A stretch of DNA of 50,520 nucleotides, taken from contig JAQBVV010000006.1 in NCBI GenBank assembly GCA_027622905.1, positions 1-50,520 of the forward strand, given 5' to 3'. This stretch comes from Acidobacteriota bacterium. Lineage in GTDB: Bacteria; Acidobacteriota; Vicinamibacteria; Vicinamibacterales; UBA2999. Of the stretch, positions 1-50,520 are shown piece after piece (the stretch's first letter is position 1; the number at the start of each line of letters is the position of its first letter). The notes under the pieces are model-generated. The model was given only the letters and a program-made list of their open reading frames with translations. It ran no database searches and was not told where the DNA came from. Both the position numbers and the translations under genes were made by a program.

Positions 1-987
1 AACTACACGCTCGAGGAGTACGCCAACGACGTCATCTATCACGTCCAGACCGTCTGCGACGAGGCGGGCGTGCCCCACCCGACGATCGTGTCGGAGAGCG
101 GCCGGGCCGTCGTGGCGTACCACAGCGTCCTGGTGTTCGACGTCCTCGGGGTCTCAGGCTTCGGCGACGAGACGGTGCCGACCGCCGCCGATCCCGAGTG
201 GGAACAACCGCTTATCGATCTGGTCGAGACGTACAACACGCTGTCGGCGCGCAACGCGCTCGAGGCCTTTCACGACGCGCAGCAGGCGCTCGACATGGCC
301 TTGAGTCTCTTTGCCGGCGGCTACCTGCCGCTGGAACAACGCAGCCTGGCCGAGAACCTCTTCTGGGCGATCTGTGCCAGACTCCGGAAAATTGCCCAGA
401 CGCTGGCCGAGGTCCCTGAAGACCTCCAGAACCTGGACGAGCGGATCTCCGACACCTACTTCTGCAACTTCTCCCTCTTCCAGTCGATCCCGGACAGCTG
501 GGCGATCAAGCAACTCTTCCCGGTCATGCCGATTCATCGGCTCACCGAGAAGCCGACCAGACCCGCCGTCCTCGGCGACATCACGTGCGATTCCGATGGC
601 AAGCTCGATCGGTTCGTCGATCGCCGGGACGTCAAGAAGACACTGCCGCTGCACGCTGTCAACGGCGAGCCCTACTACCTCGGCGTGTTTCTCGTCGGCG
701 CCTACCAGGAGATCCTCGGGGACCTGCACAACCTGTTCGGCGACACGCACGCCGTGCACGTCAGCCTCGACGAGAACGGCGGCGCGCGCCTCGACACCTT
801 GATCAAAGGCGACACCGTCAGTGAAGTGCTCAACTACGTGGAATTTGACGCCGACATGCTGCTTGGCAAGCTGCGGACTGCCGTGGAAACCGCCGTTCGC
901 GAGGGTCGCGTGGACTATGAGGGTGCGGGCCGAATCTTGCGCTTCTACGAAGAGGGGCTACAGGGCTATACCTATCTCGAAGGCTGA
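1..987 (+). CDS. speA: Biosynthetic arginine decarboxylase, 3' part (partial)
   Basis: Decarboxylates arginine to agmatine, a PLP-dependent cytoplasmic step towards putrescine and spermidine. The frame is open from base 1, so the gene starts outside the window; 328 residues remain of a family near 640-660. Segments that identify SpeA are NYTLEEYANDV at the edge, HPTIVSESGRAVVAYHS near residues 24-40 of the visible part, FCNFSLFQS, a PVMPIHRL-like stretch, GEPYYLGVFLVGAYQEILG, NLFGDTHAVHV, and the terminal YTYLE. The catalytic cysteine region of the PLP domain is visible, but the lysine that binds PLP lies upstream. It converges on the DUF349 gene with a 33-bp gap and no hairpin between them. 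Identification is firm. Confidence 0.95.
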   Translation, partial: NYTLEEYANDVIYHVQTVCDEAGVPHPTIVSESGRAVVAYHSVLVFDVLGVSGFGDETVPTAADPEWEQPLIDLVETYNTLSARNALEAFHDAQQALDMALSLFAGGYLPLEQRSLAENLFWAICARLRKIAQTLAEVPEDLQNLDERISDTYFCNFSLFQSIPDSWAIKQLFPVMPIHRLTEKPTRPAVLGDITCDSDGKLDRFVDRRDVKKTLPLHAVNGEPYYLGVFLVGAYQEILGDLHNLFGDTHAVHVSLDENGGARLDTLIKGDTVSEVLNYVEFDADMLLGKLRTAVETAVREGRVDYEGAGRILRFYEEGLQGYTYLEG

Positions 988-1020
988 GAGTCCCCACCCG
1001 CGGCGCGACGACGCTCTGCT

Positions 1021-3867
1021 CTACTTCTGGAACACCCGCCCGCAGGCGCGCTGCAATCGATCGTTCAGCACGCGGGCAATCTCGACAGGCACTGGACCGA
1101 AACGGGCCCATTGCGCCTGCACGCGGCGCAGTTCCTGTTCGGCCTCGCGGCGGCGTACCTCGTCGCTGGCCGCACCCTGCCCCCCCGTGATGGTGTTTGC
1201 CGCGAGCGCCTCCCGCAATTGCTGCGCAAGTCGCTCGGTTGGCGACAACGGGGCGGCTCGCTGCTCGACGCCAGGTGCCATCGCCTCGACCTTTTCAATC
1301 AGCTTCTCCATCCGCTGACGCGTCACCTCTGGGTCGAGATCCGTACCGCTGAACGCGCCAGGCCAAGCCGCCACCAGCTGCCCCAGCACGTGCTGGTAGC
1401 GTCGAGTCAGTTCCTCACGCGCGAGGCGCGGAAGGTCGGGTGCCTGTAACCAGGCCGCGCGAGCCGCGTCTATCGTCGCCATCAGACCCTCCGGGGCCTC
1501 CTGCGCCTCGGTACTCTCCGCCGGCACGAGCGACTCCAGTTGGCCAATCACCGCCTCGCGAGGCGCGGCCTTGGAGGCCAGATCGACCTCGTCCCGATGC
1601 TTGTATCGCTCGAAGAACCGATCGCAGGCAGTCCGGAAACGTTTCAAGACGGCCTCGGATTGCGACTTCTTGACGGGGCCGATGCCCTTCCACTCCACCT
1701 GCATCTGCCGCAACTGGCCTGCGGTCGTGTTCCAGTCGGTCGAGTCGACGACCGCCTCCGCGCGCTCGCACAGCGCAACCTTCAGCGTCATGTTCGCCGC
1801 CCACGTCTCCCGACGCTGCCTGAGATCCGTCTGCCGGCGCTTGAAGAACGTGTTGCACGCGGCGCGAAATCGCTCCCAGATCGCCTTCTCGCGCCCTCGA
1901 CTCACCGGCCCGATCGCCTTCCACTCCGTCTGCAATTCCTGCAGGGCCTGAGCGGTCCGCACCCAGTCGCTCGAACTCGCGAGCGCTTCAGCACGCTCAC
2001 ACAACGCCTGCTTGTGCGCAAGGTTGCCGGCGCGCGCCTCGTTCTGCGCCGCCACGTGCGCGGCGGTTCGCGTGAACACCTCGTCCTGCGCCGCTTTGAA
2101 GCGACGCCACATGGCCTCTCCCTGGACGCGCGGAGCCAGTGCGACCTTCTTCCAGCGCGCCTGCAAGTCTCGCATGCCGCGTGTGGCGGCCTCAAGATCC
2201 TCCTCCGCCTTCAGCGCCTCCATCTCGCCCGCGAGTCGTTCCTGCACCTGCAGGTTGGCCCATCGCTGCCACTCGTCGGCGTCGCGAAGCGACTGCGCGC
2301 GCGGCCCAAGCGCGGCGCGTGCCGACTCAAGTCTGCGCTGGATGTCCTGCTGGTCCTTCTTTGACGGCAGGGGTGCACGCTCCCCGAGCGCCACCTGGAT
2401 GTCGCGCAGGGCTCGATCGACAACCTTGAGGGTGATCGCATCGGCCGCGACGAGTGTTTCCGTATGACGGCAGAGCTGATCGAGGCGCCGCAGGTTGTCC
2501 CGTTCCTCGGCAGCTCGCACCGCGACCTGTTGATCTTCGAGCGCTTCAAGAGCGGCCACCCCACGCTCCAGCCGCTCGGCCGCCGCAGGGTTCGCGGACG
2601 CGTGCTCGCGCAGCACGTCGGCATCCCGTCGCAATCCACGCCAGCGGGCAACGACCTCATGCGGCGCCTGCCCGGACCCGAGGAGCTGCTCCAGTTCGGT
2701 CGCGAGCGTCTCGAGACGGCCCGCCGCCGCGGCGGCCAGGGCACGGCGACTCTCCCGATCATGAAACGCGCGACAGGCGCTTTGAAACCTGCGCGTCAGC
2801 GATGCGGCATATTCGGAGGGAATCGGCGGCAAGCTATCCCAGCGCACCTGCAACTCTGCCAGACGATCGGCCGCTCCCGGTCCGTCGAGCGACGCAATGA
2901 CTTCGCAGATCTCGTTGCGGTCGGATTGTTCGCGGGCAATCGCGTCTGCTCGTGCCAATTCCGCGGTCCGCTCCTCGCGCCGCTCGGCGATCGCCTCGCG
3001 CGCCGCCTCGGCCGCCGACTCGAACTGCTCGGTCAGCGGACCGTCGAGCTCGACGTCTGCCTGCAGTTCCGCCCACGCCAATCGCACCGCCGCCAGCCCC
3101 TGATCCGCCTCGTCCAGATCCGCGACAGCCACCAGTGCCTCGGCACGCTCCAGCACGTCCCGAGCGCGCTGCCGATCCTCGGCGCTCATCAGCGCGTCGG
3201 CGCCGGTGGCTGCGGGCACCGCCGCCTCCTCTGCAGCCCGAAGCCTCACACGCGCCCGACGGCCGGCCACCTTGCTGCGTGCCCGCTGGCCCAGGGTGGT
3301 CAACTGCTCGGTGGTCGTGATGCGCTCGAGCGCTGCCACTGCAACATCCGTCTGCTCCGCTTTGAGCGCAACGTTGAACACCTCGTCCTCGTCACGCATG
3401 CGCGCCAGGGCCCGAAGCCTGATCGCGCCATCCTGCGCCTGGCGGCAGATAGCGCCGAGCGACCGCTCGTCATCGACAAGATCGACGACCGACGCGCGCA
3501 CGTCCCCGCTCGCGCTGTCGCGAACCACCAGCACGATCTCCTTCGATCGCCCGAGCGCCAGGAGGTGCCGAGCTGCGTCGACGGCCAGCGCAACCTCCAT
3601 CGTTTCGGCCGCAATTCCGGCCAGGCTTCGCATGGCTTCCGAGCGCACGTCCTCGTCCGGGTCCGTCCGACCGATGTCGCCAAGCACGTCGACGGCATCG
3701 ATGCAGGTGACCGCCGCGCGCCGGACCTTGGGATCCGTATCCTCCCGTGCCAGGGCATGGAGGGTGTCGGACTCATCGGGGCCCAGGTCGTACGCCGCGG
3801 CCGCTCGGACCGCCGGATCGGCGTGTTTCCAGCGAGGCTGGGGACGAAGTTTTTCAAGGATGCCCAT
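1021..3867 (-). CDS. HEAT-repeat / DUF349 multidomain protein, 948 aa
   Basis: No defined function; DUF349 proteins are widespread and uncharacterised. About the first 200 residues are short helical repeats with the HEAT flavour (DPAVRAAAAYDL, DPKVRRAAVTCID, DEDVRSEAMRSLAGIA). A long Ala/Glu/Arg-rich helical middle follows, probably coiled coil. The DUF349 signature (Trp-Lys/Arg followed by xxGPV) recurs near residues 571, 649 (EWKAIGPV) and 726 (EWKGIGPV), about 78 residues apart, and again near 921 (QWARFGPVP). The first motif is a variant, WKKVALAP. No signal peptide or membrane segment is seen, so a cytoplasmic scaffold is likely (inference). It stands alone, with a 388-bp AT-richer upstream gap carrying an inverted repeat. 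The start gives MGILEKLRPQ. Confidence 0.82.
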   Translation of the reverse strand: MGILEKLRPQPRWKHADPAVRAAAAYDLGPDESDTLHALAREDTDPKVRRAAVTCIDAVDVLGDIGRTDPDEDVRSEAMRSLAGIAAETMEVALAVDAARHLLALGRSKEIVLVVRDSASGDVRASVVDLVDDERSLGAICRQAQDGAIRLRALARMRDEDEVFNVALKAEQTDVAVAALERITTTEQLTTLGQRARSKVAGRRARVRLRAAEEAAVPAATGADALMSAEDRQRARDVLERAEALVAVADLDEADQGLAAVRLAWAELQADVELDGPLTEQFESAAEAAREAIAERREERTAELARADAIAREQSDRNEICEVIASLDGPGAADRLAELQVRWDSLPPIPSEYAASLTRRFQSACRAFHDRESRRALAAAAAGRLETLATELEQLLGSGQAPHEVVARWRGLRRDADVLREHASANPAAAERLERGVAALEALEDQQVAVRAAEERDNLRRLDQLCRHTETLVAADAITLKVVDRALRDIQVALGERAPLPSKKDQQDIQRRLESARAALGPRAQSLRDADEWQRWANLQVQERLAGEMEALKAEEDLEAATRGMRDLQARWKKVALAPRVQGEAMWRRFKAAQDEVFTRTAAHVAAQNEARAGNLAHKQALCERAEALASSSDWVRTAQALQELQTEWKAIGPVSRGREKAIWERFRAACNTFFKRRQTDLRQRRETWAANMTLKVALCERAEAVVDSTDWNTTAGQLRQMQVEWKGIGPVKKSQSEAVLKRFRTACDRFFERYKHRDEVDLASKAAPREAVIGQLESLVPAESTEAQEAPEGLMATIDAARAAWLQAPDLPRLAREELTRRYQHVLGQLVAAWPGAFSGTDLDPEVTRQRMEKLIEKVEAMAPGVEQRAAPLSPTERLAQQLREALAANTITGGQGAASDEVRRREAEQELRRVQAQWARFGPVPVEIARVLNDRLQRACGRVFQK

Positions 3868-3992
3868 GCGTAATTTCCCTCACGACCTTCCTGGTGTGAC
3901 CGACGCGACCACCGCCGATGCGGTCATCCCAGGGCGTTCTGTCCGAACCTCTTGGGCGCTACGTAACGGCTTACGTATTTCGACAGAATCGG

Positions 3993-4033
3993 TGTATACG
4001 GATTTTTGGATCATTGATTACAAGAATCCGTAT
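3993..4033 (-). promoter_or_regulatory. Inverted repeat in the DUF349 upstream region, possible promoter/operator
   Basis: Arms ATACGGATT (3996-4004) and AATCCGTAT (4025-4033) are perfect complements around a 20-bp spacer, in the only AT-rich patch of this gap. Read on the minus strand, TTGTAA (4018-4023) and TATACA (3993-3998) sit 19 bp apart, so a weak sigma-70-like promoter overlaps the repeat. The DUF349 start is about 125 bp downstream. An operator is plausible; the promoter assignment is weak. The rest of the 3868-4194 gap shows nothing else. Confidence 0.35.
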
Positions 4034-4194
4034 TTAGTCCGGCGCTTACCCCTGATCAGCGCCTTGCGACCTGGGGTGATGACAAGCCTTGCAGGATGGG
4101 TACCACGTCATCGCCTGACGAGTCGGACCCGATCGCTCCCCAAAGACCGGCAGCCGAACGGTGGCCCTCCCGTTGGCCTACCCCTCCGCAGACA

Positions 4195-4231
4195 CAAAAA
4201 AGGGGGTCGGCTACCGGAGCCGACCCCTTTT
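4195..4231 (-). terminator. Intrinsic terminator of glnN (bidirectional)
   Basis: Perfect 10-bp stem GGGGTCGGCT (4203-4212) / AGCCGACCCC (4218-4227) with a 5-nt loop. On the minus strand it is followed by seven T residues (complement of the A run 4195-4201), and four T residues follow on the plus strand. It begins 24 bp past the glnN stop codon, a textbook rho-independent terminator and the only one in the window with a real U tract. Confidence 0.9.
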
Positions 4232-4255
4232 ACCTTCCACCGGTGCGACGGTGAG

Positions 4256-6433
4256 CTACTTCACAAACAGCATCTCACGATACGTCGGCATCGGCCAGTT
4301 CTCGTGAGGCGTGAGCACCTCGATCTTGTCGCCGGTCTCCCGGAGCTTCGCCATCGCGGGCACGATCTGGTCCCGCATGTACTTCGCGTGCGTTTCGGCC
4401 GACGTGCTCTCGTGATCCAGCAGCTTGTCGAGCGCATCGGTCTGCGCCTTGAATCGATCGACCAGTTTCGTGTACGTCACCAGCAACTTCCTCCCCTGTA
4501 CGCTCGGGCTGCCTGCCGCCTTGACCGCCGATACACTCAGTCCGATGTTCTTCTGATACTCCAGCGCCGTCGGCAGGATGTACCGGTTCGCCATCAGGAC
4601 CATGATATTCCCCTCGACGTTGATGGTCTTGCTGTAGTTCTCCAGGAAGATCTCGTACCGGCCGTGGATCTCGCGGGGGTTGAGCACCTTGTACTTGTCC
4701 AGGAGCGCGAGCGTCTCCTTCGTCACCAGTTGTGGCAACGCAGCGACGGTGTTCTTGAGATTGAGCAGTTTGCGCTTGGCCGCCTCCTTCTCCCACGCCG
4801 CCGAATAGTTGTTGCCGTTGAAAATAATGCGCTTGTGCTCCTTCACGATCTTCGTCAGCAACTTGGCCACGGCCTTGGCGAGGTCTTCGCCTTTGGCGGT
4901 CGACTTCTCCAGTTCCGTGGCGATCGAATCCAGCGAGTCGGTCATCGCTGCGTTCAAGATGGTGTTGGGGAACGAGATGTTCTGCCCCGATGACACGGCG
5001 CGGAATTCGAACTTGTTGCCGGTAAACGCGAAGGGGCTCGTCCGATTGCGATCACCCGCATCCCGCGGCAACTTCGGCAACACGCTCACGCCCATGTCGA
5101 GGAGGCCGCCTTGCTTGGTGGACTTGGCGCTCCCCTTCTCGATCTGCTCGAAAATATCGGTGAGCATGTCACCGAGGAAGATCGACAGAATGGCCGGCGG
5201 CGCCTCATTCGCGCCGAGCCGGTGGTCGTTGCCCGCGTTGGCGACACTCGCCCGCAGCGGGCCCTGCCACCGGTCCACCGCCCGCAGGACGGCCGCGCAA
5301 AACACCAGGAACTGCATGTTGTCGTGCGGATTGTCGCCGGGGCTCAGCAGGTTGTTGCCGAACTCGTCCGACAGCGACCAGTTGTTGTGCTTGCCGGACC
5401 CGTTGACGCCGCCGAATGGCTTCTCGTGCAGCAGGCACTCCAGTCCGTACCGCGGGGCAATCCGCTTCAGCGTCTCCATCGTCATCATCTGGTGATCGAC
5501 GGCCACGTTGGCGTTCTCGAAGATCGGGGCGATCTCGTACTGGCTCGGCGCCACTTCGTTGTGGCGCGTCTTGACCGGCACGCCAACTTTGTACAGCTCA
5601 GACTCGGTCTCCGCCATGCACGCCAGCACGCGCTCTGGAATCGAACCGAAGTACTGATCCTCGAGTTCCTGCCCCTTGGGCGGGGCGGCGCCGAAGAGCG
5701 TGCGTCCGGCGTTGATCAGGTCCGGCCGCGCGAAATAGAAGCTCCGGTCGATCAGGAAATACTCCTGCTCGGGTCCGCACGTGGCAAAAACACGCTCGGC
5801 ATTCGAGCCGAAGAGTTTCAGTACGCGGACCGCCTGCCTCGACACCGCTTCCATCGAGCGCAGCAACGGCGTCTTCTTGTCGAGGGCTTCTCCGGTCCAG
5901 CTCACGAACGCCGTTGGCAGCACCAGCGTGACGCTGTTGCCATTCATGTGGAGCCACGGCGGGCTCGTCGGATCCCACGCCGTGTAGCCGCGCGCCTCGA
6001 ACGTGGATCGCATGCCGCCGGACGGAAAACTCGACGCGTCCGGCTCGCCCTGGATCAGTTCTTTCCCGCGAAACTCGGCGATGGCCGTGCCGTCGGACGT
6101 CGGGGCAAGGAAAGAGTCGTGCTTTTCAGCGGTGACACCGGTCATTGGCTGGAACCAGTGCGTGAAATGTGTCGCGCCATGCTCGACGGCCCAGTCCTTC
6201 AACGCCGTAGCCACCGTATTCGCGGTCGCCGCATCAAGCGCCTCACCGCGAGTGATCGTGGCTCGCAGCGCTTGATACACCGGCTTCGGCAGGCGCTCCT
6301 GCTGAGCTTTGTCGCTGAACACGCGGCTACCGAAAATCTCTGCGGCGTTGACCGGCGCCGACGAAATGTGGCCACCCTTCATCGACCAGTCTCGAATGCC
6401 CTTGGCGGCTTCAGTAAGTGCAGTAGAACCCAT
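4256..6433 (-). CDS. glnN: Glutamine synthetase type III (GlnN), 725 aa
   Basis: ATP-dependent condensation of glutamate and ammonia to glutamine; cytoplasmic, and the nitrogen-assimilation entry point. Length (725 aa) fits the type III family rather than GlnA type I (about 470). Type III hallmarks include [20 protein letters not shown] at the N-terminus, [17 protein letters not shown], the [10 protein letters not shown] metal/ATP region and [17 protein letters not shown]. The start at 6433 is preceded by AAAGGACAG as a ribosome site. A strong terminator follows. It is divergent from the ArsR-methyltransferase gene across about 194 bp. No NtcA- or GlnR-type operator could be recognised. Family assignment is firm. 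Confidence 0.95.
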
Positions 6434-6588
6434 GGCGTCGGCTGTCCTTTCGTCAGGAAATTGGCGAGTATGTCATGAACTGATTGACGCGCTTTTCAGC
6501 GCGCATCTCCCACGCAGATCCTGCCACAGGTGGCACCGAAACCGATCCGCCAGGAATGTCCGAACCGCTCAAAATACCGACATTTTCG

Positions 6589-6625
6589 TTGACTCGCGTT
6601 CATCTATATACGTAGATTCATAGAT
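6589..6625 (+). promoter_or_regulatory. Promoter overlapping nested inverted repeats, leaderless-type, for the ArsR-methyltransferase/metH unit
   Basis: TTGACT (6589-6594) lies 18 bp before TAGATT (6613-6618), putting a predicted transcription start near 6625, only a few bases before the ATG at 6628; no Shine-Dalgarno is present. The -10 is embedded in nested repeats: ATCTAT (6602-6607) with ATAGAT (6620-6625), and ATCTA (6602-6606) with TAGAT (6613-6617). ArsR-family repressors commonly bind such repeats over their own promoter, so autoregulation is a reasonable inference. The exact operator of this family was not matched. Confidence 0.5.
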
Positions 6626-6627
6626 GC

Positions 6628-7584
6628 ATGCAACTCGCTTCCGGTTTGTTCAAGCTCCTGGCCGACGGCACCCGCCTGCGCCTGCTTCGCGTGCTCTCGC
6701 GTGACCGTTTCAACGTGAGCGAGCTGACCGGCATTCTCAGTCTGGCGCAGTCGGGTGTGTCCAGACACCTCGGCCTCCTCAAGGAGGCCGGGCTCGTCAC
6801 CGAGGAACGCGAAGGCGGCTACGTGTATTGCCGCCTTGCGACCGAGGCGCAGACCAACGGGCACGCCCCCCTGTGGGCGCTACTCGACGCGCAGTTTTCC
6901 GCGTCGAGCGACGACCCCGCGGTGCGAGAGGACGACGCCCGGCTGCAAGAGGTCCTCAGGCACCGGAAGGAAAACTTCGAGACCCACGGCGATCTCCGTC
7001 AGCTGGTACCCGGCCGCAGCTGGGCGGCCTGGGCGCGAGCGCTCGGCCATCTGCTCCCGCCGCTCGACGTGGTGGATATCGGATGCGGTGACGGCTATCT
7101 CACACTCGAGATGGCGCGCTGGGCACGCACCGTCGTGGGCATCGACCGCTCGGACGCCGTCCTGGAGCGGGCCGAGGCACTGGCGGCGCGGCGCCGCGTG
7201 ACCAACGTGGAGTGGATGAAGGGCGACCTCTGTCATCTGCCGCTCAGTGACACGTCAGTCGACGTGGTGCTGCTCTCGCAGGCGCTGCACCACGCCACGG
7301 ACCCTGAGGGAGCGATGGCTGAGGCCGTCAGGGTCCTGCGGCCTGGCGGACGCGTCCTGATCCTCGACCTTCGCGAACATGACCAGACGTGGGTCCGCAC
7401 ACGCTTCGGCGACCAGCGCCTTGGGTTTACCGACGACGACCTCGACGCGCTGCTGACGGGATCGGGGCTGCGGGACACGCGCGTCCAGGTCGGCGCACGG
7501 CACGCGGGCGATCCCTTCGTCGTCTTGATCGCCTCGGCCGTCAAATCACATACGCCACATTCGAAAGCTGAGAAAAACCAATGA
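6628..7584 (+). CDS. ArsR-family regulator fused to a SAM-dependent methyltransferase domain (SahR-like)
   Basis: 318 aa. Residues 1-75 form a winged helix of the ArsR type ([14 protein letters not shown], then [21 protein letters not shown] as recognition helix and GGYVYCRL wing). Residues about 135-250 form a class I methyltransferase of the UbiE/type 11 kind: motif [12 protein letters not shown], acidic loop [29 protein letters not shown]. The same architecture is known in SahR of Desulfovibrio, which senses S-adenosylhomocysteine and controls the methionine cycle. Its stop overlaps the metH start by 4 bp (ATGA), so the two are translationally coupled. I infer a SAM/SAH-responsive regulator; real methylation activity cannot be excluded. 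No arsenic-binding CxC motif is seen in the helix, which argues against an arsenic role. Confidence 0.85.
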
Positions 7585-10500
7585 CCACAGCCGAACGCCT
7601 CCACGCACTCCTTGCCACCCGCATCCTCGTCCTCGATGGCGCCATGGGCACGATGATTCAGCGTCACGCCCTCGAGGAGGCGGACTTCCGCGGAGACCGG
7701 TTTCGAGAGCACTCGCACGACCTGAAGGGGAACGGCGATGTGCTCGCGCTGACCCAGCCGGCCATCATCGGTGGCGTACATCGGGAGTACCTCGCCGCCG
7801 GGGCGGACATCGTCGAGACCAATACGTTCAGCAGTACGGCAATCGCGCAGGCCGACTATGGTCTCTCGGGGCTCGCCTACGAGCTCAATCTCGAAGCCAC
7901 GCGTCTGGCGAAAGGCGCCACGGACGAGTGGTCAGCCAAGACGCCGGATCGCCCACGCTTCGTCGCCGGCGCCATGGGACCGACGAACCGCACGCTCTCC
8001 ATCTCGCCAGACGTCAACGATCCCGCCACCCGGTCGGTCACCTTCGACCAGGTGCGCGATGCGTACCGCGAACAGGTCCGCGGCCTGATCGACGGTGGCG
8101 CCGATCTGCTCCTGATCGAGACCATCTTCGACACGTTAAACGCGAAGGCGGCCATCGTCGCCGTTCTCGAGGCGTTCGAGGAGCGTGGTGTGGAACTTCC
8201 GCTGATGATTTCGGCGACGATCACCGACCGGAGTGGCCGGACGCTCTCCGGACAGATGATCGACGCGTTCTACGTCTCCATCCGTCACGCAAAGCCGTTC
8301 AGTGTCGGCTTGAACTGCGCCCTGGGTGCAGAACAGATGCGGCCGTATCTTGCCGAACTCGCGCGCATTGCCGAGTGTTATGTGAGCTGTTACCCGAACG
8401 CCGGCCTCCCGAACGCGTTTGGAGAATACGACGAGCAGCCGACGGACACCGGTCGACTGCTGCGCGACTTCGCGGAATCAGGCTTCGTCAACATGCTCGG
8501 GGGCTGCTGTGGCACCACGCCCGACCACATCAGCGCCGTGGCCACGGCCATTGATGGCGTGGCGCCCCGACCGCTGCCGCCCCCGGCCTCAGAGCGTGAC
8601 GAGGGACCTGCCGTCACCCGACTCGCCGGGCTGGAAACCCTCGCGATCGGCCCCGACAGCAACTTCATCATGATCGGCGAGCGCACCAACATCACCGGCT
8701 CCAAGCGTTTTTCGCGCTTGATCACGTCCGGCCAGTTCGGCGAAGCAGCCGACGTCGCGCTCGGGCAGGTGCGCGGCGGCGCCAACATCATCGACGTCAA
8801 CATGGACGAGGGCATGCTGGATTCGGAAGCGGCGATGACGACGTTCCTCAATATCATCGCAACGGAACCGGAGATCGCCAGGCTCCCGTTCATGATCGAC
8901 AGCTCGAAATGGTCGGTGATCGAGGCCGGCCTCAAGTGCGTGCAGGGCAAGGCCGTCGTCAACTCCATCAGCCTCAAGGAGGGCGAAGAGGACTTTCTGC
9001 ACAAGGCCCGCCTCGTGCGCCGGTACGGCGCTGCCGTGGTCGTGATGGCGTTCGACGAGCAAGGTCAGGCGGACACGTCGGAGCGCAAGGTCGACATCTG
9101 TCAGCGCGCCTACCGGCTGCTACTCGACAAGGCGGGCTTCGATCCGCACGACATCATCTTTGACCCGAACATTCTCGCGATTGCCACCGGCCTCGAGGAG
9201 CACAACAACTACGCCGTCAACTTCATCGAAGCCACGCGGCTCATCAAGGACACCTGCCCGGGCGTGAAGATCAGCGGAGGCGTCAGCAACCTGTCGTTCT
9301 CGTTCCGCGGCAACGACCTCGTGCGCGAAGCCATGCACTCCGCGTTCCTGTTCCACGCCATCAAGGCCGGCCTCGACATGGGCATCGTCAACGCCGGCCA
9401 GTTGGTGGTGTACGAAGGCATTCCGGCCGAACTGCTGGAGCACGTCGAGGACGTCATCTTCAACCGACGTGAGGATGCGACGGAGCGTCTCGTGACGCTG
9501 GCGGAGACCGTGAGGGGCGAAGGCCGGAAGCAGGAGCACGACATGACCTGGCGCGAGGCCCCGGTCGAGAAACGCCTCGCCCACGCCCTGATCCACGGTG
9601 TCATTGACTTCATCGAACCCGACGTCGAGGAAGCCCGCCGCAAGCTGCCCAAACCGCTCGACGTCATCGAAGGCCCGCTGATGGACGGGATGAAGGTGGT
9701 CGGTGACCTCTTCGGTGCCGGCAAGATGTTTCTGCCGCAGGTCGTCAAGAGCGCCCGCGCGATGAAGAAGGCCGTCGCCTACCTGCTCCCCTACATGGAG
9801 GAGGAGAAGCGCAAGGCAGGTACGACGAGTTCCTCGCCGGGCAAGATCGTCATGGCGACGGTTAAAGGTGACGTCCACGACATCGGCAAGAACATCGTGG
9901 GTGTCGTGCTCGGCTGTAACAACTACGAGGTGATCGACCTCGGTGTCATGGTGCCGGTCGATCGGCTACTGCAGGCGGCCACCGATGAGAAGGCGGACCT
10001 CGTCGGACTGAGCGGCCTCATCACACCGTCGCTGGACGAAATGGTGTTTGTGGCGCGTGAAATGGAACGGCGCGGCTTCACGATCCCGCTGCTCATCGGC
10101 GGCGCCACGACGAGCCGACAGCACACCGCCGTGAAGATCGCGCAGGAATTCAGCCAGCCGGTCGTGCACGTGCTCGACGCATCACGCGCGGTGGACGTGG
10201 TGTCCGGACTGCTCAGTCCTGCGCGTAAGCCTGAGGTCGACGCGGCCAACCGGGCCGATCAGGACACCATCCGTCAGCAGTACGCGGCGCTCAAACAAAA
10301 GCCGTTGCTCGCCTGGCCCGCCGCCCAGGCGAACCGCGCGCAATTCGAGTGGGCTCCCGAGGCGATCGCGACACCTGCGTTTACTGGCACTCGCATGCTG
10401 GACGACGTGACGCTGGAGGATCTGATCCCCTACATCGACTGGACCTTCTTCTTCGCGGCATGGGAGCTCAAGGGACGGTTCCCTGGAATCCTCGATCATC

Positions 10501-11288
10501 CGCAGTACGGCCCCGCTGCCCGCGAGCTGTACGACCATGCCAGCGCGCTGCTCGATCGCATCGTGCGCGACCGCCTGCTGACGCCGCGCGGTGTGTACGG
10601 CTTCTGGCCGGCGTGTTCCGAGGGCGACGACATCGTCGTCTCCGACGCGGCCGGAGGTGAGCTGCTCCGCTTCAACATGCTCCGACAGCAGGAGGCGGCC
10701 TCCGCCGGCACGCCCAACCTGTCGCTGGCCGACTTCATCGCGCCGCGCGACAGTGGCGTCAGCGATACGATCGGCGCATTCGCCGTAACGACCGGCCATG
10801 GCGTGGACGAGCTGGTCGCCGAATTCGAACGAGACCACGACGACTACAACGCCATCATGGTGAAGGCCCTGGCGGATCGTCTCGCGGAAGCCTTCGCCGA
10901 GTTCCTGCACGCCCGGGCACGCCGCGACTGGGGATACGGGGCGGCCGAGGAACTGACAGCCGACGACGTCGTCGCCGAGCGCTATCGCGGTATCCGGCCG
11001 GCATTCGGCTACCCCGCGTGCCCGGATCATAGCGAGAAGGGAAAGCTCTTCGAATTGCTGCAGGCTGACCGAACGGGCATCACTCTGACCGACAGCTTCG
11101 CCATGTCACCAGCCGCCGCGGTCAGCGGTCTCTACTTCGCCCACCCGGAGGCGCGTTACTTCACGGTCGGCCGCGTGGGACGTGACCAGGTCAGCGACTA
11201 CGCCACGCGAAAACAGATGAGCCTCACGGAGGTCGAGCGCTGGCTGTCACCCAACCTGGCGTACGAGCGGGACGCGGTGGCGGTCTAG
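7581..11288 (+). CDS. metH: Cobalamin-dependent methionine synthase, full length
   Basis: Transfers the methyl group of 5-methyltetrahydrofolate to homocysteine via methylcobalamin. All four modules are present in 1235 aa. The homocysteine-binding barrel has zinc ligands Cys246 (GLNCALG) and Cys309-Cys310 (GGCCGTT). The pterin-binding domain begins at [15 protein letters not shown] cap plus B12 domain contains DVHDIGKN with the cobalt-ligating His near 766, and the C-terminal activation domain includes [18 protein letters not shown]. Length and residue numbers match E. coli MetH closely. It overlaps the upstream regulator by 4 bp. No cobalamin riboswitch is visible ahead of the operon. Identification is firm. 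Confidence 0.98.
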
Positions 11289-11331
11289 CCGCCCGCGCCA
11301 AGATGACTTAGCATTCCGAACACAGGCCCGC

Positions 11332-11925
11332 ATGGAATACCTCATCAAGCAGTACCCGCTGGAGACCGGCGCCCTGGAGATCCAGTACATCGAGGAATAC
11401 TTCGGCGAGTTTCCGCGCAAGAAGACCGCGCAGGAGATCACCGACCGCCTTCGGGGTCGGGAGTATCTGATCCTGATGGCTGAGGCGTCGCTGCCTGATG
11501 ACACGGGTACGGTCGTCCCGGTCTCGTTCAAGGTCGTGCACGAGCTGCATGAGCGTGAAGAGGAACCCAAGCTACGGGACCTCGTCCTGCGGCTCAAGGA
11601 CCGCGTCCGCTTCGATGGACGCAAGGTGCTGTACAGCTGGATCGGCGGCACGCGCCGCGACTGGCGCGGCCAGGGTCACTTCCGGGCGCTGACTGAGGAA
11701 TCGGAAGCCTGGGCGCACACCTGCGGGTTTCACGAGGTCGTGGTCAAGACCAAGAACCGGTTCTACGACATGCGCGGCACGCTCGATCAACTCCAGTTCG
11801 ACGTCGTGAAGTACGAGATCGATCCGTCCGACAACCGGGAGTCGAAGGTCTATCTGAGCAAGCAACTCACCACCGACGTGCTCCTCGCGCATACCAGCGC
11901 GCGAACCGTCGTCTTCGCCGACTAG
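11332..11925 (+). CDS. GNAT-like N-acetyltransferase family protein
   Basis: 197 aa, cytoplasmic (no signal or membrane segment). The segment GGTRRDWRGQGHFRALTEES near residues 103-122 fits the acetyl-CoA-binding motif A (R/Q-x-x-G-x-G/A) of GNAT enzymes, and GFHEVVVKTKNRFYDMRG follows as in motif B. The N-terminal half (EIQYIEEYFGEFPRKK) is not familiar to me. The substrate is unknown. It lies 43 bp after metH on the same strand and 12 bp before the next gene, so read-through is likely, but a functional tie is not shown. Confidence 0.6.
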   Translation: MEYLIKQYPLETGALEIQYIEEYFGEFPRKKTAQEITDRLRGREYLILMAEASLPDDTGTVVPVSFKVVHELHEREEEPKLRDLVLRLKDRVRFDGRKVLYSWIGGTRRDWRGQGHFRALTEESEAWAHTCGFHEVVVKTKNRFYDMRGTLDQLQFDVVKYEIDPSDNRESKVYLSKQLTTDVLLAHTSARTVVFAD

Positions 11926-11937
11926 ACGCTAGCGACT

Positions 11938-13119
11938 ATGCCAACGCTCGCCGCCCCCCGCGTGGTCAACATCAGCGACCTTCGACTGCTGGCACGGCGA
12001 CGCCTTCCGAGGGCGGTCTTCGACTACATTGACGGCGGCGCCGACGCCGAAGTGACCCTGCGCGAGAATTGCCGGGTCTTCGACGACGTGATGTTTCGAC
12101 CCAGGCAGGCCGTGGCCGTGCCGAACTGCGACCTGTCGACGACGGTACTTGGCACACGCGTGGACATGCCGATTCTGCTCGCGCCTCTCGGCAGCAGCCG
12201 GATGTTTTACCCGCGCGGCGAAGAAGTGGCGGCACGCGAGGCCGGCCGCGCTGGCCTCATCTACGTCCTGTCCACCCTGTCCGGCTGCACACTGGAAGAC
12301 GTCAAGGCCGCCACCGACCGGCCCGCCTGGTATCAGCTCTACCTGACCGGGGGCGTCGACGCCGCGCGGAGTGGGATCGACCGCGCGCGCGCAGCCGGCT
12401 TCTCTGCGCTCGTCGTCACCATCGACACGCCCGTTGCTGGCATGCGCGAGCGCGATGTACGAAACGGCACGAAGGAACTCCTCGGCCGCGGCGTCTCCAT
12501 GCTCAGGTACGTGCCCCAGTTTCTTGCGCGCCCGCGCTGGCTCATGGACTTTCTCGGCGACGGTGGCCTGATGGACTTCCCGAACGTGGTCCTGCCGGAC
12601 GGGAGCCCGCTCCCGTATGCAGACGTCAGCGCGGCCCTCCAGCGAACGACCGTCACCTGGAGCGACTTCGACTGGATCCGGACCGCGTGGGACTTACCGA
12701 TCGTGGTCAAGGGCATCCTCACCGGGCATGACGCCCAGCGGGCTATTGACGTGGGGGCCGCCGCAGTCGTGGTCTCGAACCACGGCGCACGCCAGCTCGA
12801 TGGCGTGTCGCCGACGCTTCGAGCGCTGCCGGAGGTCGTCGCAGCGGTGGACGGGCGGGCTGAGGTCCTGTTCGACGGCGGTGTCAGGCGTGGGAGCGAT
12901 GTGGCCAAGGCCCTGGCGCTGGGTGCCCGCGCCGTCCTCGTCGGCCGCGCCTACGGATATGGCCTCGGTGCCGCGGGCGGCCCCGGCGTCGAGCGCGCCG
13001 TGGAGATCATTCGAACGGATTTGATCCGCACACTCAAGCTCCTGGGTTGCGCGGCATCAGCCGACCTCGATCGGTCGTACGTCGATGCGCCTCCCACCTG
13101 GACGACAGGTCCCGGGTAA
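11938..13119 (+). CDS. FMN-dependent alpha-hydroxy acid dehydrogenase (lactate dehydrogenase/LldD-like)
   Basis: 393 aa TIM-barrel flavoenzyme oxidising an L-2-hydroxy acid such as lactate, glycolate or mandelate to the keto acid. Features: LPRAVFDYIDGGADAE at the N-terminus, FRPRQAV, PILLAPLGSSRMFYPRGE, WYQLYL, VVTIDTPVAGMRERDVRNG, IVVKGILTGHDA with the FMN-binding Lys, the active-site SNHGARQLDG containing His and Arg, and the phosphate-binding FDGGVRRGSDVAKALALGA followed by LVGRAYGYGL. No N-terminal cytochrome b2 domain. The substrate cannot be read from sequence. The glycolate oxidase cluster 9 kb away makes glycolate one option, but lactate is more usual for this family. Confidence 0.85.
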   Translation: MPTLAAPRVVNISDLRLLARRRLPRAVFDYIDGGADAEVTLRENCRVFDDVMFRPRQAVAVPNCDLSTTVLGTRVDMPILLAPLGSSRMFYPRGEEVAAREAGRAGLIYVLSTLSGCTLEDVKAATDRPAWYQLYLTGGVDAARSGIDRARAAGFSALVVTIDTPVAGMRERDVRNGTKELLGRGVSMLRYVPQFLARPRWLMDFLGDGGLMDFPNVVLPDGSPLPYADVSAALQRTTVTWSDFDWIRTAWDLPIVVKGILTGHDAQRAIDVGAAAVVVSNHGARQLDGVSPTLRALPEVVAAVDGRAEVLFDGGVRRGSDVAKALALGARAVLVGRAYGYGLGAAGGPGVERAVEIIRTDLIRTLKLLGCAASADLDRSYVDAPPTWTTGPG

Positions 13120-13143
13120 CACCGACCGCCTCGCGTGGCTCCG

Positions 13144-13563
13144 ATGCAGATCACCAACGGCATCACACTGGACGAACACGACATCGAAGAGCGGTTCGTC
13201 CGCGCGTCTGGCCCGGGTGGCCAGAACGTCAACAAGGTGGCCACCGCCGTCGAGTTGCGCTTCGATGTCGAGGCCTCGTCGCTGCCCGCCGACGTGAAGT
13301 CGAGGCTCCGGGTGCTGGCCGGGAGCCGACTGACGACCGATGGGGTGCTCCTGATCGACAGCCGGGAGTACCGCACCCAGGGCCAGAACCGCGAGGCGGC
13401 ACGTGCGCGCCTCGCAGCACTGATTCATCAAGCGGCCGTCCGACCCAGAACGCGCCGTCCGACCAAGCCCGGCAAGGCCGCCAAGCAGCGACGCCTCACG
13501 GAAAAGAAGCGGCGCGCCGACGTCAAGGGTGGACGGGGCAAGCAGCGCGTCACCGAAGACTGA
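13144..13563 (+). CDS. arfB: Alternative ribosome-rescue factor ArfB (YaeJ/ICT1 family)
   Basis: Codon-independent peptidyl-tRNA hydrolase that frees ribosomes stalled at mRNA ends. 139 aa from ATG 13144; a GTG at 13135 is an alternative, but the ATG places the GGQ exactly as in E. coli ArfB. RASGPGGQNVNK (residues 20-31) carries the catalytic GGQ. LRFDVEASSLP and SREYRTQGQNREAARARL follow, then a basic tail (RRPTKPGKAAKQRRLTEKKR) of the type that enters the mRNA channel. The lack of a tRNA anticodon-recognition domain separates it from RF1/RF2. Stand-alone gene. Confidence 0.93.
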   Translation: MQITNGITLDEHDIEERFVRASGPGGQNVNKVATAVELRFDVEASSLPADVKSRLRVLAGSRLTTDGVLLIDSREYRTQGQNREAARARLAALIHQAAVRPRTRRPTKPGKAAKQRRLTEKKRRADVKGGRGKQRVTED

Positions 13564-13590
13564 GGCAGGTCCCCGGGTTCCCTCACCTGG

Positions 13591-13612
13591 AAATGAGATC
13601 GCGTCTCATCTT
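13591..13612 (+). promoter_or_regulatory. Palindromic site upstream of feoAB, candidate metalloregulator operator
   Basis: ATGAGA (13593-13598) and TCTCAT (13604-13609) form a perfect palindrome around TCGCG, 76 bp before the feoA start. The ATGAGA half-site resembles Fur-like half-sites of some Gram-negative bacteria (established for other groups, not tested here). TAGCAT (13617-13622) could be a -10 just downstream. Position and symmetry favour iron-responsive repression of feoAB; the cognate regulator is not in the window. Confidence 0.5.
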
Positions 13613-13685
13613 GTGCTAGCATCCAGAACATGATTGGCGTTCGGGCCCATGTTCGCGTCCTGCTCCCGGTTCCTGGGGAGTCATC

Positions 13686-13973
13686 GTGACCAACGACGCG
13701 ACAGTGGCCGTTCCGCTCAGCACACTGCAGACCGGAGCCGAGGCGAGCCTTCATCGCACTGAGCTCGATGACGACACCCGTTCGCTTCTGCGATCGCTCG
13801 GGCTGACCGACGCCTCTCGTCTGCGCGTCTGCAAGCACGGCGAGCCCTTCATCATTCAGGTACGCGCGACCCGGATCGGCGTCACGGGAGCGGTTGCGGG
13901 CCGGATCTTCGTGATCGCCAGCGGGGCGCCAAGCTCGAACGGATTCCATGAGCCCGACCGCGCCGGCGGCTGA
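13686..13973 (+). CDS. feoA: FeoA-domain protein of the ferrous iron uptake system
   Basis: 95 aa with a GTG start. SH3-like FeoA fold: GAEASLHRTELDDDTRSLLRSLGLTDASRLRVCKHGEPFIIQVRATRIGVTGAVAGRIFV, seen here as separate segments, with the typical LRSLGL turn and the IGVTGAVAGRI strand near residues 63-73. FeoA modulates the FeoB transporter from the cytoplasmic side. The last 26 bp overlap feoB in another frame, so they are co-translated. The tail GAPSSNGFHEPDRAGG is likely disordered and is generated by the overlap. Confidence 0.88.
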   Translation: MTNDATVAVPLSTLQTGAEASLHRTELDDDTRSLLRSLGLTDASRLRVCKHGEPFIIQVRATRIGVTGAVAGRIFVIASGAPSSNGFHEPDRAGG

Positions 13974-15942
13974 GGTCTCCGTCGCTTCCGGCTCGAAGCG
14001 AATCGCTCTGCTCGGGAATCCGAACACGGGTAAGACCACGATCTTCAACGCCCTGTGCGGCGTCCGCGCGAAGACGTCGAATTTTCCCGGCACGACGACG
14101 GCGATTCGAATCGGGCACATCGACGTCGACGGCGAACGGATCGATGCCGTCGACCTGCCAGGCGTCTACGACACCCGTCTGAACTCAACTGAGGCGCAGA
14201 TCGCCAGAGACGTGCTGTCTGGCGAGCAGGCGCCGCCGCCCGCGGCCACGGTCGTCGTGGTCGATGCGTGCAACCTGACGCGCAATCTCGTGCTCGTTGG
14301 CGAGTTACTCGCCTACCCGGGTCCCGTCATCGTTGCGCTGAACATGGTGGACCTGGCTGCGCGCCGGGGCGTGAAGGTGGACACCGCTGCCCTCGCCGAG
14401 CGGCTGGGGGCGACCGTCATTCCGACCGTGGCTCGGACCGGCGTGGGCCTCCCTGACCTGCGGAAGGCCATCAGCGCCGCCGTGTCGCTGGCCTCGCCCG
14501 GCACCCGGCCGACCGCGCCGCCTCTTGGTGCCACGCCAGAAGCATTGACCACCTGGGCCGAAGCCATCGTGGCCGACGTGGTGACTCAAACGGCCGGGGG
14601 CAGCCAGGTTGACACGGTCACCGAACGGGTCGATCGCTTCCTGACGCACCCGCTGTCCGGGATGCTCTGCTTCATCGCGGTGATGGGCGTACTGTTCTGG
14701 ACCCTGTTCACGCTCGCGACGATCCCCATGGATCTCATCGAGGCCACGCTGGCCGGGCTCGGCGATCTGGTTCGGGGCCTGCTCCCCGCGGGGCCGATCC
14801 GCGACCTGATTGCCGACGGCATCGTCGGGGGCATTGCCGGCACGGTTGTCTTCCTCCCGCAGATCTGTCTGCTGTTCTTTCTGATCAGCCTGCTCGAAGA
14901 CACCGGATATCTGGCGCGCGCCGCGTTCGTCATGGACCGCGTGCTCCATCGATTCGGGCTCCCGGGTCATGCCTTCGTACCGCTGCTCACGTCGCATGCC
15001 TGCGCGCTTCCTGGCATCATGAGCGCGCGGCTGATTCCCGATCGCCGCGATCGTCTCGCGACCATTCTCGTGGCGCCTTTCATGAGCTGTTCGGCGCGTC
15101 TCCCCGTCTACGTCCTGCTCACGAGCCTGATCTTCGCCGACCGTCCGGCGATGGCGGCGGTCGTCTTCACCGGCTGCTACATGCTCGGTGCCGCGGCTGC
15201 GCTGGTGTCAGCGATCATCTTCGGGCGTACGCTGCTCAAAGGCAGTGCGAGGCCCATGGTGCTCGAACTGCCCTCCTACAAGGCCCCGTCGCTGCGGAAC
15301 GCCTTGCTGACGGCCAAGGACCAGGGTGTGGCGTTTCTCCGGACAGCCGGTACCGTGATCGTCGCCATCTGCGTCGTGATGTGGTGGCTCAGCGCATATC
15401 CCATCGTCGAACCCGGTGGCGAGGTCGTGGCGCTCCGCACCCAGGCTGCCGCGCCAGGTGTGGCAGTGGCGGAGGCCGAGGCGTTGCGCGAGGAAGCCGA
15501 CACGCTCGAGACGCGCGAGGCGCAGGCCGCCAGTTTTGCAGGACAGATGGGGCGCATCGCCGAGCCGGTGTTTCGGCCGCTCGGATTCGACTGGCAGCTC
15601 ACCGTGGGCGTACTGACCAGTTTTCTCGCGCGCGAAGTCTTCGTCTCGACGTTGTCGGTGCTGGTGGGCAATGGCGACGCGTCCGACGTCGACGAGGGCG
15701 TGATCGCACGGATCCGTGCGATGCCCCGCAGTGACGGCACACCCGTGTTCACGCCGGCCACGTCGGCAGCCGCGCTGGTCTTTTTCGTGCTGGCCATGCA
15801 ATGCCTGCCCACGCTGGCGGTCACCCGCCGCGAGACCGGCGGATTGAAGTACCCCCTCATCCAGCTCGGCTACATGTCAACCGTCGCCTACATCGCGGCG
15901 TTCGTGGTGCGCCACGGACTACTGCTGGCCGGTTTCTCCTGA
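13948..15942 (+). CDS. feoB: Ferrous iron transporter FeoB
   Basis: 664 aa inner-membrane Fe(II) transporter with an N-terminal G domain. G1 GNPNTGKT (residues 23-30), switch FPGTTT, G3 DLPG (69-72) and G4 NMVD (132-135) are intact. The membrane part has two Gate-like halves, with conserved LLTSHACALPGIM and FMSCSARLPVYVLL carrying the cysteines proposed to line the path. A periplasmic/helical insert rich in Ala and Glu precedes the last helices. It ends FVVRHGLLLAGFS. Slightly shorter than E. coli FeoB (773). It overlaps feoA and is followed at once by a small membrane protein. Confidence 0.96.
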   Translation: MSPTAPAAEVSVASGSKRIALLGNPNTGKTTIFNALCGVRAKTSNFPGTTTAIRIGHIDVDGERIDAVDLPGVYDTRLNSTEAQIARDVLSGEQAPPPAATVVVVDACNLTRNLVLVGELLAYPGPVIVALNMVDLAARRGVKVDTAALAERLGATVIPTVARTGVGLPDLRKAISAAVSLASPGTRPTAPPLGATPEALTTWAEAIVADVVTQTAGGSQVDTVTERVDRFLTHPLSGMLCFIAVMGVLFWTLFTLATIPMDLIEATLAGLGDLVRGLLPAGPIRDLIADGIVGGIAGTVVFLPQICLLFFLISLLEDTGYLARAAFVMDRVLHRFGLPGHAFVPLLTSHACALPGIMSARLIPDRRDRLATILVAPFMSCSARLPVYVLLTSLIFADRPAMAAVVFTGCYMLGAAAALVSAIIFGRTLLKGSARPMVLELPSYKAPSLRNALLTAKDQGVAFLRTAGTVIVAICVVMWWLSAYPIVEPGGEVVALRTQAAAPGVAVAEAEALREEADTLETREAQAASFAGQMGRIAEPVFRPLGFDWQLTVGVLTSFLAREVFVSTLSVLVGNGDASDVDEGVIARIRAMPRSDGTPVFTPATSAAALVFFVLAMQCLPTLAVTRRETGGLKYPLIQLGYMSTVAYIAAFVVRHGLLLAGFS

Positions 15943-15954
15943 TGGGTGCGCGTC

Positions 15955-16176
15955 ATGGCTGAACTTGCACAGCACGTCATCGTCACGCTCGTGGCGATCT
16001 GGGCGGCCTACCTCGTGATCACCCGTGTCCTCTCGATGGTTGGTGCCGGAAAGGGTGAGGCGACCTGCGATTCCTGTCCGACGGGGAAACAGCGTGCTGA
16101 CGCTCCTGGCGCCGTCAAGCCGCTCACCCTCGTTAAACAACGCCCGCAGTCCGATCGCGAACGCGCTTCGTCCTGA
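15955..16176 (+). CDS. Small FeoB-associated membrane protein with a CxxC motif
   Basis: 73 aa from ATG 15955 (GTG 15946 is also possible), starting 12 bp after feoB. One N-terminal membrane helix (residues about 8-27, VIVTLVAIWAAYLVITRVL) is followed by CDSC and a basic, probably disordered tail. Position and layout match the FeoB-associated Cys-rich membrane proteins found after feoB in many bacteria, although only two cysteines remain here. It could bind a metal or cluster and tune FeoB. No direct sequence match is claimed beyond the layout. Convergent with the S8 protease gene; the 108-bp gap between them holds nothing recognisable. Confidence 0.6.
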   Translation: MAELAQHVIVTLVAIWAAYLVITRVLSMVGAGKGEATCDSCPTGKQRADAPGAVKPLTLVKQRPQSDRERASS

Positions 16177-16284
16177 GGGCCGGCATTCGGCGGGACCGAC
16201 GGCGCGCAGTGGCCCGCGCAGACGTCGCCTTGGTGAAATCCTCGTGCCGCTCACGCTGCAGCGAGAACGTGCCTCACTCCAGCC

Positions 16285-18480
16285 CTACTCGAGCCCCACC
16301 ACCGCGTCCCGAAGTTCCTGGATGTGAGCGGCTCTGATGGTGATACCAACCAGCCCGGCGGGATCGGTGTAGGTAGGCTCGACTTCCATTCGAGCGACGA
16401 ACACGTCCTGCAGGGCCTGCCGTAACTCCAGGATATGCAGGGCCTTGACCTGTGTCGCACCAGCCACCAGCGTGGGGTCGGTGAAGCTGTAGTTACCCAG
16501 TCCCTCGCCGACACGCAGCGCGTCGATGCGCGTTCGCAGCTCGTCGATGTGCACCTTCCTGACGAACGTGACACCCCCCGTCAAGACCGGGTCGGTAAAC
16601 GGCACGCTGACGGTCGCCACGGCGCCGACCGCGGCAAGCGCATCAACGATGCCGACCCCGGAGTCCCGATCGACCCCCACGGCCTCGATGTCGAGCGACG
16701 TGCTGTTGAAGGCGGTTCGAATCTGTGCCGGCGTGATCGAGCTCGGCCCGCCAGCCGCGTCCTGCATCAATGCCGCGATGGCCGCCGCATGGGGTGCCGC
16801 GGCCGAGGTACCGAAAAACGGGTTGAAGCCCGGGGTTGCCGTGGTCACGCCATCGGCCGCTGCGATATCCGGTTTCTGCCGGTCGACCGGGCTTCCAAGA
16901 GGAGTGCCGTTGGCCTCGAAGAAGATCCTCCGTGGGCCGTCCGAGCTGAACGTTTCCACCGGCTCGGTGCCGTCAAACGGCATCCTCGGGCCGGCAGGAG
17001 GCGACGCGTCAACCGCCGCCACGCTGAACGCGCCCACAGCAGCACTCTGCCCCGACGTCTGACCGATCGTGCTCACGGCGAGCTGACCCCGGTTGGTGTT
17101 GAGGTGGATGTAGCGATTCGTCGTGCTCGGCGAACCGGACCACAGGCACACCACCAGGTAACTGTTGAAGTCGTTGAGGGTGCTCTGAAACCACTCGAAC
17201 GGGTTTTGTGTGCCGGATTGAGGTCCTGTGGACGATGCAAGGATCAAGTTGAACGCCGGGTTCACGAGAAACAGGTCATAGTCGGTCATCGCCGCGCCTT
17301 GCGGCTCCGCCCAGTGGAGCGTGTAGATGGTCGAGTTCTTCGTGATCCGATTGGCCACCGATGATGGTCCGGCACCGAAATTGTGGCACGACGAATAGTC
17401 GTTGACGGCGGCGGACCCCGGTACATAGGTGCCCTCGAACACCCCGGCCGTGCCGTCGTTCTTGTTGCCCGAGTTCCCCGCTGAGGAGAAGTAGGGAACG
17501 CCCAGGGCGGCGACCGTGTCAACGGCCTGGGCGATGATCCCGTCCTGGAAGACCGGCGTGGCGTAGTAGCTGACATCGTCCACGATGACGTCGGCACCGG
17601 CGGCCTGCAGCGCCTGGATGTTCGAGGCGAACGACGCCTGGCCCGCAAAGGCGGTGGCGAAGAAGATGTCGGCGCCCGGGGCCAGGTCGTGGACGATCTC
17701 CATCATGGCCGTGCCTTCGGACGTGCCCGGGTTGCCCGACTGCCCGGCCAGCACCGTCACGCACGGGCCACTCACCTGGGGACAGGTGCCCGGAAGATCT
17801 CCCGACGCCTGCATGGCTGCCAGTGCGTCGACGCTGTCTGACAGCACGCCGACCGTGACCCCTGAGCCGTCCACGCTGTGCATCGACCGGGCCAGATCGG
17901 CCTGATGCGCCACGTCGCCCTCCGACGTAGGACCGGCGTTCGTGATCGGTCCAGGATCCGAGATGGCAAGGCGTTGGTTGGTATAGGCCCGCGCGGCCGG
18001 ACCGACGAACCGCACCTCCCCACGCGCCGCGATGGCCTCGAGCTGACCGATCGGTATCCGGGCGCGAACCGCGTCGTACTGCGCGTAGCTGTTGACGACC
18101 GTACCTCCGACCGCCGCAATGGCCGTCAGTAGTCCCGGGGTCACCTGGGTCTCGATGTCCACCAGCACCGTGCCCCCAGCGTCAACGTCCACGCCTGAGT
18201 TGACGGTCCCGAGTGCATCCACGCCCGTCAGTCCCTGGCGCCGGTCATTCTCGAGAAGGAGGTTCGAGTCGATTTTTTGCTGCACCGGCGTACGGCTGGC
18301 TTTCAGGGCGGCCAGCGCGTTGAATTGCTGGACGAGCTGCGCGGACAAAGCCTGGGCCCGTGCGTCGGCGCTCCAGACGACCACGAACACGCCTGCGAGC
18401 ACGAGCGTGACGAGCAGGGGCCCCACGCCCCGGCGAGAGCGCGAGGCCGGTGCGCTCCCCGGTATCTTGAACGTATGCAC
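16285..18480 (-). CDS. Secreted S8-family (subtilase-like) serine peptidase with Glu at the His position and C-terminal TDP/HI-ELR repeats
   Basis: 731 aa with a GTG start. Hydrophobic segment 20-36 then ARAQA suggests a signal peptide. Residues 60-165 form a propeptide (TPVQQKIDSNLLL, VLVDIETQV, YDAVRARIPIGQLEAIA). The catalytic domain holds Asp215 (GVLSDSVD), oxyanion Asn336 (SSAGNSG) and Ser559 (FFGTSAAAP). At the usual subtilisin HGT position the sequence is SEGT with Glu255, as in sedolisins and in a known subgroup of S8 proteins with EGxAM...HDLAPGA. Residues 627-731 are three repeats of F/YTDP...HIxELR, a tail seen in acidobacterial secreted proteins, perhaps for surface attachment (inference). 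It lies 68 bp downstream of the propeptide-only lipoprotein, likely the same operon. Confidence 0.85.
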   Translation of the reverse strand: MHTFKIPGSAPASRSRRGVGPLLVTLVLAGVFVVVWSADARAQALSAQLVQQFNALAALKASRTPVQQKIDSNLLLENDRRQGLTGVDALGTVNSGVDVDAGGTVLVDIETQVTPGLLTAIAAVGGTVVNSYAQYDAVRARIPIGQLEAIAARGEVRFVGPAARAYTNQRLAISDPGPITNAGPTSEGDVAHQADLARSMHSVDGSGVTVGVLSDSVDALAAMQASGDLPGTCPQVSGPCVTVLAGQSGNPGTSEGTAMMEIVHDLAPGADIFFATAFAGQASFASNIQALQAAGADVIVDDVSYYATPVFQDGIIAQAVDTVAALGVPYFSSAGNSGNKNDGTAGVFEGTYVPGSAAVNDYSSCHNFGAGPSSVANRITKNSTIYTLHWAEPQGAAMTDYDLFLVNPAFNLILASSTGPQSGTQNPFEWFQSTLNDFNSYLVVCLWSGSPSTTNRYIHLNTNRGQLAVSTIGQTSGQSAAVGAFSVAAVDASPPAGPRMPFDGTEPVETFSSDGPRRIFFEANGTPLGSPVDRQKPDIAAADGVTTATPGFNPFFGTSAAAPHAAAIAALMQDAAGGPSSITPAQIRTAFNSTSLDIEAVGVDRDSGVGIVDALAAVGAVATVSVPFTDPVLTGGVTFVRKVHIDELRTRIDALRVGEGLGNYSFTDPTLVAGATQVKALHILELRQALQDVFVARMEVEPTYTDPAGLVGITIRAAHIQELRDAVVGLE

Positions 18481-18548
18481 CTTCTTAGTCTCACACGAGG
18501 CGGGGTCAGCGTGAGCAAATCACCCGATTTGCCCAGCGTCTTCTCAGG

Positions 18549-19130
18549 TCAGCGGCCTTGAAGCACACCCCCAGGGCTGTTGGTCGTCGCGATGTCGGCC
18601 TGGCGAATGAACCGTACGTCTTCACGTTCCGCCAGCGACTCCAGTTGATCGAGCGGCACCCGCGCCCGGACCGCATCGTACCCAGGGAAGCTATTGACCA
18701 CGATGCCCTTCATCATCACGATCGAATCGAGCAGTTCGTCGGTGACCGTCGCGTCGATGTCGACAAGCACACGGCCCTCGGGGTCCACGTCGACACCAGC
18801 CCCGCGCAGCGCGCCACCGGGAGCGTCAGCGCGCTCTGCCATCGCCATCAGTAACTGGGAGCTGATCTTCTTCTGTGCCGGCGTGCGTTGCGATCTGTCA
18901 TCGACCGGAGGCGCGAGCCCAGGTAGCCGCTGCCCAGCCGACAGTCCCGCGGGCGCCGCGGTCGGCTGCTGGCAGGCCATGAAGACCAGGAGCCCGGCCA
19001 GCGCCACGGGCAGCGCTCGGCGGCTCCGCCTGATCCGTCCAATCTCGGCGACCGCACGGCCCAGAGAGTGCTCAGCCGGCCGCGGCAGAGTCACGGGGTG
19101 GTGGTCGATTCGCAATCCAGTCCGGCTCAT
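18549..19130 (-). CDS. Lipoprotein consisting of a stand-alone S8-protease propeptide domain
   Basis: 193 aa. After a basic N-terminus (RRSRRALP) comes a hydrophobic stretch ending in the lipobox-like LLVFMAC, so it is probably a lipoprotein with Cys near residue 53. Residues about 82-185 align with residues 63-167 of the downstream protease: TPAQKKISSQLL against TPVQQKIDSNLL, GVDVDPEGRVLVDIDATVT against GVDVDAGGTVLVDIETQVT, VVNSFPGYDAVRARVPLDQLESLAERE against VVNSYAQYDAVRARIPIGQLEAIAARG. No catalytic domain follows. It may be a folding helper or inhibitor of the neighbouring protease, or the surviving 5' end of a duplicated protease. GTGGAG before the ATG is a fair ribosome site. Confidence 0.75.
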   Translation of the reverse strand: MSRTGLRIDHHPVTLPRPAEHSLGRAVAEIGRIRRSRRALPVALAGLLVFMACQQPTAAPAGLSAGQRLPGLAPPVDDRSQRTPAQKKISSQLLMAMAERADAPGGALRGAGVDVDPEGRVLVDIDATVTDELLDSIVMMKGIVVNSFPGYDAVRARVPLDQLESLAEREDVRFIRQADIATTNSPGGVLQGR

Positions 19131-19171
19131 CGCGTGTCATCTCCACTGCTCCTGCTGACCATTCCCCTCAA

Positions 19172-19177
19172 ATTATA
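19172..19177 (-). promoter_or_regulatory. Candidate -10 element for the propeptide lipoprotein/protease operon
   Basis: A perfect TATAAT on the minus strand, 42 bp upstream of the lipoprotein ATG, lies in an AT-rich patch containing two direct CCTATAA copies (about 19172-19190). No good -35 is seen at the standard distance, so activator help or a different sigma factor is possible. Confidence 0.45.
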
Positions 19178-19249
19178 GGTTTATAGGTGTGCGTCACTGC
19201 GCCTGCCCGGCGGGGCGATTCCAGGCGAGTTCGTGTGATGCCGACCGAC

Positions 19250-20704
19250 TCAGAATACGATCAGCCGTGGCTCGCTCATCTCCGCCATCGCGTACTTCAG
19301 CCCCTCGCGTCCGAGGCCGCTGTCCTTCACGCCACCGTAGGGCATGCTGTCCACGCGGAATCCGGGGACGTTGTTGATCATCACGCCGCCGACCTCGAGT
19401 TCATCGTGCGCCCGCTTCATGTGCGCGAGGCTGTTGGTGAACACGCCGGCCTGCAGACCGTAGGCGCTGTCGTTCGCCCGCGCGATCCCCTCGCCGAAAT
19501 CCTCCACCACGTCGACCACGGCCACGGGACCAAAGACCTCCGCGCAGTTCACGCGCACGTGTCGGCCAACATCCGCCAGGAGCGTGGCCGCATAGATATT
19601 GCGCCCGGGATCCACGGCCGCACCACCCGACAGCACGGTGGCGCCCCCCTGTACGGCTTCGTCCACCCAGCCGGAGATGCGCTCGAAGTGACCCTTGTCG
19701 ATGAGCGGCCCCACCGACACCGCGGGATCACTCGGATCGCCCGTCTGTAATGCGGCGTATTCCTTCACGAGCAGATCGCGGAACGCGTCATGCACGCGCC
19801 GAACCACGTAGATCCGCTGCGTACTGATGCAGACCTGGCCCGCGTAGAGGTTGGCGCCCACGGCCACGATCTTCGCGGCTGCGGCGAGGTCGGCCGTGTC
19901 GTCGATGATGACGGCGGCATTCCCGCCGAGCTCCAGGGTCACCTTCTTCTTACCGCTGATGGCCTTGAGGTGCCAGCCCACCTTGTCGCTGCCGGTGAAG
20001 CTGAGCATCGCAATGCGCGCATCGGTCGCCAGCTTCTCGGCGACGGGAATGCCGCACAGCAGGGCGCTGAACGCGCCCACGGGCCAGCCGATCTCCTCTA
20101 TCATCGCCGCCAGGGCGAGCGCGCTCAGTGGCGCCTGCGGAGCCGGCTTGAGTACCACGGGACACCCGACGGCCATCGCCGGCGCGACCTTGTGCAACAC
20201 CAGATTCAGCGGAAAGTTGAACGGCGTGATCGCAGCGACAACACCGATCGGAAAGCGCCTGGTGAACGCCGTCTTCCCGACACCGGCTGCGTAGTCGATC
20301 GCCACACTCTCGCCTGTGAACCGGACCGCCTCCGCGGCGGCGGTCCGGACGGTGATGACGCATCGGGCCAGCTCGGCTCGCGCGTACCCGACAGGCTTTC
20401 CGCCCTCCTGCACGATCAGCGCGGCGAGCGCGTCCTGACGGCTCTCGATCATCGCCGCCAGGGCGTCGAGCTTGGCGCTACGCTCACCCGCACTCATGGC
20501 ACGCAACGCGCCTCGACTCGCGTAGGCCGCCGCGATCGCCTCCTCCATCTGCGCGTCGGTCGCGTGCGGGATTCGCCCGAGGGTGGTGCCGTGGTACTTG
20601 TCCGCCACGGTGCAGCACGTTCCGTCCCCGTCCTTGGACCACCGTCCGCCAACGAAGTTCGCTGGGACGAAAAGGGTGGAAGGTGTCAGCACTGCCTGGG
20701 ACAT
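19250..20704 (-). CDS. Aldehyde dehydrogenase (NAD(P)+), lactaldehyde/glycolaldehyde type
   Basis: 484 aa ALDH superfamily enzyme oxidising an aldehyde to the acid. Seen: FVGGRW, the cofactor/anchor segment ITPFNFPLNLVLHKVAPA with the VVLKPAPQ binding lysine, SFTGSDKVGW, catalytic Glu in VTLELGGNA, catalytic Cys in NLYAGQVCIST, EVFGPVAVV, and the terminal PYGGVKDSGLGREGLKYAM. Being the last gene after glcDEF, it could supply glycolate from glycolaldehyde (inference from context). It has no visible Shine-Dalgarno: its ATG sits one base after the stop of a 30-codon remnant ORF, implying translational coupling. Substrate is not proved. Confidence 0.9.
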   Translation of the reverse strand: MSQAVLTPSTLFVPANFVGGRWSKDGDGTCCTVADKYHGTTLGRIPHATDAQMEEAIAAAYASRGALRAMSAGERSAKLDALAAMIESRQDALAALIVQEGGKPVGYARAELARCVITVRTAAAEAVRFTGESVAIDYAAGVGKTAFTRRFPIGVVAAITPFNFPLNLVLHKVAPAMAVGCPVVLKPAPQAPLSALALAAMIEEIGWPVGAFSALLCGIPVAEKLATDARIAMLSFTGSDKVGWHLKAISGKKKVTLELGGNAAVIIDDTADLAAAAKIVAVGANLYAGQVCISTQRIYVVRRVHDAFRDLLVKEYAALQTGDPSDPAVSVGPLIDKGHFERISGWVDEAVQGGATVLSGGAAVDPGRNIYAATLLADVGRHVRVNCAEVFGPVAVVDVVEDFGEGIARANDSAYGLQAGVFTNSLAHMKRAHDELEVGGVMINNVPGFRVDSMPYGGVKDSGLGREGLKYAMAEMSEPRLIVF

Positions 20705-20705
20705 C

Positions 20706-20798
20706 TCAGAACTTCGAACAGTCGATGACGAACCGGTACTTCACGTCGCCCTTGAGCGTCCGTTCGTACGCCTGCGCTGCGTATCCCTTGGTCTTCAT
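20706..20798 (-). pseudogene. In-frame remnant of a zinc alcohol dehydrogenase (YahK/AdhC type), 30 codons
   Basis: The 30-residue ORF begins MKTKGYAAQ, matching the first residues of cinnamyl-alcohol-dehydrogenase-like YahK proteins, and continues directly with AYERTLKGDVKYRFVID, matching their extreme C-terminus (E. coli YahK ends with AYERMLRGDVKYRFVID plus a short tail). About 320 internal residues are missing, so it is a clean internal deletion that kept the frame. GGAG stands 5 bases before the ATG, and the stop is one base before the ALDH ATG, so translation of the scar probably feeds ribosomes to the ALDH. Not an active enzyme. Confidence 0.8.
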
Positions 20799-20815
20799 TC
20801 TGCTCCGATGTCAGA

Positions 20816-22144
20816 TCAGTGGTGGCCGCCGTCTTCCTGGACCGCGGTCAGATCGCCCAGCCCGGCCGGCACCGGACCACCGGTGGCCCAGTCCAGTAAC
20901 TGCACGGTGTGCACCACGGGCACCTGGCTATAGGCCGCGATCTGTTCCATGCAGCCGATGTTCCCCATCGCGACGACCTGCGGACTGACCGACGCGACCG
21001 CCTCGGCCTTCAGCGCTCCCAGTTGCCCGGCGGTGTCCGGCTGCAACAGGTTGTAGGTTCCGGCGCTGCCGCAGCAGAGATGCGGATCAGGGATGTCCAG
21101 TACGCGGAAGCCTGCCTTGCCGAGCAGGTCGCGCGGCTGAAGTCGAATCTGCTGTCCGTGCTGCAGCGAGCACGCATCGTGGTAGGCCACTCGCAGTGCC
21201 GGAACCTGACCCGACACGTGCGTCGGCAGTTCCAGGCCGTGCACGACCTCCGTCAAGTCCTTCGTGATGGCCGACACGCGAGCCGCCTTCGCCGCGTAGA
21301 CGGGATCATCGCGAAAGATGTGTCCGTAGTCCTTCACGACGACACCGCATCCGGACGTGTTGATGACGACCGCGTCCAGCCCCTCGCCCTCGATCTCGGC
21401 GTGCCAGGCATCGATGTTGCGCTTCATGTGCGGGAAGCTGCTGTCGTGATCGCCCATGTGGTACACGAGCGATCCGCAGCAGCCCTGATCCTGCGGGAGC
21501 ACCACGTCGCACCCGAGCCGGGTCAGCAATCGGATGGTGGCATCGTTGATGTGCGGCCCCATCACCTTCTGCGCGCAGCCGGTCAACAAGGCCACGCGCG
21601 CGCGCCTGGTCCCTTCGGCGGGATGCACCCCGGGCCGGTCCAGGAGCGACGGCGGCGGCAACCGATCGGGAATCATGCGCAGCATCGCCTGTTGCCCGCT
21701 GGGCGCCAGGAACGCAAAGGGCTTGGCCAGCCGGCCGGCCAGCATGGCGAGCCGAAAGCGTGCCGGGTACGGCAACAACCAGGCCAGCATGCGTCGCTGC
21801 ATGCCGTCGGCCACGGGGCGTTGATACTGTTCCGCGATCTGACTGCGGGCCGAATCGATCAGATGGGAATAGCGGACGCCGCTGGGGCAGGTGGACTCGC
21901 AGGCCAGACACGACAGGCAGCTATCCAGATGTGACACCACGCTGTCTTCGTGCGAGATCTTGCCCTCCAGTAGCGACTTGATCAGATAGATGCGACCGCG
22001 CGGCCCCTCCATCTCCACGCCCTCCAGCTGGTAGGTGGGACACGTGGCGTTGCAGAAGCCGCAATGGACGCACGACGTCAGGATGCTCTCCGCGATCTTC
22101 GCGTCGGGATGGGCGTATTGCTGTTCGGTAATCGCTGTCTGCAT
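20816..22144 (-). CDS. glcF: Glycolate oxidase iron-sulfur subunit GlcF
   Basis: 442 aa. Two 4Fe-4S ferredoxin motifs near the N-terminus (CVHCGFCNATCP, CLSCLACESTCP) and two CCG domains (GCCGSLVYHMG, LCCGSAGTYNLLQP) define the electron-transfer subunit that passes electrons from GlcD towards the quinone pool. Length is close to the E. coli protein (407). Twelve bases separate it from glcE. The 3' end is followed after 17 bases by the dehydrogenase scar. Other CCG-domain oxidoreductases look similar, but order after glcD-glcE makes GlcF the best name. Confidence 0.93.
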   Translation of the reverse strand: MQTAITEQQYAHPDAKIAESILTSCVHCGFCNATCPTYQLEGVEMEGPRGRIYLIKSLLEGKISHEDSVVSHLDSCLSCLACESTCPSGVRYSHLIDSARSQIAEQYQRPVADGMQRRMLAWLLPYPARFRLAMLAGRLAKPFAFLAPSGQQAMLRMIPDRLPPPSLLDRPGVHPAEGTRRARVALLTGCAQKVMGPHINDATIRLLTRLGCDVVLPQDQGCCGSLVYHMGDHDSSFPHMKRNIDAWHAEIEGEGLDAVVINTSGCGVVVKDYGHIFRDDPVYAAKAARVSAITKDLTEVVHGLELPTHVSGQVPALRVAYHDACSLQHGQQIRLQPRDLLGKAGFRVLDIPDPHLCCGSAGTYNLLQPDTAGQLGALKAEAVASVSPQVVAMGNIGCMEQIAAYSQVPVVHTVQLLDWATGGPVPAGLGDLTAVQEDGGHH

Positions 22145-22156
22145 GTCGTCGGATTC

Positions 22157-23440
22157 CTACAGGTCTGCGTACATGCGACCTGGGTTCAGCACGCCGCTCG
22201 GATCGAACGCCAGCTTGAGGCGCTGATGGATAGTTCGGCTCGCGGCGTCGAGCGGAGCAAACGCCTGATCCACGGCCTCGTCGCGGCCTGACTCCTGAGC
22301 CGCATCGGCCGCCCGTACCAGCCGAGCGTGACCTCCGGCCTCCTGCGCCACGCGGTGCACCTCGGTCGCAGCCAGGGAGGCAGGCAACGCGCACCAGATC
22401 AGCCCCCCGCCCCAGTCGAAGAACGCGCGCGGCGTCGTCGTCGCCCCTGCCGCGCTCGACGCAGCCGCCGTCGACAACGTCGCGCTGCAGGCGGCGGACG
22501 CGGTCGGAGGCACCGAGACCCGCCACAGCCGTTCGCCGGCGCCGACTGCAATCGGCGCCAGCTCGCGCAGCGCTGACCAGACCGACGCGGACGCCTCCGC
22601 CTCCAGCGACGTTGTCGGTCGCGCGGTCAGTCCGACGATCTCCCGGGCACGGTGCTCCACCGACGGCGCCGGCCCCTCGAGCCGGATCAGCGTCACGGGC
22701 TCACCGTCTGCCGCCACGCCGGAGAGCCCTGTCGGCGCCCGCACGACTCGCGGCAGATGCGCCAGGCCGCTGACATTATGCGGAGAGCGCGAGGCCAGTA
22801 TGAGCAATGCGATCGCCTCCGGATCGTCGAGGCCCGTCACCACCACGGTGCGTTCCGTCTCCGCCGCAGGCAACACCTTCAACACCAGCTCGGTGAGCAC
22901 GCCAAGGGTGCCGAAGCTGCCGCTCATCAACTTGCTGAGGTCGTAGCCGGTCACGTTCTTCACGACGCGGCCACCGCCCCGGACGATCTGGCCTCGACCG
23001 GTGACGACTTCGAACCCGAGCAGGTGATCGCGCACCGCTCCGGCGCGCACGCGGCGAGGGCCGGACAGGTTGCAGGCCACCGTGCCGCCGACCGTGGCCT
23101 CGGCGCCCCAGTGGGGCGGCTCGAACGCCAGCGCCTGTTTCGACTCGGCCAGCGTCCGCTCCAGCTCAGCCAGGGGTGTCCCTGGCCGCACGACCACCAG
23201 CAGCTCGGCCGGCTGATAGTCGATCACGCCGCTCAGCTTGGCCAGTGACAGCGTGCGGGATGCGGACACGGGACGACCGTAGAAGCGCTTGCTGCCGCCT
23301 CCGACAACTTCCACGGGTGACCCGTCACGCACGGCAGTCTGCACGCACTCCTGCACGGCGGCGGTGTTGTCGGGATACAGCGTTGATGTTGCCCCTTCTG
23401 CGCTCACGACGATCTGTGCTCCTGTCTTGCGCGCGTCCAC
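22157..23440 (-). CDS. glcE: Glycolate oxidase FAD-binding subunit GlcE
   Basis: 427 aa with a PCMH-type FAD-binding fold: VVGGGSKRFYGRP, PAELLVVVRPGTPLAELE, FEPPHWGAEATVGGTVACNLSGPRR, RGGGRVVKNVTGYDLSKLMSGSFGTLGVLTE, in separated stretches. It works with GlcD and GlcF in the oxidation of glycolate to glyoxylate. It is longer than E. coli GlcE (350), mainly through an Ala/Ser-rich middle (about residues 285-320). It ends with LAFDPSGVLNPGRMY, as do GlcD-family proteins. Start at 23440, 72 bases after the glcD stop. Confidence 0.9.
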   Translation of the reverse strand: MDARKTGAQIVVSAEGATSTLYPDNTAAVQECVQTAVRDGSPVEVVGGGSKRFYGRPVSASRTLSLAKLSGVIDYQPAELLVVVRPGTPLAELERTLAESKQALAFEPPHWGAEATVGGTVACNLSGPRRVRAGAVRDHLLGFEVVTGRGQIVRGGGRVVKNVTGYDLSKLMSGSFGTLGVLTELVLKVLPAAETERTVVVTGLDDPEAIALLILASRSPHNVSGLAHLPRVVRAPTGLSGVAADGEPVTLIRLEGPAPSVEHRAREIVGLTARPTTSLEAEASASVWSALRELAPIAVGAGERLWRVSVPPTASAACSATLSTAAASSAAGATTTPRAFFDWGGGLIWCALPASLAATEVHRVAQEAGGHARLVRAADAAQESGRDEAVDQAFAPLDAASRTIHQRLKLAFDPSGVLNPGRMYADL

Positions 23441-23512
23441 TGATGGCGCGACACCGAGGTGCTGCCGAGAAGGTGTCCCCGCGCGGCTCCGCGGAGACCG
23501 TTCGGGGTCGCC

Positions 23513-25000
23513 CTAGAACCGTTCCAGCTCTGGAAAGGGCACCTTGCCCCCGTGAATGTGCATGCTGCCAAACTCCGCGCAGCGCCTCAGCACCGGAAAC
23601 ATCTTGCCGGGATTGAGCAGGGACTCCGCGTCGAAACTGCACTTGACGTACTGCATCGCATCCAGATCGCGCTCGTTGAACTGATACGTCATCAGATCGC
23701 GTTTCTCGATTCCGACGCCGTGTTCTCCGGTCAGTACACCACCCACATCGACGCAGAGCTTCAGGATCTCGGCGCCCATTTGCTCCGCCTTTTCCAGTTC
23801 GCCTGGTACGTTTCCATCGTACAGAAGCAGCGGGTGCAGGTTGCCGTCGCCCGCGTGAAACACGTTCGCCACGCGCAGGTCGTAGCTGCCGGACAGCTCC
23901 CGGATTTTTCCCAGCACCTTCGCCAGCGCGCCGCGCGGGATGGTCCCGTCCATGCAGTAATAGTCAGGACTGATACGCCCCATCGCGGGAAACGCCGCCT
24001 TGCGGCCGGCCCAGAACAGCAGCCGCTCCTTCTCGCTTTTCGATACCCGGATCTCGGTGGCGCCTGCCGCTCGCAGGACGACCTCGGTCCGCTGCAGCAG
24101 GTAATCCACCTCCACTTCGGGACCGTCGTGCTCGATGAGCAGGATGGCCTCCTTGCCAACGGGATAGCCGGCCTTCGCGTAGTCCTCGGAGGCCTCGATC
24201 GCCAGCTTGTCCATGATCTCCATGCCCGCCGGCACCATGCCTGCCGCGATCACGTCCGCCACGGCCTGGCCGGACGCTTCGACGGTGTCGAACACGGCCA
24301 GCACGGCCCTCGCCGTCTCGGGCTTGCGGAGGAGCCGCACCGTCACTTCGGTGATGATGCCGAGCAACCCCTCCGAACCGGTCAGCAGACCCATCAGATC
24401 GTAGCCAGGCGCATCGAGGGACTTGCCGCCGACTCGGAGTACTTCTCCGTCGGCCAGCACCACTTCCAGGCCGAGCAGATTGTTGGTGGTCACGCCGTAT
24501 TTGAGACAGTGCACGCCGCCGGAGTTTTCAGCGACGTTGCCGCCGATCGAGCAGGCAATCTGGCTGGATGGGTCAGGCGCGTAGTAGAAGCCCTCGGTCG
24601 CCACGGCCTGCGAGATCCGCGCGTTGGTGACGCCCGGTTGCACGACGGCACAACCGTTGTCGAGGTCGATGTCCAGGATGCGCCGCATCTTGGCCAGCGC
24701 GACCGTGACGCCGTCGCCAAGCGGCAGTGCTCCGCCGGACAGTCCCGTGCCCGCGCCCCACGGCACGACCGGAAGCTCCAGTCCGTGCAGGATCTTCATG
24801 ACCGCCGAGACTTCGTCCGTCGAGCGCGGCAACACGACGGCCATGGGCGCCTGCCTGTACGCGGACACGCCGTCGCACTCGTACGCAATGAGATCCTCTG
24901 CGCTGTGGAGCACGCACTCGCGAGGCAGCACAGCCAGCAGCGCCTTGACCGCCGCCTCTTTCTTGGCCAACCGTGCGGGATCGGGTTCTGGAAGGTGCAT
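23513..25000 (-). CDS. glcD: Glycolate oxidase subunit GlcD
   Basis: 495 aa flavoprotein that oxidises glycolate (or another 2-hydroxy acid) to the keto acid. FAD_binding_4 features: YECDGVSAYRQAPMAVVLPRSTDEV, VPWGAGTGLSGGALP, QPGVTNARISQAV, YAPDPSSQIACSIGGNVAENSGG, HCLKYGVTTNNLLG, YDLMGLLTGSEGLLGIITEVTV. The C-terminal oxidase domain has NVFHAGDGNLHPLLLYD and GGVLTGEHGVGIEKR. Length equals E. coli GlcD (499). First gene of glcDEF-ALDH. Its 147-bp upstream gap contains a palindromic repeat copy (25026-25109), so the repeat lies in the promoter region. Confidence 0.95.
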   Translation of the reverse strand: MHLPEPDPARLAKKEAAVKALLAVLPRECVLHSAEDLIAYECDGVSAYRQAPMAVVLPRSTDEVSAVMKILHGLELPVVPWGAGTGLSGGALPLGDGVTVALAKMRRILDIDLDNGCAVVQPGVTNARISQAVATEGFYYAPDPSSQIACSIGGNVAENSGGVHCLKYGVTTNNLLGLEVVLADGEVLRVGGKSLDAPGYDLMGLLTGSEGLLGIITEVTVRLLRKPETARAVLAVFDTVEASGQAVADVIAAGMVPAGMEIMDKLAIEASEDYAKAGYPVGKEAILLIEHDGPEVEVDYLLQRTEVVLRAAGATEIRVSKSEKERLLFWAGRKAAFPAMGRISPDYYCMDGTIPRGALAKVLGKIRELSGSYDLRVANVFHAGDGNLHPLLLYDGNVPGELEKAEQMGAEILKLCVDVGGVLTGEHGVGIEKRDLMTYQFNERDLDAMQYVKCSFDAESLLNPGKMFPVLRRCAEFGSMHIHGGKVPFPELERF

Positions 25001-25025
25001 GGGGTGGCGGAATTGTACATCCCTC

Positions 25026-25109
25026 GAGCGTTTTTCGATTCGGTGGAGACCGAAAAACGCGGGAAGGCGCTTTTCGAAAAGGCCCGGTCCCTGCGAGAGC
25101 GCTCGACCC
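25026..25109. repeat. Dispersed palindromic repeat, family A, copy 1 (3' arm missing)
   Basis: About 84 bp that match 39347-39430 with few differences, including AGCGTTTTTCGATTCGGT (25027-25044), a central AAAACGCGGGAAGGCGCTTTT and GTCCCTGCGAGAG. The second copy has an inverted arm at its right end; here similarity stops at about 25109, before that arm. It fills most of the gap between qor and glcD. No protein assignment is convincing, although both copies can be read as FFDSVETE-x-RGKALFEKA in the plus direction. Confidence 0.8.
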
Positions 25110-25146
25110 CAGGCAGACCTCGACGGTAGACGCTGACGGCTCGGGG

Positions 25147-26136
25147 CTATGCGGCGTCGATCGTCAGGACGATCTTGCCGATGTGCTCGCTTGATTCCAT
25201 CAGGCGATGCGCAGCCGATGCGTCGGCCAGCGGGAACGTTCGATACACCACGGGCTTCACGCGTCCGTCTTCGAGGAGCGGCCAGACTTCACGGCGAAGC
25301 GCCGTGGCGATGGCGCCTTTCTCCTCTACCCCGCGTGCACGTAAGGTCGATCCCGTGATCGTCAGTCGCCGTCGCAGGACCACGCCGAGATCGACAGTGG
25401 CGGATACCGTGCCGCCCATCAGGCCGATCTCGACCAGCCGACCGTCCAGCGCAAGGACCGCGATATTTCGCGCGAAGTACTCGCCACCGACGATGTCGAG
25501 CACGAGGTCAACGCCGCGCCCCCCGGTCAGTTCCTTCACCACGGCCACGAAGTCTTCGGTGCGGTAGTTGATCGCGCGTTCCGCCCCGAGGGCTTCGCAC
25601 GCCCGGCACTTTTCATCCGAACCTGCGGTCGCGAAGACGCGGGCACCACGGGCCACGGCCAGTTGAATCGCGGTGGTCCCGATGCCGCTCGACCCCCCGT
25701 GAAACAGCACCGCCTCGCCAGGCTGAAGGCGCCCCCGGTCGAACACGTTCGTCCAGACGGTGAAGAATGTTTCAGGGACGGCGGCCGCGGCGACGAAGTC
25801 GAGCGATGCCGGCACTGGCAGGCACTGCACCGCTGGCGCGACACACAGCGTCGCATAGCCACCGCCGGAGACCAGCGCACAGACGCGATCGCCGACGCGC
25901 CAGTCATCAACGCCCTCACCCACCGCGGCCACCGTGCCGGCCACCTCGAGTCCCGGGATGTCGCTGGCGCCCTTCGGCGGCGGATAGTGTCCGCGGCGCT
26001 GCAACACGTCCGGGCGATTCACGCCCGCCCCTGCGACTGCGATCAGTACTTCGCCGACGCTTGGCGAAGGGTCAGGCCGTTCGGTTGGTGTCAGGACGTC
26101 CGGCCCGCCAGGAGAGGACATCTCGATACAGATCAT
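25147..26136 (-). CDS. NAD(P)H:quinone oxidoreductase, zinc-independent MDR family (PIG3/Qor-like)
   Basis: 329 aa from the internal ATG giving MICIEMSSPGG; an earlier ATG at 26178 adds 14 unlikely residues. Medium-chain reductase lacking zinc ligands: GAGVNRPDVLQRRGHYPPPKG, PGLEVAGTVAAVG, WRVGDRVCALVSGGGYA, AVPETFFTVWTNVFDRG, the nucleotide loop LFHGGSSGIGTTAIQLA, INYRTEDF, GRGVDLVLDIVGG. Such enzymes reduce quinones or enals with NADPH. The same strand and order as glcD suggest possible co-transcription, but a repeat-containing 146-bp gap intervenes. Divergent from a glycosyltransferase across 99 bp. Confidence 0.88.
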   Translation of the reverse strand: MICIEMSSPGGPDVLTPTERPDPSPSVGEVLIAVAGAGVNRPDVLQRRGHYPPPKGASDIPGLEVAGTVAAVGEGVDDWRVGDRVCALVSGGGYATLCVAPAVQCLPVPASLDFVAAAAVPETFFTVWTNVFDRGRLQPGEAVLFHGGSSGIGTTAIQLAVARGARVFATAGSDEKCRACEALGAERAINYRTEDFVAVVKELTGGRGVDLVLDIVGGEYFARNIAVLALDGRLVEIGLMGGTVSATVDLGVVLRRRLTITGSTLRARGVEEKGAIATALRREVWPLLEDGRVKPVVYRTFPLADASAAHRLMESSEHIGKIVLTIDAA

Positions 26137-26235
26137 GTGAGAGGGAGGGTACACCCAAGACCTTCCCCAGTGCGGCACACATCACGGTAAACGGAGTGCC
26201 CACCGCAGCCAGACCCGTGCTATCTTCCTGCGAAA

Positions 26236-27030
26236 ATGACCTCGAACGCAGCTATGAAGGAACCGTCGGGCGCGTCGGCTGCCGTCACGGTGATCGTGCC
26301 GGCCTACAACGAGGCGGACAGCTTGCCAATGCTCATGCCGTCGCTGGTGGCGTTCGTGCAGGAGCGCGGCTGGCACCTCATCGTCGTCGACGACGGGTCG
26401 ACCGACGCGACCCCCTCGGCACTCGCGCCGTATGCAGAGGCGCCCGGCGTGACGTTGTTGCGTCACGGCATGAACCGCGGCTATGGCGGTGCCGTGAAGA
26501 CGGGGATCAAAGCGGCCACGACCGACCTCATCGTGACAGTCGACGCCGACGGGCAGCACCGTCTCGAGGACCTCGACGCGTTGCACGCCGAATTGCAGCG
26601 ATCCGGCGCCGACATGGTGCTGGGCAACCGGAACCGGCAGCGATCGAGTCCGTACAGAGAGTTCGGGAAGTATCTCATCCGGCGCATCACCCGGATCCTG
26701 ATGCCCTTGCCGGTCCGGGACATCAACTCCGGTATGCGTATGTGTCGACGCGACCTGGCGACACGGTACCTTCAGCTCTGCCCCGACTCCTACGCATTCT
26801 GTGACGTCATCACCCTGGTGTTCATCCACGAACGCCGCCTCGTCGTCGAGCACAGCATCGCCATGAACAGGCGCCTGGCGGGCGAGAGCGCGGTCACGAC
26901 CAAGACCGCGTTCGACACCGTCATGGAAATCCTCCACATCGTCACGCTCTTCAACCCCGATGCCCGTTGGCGACTTCAGCCAGCGGAAAAAAGCTGGACG
27001 CGGGCGCCAATGCCGCGGCGAACCAGATGA
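26236..27030 (+). CDS. Family 2 glycosyltransferase (polyprenyl-phosphate type), 3' end replaced
   Basis: 264 aa as read. GT-A fold: VTVIVPAYNEADSLP, LIVVDDGSTDATP, MNRGYGGAVKTGIKAA, TVDADGQHRLEDL (the DxD site), VLGNRNRQR. VRDINSGMRMCRR and LTVFIHERRLVVEH-like stretches follow, as in dolichyl/undecaprenyl-phosphate mannosyltransferase relatives. Homology ends at HIVTLFNP (about base 26957). The last residues PDARWRLQPAEKSWTR run antisense through a different gene fragment, so the natural C-terminus, usually with membrane helices, is lost. It may still be catalytic, since the catalytic fold is complete. Confidence 0.75.
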   Translation: MTSNAAMKEPSGASAAVTVIVPAYNEADSLPMLMPSLVAFVQERGWHLIVVDDGSTDATPSALAPYAEAPGVTLLRHGMNRGYGGAVKTGIKAATTDLIVTVDADGQHRLEDLDALHAELQRSGADMVLGNRNRQRSSPYREFGKYLIRRITRILMPLPVRDINSGMRMCRRDLATRYLQLCPDSYAFCDVITLVFIHERRLVVEHSIAMNRRLAGESAVTTKTAFDTVMEILHIVTLFNPDARWRLQPAEKSWTRAPMPRRTR

Positions 27031-27352
27031 GTCCGAATGCGATCGGCCGCAGCATGGGGGTCGTTGACGCGCGCCAGGCGATGCGTGTGAGCAGGCCGAG
27101 CAAGAGCACCCCCGCGAACAGGCGCGAGTCATACCAGTGCGGCAACAGTCCCCAGTCGGTATCCGCCGTCAGACCCAGCGGGTCGAAGGAATGGAAGACC
27201 GCATCCCCACTCCCGACTGTGTGCGGACGCCGACGGCCCACCACGACCAGGCCCAGACCGCGCTCCAGGGCCCGGCGGCACAGGCACGCGCCGATGTAGC
27301 CGCTGGCACCGGTGACGAGGATGGTGAACGTTCTTTCCAATTCCGTGCTCAT
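26951..27352 (-). pseudogene. Chimeric ORF: start of an NAD-dependent epimerase joined to a fragment of a TMTC-like membrane protein
   Basis: 133 codons. Residues 1-58 are the Rossmann start of an epimerase/dehydratase (TILVTGASGYIGACLCRRALERG, VVVGRRRP). From about residue 59 (base 27178) the sequence becomes LTADTDWGLLPHWYDSRLFAG, LRPIAFGLIWFAAALAPASS, PLAEVANGHR. These are typical of the TMTC/O-GlcNAc-transferase-like multi-pass proteins (usually LTADTDW and ASSxxPLAEVxNDHR), followed at once by a stop. The fragment ends at the same place where the glycosyltransferase on the other strand loses homology. Two deletions (or assembly joins) therefore meet here. The remaining 27353-27421 holds nothing recognisable. 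Confidence 0.72.
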
Positions 27353-27421
27353 GCGACATGCCGTCCCGGCGGTTCGCGCACGCGCCGGTCCGGGCGTCCT
27401 GCCTGGCTGGGCTCCGCTGAC

Positions 27422-29266
27422 CTATATCGCGGACCCCGACTGCGATGCCGCGACCACCGGCCTGACTGGCTCCGGCGTGAAATCCTCACCGGGGTTGATG
27501 AAGCGGTTGATCTCCAGCTGGTACTGCTTGTCATACAGCTGGCGATAACGCCCTTCGAGCGCCAGGAGTTCGTCATGCGTGCCTCGCTCGACGATCTCGC
27601 CGGCCTCGAGCACCAGGATCTGATCGGCGCTGCGAATGGTCGACAGGCGGTGGGCGATCACGAACGTCGTCCGCCCGGACCGAAGCTGGTTGAGACCATC
27701 CTGGATCATCTGCTCGCTCTCGCTGTCGAGGCTCGACGTGGCCTCGTCGAGGATCAGGATGCGAGGGTCGGCCAGCACCGCGCGCGCGATCGACACCCGC
27801 TGACGCTGTCCGCCTGACAGCTTGATCCCGCGTTCCCCGACCACGGTGCTGTAGCCGTCAGGAAACTGCGAGATGAATTCATCGCAGTGCGCGACCTTGC
27901 AGGCGGCCGTGATGTCCTCGAGCGTCGCCCCCGGCTTGGCGTACCCGACGTTCTCGGCGATGGTCCCATCGAACAGGAAGTTGTCCTGCAACACCGAGGC
28001 GACCTGGTCCCGGTATTCCATCAGCTTCACGTCCGCCAGATCGCGACCGTCCACGAGCACGCGCCCCTTCGTTGGGTGGTTGAAGGCCATGATGATGCTG
28101 ATGAGCGTGCTCTTCCCCGAACCGCTCGATCCGACCAGCGCGGTGGTCGTGCTGGGAGCCGACCGGAACGACACATTCTTCAGAACAGGCTGCCCCGGGT
28201 TGTATTCAAACCAGACACCCTCGAACGCCACCTCACCCCTGATCTCGCCGATCGATAGACGGTCCGCGTCCGCGTCCATTTCCCGCGGCATGTCGAGGAT
28301 CTCGCGAATGCGGTCGAGCCCGGCAAAGGCCTCGGTGATCTGCGTGCCGATCGAGGCGATCGAGACCAGCGGCGCCGCCACCAGACCGATGAAGAAGATG
28401 TACATGATCAGATCGCCGAGGGTCATCTCCCCCGCGATGATCGCCTGTCCGCCGAGCCAGATCATCAGCACGCCGATCACGCCGACCACGACCGTGCTGC
28501 CCGCCGTGGTGGCCGAGACACCTGTCATCGACTTCGCCACGTTTCGAAACAGGCGGTGCGCACCCTTGGTGAAAATGATCTCTTCGCGCTTCTCGGCTGT
28601 GTAGGACTTGACGACGCGGATACCACCGAGCGCCTCGGTCAGACGCCCGGTCACCTCGGCATTGATCTTTCCGCGCTCGCGAAACAACGGTCGCAGCGTC
28701 CGGAACGCGTAGGCCATGCCACCGCCGAAGACACCGAGGACGAGCAGCGTGATGGTCGTCAGGCGCCAGTTCAGCCAGAACAGAACGCCCATCCCGAGGA
28801 TGGCGGTGACGAATCCGCCGGCCAGTTGCACCAGCCCGGTGCCGACGAGGTTCCGGATGCCGTCGGCGTCATTCATGACCCGCGAGATCAGGACGCCGGT
28901 TTGCGTGGAATCGAAGTAACGGACCGGCAGGCGAATCACGTGTGCCTGCACGCGCTTCCGCATGTCGGCGATGGCGCGCTGAGCCGCGACGCCAAGAATT
29001 TGCGACAGTCCGAAGGCCGCAACCGCCTGCACGACTGTCGCCGCGCCGGCCGCCAGGGCAATCGGCAACAGCAGATCGGTTCGGCCCTGGCCGAGGACGT
29101 CATCGATGAGCCACTTGGACGACGTGGGCAGCACCAGGCCCGCCAGGCGACTGACCAGCATCAGGGCGAGGCCGATACCGAGCCGGCGACGGTGCGCCCA
29201 CACGAGCGCGCGCGCCTCGCGCCAGGCGACCGACGCAGACACACTCTTTTTCTTGGTGGGATCCAT
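27422..29266 (-). CDS. ABC exporter half-transporter (MsbA/lipid A or drug type)
   Basis: 614 aa from the ATG giving MDPTKKKS; upstream ATGs to 29338 would add a non-conserved extension. Six membrane segments lie in residues about 20-300 (LGIGLALMLVSRLAGLVLP onwards) with PTSSKWLIDDVL. The nucleotide-binding domain holds Walker A GSSGSGKST, Q-loop VLQDNFLFDGTIAENVGY, signature LSGGQ, Walker B ILILDEATSSLD and H-loop AHRLSTIRSADQ. It acts as a homodimer in the inner membrane, exporting lipids or amphiphiles; the substrate is unknown. It is divergent from apaG with their 5' regions within about 90 bp. Confidence 0.93.
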   Translation of the reverse strand: MDPTKKKSVSASVAWREARALVWAHRRRLGIGLALMLVSRLAGLVLPTSSKWLIDDVLGQGRTDLLLPIALAAGAATVVQAVAAFGLSQILGVAAQRAIADMRKRVQAHVIRLPVRYFDSTQTGVLISRVMNDADGIRNLVGTGLVQLAGGFVTAILGMGVLFWLNWRLTTITLLVLGVFGGGMAYAFRTLRPLFRERGKINAEVTGRLTEALGGIRVVKSYTAEKREEIIFTKGAHRLFRNVAKSMTGVSATTAGSTVVVGVIGVLMIWLGGQAIIAGEMTLGDLIMYIFFIGLVAAPLVSIASIGTQITEAFAGLDRIREILDMPREMDADADRLSIGEIRGEVAFEGVWFEYNPGQPVLKNVSFRSAPSTTTALVGSSGSGKSTLISIIMAFNHPTKGRVLVDGRDLADVKLMEYRDQVASVLQDNFLFDGTIAENVGYAKPGATLEDITAACKVAHCDEFISQFPDGYSTVVGERGIKLSGGQRQRVSIARAVLADPRILILDEATSSLDSESEQMIQDGLNQLRSGRTTFVIAHRLSTIRSADQILVLEAGEIVERGTHDELLALEGRYRQLYDKQYQLEINRFINPGEDFTPEPVRPVVAASQSGSAI

Positions 29267-29358
29267 CGGTTGAGCTCGAACTGTACTACGTCCACCGCCC
29301 TCGCCAGACGGCATCGCCCGCATGCCGAGGTTCACCATGCGATAATGGCTATGCGCTT

Positions 29359-29820
29359 ATGGCTGACAACAAAATCAAAGAACACGCTGCCGATGCACCC
29401 GCCAACCCGCCTGAGGCTGGTGAGCCCGGCGGTCAGACGAAGAACACCACCACGCGAGGCATCCGCATCGAGGTCCAGAGCAAGTACCTGGCGGAGCGTA
29501 GCTCTCCGCGCGACGATCAGTATCTGTTTGCGTATCAGGTCCGCATCTCCAATGTGGGCACCGAGACGGCCCAGCTCATGTCGCGCGAATGGGTCATCAC
29601 GAGCGCCGAGGGCGATGTCGAACACGTCAAGGGCCCCGGCGTCGTCGGCGAGCAGCCGGTGCTCGCACCCGGTGGCTCGTTCGAGTACACGAGCTACTGT
29701 CCGCTCAAGACGGCCGTCGGTTCGATGCACGGCACCTATCAGATGGTCACCGGCGATGGCGAAACGTTCGATGCGCGGATCGCGCCGTTCACGCTCGCCA
29801 TACCGAACGCGCTCCACTGA
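29359..29820 (+). CDS. apaG: ApaG-domain protein
   Basis: 153 aa; the ApaG/FBXO3-type immunoglobulin-like fold of unknown exact role, linked in enterobacteria to Co/Mg resistance. About 30 residues of polar, probably disordered N-terminus (MADNKIKEHAADAPA) precede the domain: IRIEVQSKYLAERSSP, YLFAYQVRISNVG, AQLMSREWVITS, VKGPGVVGEQPVLAPGGSFEYTS, GSMHGTYQMV, FDARIAPFTLA. Domain and length match ApaG (about 125 aa) apart from the N-terminal extension. Ends 24 bp before the convergent ubiD. Confidence 0.93.
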   Translation: MADNKIKEHAADAPANPPEAGEPGGQTKNTTTRGIRIEVQSKYLAERSSPRDDQYLFAYQVRISNVGTETAQLMSREWVITSAEGDVEHVKGPGVVGEQPVLAPGGSFEYTSYCPLKTAVGSMHGTYQMVTGDGETFDARIAPFTLAIPNALH

Positions 29821-29825
29821 CGCTC

Positions 29826-29844
29826 GCGGCCGACGGCCGGCCGC
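29826..29844. terminator. GC hairpin between convergent apaG and ubiD, no U tract
   Basis: GCGGCCG (29826-29832) pairs perfectly with CGGCCGC (29838-29844) around ACGGC, placed between the two stop codons. No T run follows on either strand, so it is a candidate barrier or bidirectional terminator of the U-less kind only. Confidence 0.4.
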
Positions 29845-31643
29845 TAATCCAGGTGGGCGCGCTCGGAATCGCCCATCGCCACGCGCCCTGACGGAAAGTA
29901 CTCCTTCCATCGACGCGTGACGAGCTGCGCGATGTCCTCGCGGCACGTCAGCTCGTCCGGGAACCCTGGCTTCAGCCGCGCATCGATGACCACCGGACCG
30001 TGGTACGCGACGTGGTTGCGCACGATCCGCCGCTCGGCCGCGTAAATGTCGGCCGCTGGCTCGAACCGCGTGAACGTCATCCACAGAAAGTTCATCGCGC
30101 TGGCAGCCGCTCGGGCAGGTTCGTCGCTGAGCACCACGAGAGGCCACCCCTCGAACGCGGCGTGTCGCGCCAGCCGCTCCGCGGCACCCGGCTCGTCCGC
30201 ATATGATGGCGCGCCGACGACGAGACACCCGCCGCAGAACACCCGCACATCGGTCACGCCCGACGGCACCTCCGCGGACTGAAACTGGCGCGGCAGGTCG
30301 CGCACGGCATCGCCGAGCCCCAGCCAGACGCCCTTCGATCCCTCGTTGACGGCCGGACCGGTGTAGTCCAGCGTGTCCATCGACAGATTCGAGAACACGT
30401 ACAGGTCCGTCTCGGCGTTGGTCCGCGCGAGCACGTGCTCGAGCGTCAGCTTGAAGTTGCGAAGGTCGACGCGCTGGTCGGTGACGAGCAGAAACTTCGT
30501 CAGCGACAGCTGGCCTTCGCCAAGGATGCGGAACGCGCTTGCCATCGCCTCCCGTTTGTAGCGCTGCTTGACGACGGCGGCACTGAGCGAATGGTATCCG
30601 GTCTCCCCGTACGACCAGAGTCCTTCGACCGCCGGCATGACGAGGGGAAACAGCGGCGACAGCAACTCCTGCAGGAGGTCGCCGATGAAGAAGTCCTCCT
30701 GGCGCGGCTTGCCGACAACCGTCGCAGGAAAAATCGCATCGGCGCGGTGCGCCATGCGCTGGACGTCGAACACCGGATAGTCGTGTGTCAGCGAGTAGTA
30801 CCCGTAGTGGTCGCCGAACGGGCCTTCCGCCTGCCGCGTGCCCGGCGGCACCTCGCCAATCAGCGCGAACTCCGCCGTGGCGATCAGCGGATGCGGGCCA
30901 TAGCCACGAACCTGCGGCAGACGTTCGCCGGCGATCAACGAGGCCAGCAGCAATTCCGGCACGTTCTCCGGCAACGGCGAGACAGCCGCGAGCATCAGCG
31001 CCGGCGGACCACCCAGAAAAACGGTCGCCGGCAGCGCCTGCCCGCGCGCCTCGGCCGCGGCGTAGTGAAACCCGCCCCCCTTGCCGATCTGCCAGTGCAT
31101 CCCCGTGGTGCGCGGGGAGTGCACCTGCATCCGGTACATCCCGAGGTTGTGGCCGGGGCGTTCGGGATGCGTCGTGTAGACCAGCGGCAGCGTGATGAAC
31201 GGCCCGCCGTCCTCGGGCCAGCACGTCAACGCCGGGAGCCGGTCCAGGCGCACGTTGCTCGTGTCGCGATCGACGACCGGCCCCTTCTCCACCCTTCTGG
31301 TACCGACCTTGAGCAGATCCATCGCCACGTCGCGCGCGCCCCACAGTCCGGCGGCCGAGGGCGGGAGCAGCGTTTCGGCCAGTTCGACGATGCGTCTGAT
31401 GAGCTGCAACGGCCGCTCGCCGAACGCCAACTCGGCGCGCCGCGCTGTGCCCATCAGATTGGTCGCGAGGCGGAAATCCGACCCTGCCACCTTGTTGAAC
31501 AGGAGCGCCGGACCTCCGGCCGCGACCACGCGTCGATGAATCTCGGCCGCTTCGAGATGTGGATCGACTTCCGCCTCCACCGTGACGACATCGTCGGCAC
31601 GACGCAGCGTATCGAGAAACGCGCGAAGGTCGGCGAAACCCAC
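29844..31643 (-). CDS. UbiD-family decarboxylase (menaquinone/aromatic acid type)
   Basis: 599 aa. UbiD enzymes use prenylated FMN to remove CO2 from aromatic or alpha,beta-unsaturated acids, including the quinone precursor. Seen: FADLRAFLDTLRR, GPALLFNKVAGSDF, TCWPEDGGPFITLPLV, HNLGMYRMQVHSPRTTGMHWQ, PATVFLGGPPALMLAAVSPLP, PLIATAEFALIGE, EGPFGDHYGYYSL with the active-site acid, and FPATVVGKPRQED. It is longer than UbiD of E. coli (497) and closer to the MqnL/menaquinone type, but the substrate is open. It begins with GTG, immediately next to an inserted repeat element, so its original upstream region was displaced. Confidence 0.9.
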   Translation of the reverse strand: MGFADLRAFLDTLRRADDVVTVEAEVDPHLEAAEIHRRVVAAGGPALLFNKVAGSDFRLATNLMGTARRAELAFGERPLQLIRRIVELAETLLPPSAAGLWGARDVAMDLLKVGTRRVEKGPVVDRDTSNVRLDRLPALTCWPEDGGPFITLPLVYTTHPERPGHNLGMYRMQVHSPRTTGMHWQIGKGGGFHYAAAEARGQALPATVFLGGPPALMLAAVSPLPENVPELLLASLIAGERLPQVRGYGPHPLIATAEFALIGEVPPGTRQAEGPFGDHYGYYSLTHDYPVFDVQRMAHRADAIFPATVVGKPRQEDFFIGDLLQELLSPLFPLVMPAVEGLWSYGETGYHSLSAAVVKQRYKREAMASAFRILGEGQLSLTKFLLVTDQRVDLRNFKLTLEHVLARTNAETDLYVFSNLSMDTLDYTGPAVNEGSKGVWLGLGDAVRDLPRQFQSAEVPSGVTDVRVFCGGCLVVGAPSYADEPGAAERLARHAAFEGWPLVVLSDEPARAAASAMNFLWMTFTRFEPAADIYAAERRIVRNHVAYHGPVVIDARLKPGFPDELTCREDIAQLVTRRWKEYFPSGRVAMGDSERAHLD

Positions 31644-31644
31644 T

Positions 31645-31808
31645 TAGTGTCGTGTCTCAGAAGTTCGTTTGCATTCGGCCGGCGATGCATCCCGCCTGGC
31701 TGCGTTGCTCGTTGGTCGCATATTCACGATATTCTCCCTCCTCGCGTCTTGCCCGTCGGGCGCCTCGCCACCCTCGGTGCGACAATGAACTTCTGAGACG
31801 CGACACTA
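31645..31808. mobile_element. 164-bp MITE-like element with 22-bp terminal inverted repeats (family B)
   Basis: Terminal repeats 31645-31666 and 31787-31808 are inverted copies differing at one position (TAGTGTCGTGTCTCAG... on the left). The core, rich in GC with an AT-rich middle (CATATTCACGATATTC), has no open frame of note. One base separates the left end from the ubiD GTG; the right end supplies the TAG stop of the DinB-family gene. No clear target duplication. Short, non-coding and inverted-repeat-bounded, so probably mobilised by a transposase elsewhere. Confidence 0.8.
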
Positions 31809-32327
31809 GCTCGCAGCGCCCGTCATCGGCTCGTCAGCGCTGCCGCCGTAGATCGACGGCACTTTGCCGCCCATCGAGCGGAGATACGAGGCGAGCTGAC
31901 CGCGATGATGGATGCCGTGGTTGTTGGCCACGCCCAGAAATGCCGCGGCCGGCAGTTGCATCATGCCGAAGAAGTCGACGGTCCGCGTGAGCTTGTCGGC
32001 CAGCAGGGCCCGCAGCTTCGCGATCCGCTCGGGAAACTCGCGGGTGTAGAACGCGACCAGGTCGCTGACGCTGGCGAACGTCGCCGCCGCCTTCTTTTCC
32101 CCTTCGGGATCGTCGTCGAACTTCCCGTTGATGATGCCGTCGAGAAACCAGATGTCGCCGAGCGCCACGTGCGTCGCCAGCTCCCACGCCGTTCGGGACT
32201 TGGCATCCGGCTTGTAGCTCCGGCCGCTCTCGGGAACGGCGGCGAGCACCCTGGCGGTGGTCTTGCATTCGTTGTCGAACATGTTCGCGAAATACGTTGT
32301 CAGAAACGTGGCCTGATCTGCATTCAT
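31806..32327 (-). CDS. DinB/YfiT-family putative metal-dependent enzyme
   Basis: 173 aa. Four-helix DinB-like fold with the three-His metal site: AWELATHVALGDIW near residues 46-59, and NNHGIHHRGQLASYLRSMG near residues 139-157. Family members include mycothiol- and bacillithiol-S-transferases; others have unknown roles, so function is not defined here. The start at ATG 32327 is backed by AAGGAGAG eight bases upstream; the longer reading to 32534 is not conserved. The stop TAG is created by the end of the adjacent inverted-repeat element. Confidence 0.85.
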   Translation of the reverse strand: MNADQATFLTTYFANMFDNECKTTARVLAAVPESGRSYKPDAKSRTAWELATHVALGDIWFLDGIINGKFDDDPEGEKKAAATFASVSDLVAFYTREFPERIAKLRALLADKLTRTVDFFGMMQLPAAAFLGVANNHGIHHRGQLASYLRSMGGKVPSIYGGSADEPMTGAAS

Positions 32328-32368
32328 GACATCTCTCCTTGTGTCGTGGGCGACCGTGGAGCCCCTGG

Positions 32369-34039
32369 TTATCGCGTCAACTTCCGGTATTTGATCCGGT
32401 GCGGCGTATCCGCATCGGTGCCAAGGCGCCGCTTCCGGTCGGCCTCGTAGTCCTGATAGTTCCCCTCGAACCACACCACGCCGCTGTCGCCCTCGAACGC
32501 GAGCATGTGCGTGGCGATCCGGTCGAGGAACCACCGGTCGTGGCTGATGACCACCGCGCAGCCGGCGTAGTTCAGCAGCGCTTCCTCGAGCGCGCGTAGC
32601 GTGTCGACGTCCAGATCGTTGGTCGGCTCGTCCAGCAGCAGCAGGTTCGATCCGCGCTGCAGGAGCTTGGCCAGATGCAGGCGGTTGCGCTCGCCGCCCG
32701 ACAGCGTGCCGACCTTGCGCTGCTGCTGCGCGCCCTTGAAGTTGAACCAGGAGACATACGCGCGCGACGCCACCGGACGCGTGCCAACCATCAGCTCATC
32801 CAGGCCGCCCGATACTTCTTCCCAGACACTCTTGTTCGCCGCCAGCGCATCGCGGCTCTGATCGACGTAGCCAACCTGCACGGTCTCGCCAAGCCGCAGC
32901 GTGCCGCTGTCCGGCGTCTCTTCGCCGGTGACCATGCGAAACAGCGTGGTCTTGCCCGCGCCGTTCGGACCGATCACGCCGACGATGCCGCCGGGAGGCA
33001 ACGTGAAGCTGAGATCGTCGATGAGCAGCAGATCGCCGTAGGCCTTGCGGATGTTGCGAGCCTCGACCACGACGTTTCCGAGACGGGGCCCCGGGGGAAT
33101 GTAGATCTCGACCTGGTCGAGCTTCTGCGCCGTATCTTCGTTGAGCAGGCTTTCGTACGAGTTGAGGCGCGCCTTCCCTTTCGACTGCCTGGCCCGCGAC
33201 GACATCCGGATCCACTCCAGCTCTCGCTGCAGAGTCTTCTGTCGCTTGCTCTCGGTCTTCTCTTCCTTGGCCAGCCGCTGCTGCTTCTGGTCGAGCCACG
33301 ACGAGTAGTTGCCCTTCCACGGGATGCCCGACCCACGGTCGAGTTCGAGGATCCATTCGGCCACGTTGTCGAGGAAGTACCGGTCGTGCGTGACTGCCAC
33401 CACCGTGCCCTTGTAGTCCTTCAGAAACCGCTCCAGCCAGGCCACCGACTCTGCGTCCAGGTGATTGGTCGGCTCATCCAGCAGCAGCAGATCAGGCGAC
33501 TTGAGCAGCAGACGACACAGCGCCACGCGACGTCGTTCGCCACCTGACAGCGTCGTCACATCCGCATCAGGCGCCGGACAGCGCAACGCATCCATCGCCA
33601 GTTCGAGCTGCGAGTCGAGCTCCCAGGCGTTGACCGCATCGATCCGGTCCTGCAGGCGCCCCTGCTCTTCCATCACCTTGTCCATCACGTCGGGCGCCAG
33701 GTCCTCGCCGAGCTTCATGTTCAGCTCGTCGTAGCGATCCAGCAGCGCCCGCGTCTCCGACATGCCCTCCTCGACGTTGCCGAGAACGGTCTTCTCCGGA
33801 TCCAGTCGCGGCTCCTGCGGCAGAAAACCCACCGAGATGCCGTCGGCCGCGAACGCCTCGCCGATGAACTCCTGGTCCTCGCCCGCCATGATCTTCAGCA
33901 GCGAACTCTTCCCGGATCCGTTCAGCCCGAGCACGCCGATCTTCGCGCCCGGCAGAAACGACAGCCAGATGTCTTTGAGTACCTGAGAGTCGGGAGGATG
34001 CACCTTCCCGAGCCCCTTCATCGTGTAGATGTATTGCAT
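32369..34039 (-). CDS. ettA: Energy-dependent translational throttle protein EttA (ABC-F)
   Basis: 556 aa, no membrane segments, two ATP-binding cassettes in tandem, as in E. coli EttA (555 aa). It binds the ribosomal E site and gates entry into elongation according to ATP/ADP. First cassette: [40 protein letters not shown]. The ABC-F linker is helical and charged ([22 protein letters not shown] seen in part). Second cassette: [35 protein letters not shown]. The N-terminal [16 protein letters not shown] is diagnostic of EttA within the ABC-F family. Stand-alone, with its own 246-bp upstream gap. Confidence 0.97.
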
Positions 34040-34195
34040 CGATCTCCGGTGGGTTGAGGAGCGTTGAGTATATCAACGGCTGCGCTATCGGAACATGGCA
34101 TGCGGGTGAAGCTTCCGCGGGCAGTGTCCAGCAAACCCCGCGGAACGGGTTTCTGATTTCCAGGATCTCGGGACAGGTCGATTGGCGTGGGCGGA

Positions 34196-34223
34196 CGTTC
34201 CGCAAACGGGTGTTTGCGGAACG
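34196..34223. repeat. Perfect 12-bp hairpin in the ettA-cupin gap
   Basis: CGTTCCGCAAAC (34196-34207) and GTTTGCGGAACG (34212-34223) form a perfect stem with loop GGGT. It sits about 63 bp beyond the cupin stop codon and about 157 bp before the ettA start (all minus strand). No T run follows, so it could be a U-less terminator, a processing hairpin, or an operator. The rest of the 34040-34285 gap shows no gene. Confidence 0.55.
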
Positions 34224-34285
34224 CGGGCCACAGGCTCCGGTCGGGTCCAGCCCGGATAGGATGGCGGCAGATCGCCGCGCACAAC

Positions 34286-34777
34286 TCAGGAGCCGGGTTT
34301 CTCTTTGACCTTGATGTTGAGAAAGCTGATCGACTCCCCGGGCTCGATGATCCATTGATGGGCGACGTGTGGCGGGACGTTGAACATGTCGCCTGGACGG
34401 GCGGGATACGTCTGCCCACCGACGATTGAGCCGCCGCGCAGCTCACCATCAGCCCCCCTGGGAGCCGCTATCTCTCCACCGATCCGGATCGCAGCCCCGC
34501 CGCTTCGAACGATGATGAGGTCTGTCACGTCGGCATGCTGCTCCGCCGGCGCCGGACCGGAGCGATGCCGCAGACCGAACCGGTGGATTGAGGTCGCCAT
34601 CAGGTCCTTCCGGCCGAGCTTCGACTCCGCAGCATGCGATTCTTCAATCAGCGTGGCTTCGAGGCGGATCAGGTCCTCAGCCGAAAAAATCTGCGTCCTG
34701 TTCGGCTCGACGGACTCCTGGGCCGTCACGACCACGAAGGGCGCGGCCAGCGCGACAAAGAACATGAACAGTTTCAT
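34286..34777 (-). CDS. Secreted cupin-domain protein
   Basis: 163 aa from ATG 34777, preceded by AGAGGTG. Signal peptide MKLFMFFVALAAPFVVVTAQ. Then an acidic helix (SAEDLIRLEATLIEES) and a cupin barrel: HRSGPAPAEQHADVTDLIIVRSGGA as first half, PARPGDMFNVPPHVAHQWIIEPGESISFLNIKV as second. The barrel keeps His residues suited to metal binding (EQH, PHVAHQ), but no enzyme activity can be named. Many acidobacterial and proteobacterial secreted cupins look like this. The 70 bp upstream separate it from a decaying DUF2442 gene. Confidence 0.78.
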   Translation of the reverse strand: MKLFMFFVALAAPFVVVTAQESVEPNRTQIFSAEDLIRLEATLIEESHAAESKLGRKDLMATSIHRFGLRHRSGPAPAEQHADVTDLIIVRSGGAAIRIGGEIAAPRGADGELRGGSIVGGQTYPARPGDMFNVPPHVAHQWIIEPGESISFLNIKVKEKPGS

Positions 34778-34848
34778 GAGAGCACCTCTGGGCCGGATGG
34801 GCCCCATCGATCGCCAGGATTGGCTTTCCTCAATTGCGCTTTCTCGAT

Positions 34849-35019
34849 TTAGAACGCGTCGGCGACATTCGTTTGGTAGCCGCTCGCCGCGAGGCGCGGA
34901 TACCACGACAGCGGCACGGAAACGAGGCGGCCGTCGCGGAGGTCGACGACCAAGTGCTCCCCGGCGACTCGAACGCTCCGGGCCGCCGCGGAGTCAGCGG
35001 CTAGTGCGGAAGTAGACAT
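34849..35019 (-). pseudogene. DUF2442 protein, C-terminal half lost
   Basis: 56 aa: VRVAGEHLVVDLRDGRLVSVPLSWYPRLAA (residues 16-45) is the N-terminal half of DUF2442, whose typical core reads VDLxDGRxxSVPLxWYPRL. The usual second half, ending near GGGxGIHWPDLDEDLS, is absent in frame. A +1 reading gives RLPNECRRRVL, weakly like the expected helix, which suggests a frameshift followed by drift. DUF2442 is normally encoded right after DUF4160, as here, and the pair has been suggested to be toxin-antitoxin-like. Overlaps the DUF4160 remnant by 26 bp. Confidence 0.65.
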
Positions 35020-35235
35020 TCCATTTCTTCACAAGAGTAACCTGATGACGCTGGACCAAGCCTTTGATGCGTTGGAGTTCTCCCGACGCGAAGCACTGGT
35101 TGTGCTCCACGCGCACCGGCTCCAGCCACAACTTGGCGACCTTGTCGTCGCGCCCCACTGGACGTGTTTCGGTTCGCCACGGTCGCTTGACTAGGAGAAC
35201 CGATAGGGCCCTTCGCGGAGAACGGTCGGACTCAC
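34994..35235 (-). pseudogene. DUF4160 protein, broken by a nonsense codon and a frameshift
   Basis: GTG at 35235 opens a frame reading MSPTVLREGPYRFS, the expected DUF4160 start, then TAG (at the place of an aromatic residue), then SSDRGEPKHVQ (expected RGEPPHVHV). A frameshift follows, after which another frame carries RDDKVAKLWLEPVRVEHN, LQRIKGLVQRHQ and a KKWNVYF end, the C-terminal DUF4160 helix. All parts are in the correct order, so this is one gene with at least two inactivating changes. It lies directly upstream of and overlapping DUF2442, the standard pair order. Confidence 0.75.
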
Positions 35236-35453
35236 CCCCGAATTGTGCCAGTTTTCGCGCGCCCCCCGCGAACTGCGAGTTCGGTCTTCACCAGTGGCGC
35301 GCGCCGCTTGTCGCCGCGCGCTGCCTGGCGCATGCGTTGTGGGCCCGCGTGGCTATTCGGTGAACATTTCCTGCAATGTGTCCAATACGTGTGTCGTCGC
35401 GCCTGAGGAGAGACGGCCAACGCTGGACGGCCGTCACCGGCGACGCCGAACCG

Positions 35454-35573
35454 CTACTTGCGGCTCGCCGGTGGCCGGGACTTGGCCTGCTTCTCCTTGG
35501 CCAGTTGCTCCTGTTTCTTCGACTGCTGCTGTTTGTTCTTTTCCTTGTCCTTCTTGCCGCCCTTGTCTCCCAT
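35454..35573 (-). CDS. Tiny Lys/Gln-rich basic protein, 39 aa
   Basis: Sequence starts MGDKGGKKDKEKNKQQQSKK and ends SRPPASRK; nearly all residues are charged or polar, so it is disordered or a single helix. The MGDKGGKKDK start recurs in small hypothetical proteins of many bacteria (recalled, not searched). A very good ribosome site, AAGGAGAG, lies five bases before the ATG, which supports a real gene despite its size. Function unknown; nucleic-acid binding is a guess from charge. The flanking gaps 35236-35453 and 35574-35719 show nothing else. Confidence 0.65.
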   Translation of the reverse strand: MGDKGGKKDKEKNKQQQSKKQEQLAKEKQAKSRPPASRK

Positions 35574-35719
35574 GGTCTCTCCTTTCGATCATTATGGCCC
35601 TGCAGGGCGGCGCCCGCGCGCGTATTCACGATGTAAGGGATCGAAGGCGTGCGCACAGCAACCAAGCGACGAGCCAAAGAGTGGCACCGCGCGCCACGGT
35701 CGGCGGCACAGCATGGCCG

Positions 35720-36688
35720 TCAGCGCGGCGTGAAACGGACGTCCCCGCAGGGATCCGGTCGCGGGATCCGAGGCGTGAACACGACGTAGTCGTATTCCGG
35801 CGCGCTATCAGAGACGCCATCAGAGACGCCGTCAGAGGCGTAGTCGGTCGGCGCCAATTTGTCGGCGTCCACTTCGATGAACCCCACCACCCGCACATCA
35901 TCACCCTGCGGATACTGCGCCAGGTAGTGCGGCACGCCGAAATCGCGGCGGACGTGGCCGTTGCCGGCAATGAGCACGGCCGGGGCATGCGCTTGCAGGG
36001 TCTGCGCCATGATGGCGTCGCGGGCGCGCTGCGCGGCGACGATGCCGGGCAGGATGCTCGGCGGCGCTTTGCCGCAATGACCGTCCTCTATCACCTGGTC
36101 CAGTTTGAGACGGGCGGCATCGGGCAGTGGTTGGTCCAGGTGCAACGCGCTGACGACAGCCTCGCCAACTACTGCGGCGGCGCCCTCGGTGGATACGCGG
36201 AAGGCATCGGCGCGCGACAGATTGGCTGCGACGATCGGCAGTCGGTGATCCAGTGCGAGGCGAACGATCGGTTCGTAATAGAACCAGTTCCAGCCTTGCG
36301 CATCGACGCGGCCCGCCGTCTTCAGCAACTCCGGTGTCGGTGCGGGCTCGTTCTGCACGCGTTCCAGCGCGGGCTGGTGTTCGCGGTCGAACTGCTCCAT
36401 GGCGATGGCCGGGCGGCGGCCATCGCGGACCAGGGCGGCGAGCACGTCGCGGCGCAGCCGATGATGTTCGCCGTTGTCGTGTACCTCGCCGAGCAGCACG
36501 AAGCGTGCGCGCGCCAGGCGGCGCTCCAGTTCGGTCGTTGATATCCAATCCTGTCCACGGGTATCCCAGATGCGTCCGGAGAGTGGATGCGCGGCCGCGT
36601 CGGCCCCGGCCTGCGTCATCACCGGGCGCGGTGCGTATGCCGTCATCAGCAGGCACAGCAGTGCGAGCCAGCAAGCGTTCGGCGTCAT
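35720..36688 (-). CDS. ChaN-like haem-binding/uptake protein (Tiki superfamily)
   Basis: 322 aa from the ATG giving MTPNACWLALLC; an in-frame ATG at 36718 adds ten residues. Signal peptide about residues 1-26. ChaN-type core: FVLLGEVHDNGEHHRLRRDVL (metal/haem-site His and Glu), PAIAMEQFDREHQPAL, WNWFYYEPIVRLAL, LPIVAANLSR, LIAGNGHVRRDFGVPHYL. Related Campylobacter ChaN binds haem and lies at the outer membrane. Three 12-bp units (35807-35842) encode the near-C-terminal SDGVSDGVSDS. No iron operator was recognised upstream. Confidence 0.82.
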   Translation of the reverse strand: MTPNACWLALLCLLMTAYAPRPVMTQAGADAAAHPLSGRIWDTRGQDWISTTELERRLARARFVLLGEVHDNGEHHRLRRDVLAALVRDGRRPAIAMEQFDREHQPALERVQNEPAPTPELLKTAGRVDAQGWNWFYYEPIVRLALDHRLPIVAANLSRADAFRVSTEGAAAVVGEAVVSALHLDQPLPDAARLKLDQVIEDGHCGKAPPSILPGIVAAQRARDAIMAQTLQAHAPAVLIAGNGHVRRDFGVPHYLAQYPQGDDVRVVGFIEVDADKLAPTDYASDGVSDGVSDSAPEYDYVVFTPRIPRPDPCGDVRFTPR

Positions 36689-36718
36689 GGAAACGTGGAA
36701 ATGCCGTGAAATATTCAT

Positions 36719-37694
36719 CAGGATGAGTAGCCCTCCCCCATTCCGCCTTCGCCAAGCTTGGCGAGCACCCGATAGGGACCAATGATTCGCCCAATCATCG
36801 GCGATTCCTCCCCTTGGCTACGGCGGACGCGCCGAACGCCCGCGCGGACGAAGGCGGGCCCGCCCACACCGATCCGGGCAGCGCTCTCCTACGGCCGAGG
36901 TAAGTGCCGGAAACGAGCGCCAACCTGCTGGAGTATACGGGCTAGAGGAGCTGCGGGCGAGATAGGCCCTGAGGAAGCCCGCCTCCGGAACCGCAATACC
37001 GTACCGTCGCCGCTGGACTGCCCTCGTCCGGCGGCCGTTCGGAGCCCGGCGACGCCTGCTAACCTGGACATCGATCGCAGCGATTCCTCGCCGCGAGTTC
37101 GGTCTCCACGATCCGTGACATGTGAATCAGCTATGCCGGTGCATGCCGTGATGGCTGGCGTTGGAAAGAGGTACTACTCGCGGCGGGAGCGGCAGGGTTC
37201 GAGCGGAGATCGATGTCCCGACGGACGGAGCCGGACGCCGGACGAGGGCGGGCCAACGGCGTGCACGGGCTCACATGAACGCGATGCAGCAAGGCGCGCA
37301 ACCGCAGCTTCACGTCCCGTAACAGCAACATGGCCTCACGCGCGTCAGCTTCATCGACCTCCGTCGCTTGCCGGGTCCAGGCTGGCGACCGGCACCAAAG
37401 TTCCGTTGTGTTCCGTGGCCACTGCGCCCACGATGACGCCATGAGCGTATGGAACGCGTGGGCCAAACAACCCACCGTCCTGGCCGTCGGCGACCTCTGA
37501 CAGGCGTCGGCGGCCGCGCTCATGCCACGAACCGGCGACCGTCTCGGTGGGCGGTCCGCCCAGAGCCAGCCGCGCTTCCGTTCCGACTCGGCATCACCGT
37601 GGCGCTCGCGTCGGGCGCTGGGAATGAAGAATGTCAGGTCGACGCCGCTCCGCCGTCTGTCGGGCGCGAGTGATCCAGCTCCACCTCGGCATCG
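36719..37694. other. About 1 kb without a recognisable gene
   Basis: Open frames exist on both strands but are Arg/Ser/Pro-rich with no familiar motif, as expected of shadow frames in GC-rich DNA. One perfect 14-bp palindrome, CGCCAAGCTTGGCG (36750-36763), lies upstream of the ChaN gene. No tRNA, terminator or repeat copy is seen. Composition is similar to its neighbours, so it may be decayed coding DNA. Confidence 0.6.
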
Positions 37695-38160
37695 ATGAAC
37701 GTCGCGTCCAGCGCCGTCAGCGGCAGGGCGGTTGATCCACACCGCAGTGCGACGTGTCGTTCCAGCGAGATCGGAAACCCGTTGAACGGCGTCTGCCGGT
37801 TCAAGAAGTGGGCGCCGCGGCTTCTGCCCACCGGCGATCGGATGTCGCTGGCGCTCGAGATGACGGCGGAACCGCAGAAGGCAGCCCTTCGGATACTGTC
37901 GGAGAGGGTGTTCGAGATCCAGGTAGGGCCGGTCGCCGGGCCGATCCGCACCGAGGAGCTGGCTCCACCCGTGGGCGTCCCGTTCATCAAGCAGGTCTCG
38001 ATGCGCGGAGTCACCCTCGCCAACGGCGCCGTCTTCGTGCACGTCCGGGTGACGCTGCACCCACCTGCCGGCGCCAATCTTCGTGTTGCTGGTCGCGTCG
38101 TGTACGCGGATGTCGCGGCGGCGCGCCCGCCGCTGCAGACGCGTCCATCGGCGCACAATC
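37695..38160 (+). CDS. Possible coding remnant, no recognised family
   Basis: The plus frame from ATG 37695 is open to 38561, but only about the first 155 codons look coding: third positions are mostly G/C, first positions intermediate and second positions lowest, the pattern of real genes here. The opposing minus frame is Ser/Thr-rich, as shadows of plus-strand genes usually are. Readable stretches include MSLALEMTAEPQKAAL, RILSERVFEIQVGPVAGPI and GAVFVHVRVTLHPPAG. Beyond about 38160 the frame runs antisense to a hydrolase fragment. I do not recognise the family, and no ribosome site is evident; it may be a decayed gene. Confidence 0.25.
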
Positions 38161-38161
38161 C

Positions 38162-38623
38162 TCAGTTCGATAGCGCCCTCGCGAAATCCGCTACTGCCGT
38201 GCTGAACGCTTCCGGCTGCTCGATCGGGCTCAGGTGCCCTGCATTCGGGATGATGACCAGCTGCGCGCCCTCGATCATCTGCGCCATCATCTGCGAGTCC
38301 GCGGGCGGCGCCAGTGCATCCTCCTCACCCACCACGATCAGGGTCGGACACGTGATGTGCGCCAGTGTCGGCGTCGAATCCGGCCGCGCGGCAAGTCCCA
38401 GCACATCGCCAACGTATCCGTTGACCGGGGTGAAAGCCATGATCGCGCGAACGTGCTCCACGATATCCGGGTTTCGGGCATTGACTGGAGCCAGCATGCG
38501 CGGTGCCATGGCAGCTGCCACGTCCGCAACGCCATCCTTGATTATCGCCTGCGCGGTGTAGTGGCGGCCCAGCTTCGCTTCAGCTGCGCGGACGCGCGCG
38601 CGTCCGCTATCGGCGGACGGTCT
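38162..38623 (-). pseudogene. Alpha/beta hydrolase, 5' third missing
   Basis: About 153 codons are homologous to the C-terminal part of alpha/beta-hydrolases (usually about 260 aa). The lid region reads RPSADSGRARVRAAEA, KDGVADVAAAMAPRMLAP; then CPTLIVVGEEDALAPP with the catalytic Asp and IIPNAGHLSPIEQP with the catalytic His. The nucleophile-elbow Ser and everything before it are absent. Homology begins inside the last codons of the upstream TPR gene, in another frame, marking a deletion join near 38620. A GTG at 38521 could start a short product, but it could not be catalytic. Confidence 0.75.
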
Positions 38624-39089
38624 GGAGGATGGACTCGACGCGTGGCCGCTCCGGCGCGTCGGGAGCCAGACGGACGAACGCCTCGAATCGGATGATCATC
38701 AGGTCGGCACGATCGATCTCGTTGTAGGCCAGCCCGGCCTGATAGTACGCGTACGCGCGATTCGGATCGGCCGCGATGCATCGGTCCAGTGTGTCGGCCG
38801 CGGACGCATACTCCCCGCGCAGCAGCTGTCCGCGTCCGTTCTCACACAACGCATCGACCGCCGTTGACTGCGAGGCTGTCTGCGCGACCGCACCGGTACT
38901 CGCGGCAGGCGCCGTCGCAGGCTGGCTCCGACCGGCGCATGCCGTCGTTGACAGCAGCAGGACCAGGAGCCACAACGGGACCGCGGCACGCGTGCGCGCC
39001 CGCCTTCGTCCTGCCTTGACCGTCCAGGTGAGGCGCGGCGACGTCGCGACGCGAACGATTGAATTGCCTCCACGAGACTGCTGACGCAT
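38607..39089 (-). CDS. TPR-containing lipoprotein
   Basis: 160 aa from the ATG giving MRQQSRGGNS (an earlier ATG at 39218 would run through a tandem repeat). A long basic n-region, then VPLWLLVLLLSTTAC as hydrophobic core and lipobox, predicts a lipid-anchored protein. After a Thr/Ala/Ser linker come two tetratricopeptide-like helices pairs: GRGQLLRGEYASAADTLDRCIAADPNRA and YAYYQAGLAYNEIDRADLMIIRFEAFVRLAPDAPE, seen in parts. A protein-protein interaction role in the envelope is likely; the partner is unknown. The C-terminus runs into a hydrolase remnant. Confidence 0.75.
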   Translation of the reverse strand: MRQQSRGGNSIVRVATSPRLTWTVKAGRRRARTRAAVPLWLLVLLLSTTACAGRSQPATAPAASTGAVAQTASQSTAVDALCENGRGQLLRGEYASAADTLDRCIAADPNRAYAYYQAGLAYNEIDRADLMIIRFEAFVRLAPDAPERPRVESILQTVRR

Positions 39090-39194
39090 ACGACCTCCAC
39101 AACTCCGCGTGACCGTTCCGCGGCCGCCGGGGCTCACGGGTACCGCTTGTTGATCGTAGTGCAATGACAGTGCCATGGCGGGCGCCCCCCTCCG

Positions 39195-39285
39195 CGCGAC
39201 GCCACCCAGCGACGCCACCCAGCGACGCCGTCCAGCGACGCCTACCAGTGACGCCTACCAGTGGCACCGTCCAGCGCCGCCGTCG
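39195..39285. repeat. Seven-unit 13-bp tandem repeat (minisatellite)
   Basis: Unit AGCGACGCCACCC with variants (GTCC, TACC endings), seven copies in register: 39195, 39208, 39221, 39234, 39247, 39260, 39273. The first units are most alike and the last drift. Thirteen is not a multiple of three, so it is not a coding repeat. It ends about 106 bp upstream of the TPR lipoprotein start, where copy-number change could alter promoter spacing. Confidence 0.85.
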
Positions 39286-39346
39286 AGTGGGATTTCTATG
39301 AACCGGCGGTGCCAATTTGCCGCCTCACCGCCTCACATCCGCTTTG

Positions 39347-39447
39347 GAGCGTTTTTCGATTCGGTGGAGACCGAGAACCGCGGGAAAGCGCTTTTCGAAA
39401 AGGCCTGGTTCCTGCGAGAAGCCCTAGACCGAATCGAAAATCGCGCT
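39347..39447. repeat. Dispersed palindromic repeat, family A, copy 2 (complete)
   Basis: About 101 bp with inverted ends: AGCGTTTTTCGATTCGGT (39348-39365) and ACCGAATCGAAAATCGCGCT (39428-39447), differing by a 2-bp indel and few mismatches. The interior carries CGGGAAAGCGCTTTTCGAAAAGG. It matches 25026-25109 over its first 84 bp. It touches the next element at 39446. Non-coding. Confidence 0.82.
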
Positions 39448-39632
39448 AGTACTCCTTTGTCAGATTCCGAGACTTGCCATGAGGTGGGGGCATGTCCGGA
39501 GCGAAACCGTAGTCAACGTAAGCGCGAAGCGAGTCTGATTGCCTCTGTACAGGCACGGCCCCCCTCGAGCTGAGCCGGTTTCGTGGAGGACATGCCCACA
39601 CCTCATGCGGCGTTCTGACAAAGTAGTACTAG
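39446..39632. mobile_element. 187-bp palindromic MITE-like element (family C)
   Basis: Outer inverted repeats CTAGTACTCCTTTGTCAGA (39446-39464) and its complement at 39614-39632 match at 18 of 19; inner inverted repeats 39478-39497 and 39588-39607 (CATGAGGTGGGGGCATGTCC type) match at 19 of 20. Almost the whole element can fold into one hairpin. Ends resemble family B in starting TAGT and containing TCAGA. The right end overlaps the TAG stop (39629-39631) of the Crp/Fnr remnant. No open frame inside. Confidence 0.82.
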
Positions 39633-40156
39633 TCGTGCAGTACGACCGTCAGGAGGGACTCGTTGACCTTGATGCCGCCGTTGTATTCGATGAAGCCGAG
39701 GTCCCGGAACTTGTTCATGAAGAAGTTGATGCGGGGGCGGGTTGTACCCACCATTTCGGCGAGCGTCTCCTGCGACATTTTCGGCAAAGGGAGCAGCTTG
39801 CCCAGTGTGCCGTAGCGGGCGAGGAGGAGCAGGGTGCGCGCGAGGCGTTTCTCGCTCGAGTTGAACAGCTGATCGACAAGGTCCTCCTCGATCCGGATGT
39901 TGCGTGCGAGCATGTGCACGAGGAACCGGTCCGCCAGATCGCGCTCCGCGCGCAACACCTCGAGCATCCTGGACTTCGCGATGACCATGGCCGCGCTCTC
40001 GCTCAGCGCTGACGCGGATGCCATGCGCCGCGGTTGCCCGGCGAGACACCCCTCGCCGAAAAAGTCACCAGGGCCCAGAAGCGCCACCACCGCCTCTTTG
40101 CCGCTCGGCGACACCACCGAGAGCTTGACGCTACGGAAAAAGACCGTGCATGGCAA
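39629..40156 (-). pseudogene. Crp/Fnr-family regulator lacking its N-terminal third of the sensor domain
   Basis: 175 codons starting with TTG directly after an in-frame TGA. The C-terminal part is well preserved: VSPSGKEAVVALLGPGDFFGEGCLAGQPRRMA (end of the cyclic-nucleotide-binding barrel), the dimer helix LVHMLARNIRIEEDLVDQLFNSSEKRLARTLLLLA, and the helix-turn-helix MSQETLAEMVGTTRPRINFFMNKFRDLGFI, ending VVLHD. Relatives have about 45-50 more residues at the start, of which only a scar (TVFFRSVKLSV) is left. No start codon of quality or ribosome site is present. Probably inactive, though the DNA-binding domain is intact. Confidence 0.75.
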
Positions 40157-40258
40157 TCAGCCTGACGTCCGCCAGCCGCCGGACCCAGCCCATCGAACAG
40201 ACCACGAAGAACCAGCTAAAATAGAGCATGCGTTCTTTGCCATCGGAGGAGCGGCACC

Positions 40259-40948
40259 ATGTTCTTTGATCCCCTCTATCTGTTGTTCGTACTCCCCGGC
40301 CTCGGACTGTCCCTGTGGGCCAGCGCCCGGGTGAAAAGCTCGTTCAAGAAGTATTCGAAGGTGCGCACCGCCCGCGGGTTGACGGGCGCGGAAGCCGCCC
40401 AGGTGCTACTTCGCGGCGCCGGCATCACGAATGTGAAGATCGTGCGCTCCCACGGCGTGCTGTCGGACCACTACAACCCGGTCTCCAAGACGCTCGCGCT
40501 CTCGGAGTCCGTCTACGGGTCGGACTCGGTTGCGGCCGTGGGTGTGGCGACGCACGAGGCCGGACACGCCATTCAGCACGCCCGACACTACGCGCCGCTC
40601 TGGGTCCGTTCTGCGCTGGTGCCCACGGCGAACATCGGCTCCAGCATCGGCTACTTCGTGATGATGATCGGCGTCTTCATGGCGTCGACCAACATGGTGC
40701 TGGTCGGCGCTGTGCTGTTCTCGACCGTGCTGCTCTTCCAGGTCGTCACGCTGCCCGTCGAGTTCAACGCCTCCAACCGCGCCAAGGCGCTGGTTGTCGA
40801 GTACGGCATCGTCACGGCGCAGGAACGCAAGGGGGTGGACGCGGTGTTGAACGCGGCAGCGTTGACCTACGTGGCCGCCGCCGTCAGCACGTTGCTGACG
40901 CTGCTGTATTTCCTGTGGCGTTCCGGCTTGCTCGGCGGACGGCGCTAG
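40259..40948 (+). CDS. YugP-type integral-membrane zinc metallopeptidase
   Basis: 229 aa. Membrane helices at residues about 3-20, 130-165 and 200-222. Zinc-binding HEAGH sits in VATHEAGHAIQHARHYAP near residues 98-115, as in Bacillus YugP. Typical start MFFDPLYLLFVLPGLGLSLWAS and NPVSKTLALSESVYGSDSVAA; LPVEFNASNRAKALV follows. Substrate unknown. A strong GGAGGAG lies nine bases before the ATG, and TAAAAT (40217-40222) could be its -10. Divergent from the truncated Crp/Fnr gene, whose missing 5' end would have occupied this promoter region. Confidence 0.92.
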   Translation: MFFDPLYLLFVLPGLGLSLWASARVKSSFKKYSKVRTARGLTGAEAAQVLLRGAGITNVKIVRSHGVLSDHYNPVSKTLALSESVYGSDSVAAVGVATHEAGHAIQHARHYAPLWVRSALVPTANIGSSIGYFVMMIGVFMASTNMVLVGAVLFSTVLLFQVVTLPVEFNASNRAKALVVEYGIVTAQERKGVDAVLNAAALTYVAAAVSTLLTLLYFLWRSGLLGGRR

Positions 40949-40973
40949 CGAGACCTGATCGTCGTGCGGGCCT

Positions 40974-41432
40974 TCAGGGCGCGCCGGCTACCTGGGTGCT
41001 CTGGCTGGCCACGCACTGCCACCGGCCGTCGCGAAACACGAAGACATCCATGTAGCGGTAGGTCAGCTCGAGCGCCTGCCCCTGGCTCGGGCCCACCAGA
41101 TGCTGCGTAAACCAGACGACGGCCGTGTCGTCGTACAGGTTGACGGTGAAATCGTCCACCCTGGACGAGTCGATCTGCAGGTTGAAGTTCGCGATCATCT
41201 CCAGTTCCTGCGCTCGATCGACACGCGTGCCGTCACCGTAGGTGGCCATGAATTCTTCGGCCAGGACGTTGGCGATGAAAGCGACATCCTTGCTACGGAA
41301 CGCCTGGTCCCAGTCCCGCTCGAGCTGAATGAGCGTTTCGCGATCCCCCTGCATGGTCCGGGACTGCGCACCGGCGACCGACGTGGCACCGACGGCGACG
41401 ATGACAGCGCAGAGCGCAATACGCCGGATCAT
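40974..41432 (-). CDS. Secreted SnoaL/DUF4440-like (NTF2-fold) protein
   Basis: 152 aa from ATG 41432. Signal peptide MIRRIALCAVIVAVGATSVAGAQ. NTF2-like fold with the DUF4440 pattern: LIQLERDWDQAFRSKDVAFIANVLAEEF, YGDGTRVDRAQELEMI, YDDTAVVWFTQHLVG, YMDVFVFRDGRWQCVASQST. Members are often ligand-binding or ketosteroid-isomerase-like, but no active site is evident. The ATG overlaps the stop of the upstream SDR gene (ATGA), so both are probably co-translated. Convergent with the Zn peptidase. Confidence 0.8.
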   Translation of the reverse strand: MIRRIALCAVIVAVGATSVAGAQSRTMQGDRETLIQLERDWDQAFRSKDVAFIANVLAEEFMATYGDGTRVDRAQELEMIANFNLQIDSSRVDDFTVNLYDDTAVVWFTQHLVGPSQGQALELTYRYMDVFVFRDGRWQCVASQSTQVAGAP

Positions 41433-42031
41433 GACGCCGCGCTCGGATCGATCACCTGCCCGGTGATCGTGCCTTCCACGCTGCTCACGTAGGCCTGCGC
41501 GACGGTCGCCGCGGCCAGGCCGCCATCCGGCGGCCGCCCCAGCTTCACGAGCGTCTCGGTCACCCACGGCGGACTCACGACGTTGACACGGATGCCGCGC
41601 GGCGCCTCGAGCGCAGCCGCCCGGCCGAAACCTTCCAGCCCGGCGTTCACGAGACTCACGGCTCCCGAACCCGGCATCGGGTGTCGCGCCAGGTACCCGG
41701 CCGTCAGCGTGAACGAGCCGCCATCGGCCACCGACGCCAGTCCCAGTCGCACCAGGTTGACCTGCCCCATCAGCTTGTTGGAAAGGCTCAGGTCGAAGTC
41801 CTCGTCCCCGAGTTCGGTCAGTGGCTTGAATGCCGCCCGGCCGGCGGCGCTGACGACGGCGTCGACGCGGCCGACGCGCGCGAAGAGCGCGCGGATCGAC
41901 GACGGATCTGCGATGTCGACCTGCTCGGCCGACTTCTGGACGCTGGCGAGAATCAGCTCGTTCCGCCCGCCCAATGCGGCGGCAACGGCCGAACCGATCG
42001 TGCCGGAGGCACCGACAAGGAGAATACGCAT
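41429..42031 (-). CDS. Short-chain dehydrogenase/reductase family protein, atypical active site
   Basis: 200 aa, at the short end for SDRs. Rossmann start MRILLVGASGTIGSAVAAAL with the glycine-rich loop, then VDIADPSSIRALF, VDAVVSAAGRAAFKPL and SLVNAGLEGFGRAAALEAPRGIRVNVVSPPWV. The usual YxxxK catalytic pair is missing: the region reads YLARHPMPGSGAVSLVNAG. This is known in a subgroup of short bacterial SDRs, so the gene is probably intact. Activity and substrate are uncertain. Overlaps the following secreted-protein gene. Confidence 0.8.
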   Translation of the reverse strand: MRILLVGASGTIGSAVAAALGGRNELILASVQKSAEQVDIADPSSIRALFARVGRVDAVVSAAGRAAFKPLTELGDEDFDLSLSNKLMGQVNLVRLGLASVADGGSFTLTAGYLARHPMPGSGAVSLVNAGLEGFGRAAALEAPRGIRVNVVSPPWVTETLVKLGRPPDGGLAAATVAQAYVSSVEGTITGQVIDPSAAS

Positions 42032-42083
42032 GCCGAAAGCTTATGCCTAAACCACCTGGGGGATCTACCGGGAGGGGATGCTG

Positions 42084-42560
42084 TTATCGAAGCGCGGCGA
42101 GCACCGACTCGGCGCTGCTCACGTCGAACGCCGGGCCATCCTCAACGTCGATCCTGGTCACCGTGCCGTTCTCGACGATGGCCGCGAAACGCTGGTACCG
42201 GAGGCCGAATCCGATCATCGAGCCGTCGAAGTAGTGGCCCAGAGCGCGTGCGAGGTCGCCGTTGCCGTCAGCGACCAACCGGATCGCGTCGCCCACGTGC
42301 TGCTCCCGACCCCAGGCCTCCATCACATGCGCGTCGTTCACCGACACGCAGATGATGTCGTCGATCCCTTTGCCGCGGATCGCGTCGGCATGCGTGACAA
42401 AGCCCGGCAGATGCTGATTCGAACAGGTCGGCGTGAACGCACCCGTGACCGAAAACAGCACCACCTTCTTCCCGCGAAAGAGATCGTCGGTCGTGACGTC
42501 CGACATGTCGGTCGCCTTCAACGTGACGGACGGAATCGTCTCACCTACCCGGATCGGCAT
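42084..42560 (-). CDS. Peroxiredoxin of the Prx5 (thiol-specific antioxidant) type
   Basis: 158 aa, cytoplasmic. Reduces peroxides through the peroxidatic Cys in GAFTPTCSNQHLPGF (residues about 40-54), with the conserved Thr and Pro two and three positions ahead. Other marks are VTTDDLFRGKKVVLFSV, DDIICVSVNDAHVMEAW and GLRYQRFAAIVENG. Only one catalytic Cys is evident, so glutathione or another thiol may complete the cycle. The gene begins 20 bp inside the 3' end of the M16 protease gene on the same strand. Confidence 0.92.
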   Translation of the reverse strand: MPIRVGETIPSVTLKATDMSDVTTDDLFRGKKVVLFSVTGAFTPTCSNQHLPGFVTHADAIRGKGIDDIICVSVNDAHVMEAWGREQHVGDAIRLVADGNGDLARALGHYFDGSMIGFGLRYQRFAAIVENGTVTRIDVEDGPAFDVSSAESVLAALR

Positions 42561-45480
42561 CTTCTCGCTCGCTCACGTCGCTGTTGACGTCGGGGTGCCC
42601 GAGGGGCTCGGGACGCACGGCCACCGGTTGCGCATCGCCTTGCGGCACTCCGCGCTCAGCCGGGTCGGTTTCCGGCATCAGCGTGACGACGGCAACACGG
42701 TCGGGCGGAAAGTACTTTCGGACAACCGCGTGAAGGTTCTCCCTGGACAGCGACTCCGCCCGCTCACCGCGCCGCAGGATGTCCCGGGCATCCCGGCCGA
42801 GCAGGTGCATCGCCTGCAGCGAGTTCAGCCAGTACCCGTTCTGGAGGATCGAACCCTCCAGCTCTCTCAGTTCGGTCTCCTTCACCACCTGCAGTTCCGT
42901 CTCCGACGGACCGTCCCGCCGGAAGCGGTCAAGCTCGTCCATGACCACACGGGTCAGGCGCTCCGCGTTCTCCGGAGCGCTGCCAAACTGGATGTTCGTG
43001 GTGCCATACCCTGGTTGCGGCGACGTATCGGAGTAGCGCACCCCTACCGAGTAGGTGCCGCCCAGCTCTTCACGAAGGACCTCACGCAGCCGGAGCTGAA
43101 GGATGCTCGTCGCCGCGCGCAGACGATGGGTCTCGAGCTCGTCGAGACCCGTGTCCGCGAAGAACATGATCGCCGTCTGGCTCCGCGACTCCCGTCCCTT
43201 CCGCACCGTCTCGCGAAGCTCCATCTCCGGAAAGTGCAACCCCATGTCGGTCCAGTGCGACCGGGCCGAGCCGGCGGACGGCAGCGACCCGAGATAGGTG
43301 GTGAGCAACGGCGTGATCTCGTCAACCGTGAACGCCCCGACGAAGAAGAAGGTGAAGTCGGCGGCGTTCTTGAAACGCTCGGCGAAGAAGGTCCGCATGT
43401 GGCCGGCGTCCAGGCCATCGAGGTCCTCCGATCGCATGGGCCGCACCGAATAGTGATCCATCGTGGCCAACCGCCGGACCTCGTCACCAAACACGGCTCC
43501 CGGACTCTGGTCCTGGTTCGCCAGACTTGCGGCCACCCGGCTCTTCATCAGGTCGAACGCTGATGCATCCCGGTTCGGCGCGGTGAAGGAGAGATACACC
43601 AGCTGGAGGGCCACTTCGAGGTCGCCAGGCGTGCCGCCACCCGAGATGCCGTGCGTGTAGTTGTCCATGTACGGCGACGCGCTGGCGATACGGCCCGCCA
43701 TGAGCTTGTTGAGGTCGGTCGGCGAGAGGCCACCGACGCCGGATACGCCGGCGAGCGTCGTGCTGAGCGACGCATTGAGAAACTCCTCGGGCGGTGCGAG
43801 CGATGCGCCACCTCTGGCATAAGCGCGGAAGGCCACCTGGTCGTGTCGAAAATCGGTCGGCTTCAGCCAGACATCGACGCCGTTCGACAGCGTGAGCACC
43901 GTCACGCCAATCTCCGGAATCTCCCTCCTGGCGCGCACCGTGCCGGGCATCGGCGGTGTGGCCATCAATTCGAGATCCGTGCTGTCGTCCTGCCATGCGG
44001 TGACGGCCGCGGCGCTGCCCGCGCGAAGCGCCTCGCGAAGGCCCGGCTCGGTGACCGCGAGCAGGCCGTCCTTCTCCGGCGACGAGGCCACGACGACGCG
44101 ATTGTCCTCGCCAAAGAATTCTCGTACGAGTGCGTTGACGTCGGCCACGGTGATCCCCGGTACGAAGCGCTGGACCAGATCGAGCTCGGCGTCGATACCG
44201 GGGGCACCTTCATCGGACAGAAAATAGCGGAGCAACTCTGACGCCAGCTGTCCGCTCTGTGCCCGGTCGCGCTCGTTGTAGGCGCGCTGGAACGTCGCCA
44301 TCAGATCCTTCTTGGCCCGATCCAGTTCCGCTTCGCCGAAGCCGTGCTGGTCCAGGCGCGCGACCTCCTGGGCCAGCGCCTCGAGCCCTCGCTCGATCGC
44401 GCCATCGTTGACGCGCGCAGACACGGTGACGCTCTCCACGTCCCGGCCCACTCCGCCGCCGCCGAGCGACGCGCGGAGGAAGGGTGCGTCCGGGCGACGC
44501 GCGATCTCCGAGAACCGATCCCTGACCATGTCCCGAACAAGCCGACCCATCGTGGAACGCCGGTATTCGCCCGCGGTACGCAACCGTTCGAGGGGCCGCT
44601 TCCGAATGATGCTGACCGACGAGCCCTGCGCCTCGGGATCGGAGACCGCCACGACGCGCGTGTCGGCGTGGGCCGGCACAGGATAGACGCGCCTCTCCAT
44701 CCGTCCGCGCGACGGCAGCCCGCTGAAGTGTGCGCGGATGAGCGCCTCCATCTGCGCCGGATCGAAGTCACCGACGGCGATCACCGCCATGCGATCCGGT
44801 CGGTAGAACTCTTCGTAGAAATCGCGCACGCGCTGCGCGGGAACCGTCCTCAGCAGGTCCGGAAGTCCGATGGGTAATCGATCCACGTACCGCGAATCGC
44901 CGAAGATCGCCTCCATCTGCGCGTTCTGCATCCGGGTTCCCGCGCCCTGGCGGCCACGCCATTCTTCGATGACCACTCCGCGCTCCCGGTCGATCTCCGC
45001 CGGATCAAGGGTGATGCCACCGGCGAAATCACTGAGCGCCTCCATCCCGCGCACGACGATGCCGTCGCGATCGGTCGGCACCTCCAGCATGTAGACGGTC
45101 TCGTCAAAGCTCGTGTACGCGTTGACGTCCGCGCCGAATCGCGCCCCGATCGACTCGAGGTAGCTCACGAGTTCGCCCGGCTTGAAATGCGCCGACCCGT
45201 TGAACGCCATGTGTTCGAGCAGGTGCGCGAGGCCGCGCTGGTCGTCCGCCTCGTCGATCGAGCCTGCCCGCACGGCAAGACGGAGAAACGCGCGGTTCTC
45301 CGGCAGATCGTTCTGGCGAATCAGAAACTGAAGACCGTTGGGCAGCGTGCCGGTGCGAACGGCCGGATCGAGCGGCAGCGGGGCCGAGAGATCCTGGGCG
45401 CCGACGACCGCGGTGACCAAAAGGAGCGGCAGCAGGTATGCTGCGCTCATGCGGCTCAAGATACGACGGCTGGATCCCAC
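42541..45480 (-). CDS. M16 family zinc peptidase (pitrilysin/processing-peptidase type), secreted
   Basis: 979 aa. The start is chosen at GTG 45480 because GGGGAGAG lies five bases upstream (45486-45493); the first ATG is 45450. N-terminus SSRRILSRMSAAYLLPLLLVT gives a signal peptide. Inverted zinc motif HxxEH in AHLLEHMAFNG, with the downstream Glu in ITLDPAEIDRERGVVIEEW. A second M16 half, with FGDEVRRLATMDHYSV, LREELGGTYSVGVRYSD and PGYGTTNIQF, completes the two-domain clamshell. Likely a periplasmic peptide-degrading enzyme. Its 5' end overlaps that of dut by 32 bp, and its 3' end overlaps the peroxiredoxin gene by 20 bp. Confidence 0.92.
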   Translation of the reverse strand: MGSSRRILSRMSAAYLLPLLLVTAVVGAQDLSAPLPLDPAVRTGTLPNGLQFLIRQNDLPENRAFLRLAVRAGSIDEADDQRGLAHLLEHMAFNGSAHFKPGELVSYLESIGARFGADVNAYTSFDETVYMLEVPTDRDGIVVRGMEALSDFAGGITLDPAEIDRERGVVIEEWRGRQGAGTRMQNAQMEAIFGDSRYVDRLPIGLPDLLRTVPAQRVRDFYEEFYRPDRMAVIAVGDFDPAQMEALIRAHFSGLPSRGRMERRVYPVPAHADTRVVAVSDPEAQGSSVSIIRKRPLERLRTAGEYRRSTMGRLVRDMVRDRFSEIARRPDAPFLRASLGGGGVGRDVESVTVSARVNDGAIERGLEALAQEVARLDQHGFGEAELDRAKKDLMATFQRAYNERDRAQSGQLASELLRYFLSDEGAPGIDAELDLVQRFVPGITVADVNALVREFFGEDNRVVVASSPEKDGLLAVTEPGLREALRAGSAAAVTAWQDDSTDLELMATPPMPGTVRARREIPEIGVTVLTLSNGVDVWLKPTDFRHDQVAFRAYARGGASLAPPEEFLNASLSTTLAGVSGVGGLSPTDLNKLMAGRIASASPYMDNYTHGISGGGTPGDLEVALQLVYLSFTAPNRDASAFDLMKSRVAASLANQDQSPGAVFGDEVRRLATMDHYSVRPMRSEDLDGLDAGHMRTFFAERFKNAADFTFFFVGAFTVDEITPLLTTYLGSLPSAGSARSHWTDMGLHFPEMELRETVRKGRESRSQTAIMFFADTGLDELETHRLRAATSILQLRLREVLREELGGTYSVGVRYSDTSPQPGYGTTNIQFGSAPENAERLTRVVMDELDRFRRDGPSETELQVVKETELRELEGSILQNGYWLNSLQAMHLLGRDARDILRRGERAESLSRENLHAVVRKYFPPDRVAVVTLMPETDPAERGVPQGDAQPVAVRPEPLGHPDVNSDVSEREDADPGR

Positions 45481-45880
45481 GATTACTCTCCCCACGTACG
45501 GCACCGACGAAGCGGCTGGGTTCGATCTGGCGGCCGCGCACGACGTGCGCGTCCCACCGGGACAGATCGTCCTCGTGAGGACCGGCCTGGTCATCCAGGT
45601 GCCCACCGGTCACTTCCTGGGTATTTTCGCTCGAAGTAGCACGCCACTCAAGCGCGGATTGATGATTGCCAACGGAGTCGGGGTCGTGGACCCCGACTAT
45701 TCAGGCCCCGATGACGAGGTCATGGTCCAGGTGCTCAATGTCACCGACGCCGAGGTCCAGGTAACGCGCGGCGACCGGCTGGCCCAGGGTGTCGTCCTCC
45801 CCGCCCCGCGCGTCACCTGGCAGGAGGTGACCGAGATCGCCGACGTCACGCGAGGCGGATTCGGCTCGACGGGGCACTAA
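45449..45880 (+). CDS. dut: Deoxyuridine 5'-triphosphate nucleotidohydrolase
   Basis: Hydrolyses dUTP to dUMP, keeping uracil out of DNA and feeding dTMP synthesis. 143 aa trimeric dUTPase with the five motifs recognisable: AAGFDLAAAHDV, ARSSTPLKRGLMIANGVGVVDPDY, RGDRLAQGV, and GGFGSTGH at the C-terminus. The usual RSG motif reads RSSTP, closer to the dUTPase/dCTP-deaminase-like relatives, so substrate preference is not fully certain. It starts at ATG 45449, whose bases overlap the first ATG of the M16 gene on the other strand (CATG). Confidence 0.9.
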   Translation: MRLKIRRLDPTITLPTYGTDEAAGFDLAAAHDVRVPPGQIVLVRTGLVIQVPTGHFLGIFARSSTPLKRGLMIANGVGVVDPDYSGPDDEVMVQVLNVTDAEVQVTRGDRLAQGVVLPAPRVTWQEVTEIADVTRGGFGSTGH

Positions 45881-45972
45881 ATTTAGATTAGCCAGGGGCT
45901 CGGGAACCAATGCCGTCTCGGAGTCAGCGACCGAGTGCCGGGCCCAACGACGTCGGACCACAGTCATCCATC

Positions 45973-47046
45973 ATGCGTCGGATTCTCCACGTGGACATGG
46001 ACGCCTTCTATGCGTCGGTCGAGCAGCGCGACCACCCGGACCTGCGCGGCCGGCCGGTTGCGGTCGGGGGCGACGCCGAGAAGCGCGGCGTGGTCGCCGC
46101 CGCCAGCTACGAAGCGCGCACGTTCGGCGTCCGCTCGGCCATTCCGATGGCGAGAGCGAAACGTCTGTGCCCCTCGCTCGTGATCGTTCGTCCCGACTTC
46201 ACGAAGTACCGCGCGGTTTCTCAGCAGGTGTTCGCGATGTTTCGCGACGTGACGCCGCTGGTTGAGCCGCTGTCGCTCGATGAGGCGTATCTCGACGTGA
46301 CCGAGAACGCCTGGGGCGAACCGCTCGGCACGACGGTCGCGCGACGGCTCAAGGATCAGATCCGCGAACGAACCGGGCTGACAGCCTCAGCCGGCGTCGC
46401 TCCGAACAAGTTTCTGGCGAAGATCGCCTCGGGGTGGCAGAAGCCGGACGGCCTGACCGTCATCGCGCCGGAGCGCGTGGAAACCTTTCTGCAGTCGTTG
46501 CCGATCGATGCCCTGTGGGGCGTGGGCCCGGTCACGGCCAGGAAACTCCGCGCACGCGGCATCCACAAGCTGGTGGACATCCGCACCGTGGATCCTCGGA
46601 TGCTCCACGACACGGTCGGCTCGCTGGCCGACTGGCTGGCGCGACTGGCGCACGGCATCGATGACCGTCCGGTCGTCTCCGAGCGTCACCCGAAGTCCTC
46701 GGGGAGCGAGCGCACCTTCGCCGACGACGTCACCGACCTCGACGACATCCGCGACACGATCCGCACGATGGCGCGCAACGCAGCAGCGTGGCTCGTGCGT
46801 CACGAGCTGTACGCGCGGACCGTGACCCTCAAAGTGCGATACGACGACTTCACGACCATCACCAGAAGCCACAGTGACGCTCCGACACGCGATGCCAATG
46901 CCATCGTTGCGCGCGCGCGCGCGCTGCTCGAGAAGACAGAGGTCGGGGAGCGGCCGGTCCGCCTGCTCGGCGTGAGCGTGCACAACTTCGGTCCGGAGGT
47001 GACGCCCGCACCGGAGCCGCAAGCGCGGCTTCCGTTCGATGTCTAG
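45973..47046 (+). CDS. dinB: DNA polymerase IV (Y family)
   Basis: Error-prone translesion polymerase, 357 aa from ATG 45973; an ATG at 45910 would add 21 residues not seen in the family. Catalytic acids in ILHVDMDAFYASVEQ and LSLDEAYLDVT. Also VVAAASYEARTFGVRSAIPM, ASAGVAPNKFLAKIAS, WGVGPVTARKLRARGI, ERTFADDV and little-finger AYARTVTLKVRYDDF-like stretches. The tail QARLPFDV could bind the beta clamp. Placed 92 bp after dut; both serve nucleotide and DNA hygiene. No LexA-type operator was recognised. Confidence 0.95.
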   Translation: MRRILHVDMDAFYASVEQRDHPDLRGRPVAVGGDAEKRGVVAAASYEARTFGVRSAIPMARAKRLCPSLVIVRPDFTKYRAVSQQVFAMFRDVTPLVEPLSLDEAYLDVTENAWGEPLGTTVARRLKDQIRERTGLTASAGVAPNKFLAKIASGWQKPDGLTVIAPERVETFLQSLPIDALWGVGPVTARKLRARGIHKLVDIRTVDPRMLHDTVGSLADWLARLAHGIDDRPVVSERHPKSSGSERTFADDVTDLDDIRDTIRTMARNAAAWLVRHELYARTVTLKVRYDDFTTITRSHSDAPTRDANAIVARARALLEKTEVGERPVRLLGVSVHNFGPEVTPAPEPQARLPFDV

Positions 47047-47068
47047 CGGCGCCTGCCCGCTGGCGTCC

Positions 47069-48166
47069 CTAGGGAGCGGGGGGCACGACACGAATGGTCG
47101 TGACCTCGATCCTGGTCACCGGCTCCTCGCCGTTGACCGGCACCGCTTCGATCTGCTCGACGACCTCCATCCCCTCCACCACGCGGCCGAACGCAGTGTA
47201 CTGGTTGTCGAGCGCTGGCGCCGGTGCCAGCACGATGAAGAACGATGACGTGGCGCTGGCAGGATCGTCACCGTGCGCCATCGACAGGATGCCCCGTTCG
47301 TGCGGTGTCGGGTTGAACTCGGGCTGCAGTTCACGCACGTAACTGAACTGTCGTTCATCGAGTGGGTCCCGCCTGGTGCCAAGGAATCCGCCCTGGATCA
47401 CGAATCCGGGCGCGACGCGGTGCAGCGCGGAGCCGTCATACACGCCGGCGGCGGCGAGCCGAAGCAGCGCGCGCACGTGCTCGGGCGCCCGGTCCGCCAG
47501 CAACTCGATCGTGATGTCGCCCATGGATGTCTCGATGACCGCACGGTGCCGCGACATCTCGTCGGCCGTCGCGTCGACGAACGGTTCCGGTTCCGGCGGC
47601 GGCGTATCCCGGATGGTCGCGTGCAGGATCCCGACCCGCTCGGCGGGTGTCCCGTCTGCGTCGGCAGCCACCAGCGACATCTCCTGCGCGACCAGGATGC
47701 CCTCCCTCACGCGCGCAAAGACGGTGTACTCCCCGTCGAGTGCCGGCTGATCGGTGATGCAGATGAAGAACTGCGATCCGCCGCTATCGCGATCGCCGGG
47801 AACCAGGACCGCTGCCACCGCGCCACGTGTGGCCCTCTCGTCGTTGGGTTCGAACTCCAGGGCGCCCAGCCCACCCGTGCCGTAGAGCGCCTGTTGCGAG
47901 GGGTCGGTTGACAGCGGATCGCCGCCCTGGATGATCCCCATCGGGATGACCCGATGAAACAGCGTCCCGTCATAGGCGCCCTCATTCACGCGCGCGATGA
48001 AATGCGCAACATGCGTGGGCGCCGCATCGGCGAGCAGGTCCAGCACGATCGTGCCGGCGGTCGTCTCGAGTACGGCCTGCTTCTCCCGTAACTCCTCGGG
48101 CGTGAGGGTCGTCGTGAAAAAGCCTGGCGCCTGCGCAAGACCCAGCAGCATCAGGAACACGAGCAT
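47069..48166 (-). CDS. Secreted protein with two tandem cyclophilin-type PPIase domains
   Basis: 365 aa from ATG 48166 (TTG 48172 is possible). Signal peptide MLVFLMLLGLAQAP. The first cyclophilin (about residues 33-190) has TSAGTIVLDL-like start, YDGTLFHRVIPMGIIQGGDP, GGSQFFICI; the second (about 208-360) has METSMGDITIELL-like start, YDGSALHRVAPGFVIQGG and ATSSFFIVLAPAPALD. The active-site Arg in FHRV is kept in domain 1 and as LHRV in domain 2. Both should catalyse prolyl isomerisation in the periplasm. Two PPIase domains in one chain are less common than single ones. Confidence 0.88.
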   Translation of the reverse strand: MLVFLMLLGLAQAPGFFTTTLTPEELREKQAVLETTAGTIVLDLLADAAPTHVAHFIARVNEGAYDGTLFHRVIPMGIIQGGDPLSTDPSQQALYGTGGLGALEFEPNDERATRGAVAAVLVPGDRDSGGSQFFICITDQPALDGEYTVFARVREGILVAQEMSLVAADADGTPAERVGILHATIRDTPPPEPEPFVDATADEMSRHRAVIETSMGDITIELLADRAPEHVRALLRLAAAGVYDGSALHRVAPGFVIQGGFLGTRRDPLDERQFSYVRELQPEFNPTPHERGILSMAHGDDPASATSSFFIVLAPAPALDNQYTAFGRVVEGMEVVEQIEAVPVNGEEPVTRIEVTTIRVVPPAP

Positions 48167-48190
48167 AGGCAAATTATATGTGCGGCCCGA

Positions 48191-49309
48191 CTACGGCTCC
48201 AGCTTGATCGACCGCCTCGGCGGCCTGCCCGCCGTCCGGTTGCGCCGCTTCTCGTCGAGTTCCGCGCGCACGTCCCGTTGCCGCGCGAGCCCGACAAGTT
48301 CCTCCTGGAGCCTCAGGTAGCTGTCCAGTCGGCCAGGGTCGAGCCGGCCGTCTGCCGAGGCGGCCGTGACGGCGCACCGCGGCTCTCCGCTGTGCCGGCA
48401 GTTCGTGAAATGGCATCCATCGGCCAGCGCTTCGATATCGTCGAAGGTTTCCCGCACCGCCGCCTCGACATCCCAGAGCTGCAACTCCCGCATGCCGGGC
48501 GTATCGATGATCAATCCGCCTGACGGGAGCTGGACGAGTTCGCGGTGCATCGTCGTATGGCGCCCCTTCGAGTCGGTGGCCCGCACTTCCCGGGTCTTCT
48601 GCACCTCCTCGCCGACGAGGCGGTTGATCAAGGTGCTCTTGCCGACGCCAGACGATCCCAGCAGCGCGCCCGTGCGACCGTACGTCAGGTACGCCGCCAC
48701 GGGGGCAAGACCCTCCCCGGCCTTGGGATTGACCACGTGCACCGGGGCGCCCCCGGAGACCGCCCGGACATCGGCACACTGCGCGGCCGTCATCGTCGAC
48801 CGGTCGGGCTTGGTGAGCAACACCACCGGTGTCGCGCCGCTCTCCCGGGCCAGCAGCAGATACCGTTCGAGGCGCCTGACGCTGAAGTCCCCGTCCAGGG
48901 CCATCGCCAGAAACACGACATCCACGTTGGCCGCGACGATCTGTTCATCGGTGACGGTGCCGGCCGTCTTGCGCGAGAACCAGCTCCGGCGCGGCAGCAC
49001 CGCGACGATCGAGGCGTGATCCTCGACCCGTCGTCTGCGCACCATGACCCAGTCGCCCACCGCCGGCAGTTCGCTTCGGCGCACGGCGCGATGTTTGAGC
49101 CGACCCGACACCGTCGCCTCGAACTCGGACTCCCCCGTCCACACCCGGTAGATGTGGTTGAACTCGATGGCAACCCGCGCCGGCTCGGCATCCGCGTCCG
49201 CGGTCGCGGCCCTGCTTGCCTCGGCGCACGCCTCAGCGAAGCTGTCGTCCCACCCGATACGAGCCAGTCGACGTAAGCGGTCCTCTTGAGGGGCCTGCGA
49301 TTCGGACAT
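48191..49309 (-). CDS. rsgA: Ribosome small-subunit-dependent GTPase RsgA
   Basis: 372 aa circularly permuted GTPase for late 30S maturation. An OB-fold occupies about the first 110 residues (YRVWTGESEFEATVSGRLKHR). Order of G motifs is permuted: G4-like VVLLTKPD (Asn replaced by Thr), then G1 GSSGVGKST, G2 TTMHREL, G3 DTPGMREL. The C-terminal zinc site CHFTNCRHSGEPRC follows, then a helical tail ending in the basic RRNRTAGRPPRRS. Its ATG 49309 overlaps an alternative start of the divergent DUF1499 gene. Confidence 0.94.
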   Translation of the reverse strand: MSESQAPQEDRLRRLARIGWDDSFAEACAEASRAATADADAEPARVAIEFNHIYRVWTGESEFEATVSGRLKHRAVRRSELPAVGDWVMVRRRRVEDHASIVAVLPRRSWFSRKTAGTVTDEQIVAANVDVVFLAMALDGDFSVRRLERYLLLARESGATPVVLLTKPDRSTMTAAQCADVRAVSGGAPVHVVNPKAGEGLAPVAAYLTYGRTGALLGSSGVGKSTLINRLVGEEVQKTREVRATDSKGRHTTMHRELVQLPSGGLIIDTPGMRELQLWDVEAAVRETFDDIEALADGCHFTNCRHSGEPRCAVTAASADGRLDPGRLDSYLRLQEELVGLARQRDVRAELDEKRRNRTAGRPPRRSIKLEP

Positions 49310-49376
49310 GCGCAATCAGCCTACAATACGCACCATCGCCGGGCGACCACGTGCTGCCCGGCCGGACGGAGGGCTG

Positions 49377-50102
49377 ATGACGTTCACGCTACTGGCATGC
49401 GCAATCGCCGCGCTCGGTCTGGCTCTGCTTGGCATCGCCGGGCCCGCGTATCGCATCGGCGTGCTCTCGCTGCCGAACGCGTTCACGCTCTTCCGGTGGG
49501 CGGCCTACGCAGGACTGGCCGCCACGCTGGTGGGGCTCGTGGCCGGGGGCCTCGCGTACCGTCGCGGGGCGCGCGTCGCGACGTTCCTTGCGGCGATGGC
49601 TGCCCTCGGGGGCGCGGCCGCGTTCGGTATCCCGTTCGAATGGCAGCGCCAGGCACGCAGCGTTCCGCCGATTCACGACATCACCACCGACCTGGAGCGC
49701 CCACCGACGTTCGACGCGATCGTCCCGCTCCGCGCCGACGCACCGAATTCGCTCGAACGCCCCTCCGACCTCTCGGAGCGGCAACGGCTCGGATATCCGG
49801 ACCTGGCGCCGATGACCCTGCCCGTGCCCTCGGACCAGGCGTTCGATCGCGCGCTGGCTGCCGCCCGGCAGGCGGGCTGGACCATCGTCACGGCCGACAA
49901 GGGCACGGGGCGTATCGAAGCGAGCGACACGACACGCTGGTTCGGCTTCACCGATGATGTCGTCGTGCGGCTCACCCCATCGGGCGACGGCACGCGCGTG
50001 GATGTCCGCTCCGTATCGCGAGTGGGCGGCAGTGATGTCGGGACCAATGCGCGGCGGATCCGCCAGTACCTCGCCGCGCTGCGAGAGATGCGAGAGAACT
50101 GA
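49377..50102 (+). CDS. DUF1499 membrane protein
   Basis: 241 aa from ATG 49377, with GGAGG four bases upstream. Three membrane helices are evident: MTFTLLACAIAALGLALLGI, WAAYAGLAATLVGLVAGGLA and FLAAMAALGGAAAFGI. DUF1499 domain then follows: VPPIHDITTDLERPPTFDAI, YPDLAPMTLPVPSDQAFDRA, GWTIVTADKGTGRIEASDTT, FGFTDDVVVRLTPSGDGTRVD, RSVSRVGGSDVGTNARRIR. Function is unknown for the family. It converges on the TerC-family gene. Confidence 0.88.
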   Translation: MTFTLLACAIAALGLALLGIAGPAYRIGVLSLPNAFTLFRWAAYAGLAATLVGLVAGGLAYRRGARVATFLAAMAALGGAAAFGIPFEWQRQARSVPPIHDITTDLERPPTFDAIVPLRADAPNSLERPSDLSERQRLGYPDLAPMTLPVPSDQAFDRALAAARQAGWTIVTADKGTGRIEASDTTRWFGFTDDVVVRLTPSGDGTRVDVRSVSRVGGSDVGTNARRIRQYLAALREMREN

Positions 50103-50114
50103 GACCGCCATGCT

Positions 50115-50134
50115 GCGGCGCCGCGAGGCGCCGC
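50115..50134. terminator. GC hairpin with GNRA-type loop between convergent genes
   Basis: GCGGCGCC (50115-50122) and GGCGCCGC (50127-50134) pair perfectly around GCGA, a GNRA tetraloop. It lies 12 bp after the DUF1499 stop and before the convergent TerC-family stop. No T run, so a U-less or mutual transcription barrier is only a possibility. Confidence 0.45.
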
Positions 50135-50172
50135 GCTCCGGGACTTATCCAAGGAATCACGGTTCCAGGGGA

Positions 50173-50520
50173 CTATTCCGTGTACGGCCGATGAAGACGC
50201 ACCGGCGTGGCGCGGCCGCGAACGCGTAGATTGATCATCTCCACGAACACCGAGAACCCCATCGCGAAGTAGATGTAGCCCTTAGGAATAGGCTGGTCGA
50301 ATCCTTCGGCGATCAACGAGACACCGATCAGCAGCAGAAAACTCAGCGCCAGCATCTTGACCGTGGGATGGCGGTCGACGAACTCGCCGATCGCGCTGGC
50401 CGACACGAGCATCACGCCGACGGCGATGGTGACGGCGAGCACCATCACGGCGACGTCGTCGGCCATGCCGACCGCCGTGATCACCGAGTCGAGCGAGCAC
50501 ACGACGTCGAGCAGAAGAAT
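50173..50520 (-). CDS. TerC-family integral membrane protein, C-terminal part (partial)
   Basis: About 115 residues before the stop; the gene continues past the window edge. Conserved TerC stretches: LLLDVVCSLDSVITAVGMADD, two helices MVLAVTIAVGVMLVSASAIG and MLALSFLLLIGVSLIAEGF, then IPKGYIYFAMGFSVFVEMIN. TerC-type proteins are associated with tellurite resistance and metal-ion export in exoenzyme metallation (manganese). The acidic DxxxSxDS motif is kept. Full domain content cannot be seen. Confidence 0.88.
   Translation of the reverse strand: MLLLDVVCSLDSVITAVGMADDVAVMVLAVTIAVGVMLVSASAIGEFVDRHPTVKMLALSFLLLIGVSLIAEGFDQPIPKGYIYFAMGFSVFVEMINLRVRGRATPVRLHRPYTE

Follow-up and report, generated by a model that had tools for sequence, protein, structure and literature searches.

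A 160-bp IS630-type MITE, probably pasted into the stop codon of a dinB-family gene in an Acidobacteriota genome, and the hairpin core that it has in common with elements of other ends

In the 50,520-nucleotide stretch of Acidobacteriota DNA analysed here (the window), a short palindromic element fits exactly between the stop codon of a dinB-family gene and the start codon of a ubiD-family decarboxylase gene (Table 1). It is very likely, with a probability of about 0.92, that this element is an IS630-type MITE that was mobilised in trans and inserted at the TA of the dinB stop codon. As such, it is an ordinary insertion of its type, whose exact fit is tidily explained, and it is the shared, covarying core of the element, with its exchangeable ends, that deserves further study.

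Table 1. Positions in the window of the element, its parts and the adjoining genes
Feature	Position	Strand	Basis or remark
ubiD-family decarboxylase gene, 599 aa, intact, GTG start one base from TA copy	29844..31643	-	PF01977, 231 bits
TA target duplication, ubiD-side copy	31645..31646	.	
MITE, non-autonomous, 160 bp	31647..31806	.	TIRs and TA duplication; repeated in own genome
TIR at ubiD-side end, GTGTCGTGTCTCAGAAGTTCGTT	31647..31669	+	Same ends as IS630-family IS in L246, L247, L249
Conserved imperfect-hairpin core, common to elements with unrelated TIRs	31676..31779	+	Alignment, covariation, covariance-model match
TIR at dinB-side end, GTGTCGCGTCTCAGAAGTTCATT on minus strand	31784..31806	-	
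TA target duplication, dinB-side copy, first two bases of dinB stop codon	31807..31808	.	
dinB-family gene, 173 aa, stop TAG 31808-31806	31806..32327	-	PF05163, 51 bits; homologues in 59/59 relatives searched
ABC-F ATPase gene (ettA-like), upstream of dinB, same strand	32369..34039	-	ORF

An earlier note on this DNA had described an inserted element of 164 bp at 31645-31808, and both its position and its nature were borne out by the repeat arms, the TA duplication and the copies found elsewhere, while the size was refined to a 160-bp element plus both TAs. The arms (31645-31669 and 31784-31808) are 25 nt long, 92% complementary and 114 nt apart, forming the inverted repeat of rank five in the 50.5-kb window, and the folding energy of the element reached z = -6.2 on either strand, with none of 200 same-composition shuffles as low. 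The transposed unit has the termini GTGTCG...CGACAC and TIRs of 23 bp, and no transposase frame lies within its 160 bp. Read on the minus strand, the region runs from GCG AGC TA into GTGTCGCGTCTCAGAAGTTCATT and, at the other end, from AACGAACTTCTGAGACACGACAC into TA A GTG GGT TTC. Thus, a single base (31644) does separate one end from the ubiD GTG (31643-31641, minus strand), as had been noted; the other end does meet the dinB stop, but of that TAG only the G comes from the element, the TA being derived from the target. An Rfam search of the region gave only two chance matches, well below gathering scores, and a similarity search of plasmid and phage DNA with the element gave none. Searches of the open-access PMC literature yielded no description of the family. 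A REP/BIME origin (RAYT-mobilised single palindromes of 20-40 bp that lack a two-ended TIR and a target duplication) was ruled out by the 160-bp length, the long TIRs and the TA duplication.

The count of copies in the same genome (G000; 3.43 Mb, 239 contigs, 97% complete), proposed as a check in the earlier note, yielded 34 BLAST places related to the element, at unrelated sites. At least four copies, that of the window included, have the window TIR type; the other matches have the inner part in common and different ends, the window TIR being confined to few. Many copies were located at contig ends, as expected, since repeats break assemblies. Element matches were obtained in 30 of 59 relatives, and the TIR pattern TAGTGTCNNGTCTCNGAAGTTCG was present in 9 of 119 genomes of relatives. 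In the same genome, GGACCC-ended copies with the same core on contigs 18 and 234 (L018, L019, L017) are near-identical to one another, indicating recent activity; some of their flanks suggest a 3-bp TWA duplication and others (TTA/TAA) do not.

The window TIRs are also those of intact, autonomous IS630-family elements in relatives (L246, L247, L249/L268, L270). In L246, L247 and L249, a window-type end was found beside a DDE transposase frame, and L249 is complete, a unit of about 1.15 kb bounded by CTAG on either side, with both ends and a 364-aa frame. The transposase corresponds to NF033545 (IS630), scoring 262 and 251 bits where the cut-off is 100, and to DDE_3 (71 bits), and homologues of the IS630-type transposase occur in 53 of 119 genomes. 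No match to the transposase of this IS630 clade was obtained in the own assembly and, therefore, the mover is missing, lost or situated in an assembly gap; MITEs usually have a matching transposase in their own genome, but they do not require one. Work on ISY100 established that IS630 elements duplicate TA (PMC2170065), and the IS630 preference for TA in CTAG is credited to Tenzen and Ohtsubo (1991), as cited in PMC2170065. In the present data, the flanks of the window TIR type are mostly CTAG, with TTAG, GTAG and CTAA variants, and nearly all full-length IS630 relatives with detectable ends lie in CTAG. The suspected preference for CTAG-like sites is thereby upheld, the copies elsewhere showing mostly CTAG flanks and not the random targets that the earlier note had named as counter-evidence. 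Additionally, the flank pairs TTAG/CTAG (window copy), CTAG/CTAA and GTAG/CTAG have only TA in common, an asymmetry that fits a 2-bp TA duplication and does not fit a 4-bp one. In several old copies of the window TIR type, a recognisable TA is gone on one or both sides.

The exact fit between the two genes results from the fact that YTAR contains TAA and TAG, which are often stop codons in this GC-rich DNA. An open frame of at least 100 codons already ends at 272 of the 628 YTAR sites (43%) and at 98 of the 210 CTAG sites (47%) in the acidobacterial loci that were surveyed. Among the insertion sites, 20 of 32 end long open frames (Fisher p = 0.04 versus the YTAR background), a modest excess that the survival of harmless, gene-sparing insertions would give. 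Hence, the precise fit from which site preference had been deduced does reflect a CTAG-like preference, but invoking it as a special property is mostly unnecessary, since a YTAR target is often a stop anyway. Elements targeting the TA in YTAR often meet TAA or TAG stops and restore them, so that the adjoining proteins survive, and YTAR targeting accounts in this way for insertions of the 'impossibly exact' kind. In at least eight cases, IS630 elements even take the TAG stop of their own transposase from the duplicated CTAG target; right ends with such a target-derived stop were seen in L268, L270, L274, L275, L283, L285, L289 and L290.

In most close relatives, dinB and ubiD are adjacent and co-directional, and the stop and the start often abut, as in G011 (AGC TAG GTG), G026 (AGC TAG G GTG), G004 (GGC TAG G GTG) and G019 (ATG TAA C GTG). 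In G017, dinB is absent and ubiD directly follows the ettA-like gene (KLTR stop CGCC GTG), the protein end of the ettA-like gene of the window being found there immediately upstream of ubiD (L102). UbiD is 86% identical to its homologue in G009, where the 151-nt gap at the junction is occupied by another insert, flanked by TA and about 150 bp long, that differs from the window element. Judging from these junctions, the ancestral layout is a tight array (ettA-dinB-ubiD, or ettA-ubiD without dinB) with no intergenic region. The proposal that ubiD had lost its own upstream region is thus not supported, since in relatives the two genes abut (TAG followed at once by GTG, or a 1-nt gap). Nor did the spacing seen in the window recur without the element: between the two genes, relatives have no gap or one of a few bases, and the 151-nt gap of G009 belongs to its different insert. 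The data contained no relative with identical flanks and no element, and the relatives used for the empty site have about 63-75% DinB identity; from them, we infer that the pre-insertion site read ...GCG AGC TAA GTG GGT... on the minus strand, with the dinB TAA directly before the ubiD GTG.

Other, unrelated short palindromic repeats are also found at the junction just upstream of ubiD, in L098 (G009), L107 (G013), L109 (G014), L110 (G031) and L115 (G006). These repeats, as well as the excess of insertion sites at the ends of long open frames, could be taken as signs that integration specifically recognises the junction of the dinB stop and the ubiD start as a hotspot. This is improbable, considering that the repeats are of different kinds and that the excess is small and explained by the survival of gene-sparing insertions. 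Even less probable is that an IS5/IS1182-type transposase moved the element and duplicated a 4-bp YTAR target (TTAG/CTAG after a later point change). It is true that E. coli IS5 uses YTAR (PMC10359306) and that CAGCCC-type sister elements with the same core and CAGCCCGTGG ends have 4-bp duplications (identical 4-mers in 31 of 74, including CTGG/CTGG and TTGA/TTGA). Their partner was found in the same genome at L263:1277-2735, an IS1182-like element (184 bits where the cut-off is 270; DDE_Tnp_1), and PF13340 had no match in that genome. However, the window TIRs match IS630 elements and differ from the IS1182-like ends, the flank asymmetry of the window TIR type fits TA only, and for the window copy itself a 4-bp duplication is ruled out by its TTAG/CTAG flanks. 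Finally, the element might have arisen where it now lies, as a host regulatory sequence (attenuator, terminator or promoter) of the dinB-ubiD junction. The strong hairpin in both directions and the covarying core would agree with this reading, but it is the least credible one. Dozens of unrelated places in this genome and its relatives have the same sequence, with target duplications and transposon ends, and these copies largely refute an in-place origin; the junction is empty in relatives or holds other repeats; and promoter and terminator consensus are both absent from the element.

For the insertion of an IS630-type MITE, the course of events would be as follows. An IS630-family (Tc1/mariner-type) transposase would have cut and pasted the MITE in trans, the target being the TA of the dinB stop, presumably TAA at that time, and the TA would have been duplicated at both sides of the MITE. 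Since the element begins with G, the dinB stop would have changed from TAA to TAG and, the stop being restored in this form, neither protein would have been altered. As a consequence, 160 bp would now separate ubiD from the dinB 3' end, where its translation-initiation context had been located, and the ubiD 5' leader in the co-transcript would form the outer strand of a 23-25-bp stem. The earlier note had expected a ubiD promoter either from the element or from dinB read-through. A consensus search recognised no promoter-like site in or near the element, nor any terminator consensus within it, and read-through was already the likely source of ubiD mRNA before the insertion, as ubiD is the downstream gene of a tight array. 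When the predicted dinB-ubiD transcript was folded, the ubiD leader from -20 to -1 lay in the TIR stem with a mean unpaired probability of 0.11, versus 0.26 for the same leader in the reconstructed empty junction, so that, within the co-transcript, pairing in this stem would sequester the region where ubiD translation begins. Both the distance from the dinB 3' initiation context and the position of the leader in the stem imply that translation and coupling should drop; it is therefore predicted from the folding model that ubiD translation is reduced and its coupling broken, unless initiation adapts.

The inner part of the element, of about 104 bp, is common to elements with different TIRs, with a cross-type identity of up to 95%. 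At least seven TIR types carry it (TGTC, CAGCCC, GGACCC, TGGTCTG, TACTGCG, TCCCCTGG and TGGC), and on a tree of 97 cores the seven types need 13 changes; as the cores were gathered by core patterns, the TIR-type frequencies are not unbiased. Nineteen diverse cores could be aligned without much gapping and fold as one imperfect hairpin, in which 94.7% of cells are paired. The alignment contains 62 double changes; shuffles gave 17.6, none of 500 reaching the observed number, and the slid controls never exceeded 13. The mismatched stretches between the paired core segments are also conserved, which argues against a simple copying of one arm onto the other. The covariance model matched the window core with 110 bits (E 6.5e-24) and detected the core in 49 of 297 Acidobacteriota genomes, and a pattern scan added four gammaproteobacterial contigs. 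Candidatus Rariloculus, a gammaproteobacterium, has CAGCCC-ended elements (L152, L185) with a core 88% identical to that of the window, and these cores suggest spread between phyla.

On comparison of sequences, one core is carried by the ends of two transposase classes, the IS630-type (TA) and the IS1182-like (4-bp). It could be proposed, tentatively and at slightly less than even odds, that these elements form a modular MITE superfamily of Acidobacteriota, in which the core is under selection as an independent unit and the ends, served by two unrelated transposase classes, are exchanged; as part of this proposal, the core possibly aids transposition or host tolerance. If the core is indeed an independent structured passenger that changes its ends, MITE families should be classified by their cores as well as by their ends, and the core would have a function still to be found.

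Among known systems, RUP of Streptococcus pneumoniae, Correia/NEMIS of Neisseria and Nezha of cyanobacteria are, like the window element, short palindromic MITEs (PMC2229807, PMC3049150). RUP and Correia measure about 100-160 bp and have TA at their termini, and it was the TIRs that placed RUP in the IS630 family and linked Nezha to ISNpu3-like elements (PMC2229807, PMC3049150). In contrast to these, the window element is unrelated in sequence, resides in an Acidobacteriota host and has a core that is also found between different TIRs. With IS630/ISY100 (Tc1/mariner-like) it has in common the TA duplication, the CTAG preference and, in the matching autonomous elements, a DDE_3 transposase, whereas it encodes no transposase itself and its partner was not found in the own assembly. 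ERIC, an imperfect palindrome of intergenic regions, measures about 127 bp, has TA termini and may lie inside operons and affect mRNA (PMC2229807); it differs from the window element in sequence and host, and its TIR is listed as 7 bp, versus 23 bp here.

Further elements of the window and its genome were recorded. The IS1182-like element L263:1277-2735, on contig 35, is a complete IS with CAGCCCGTGGTGAAA ends in CTAG/CTAG, and the stop codon of its transposase frame is the target-site TAG. A second MITE-like element of the window (39446-39632), with TIRs CTAGTACTCCTTTGTCAGA / TCTGACAAAGTAGTACTAG and a long internal inverted repeat, is flanked by CTAGs at 39446-39449 and 39629-39632, the right one holding the TAG stop of a Crp/Fnr-like gene (39629-40156, minus strand; family named by eye). 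Additionally, a truncated half copy of a related element, with a TCCCCTGGAACC-type end, lies at 50120-50175 of the window and has 96% identity over 49 bp to the own-genome copy L022.
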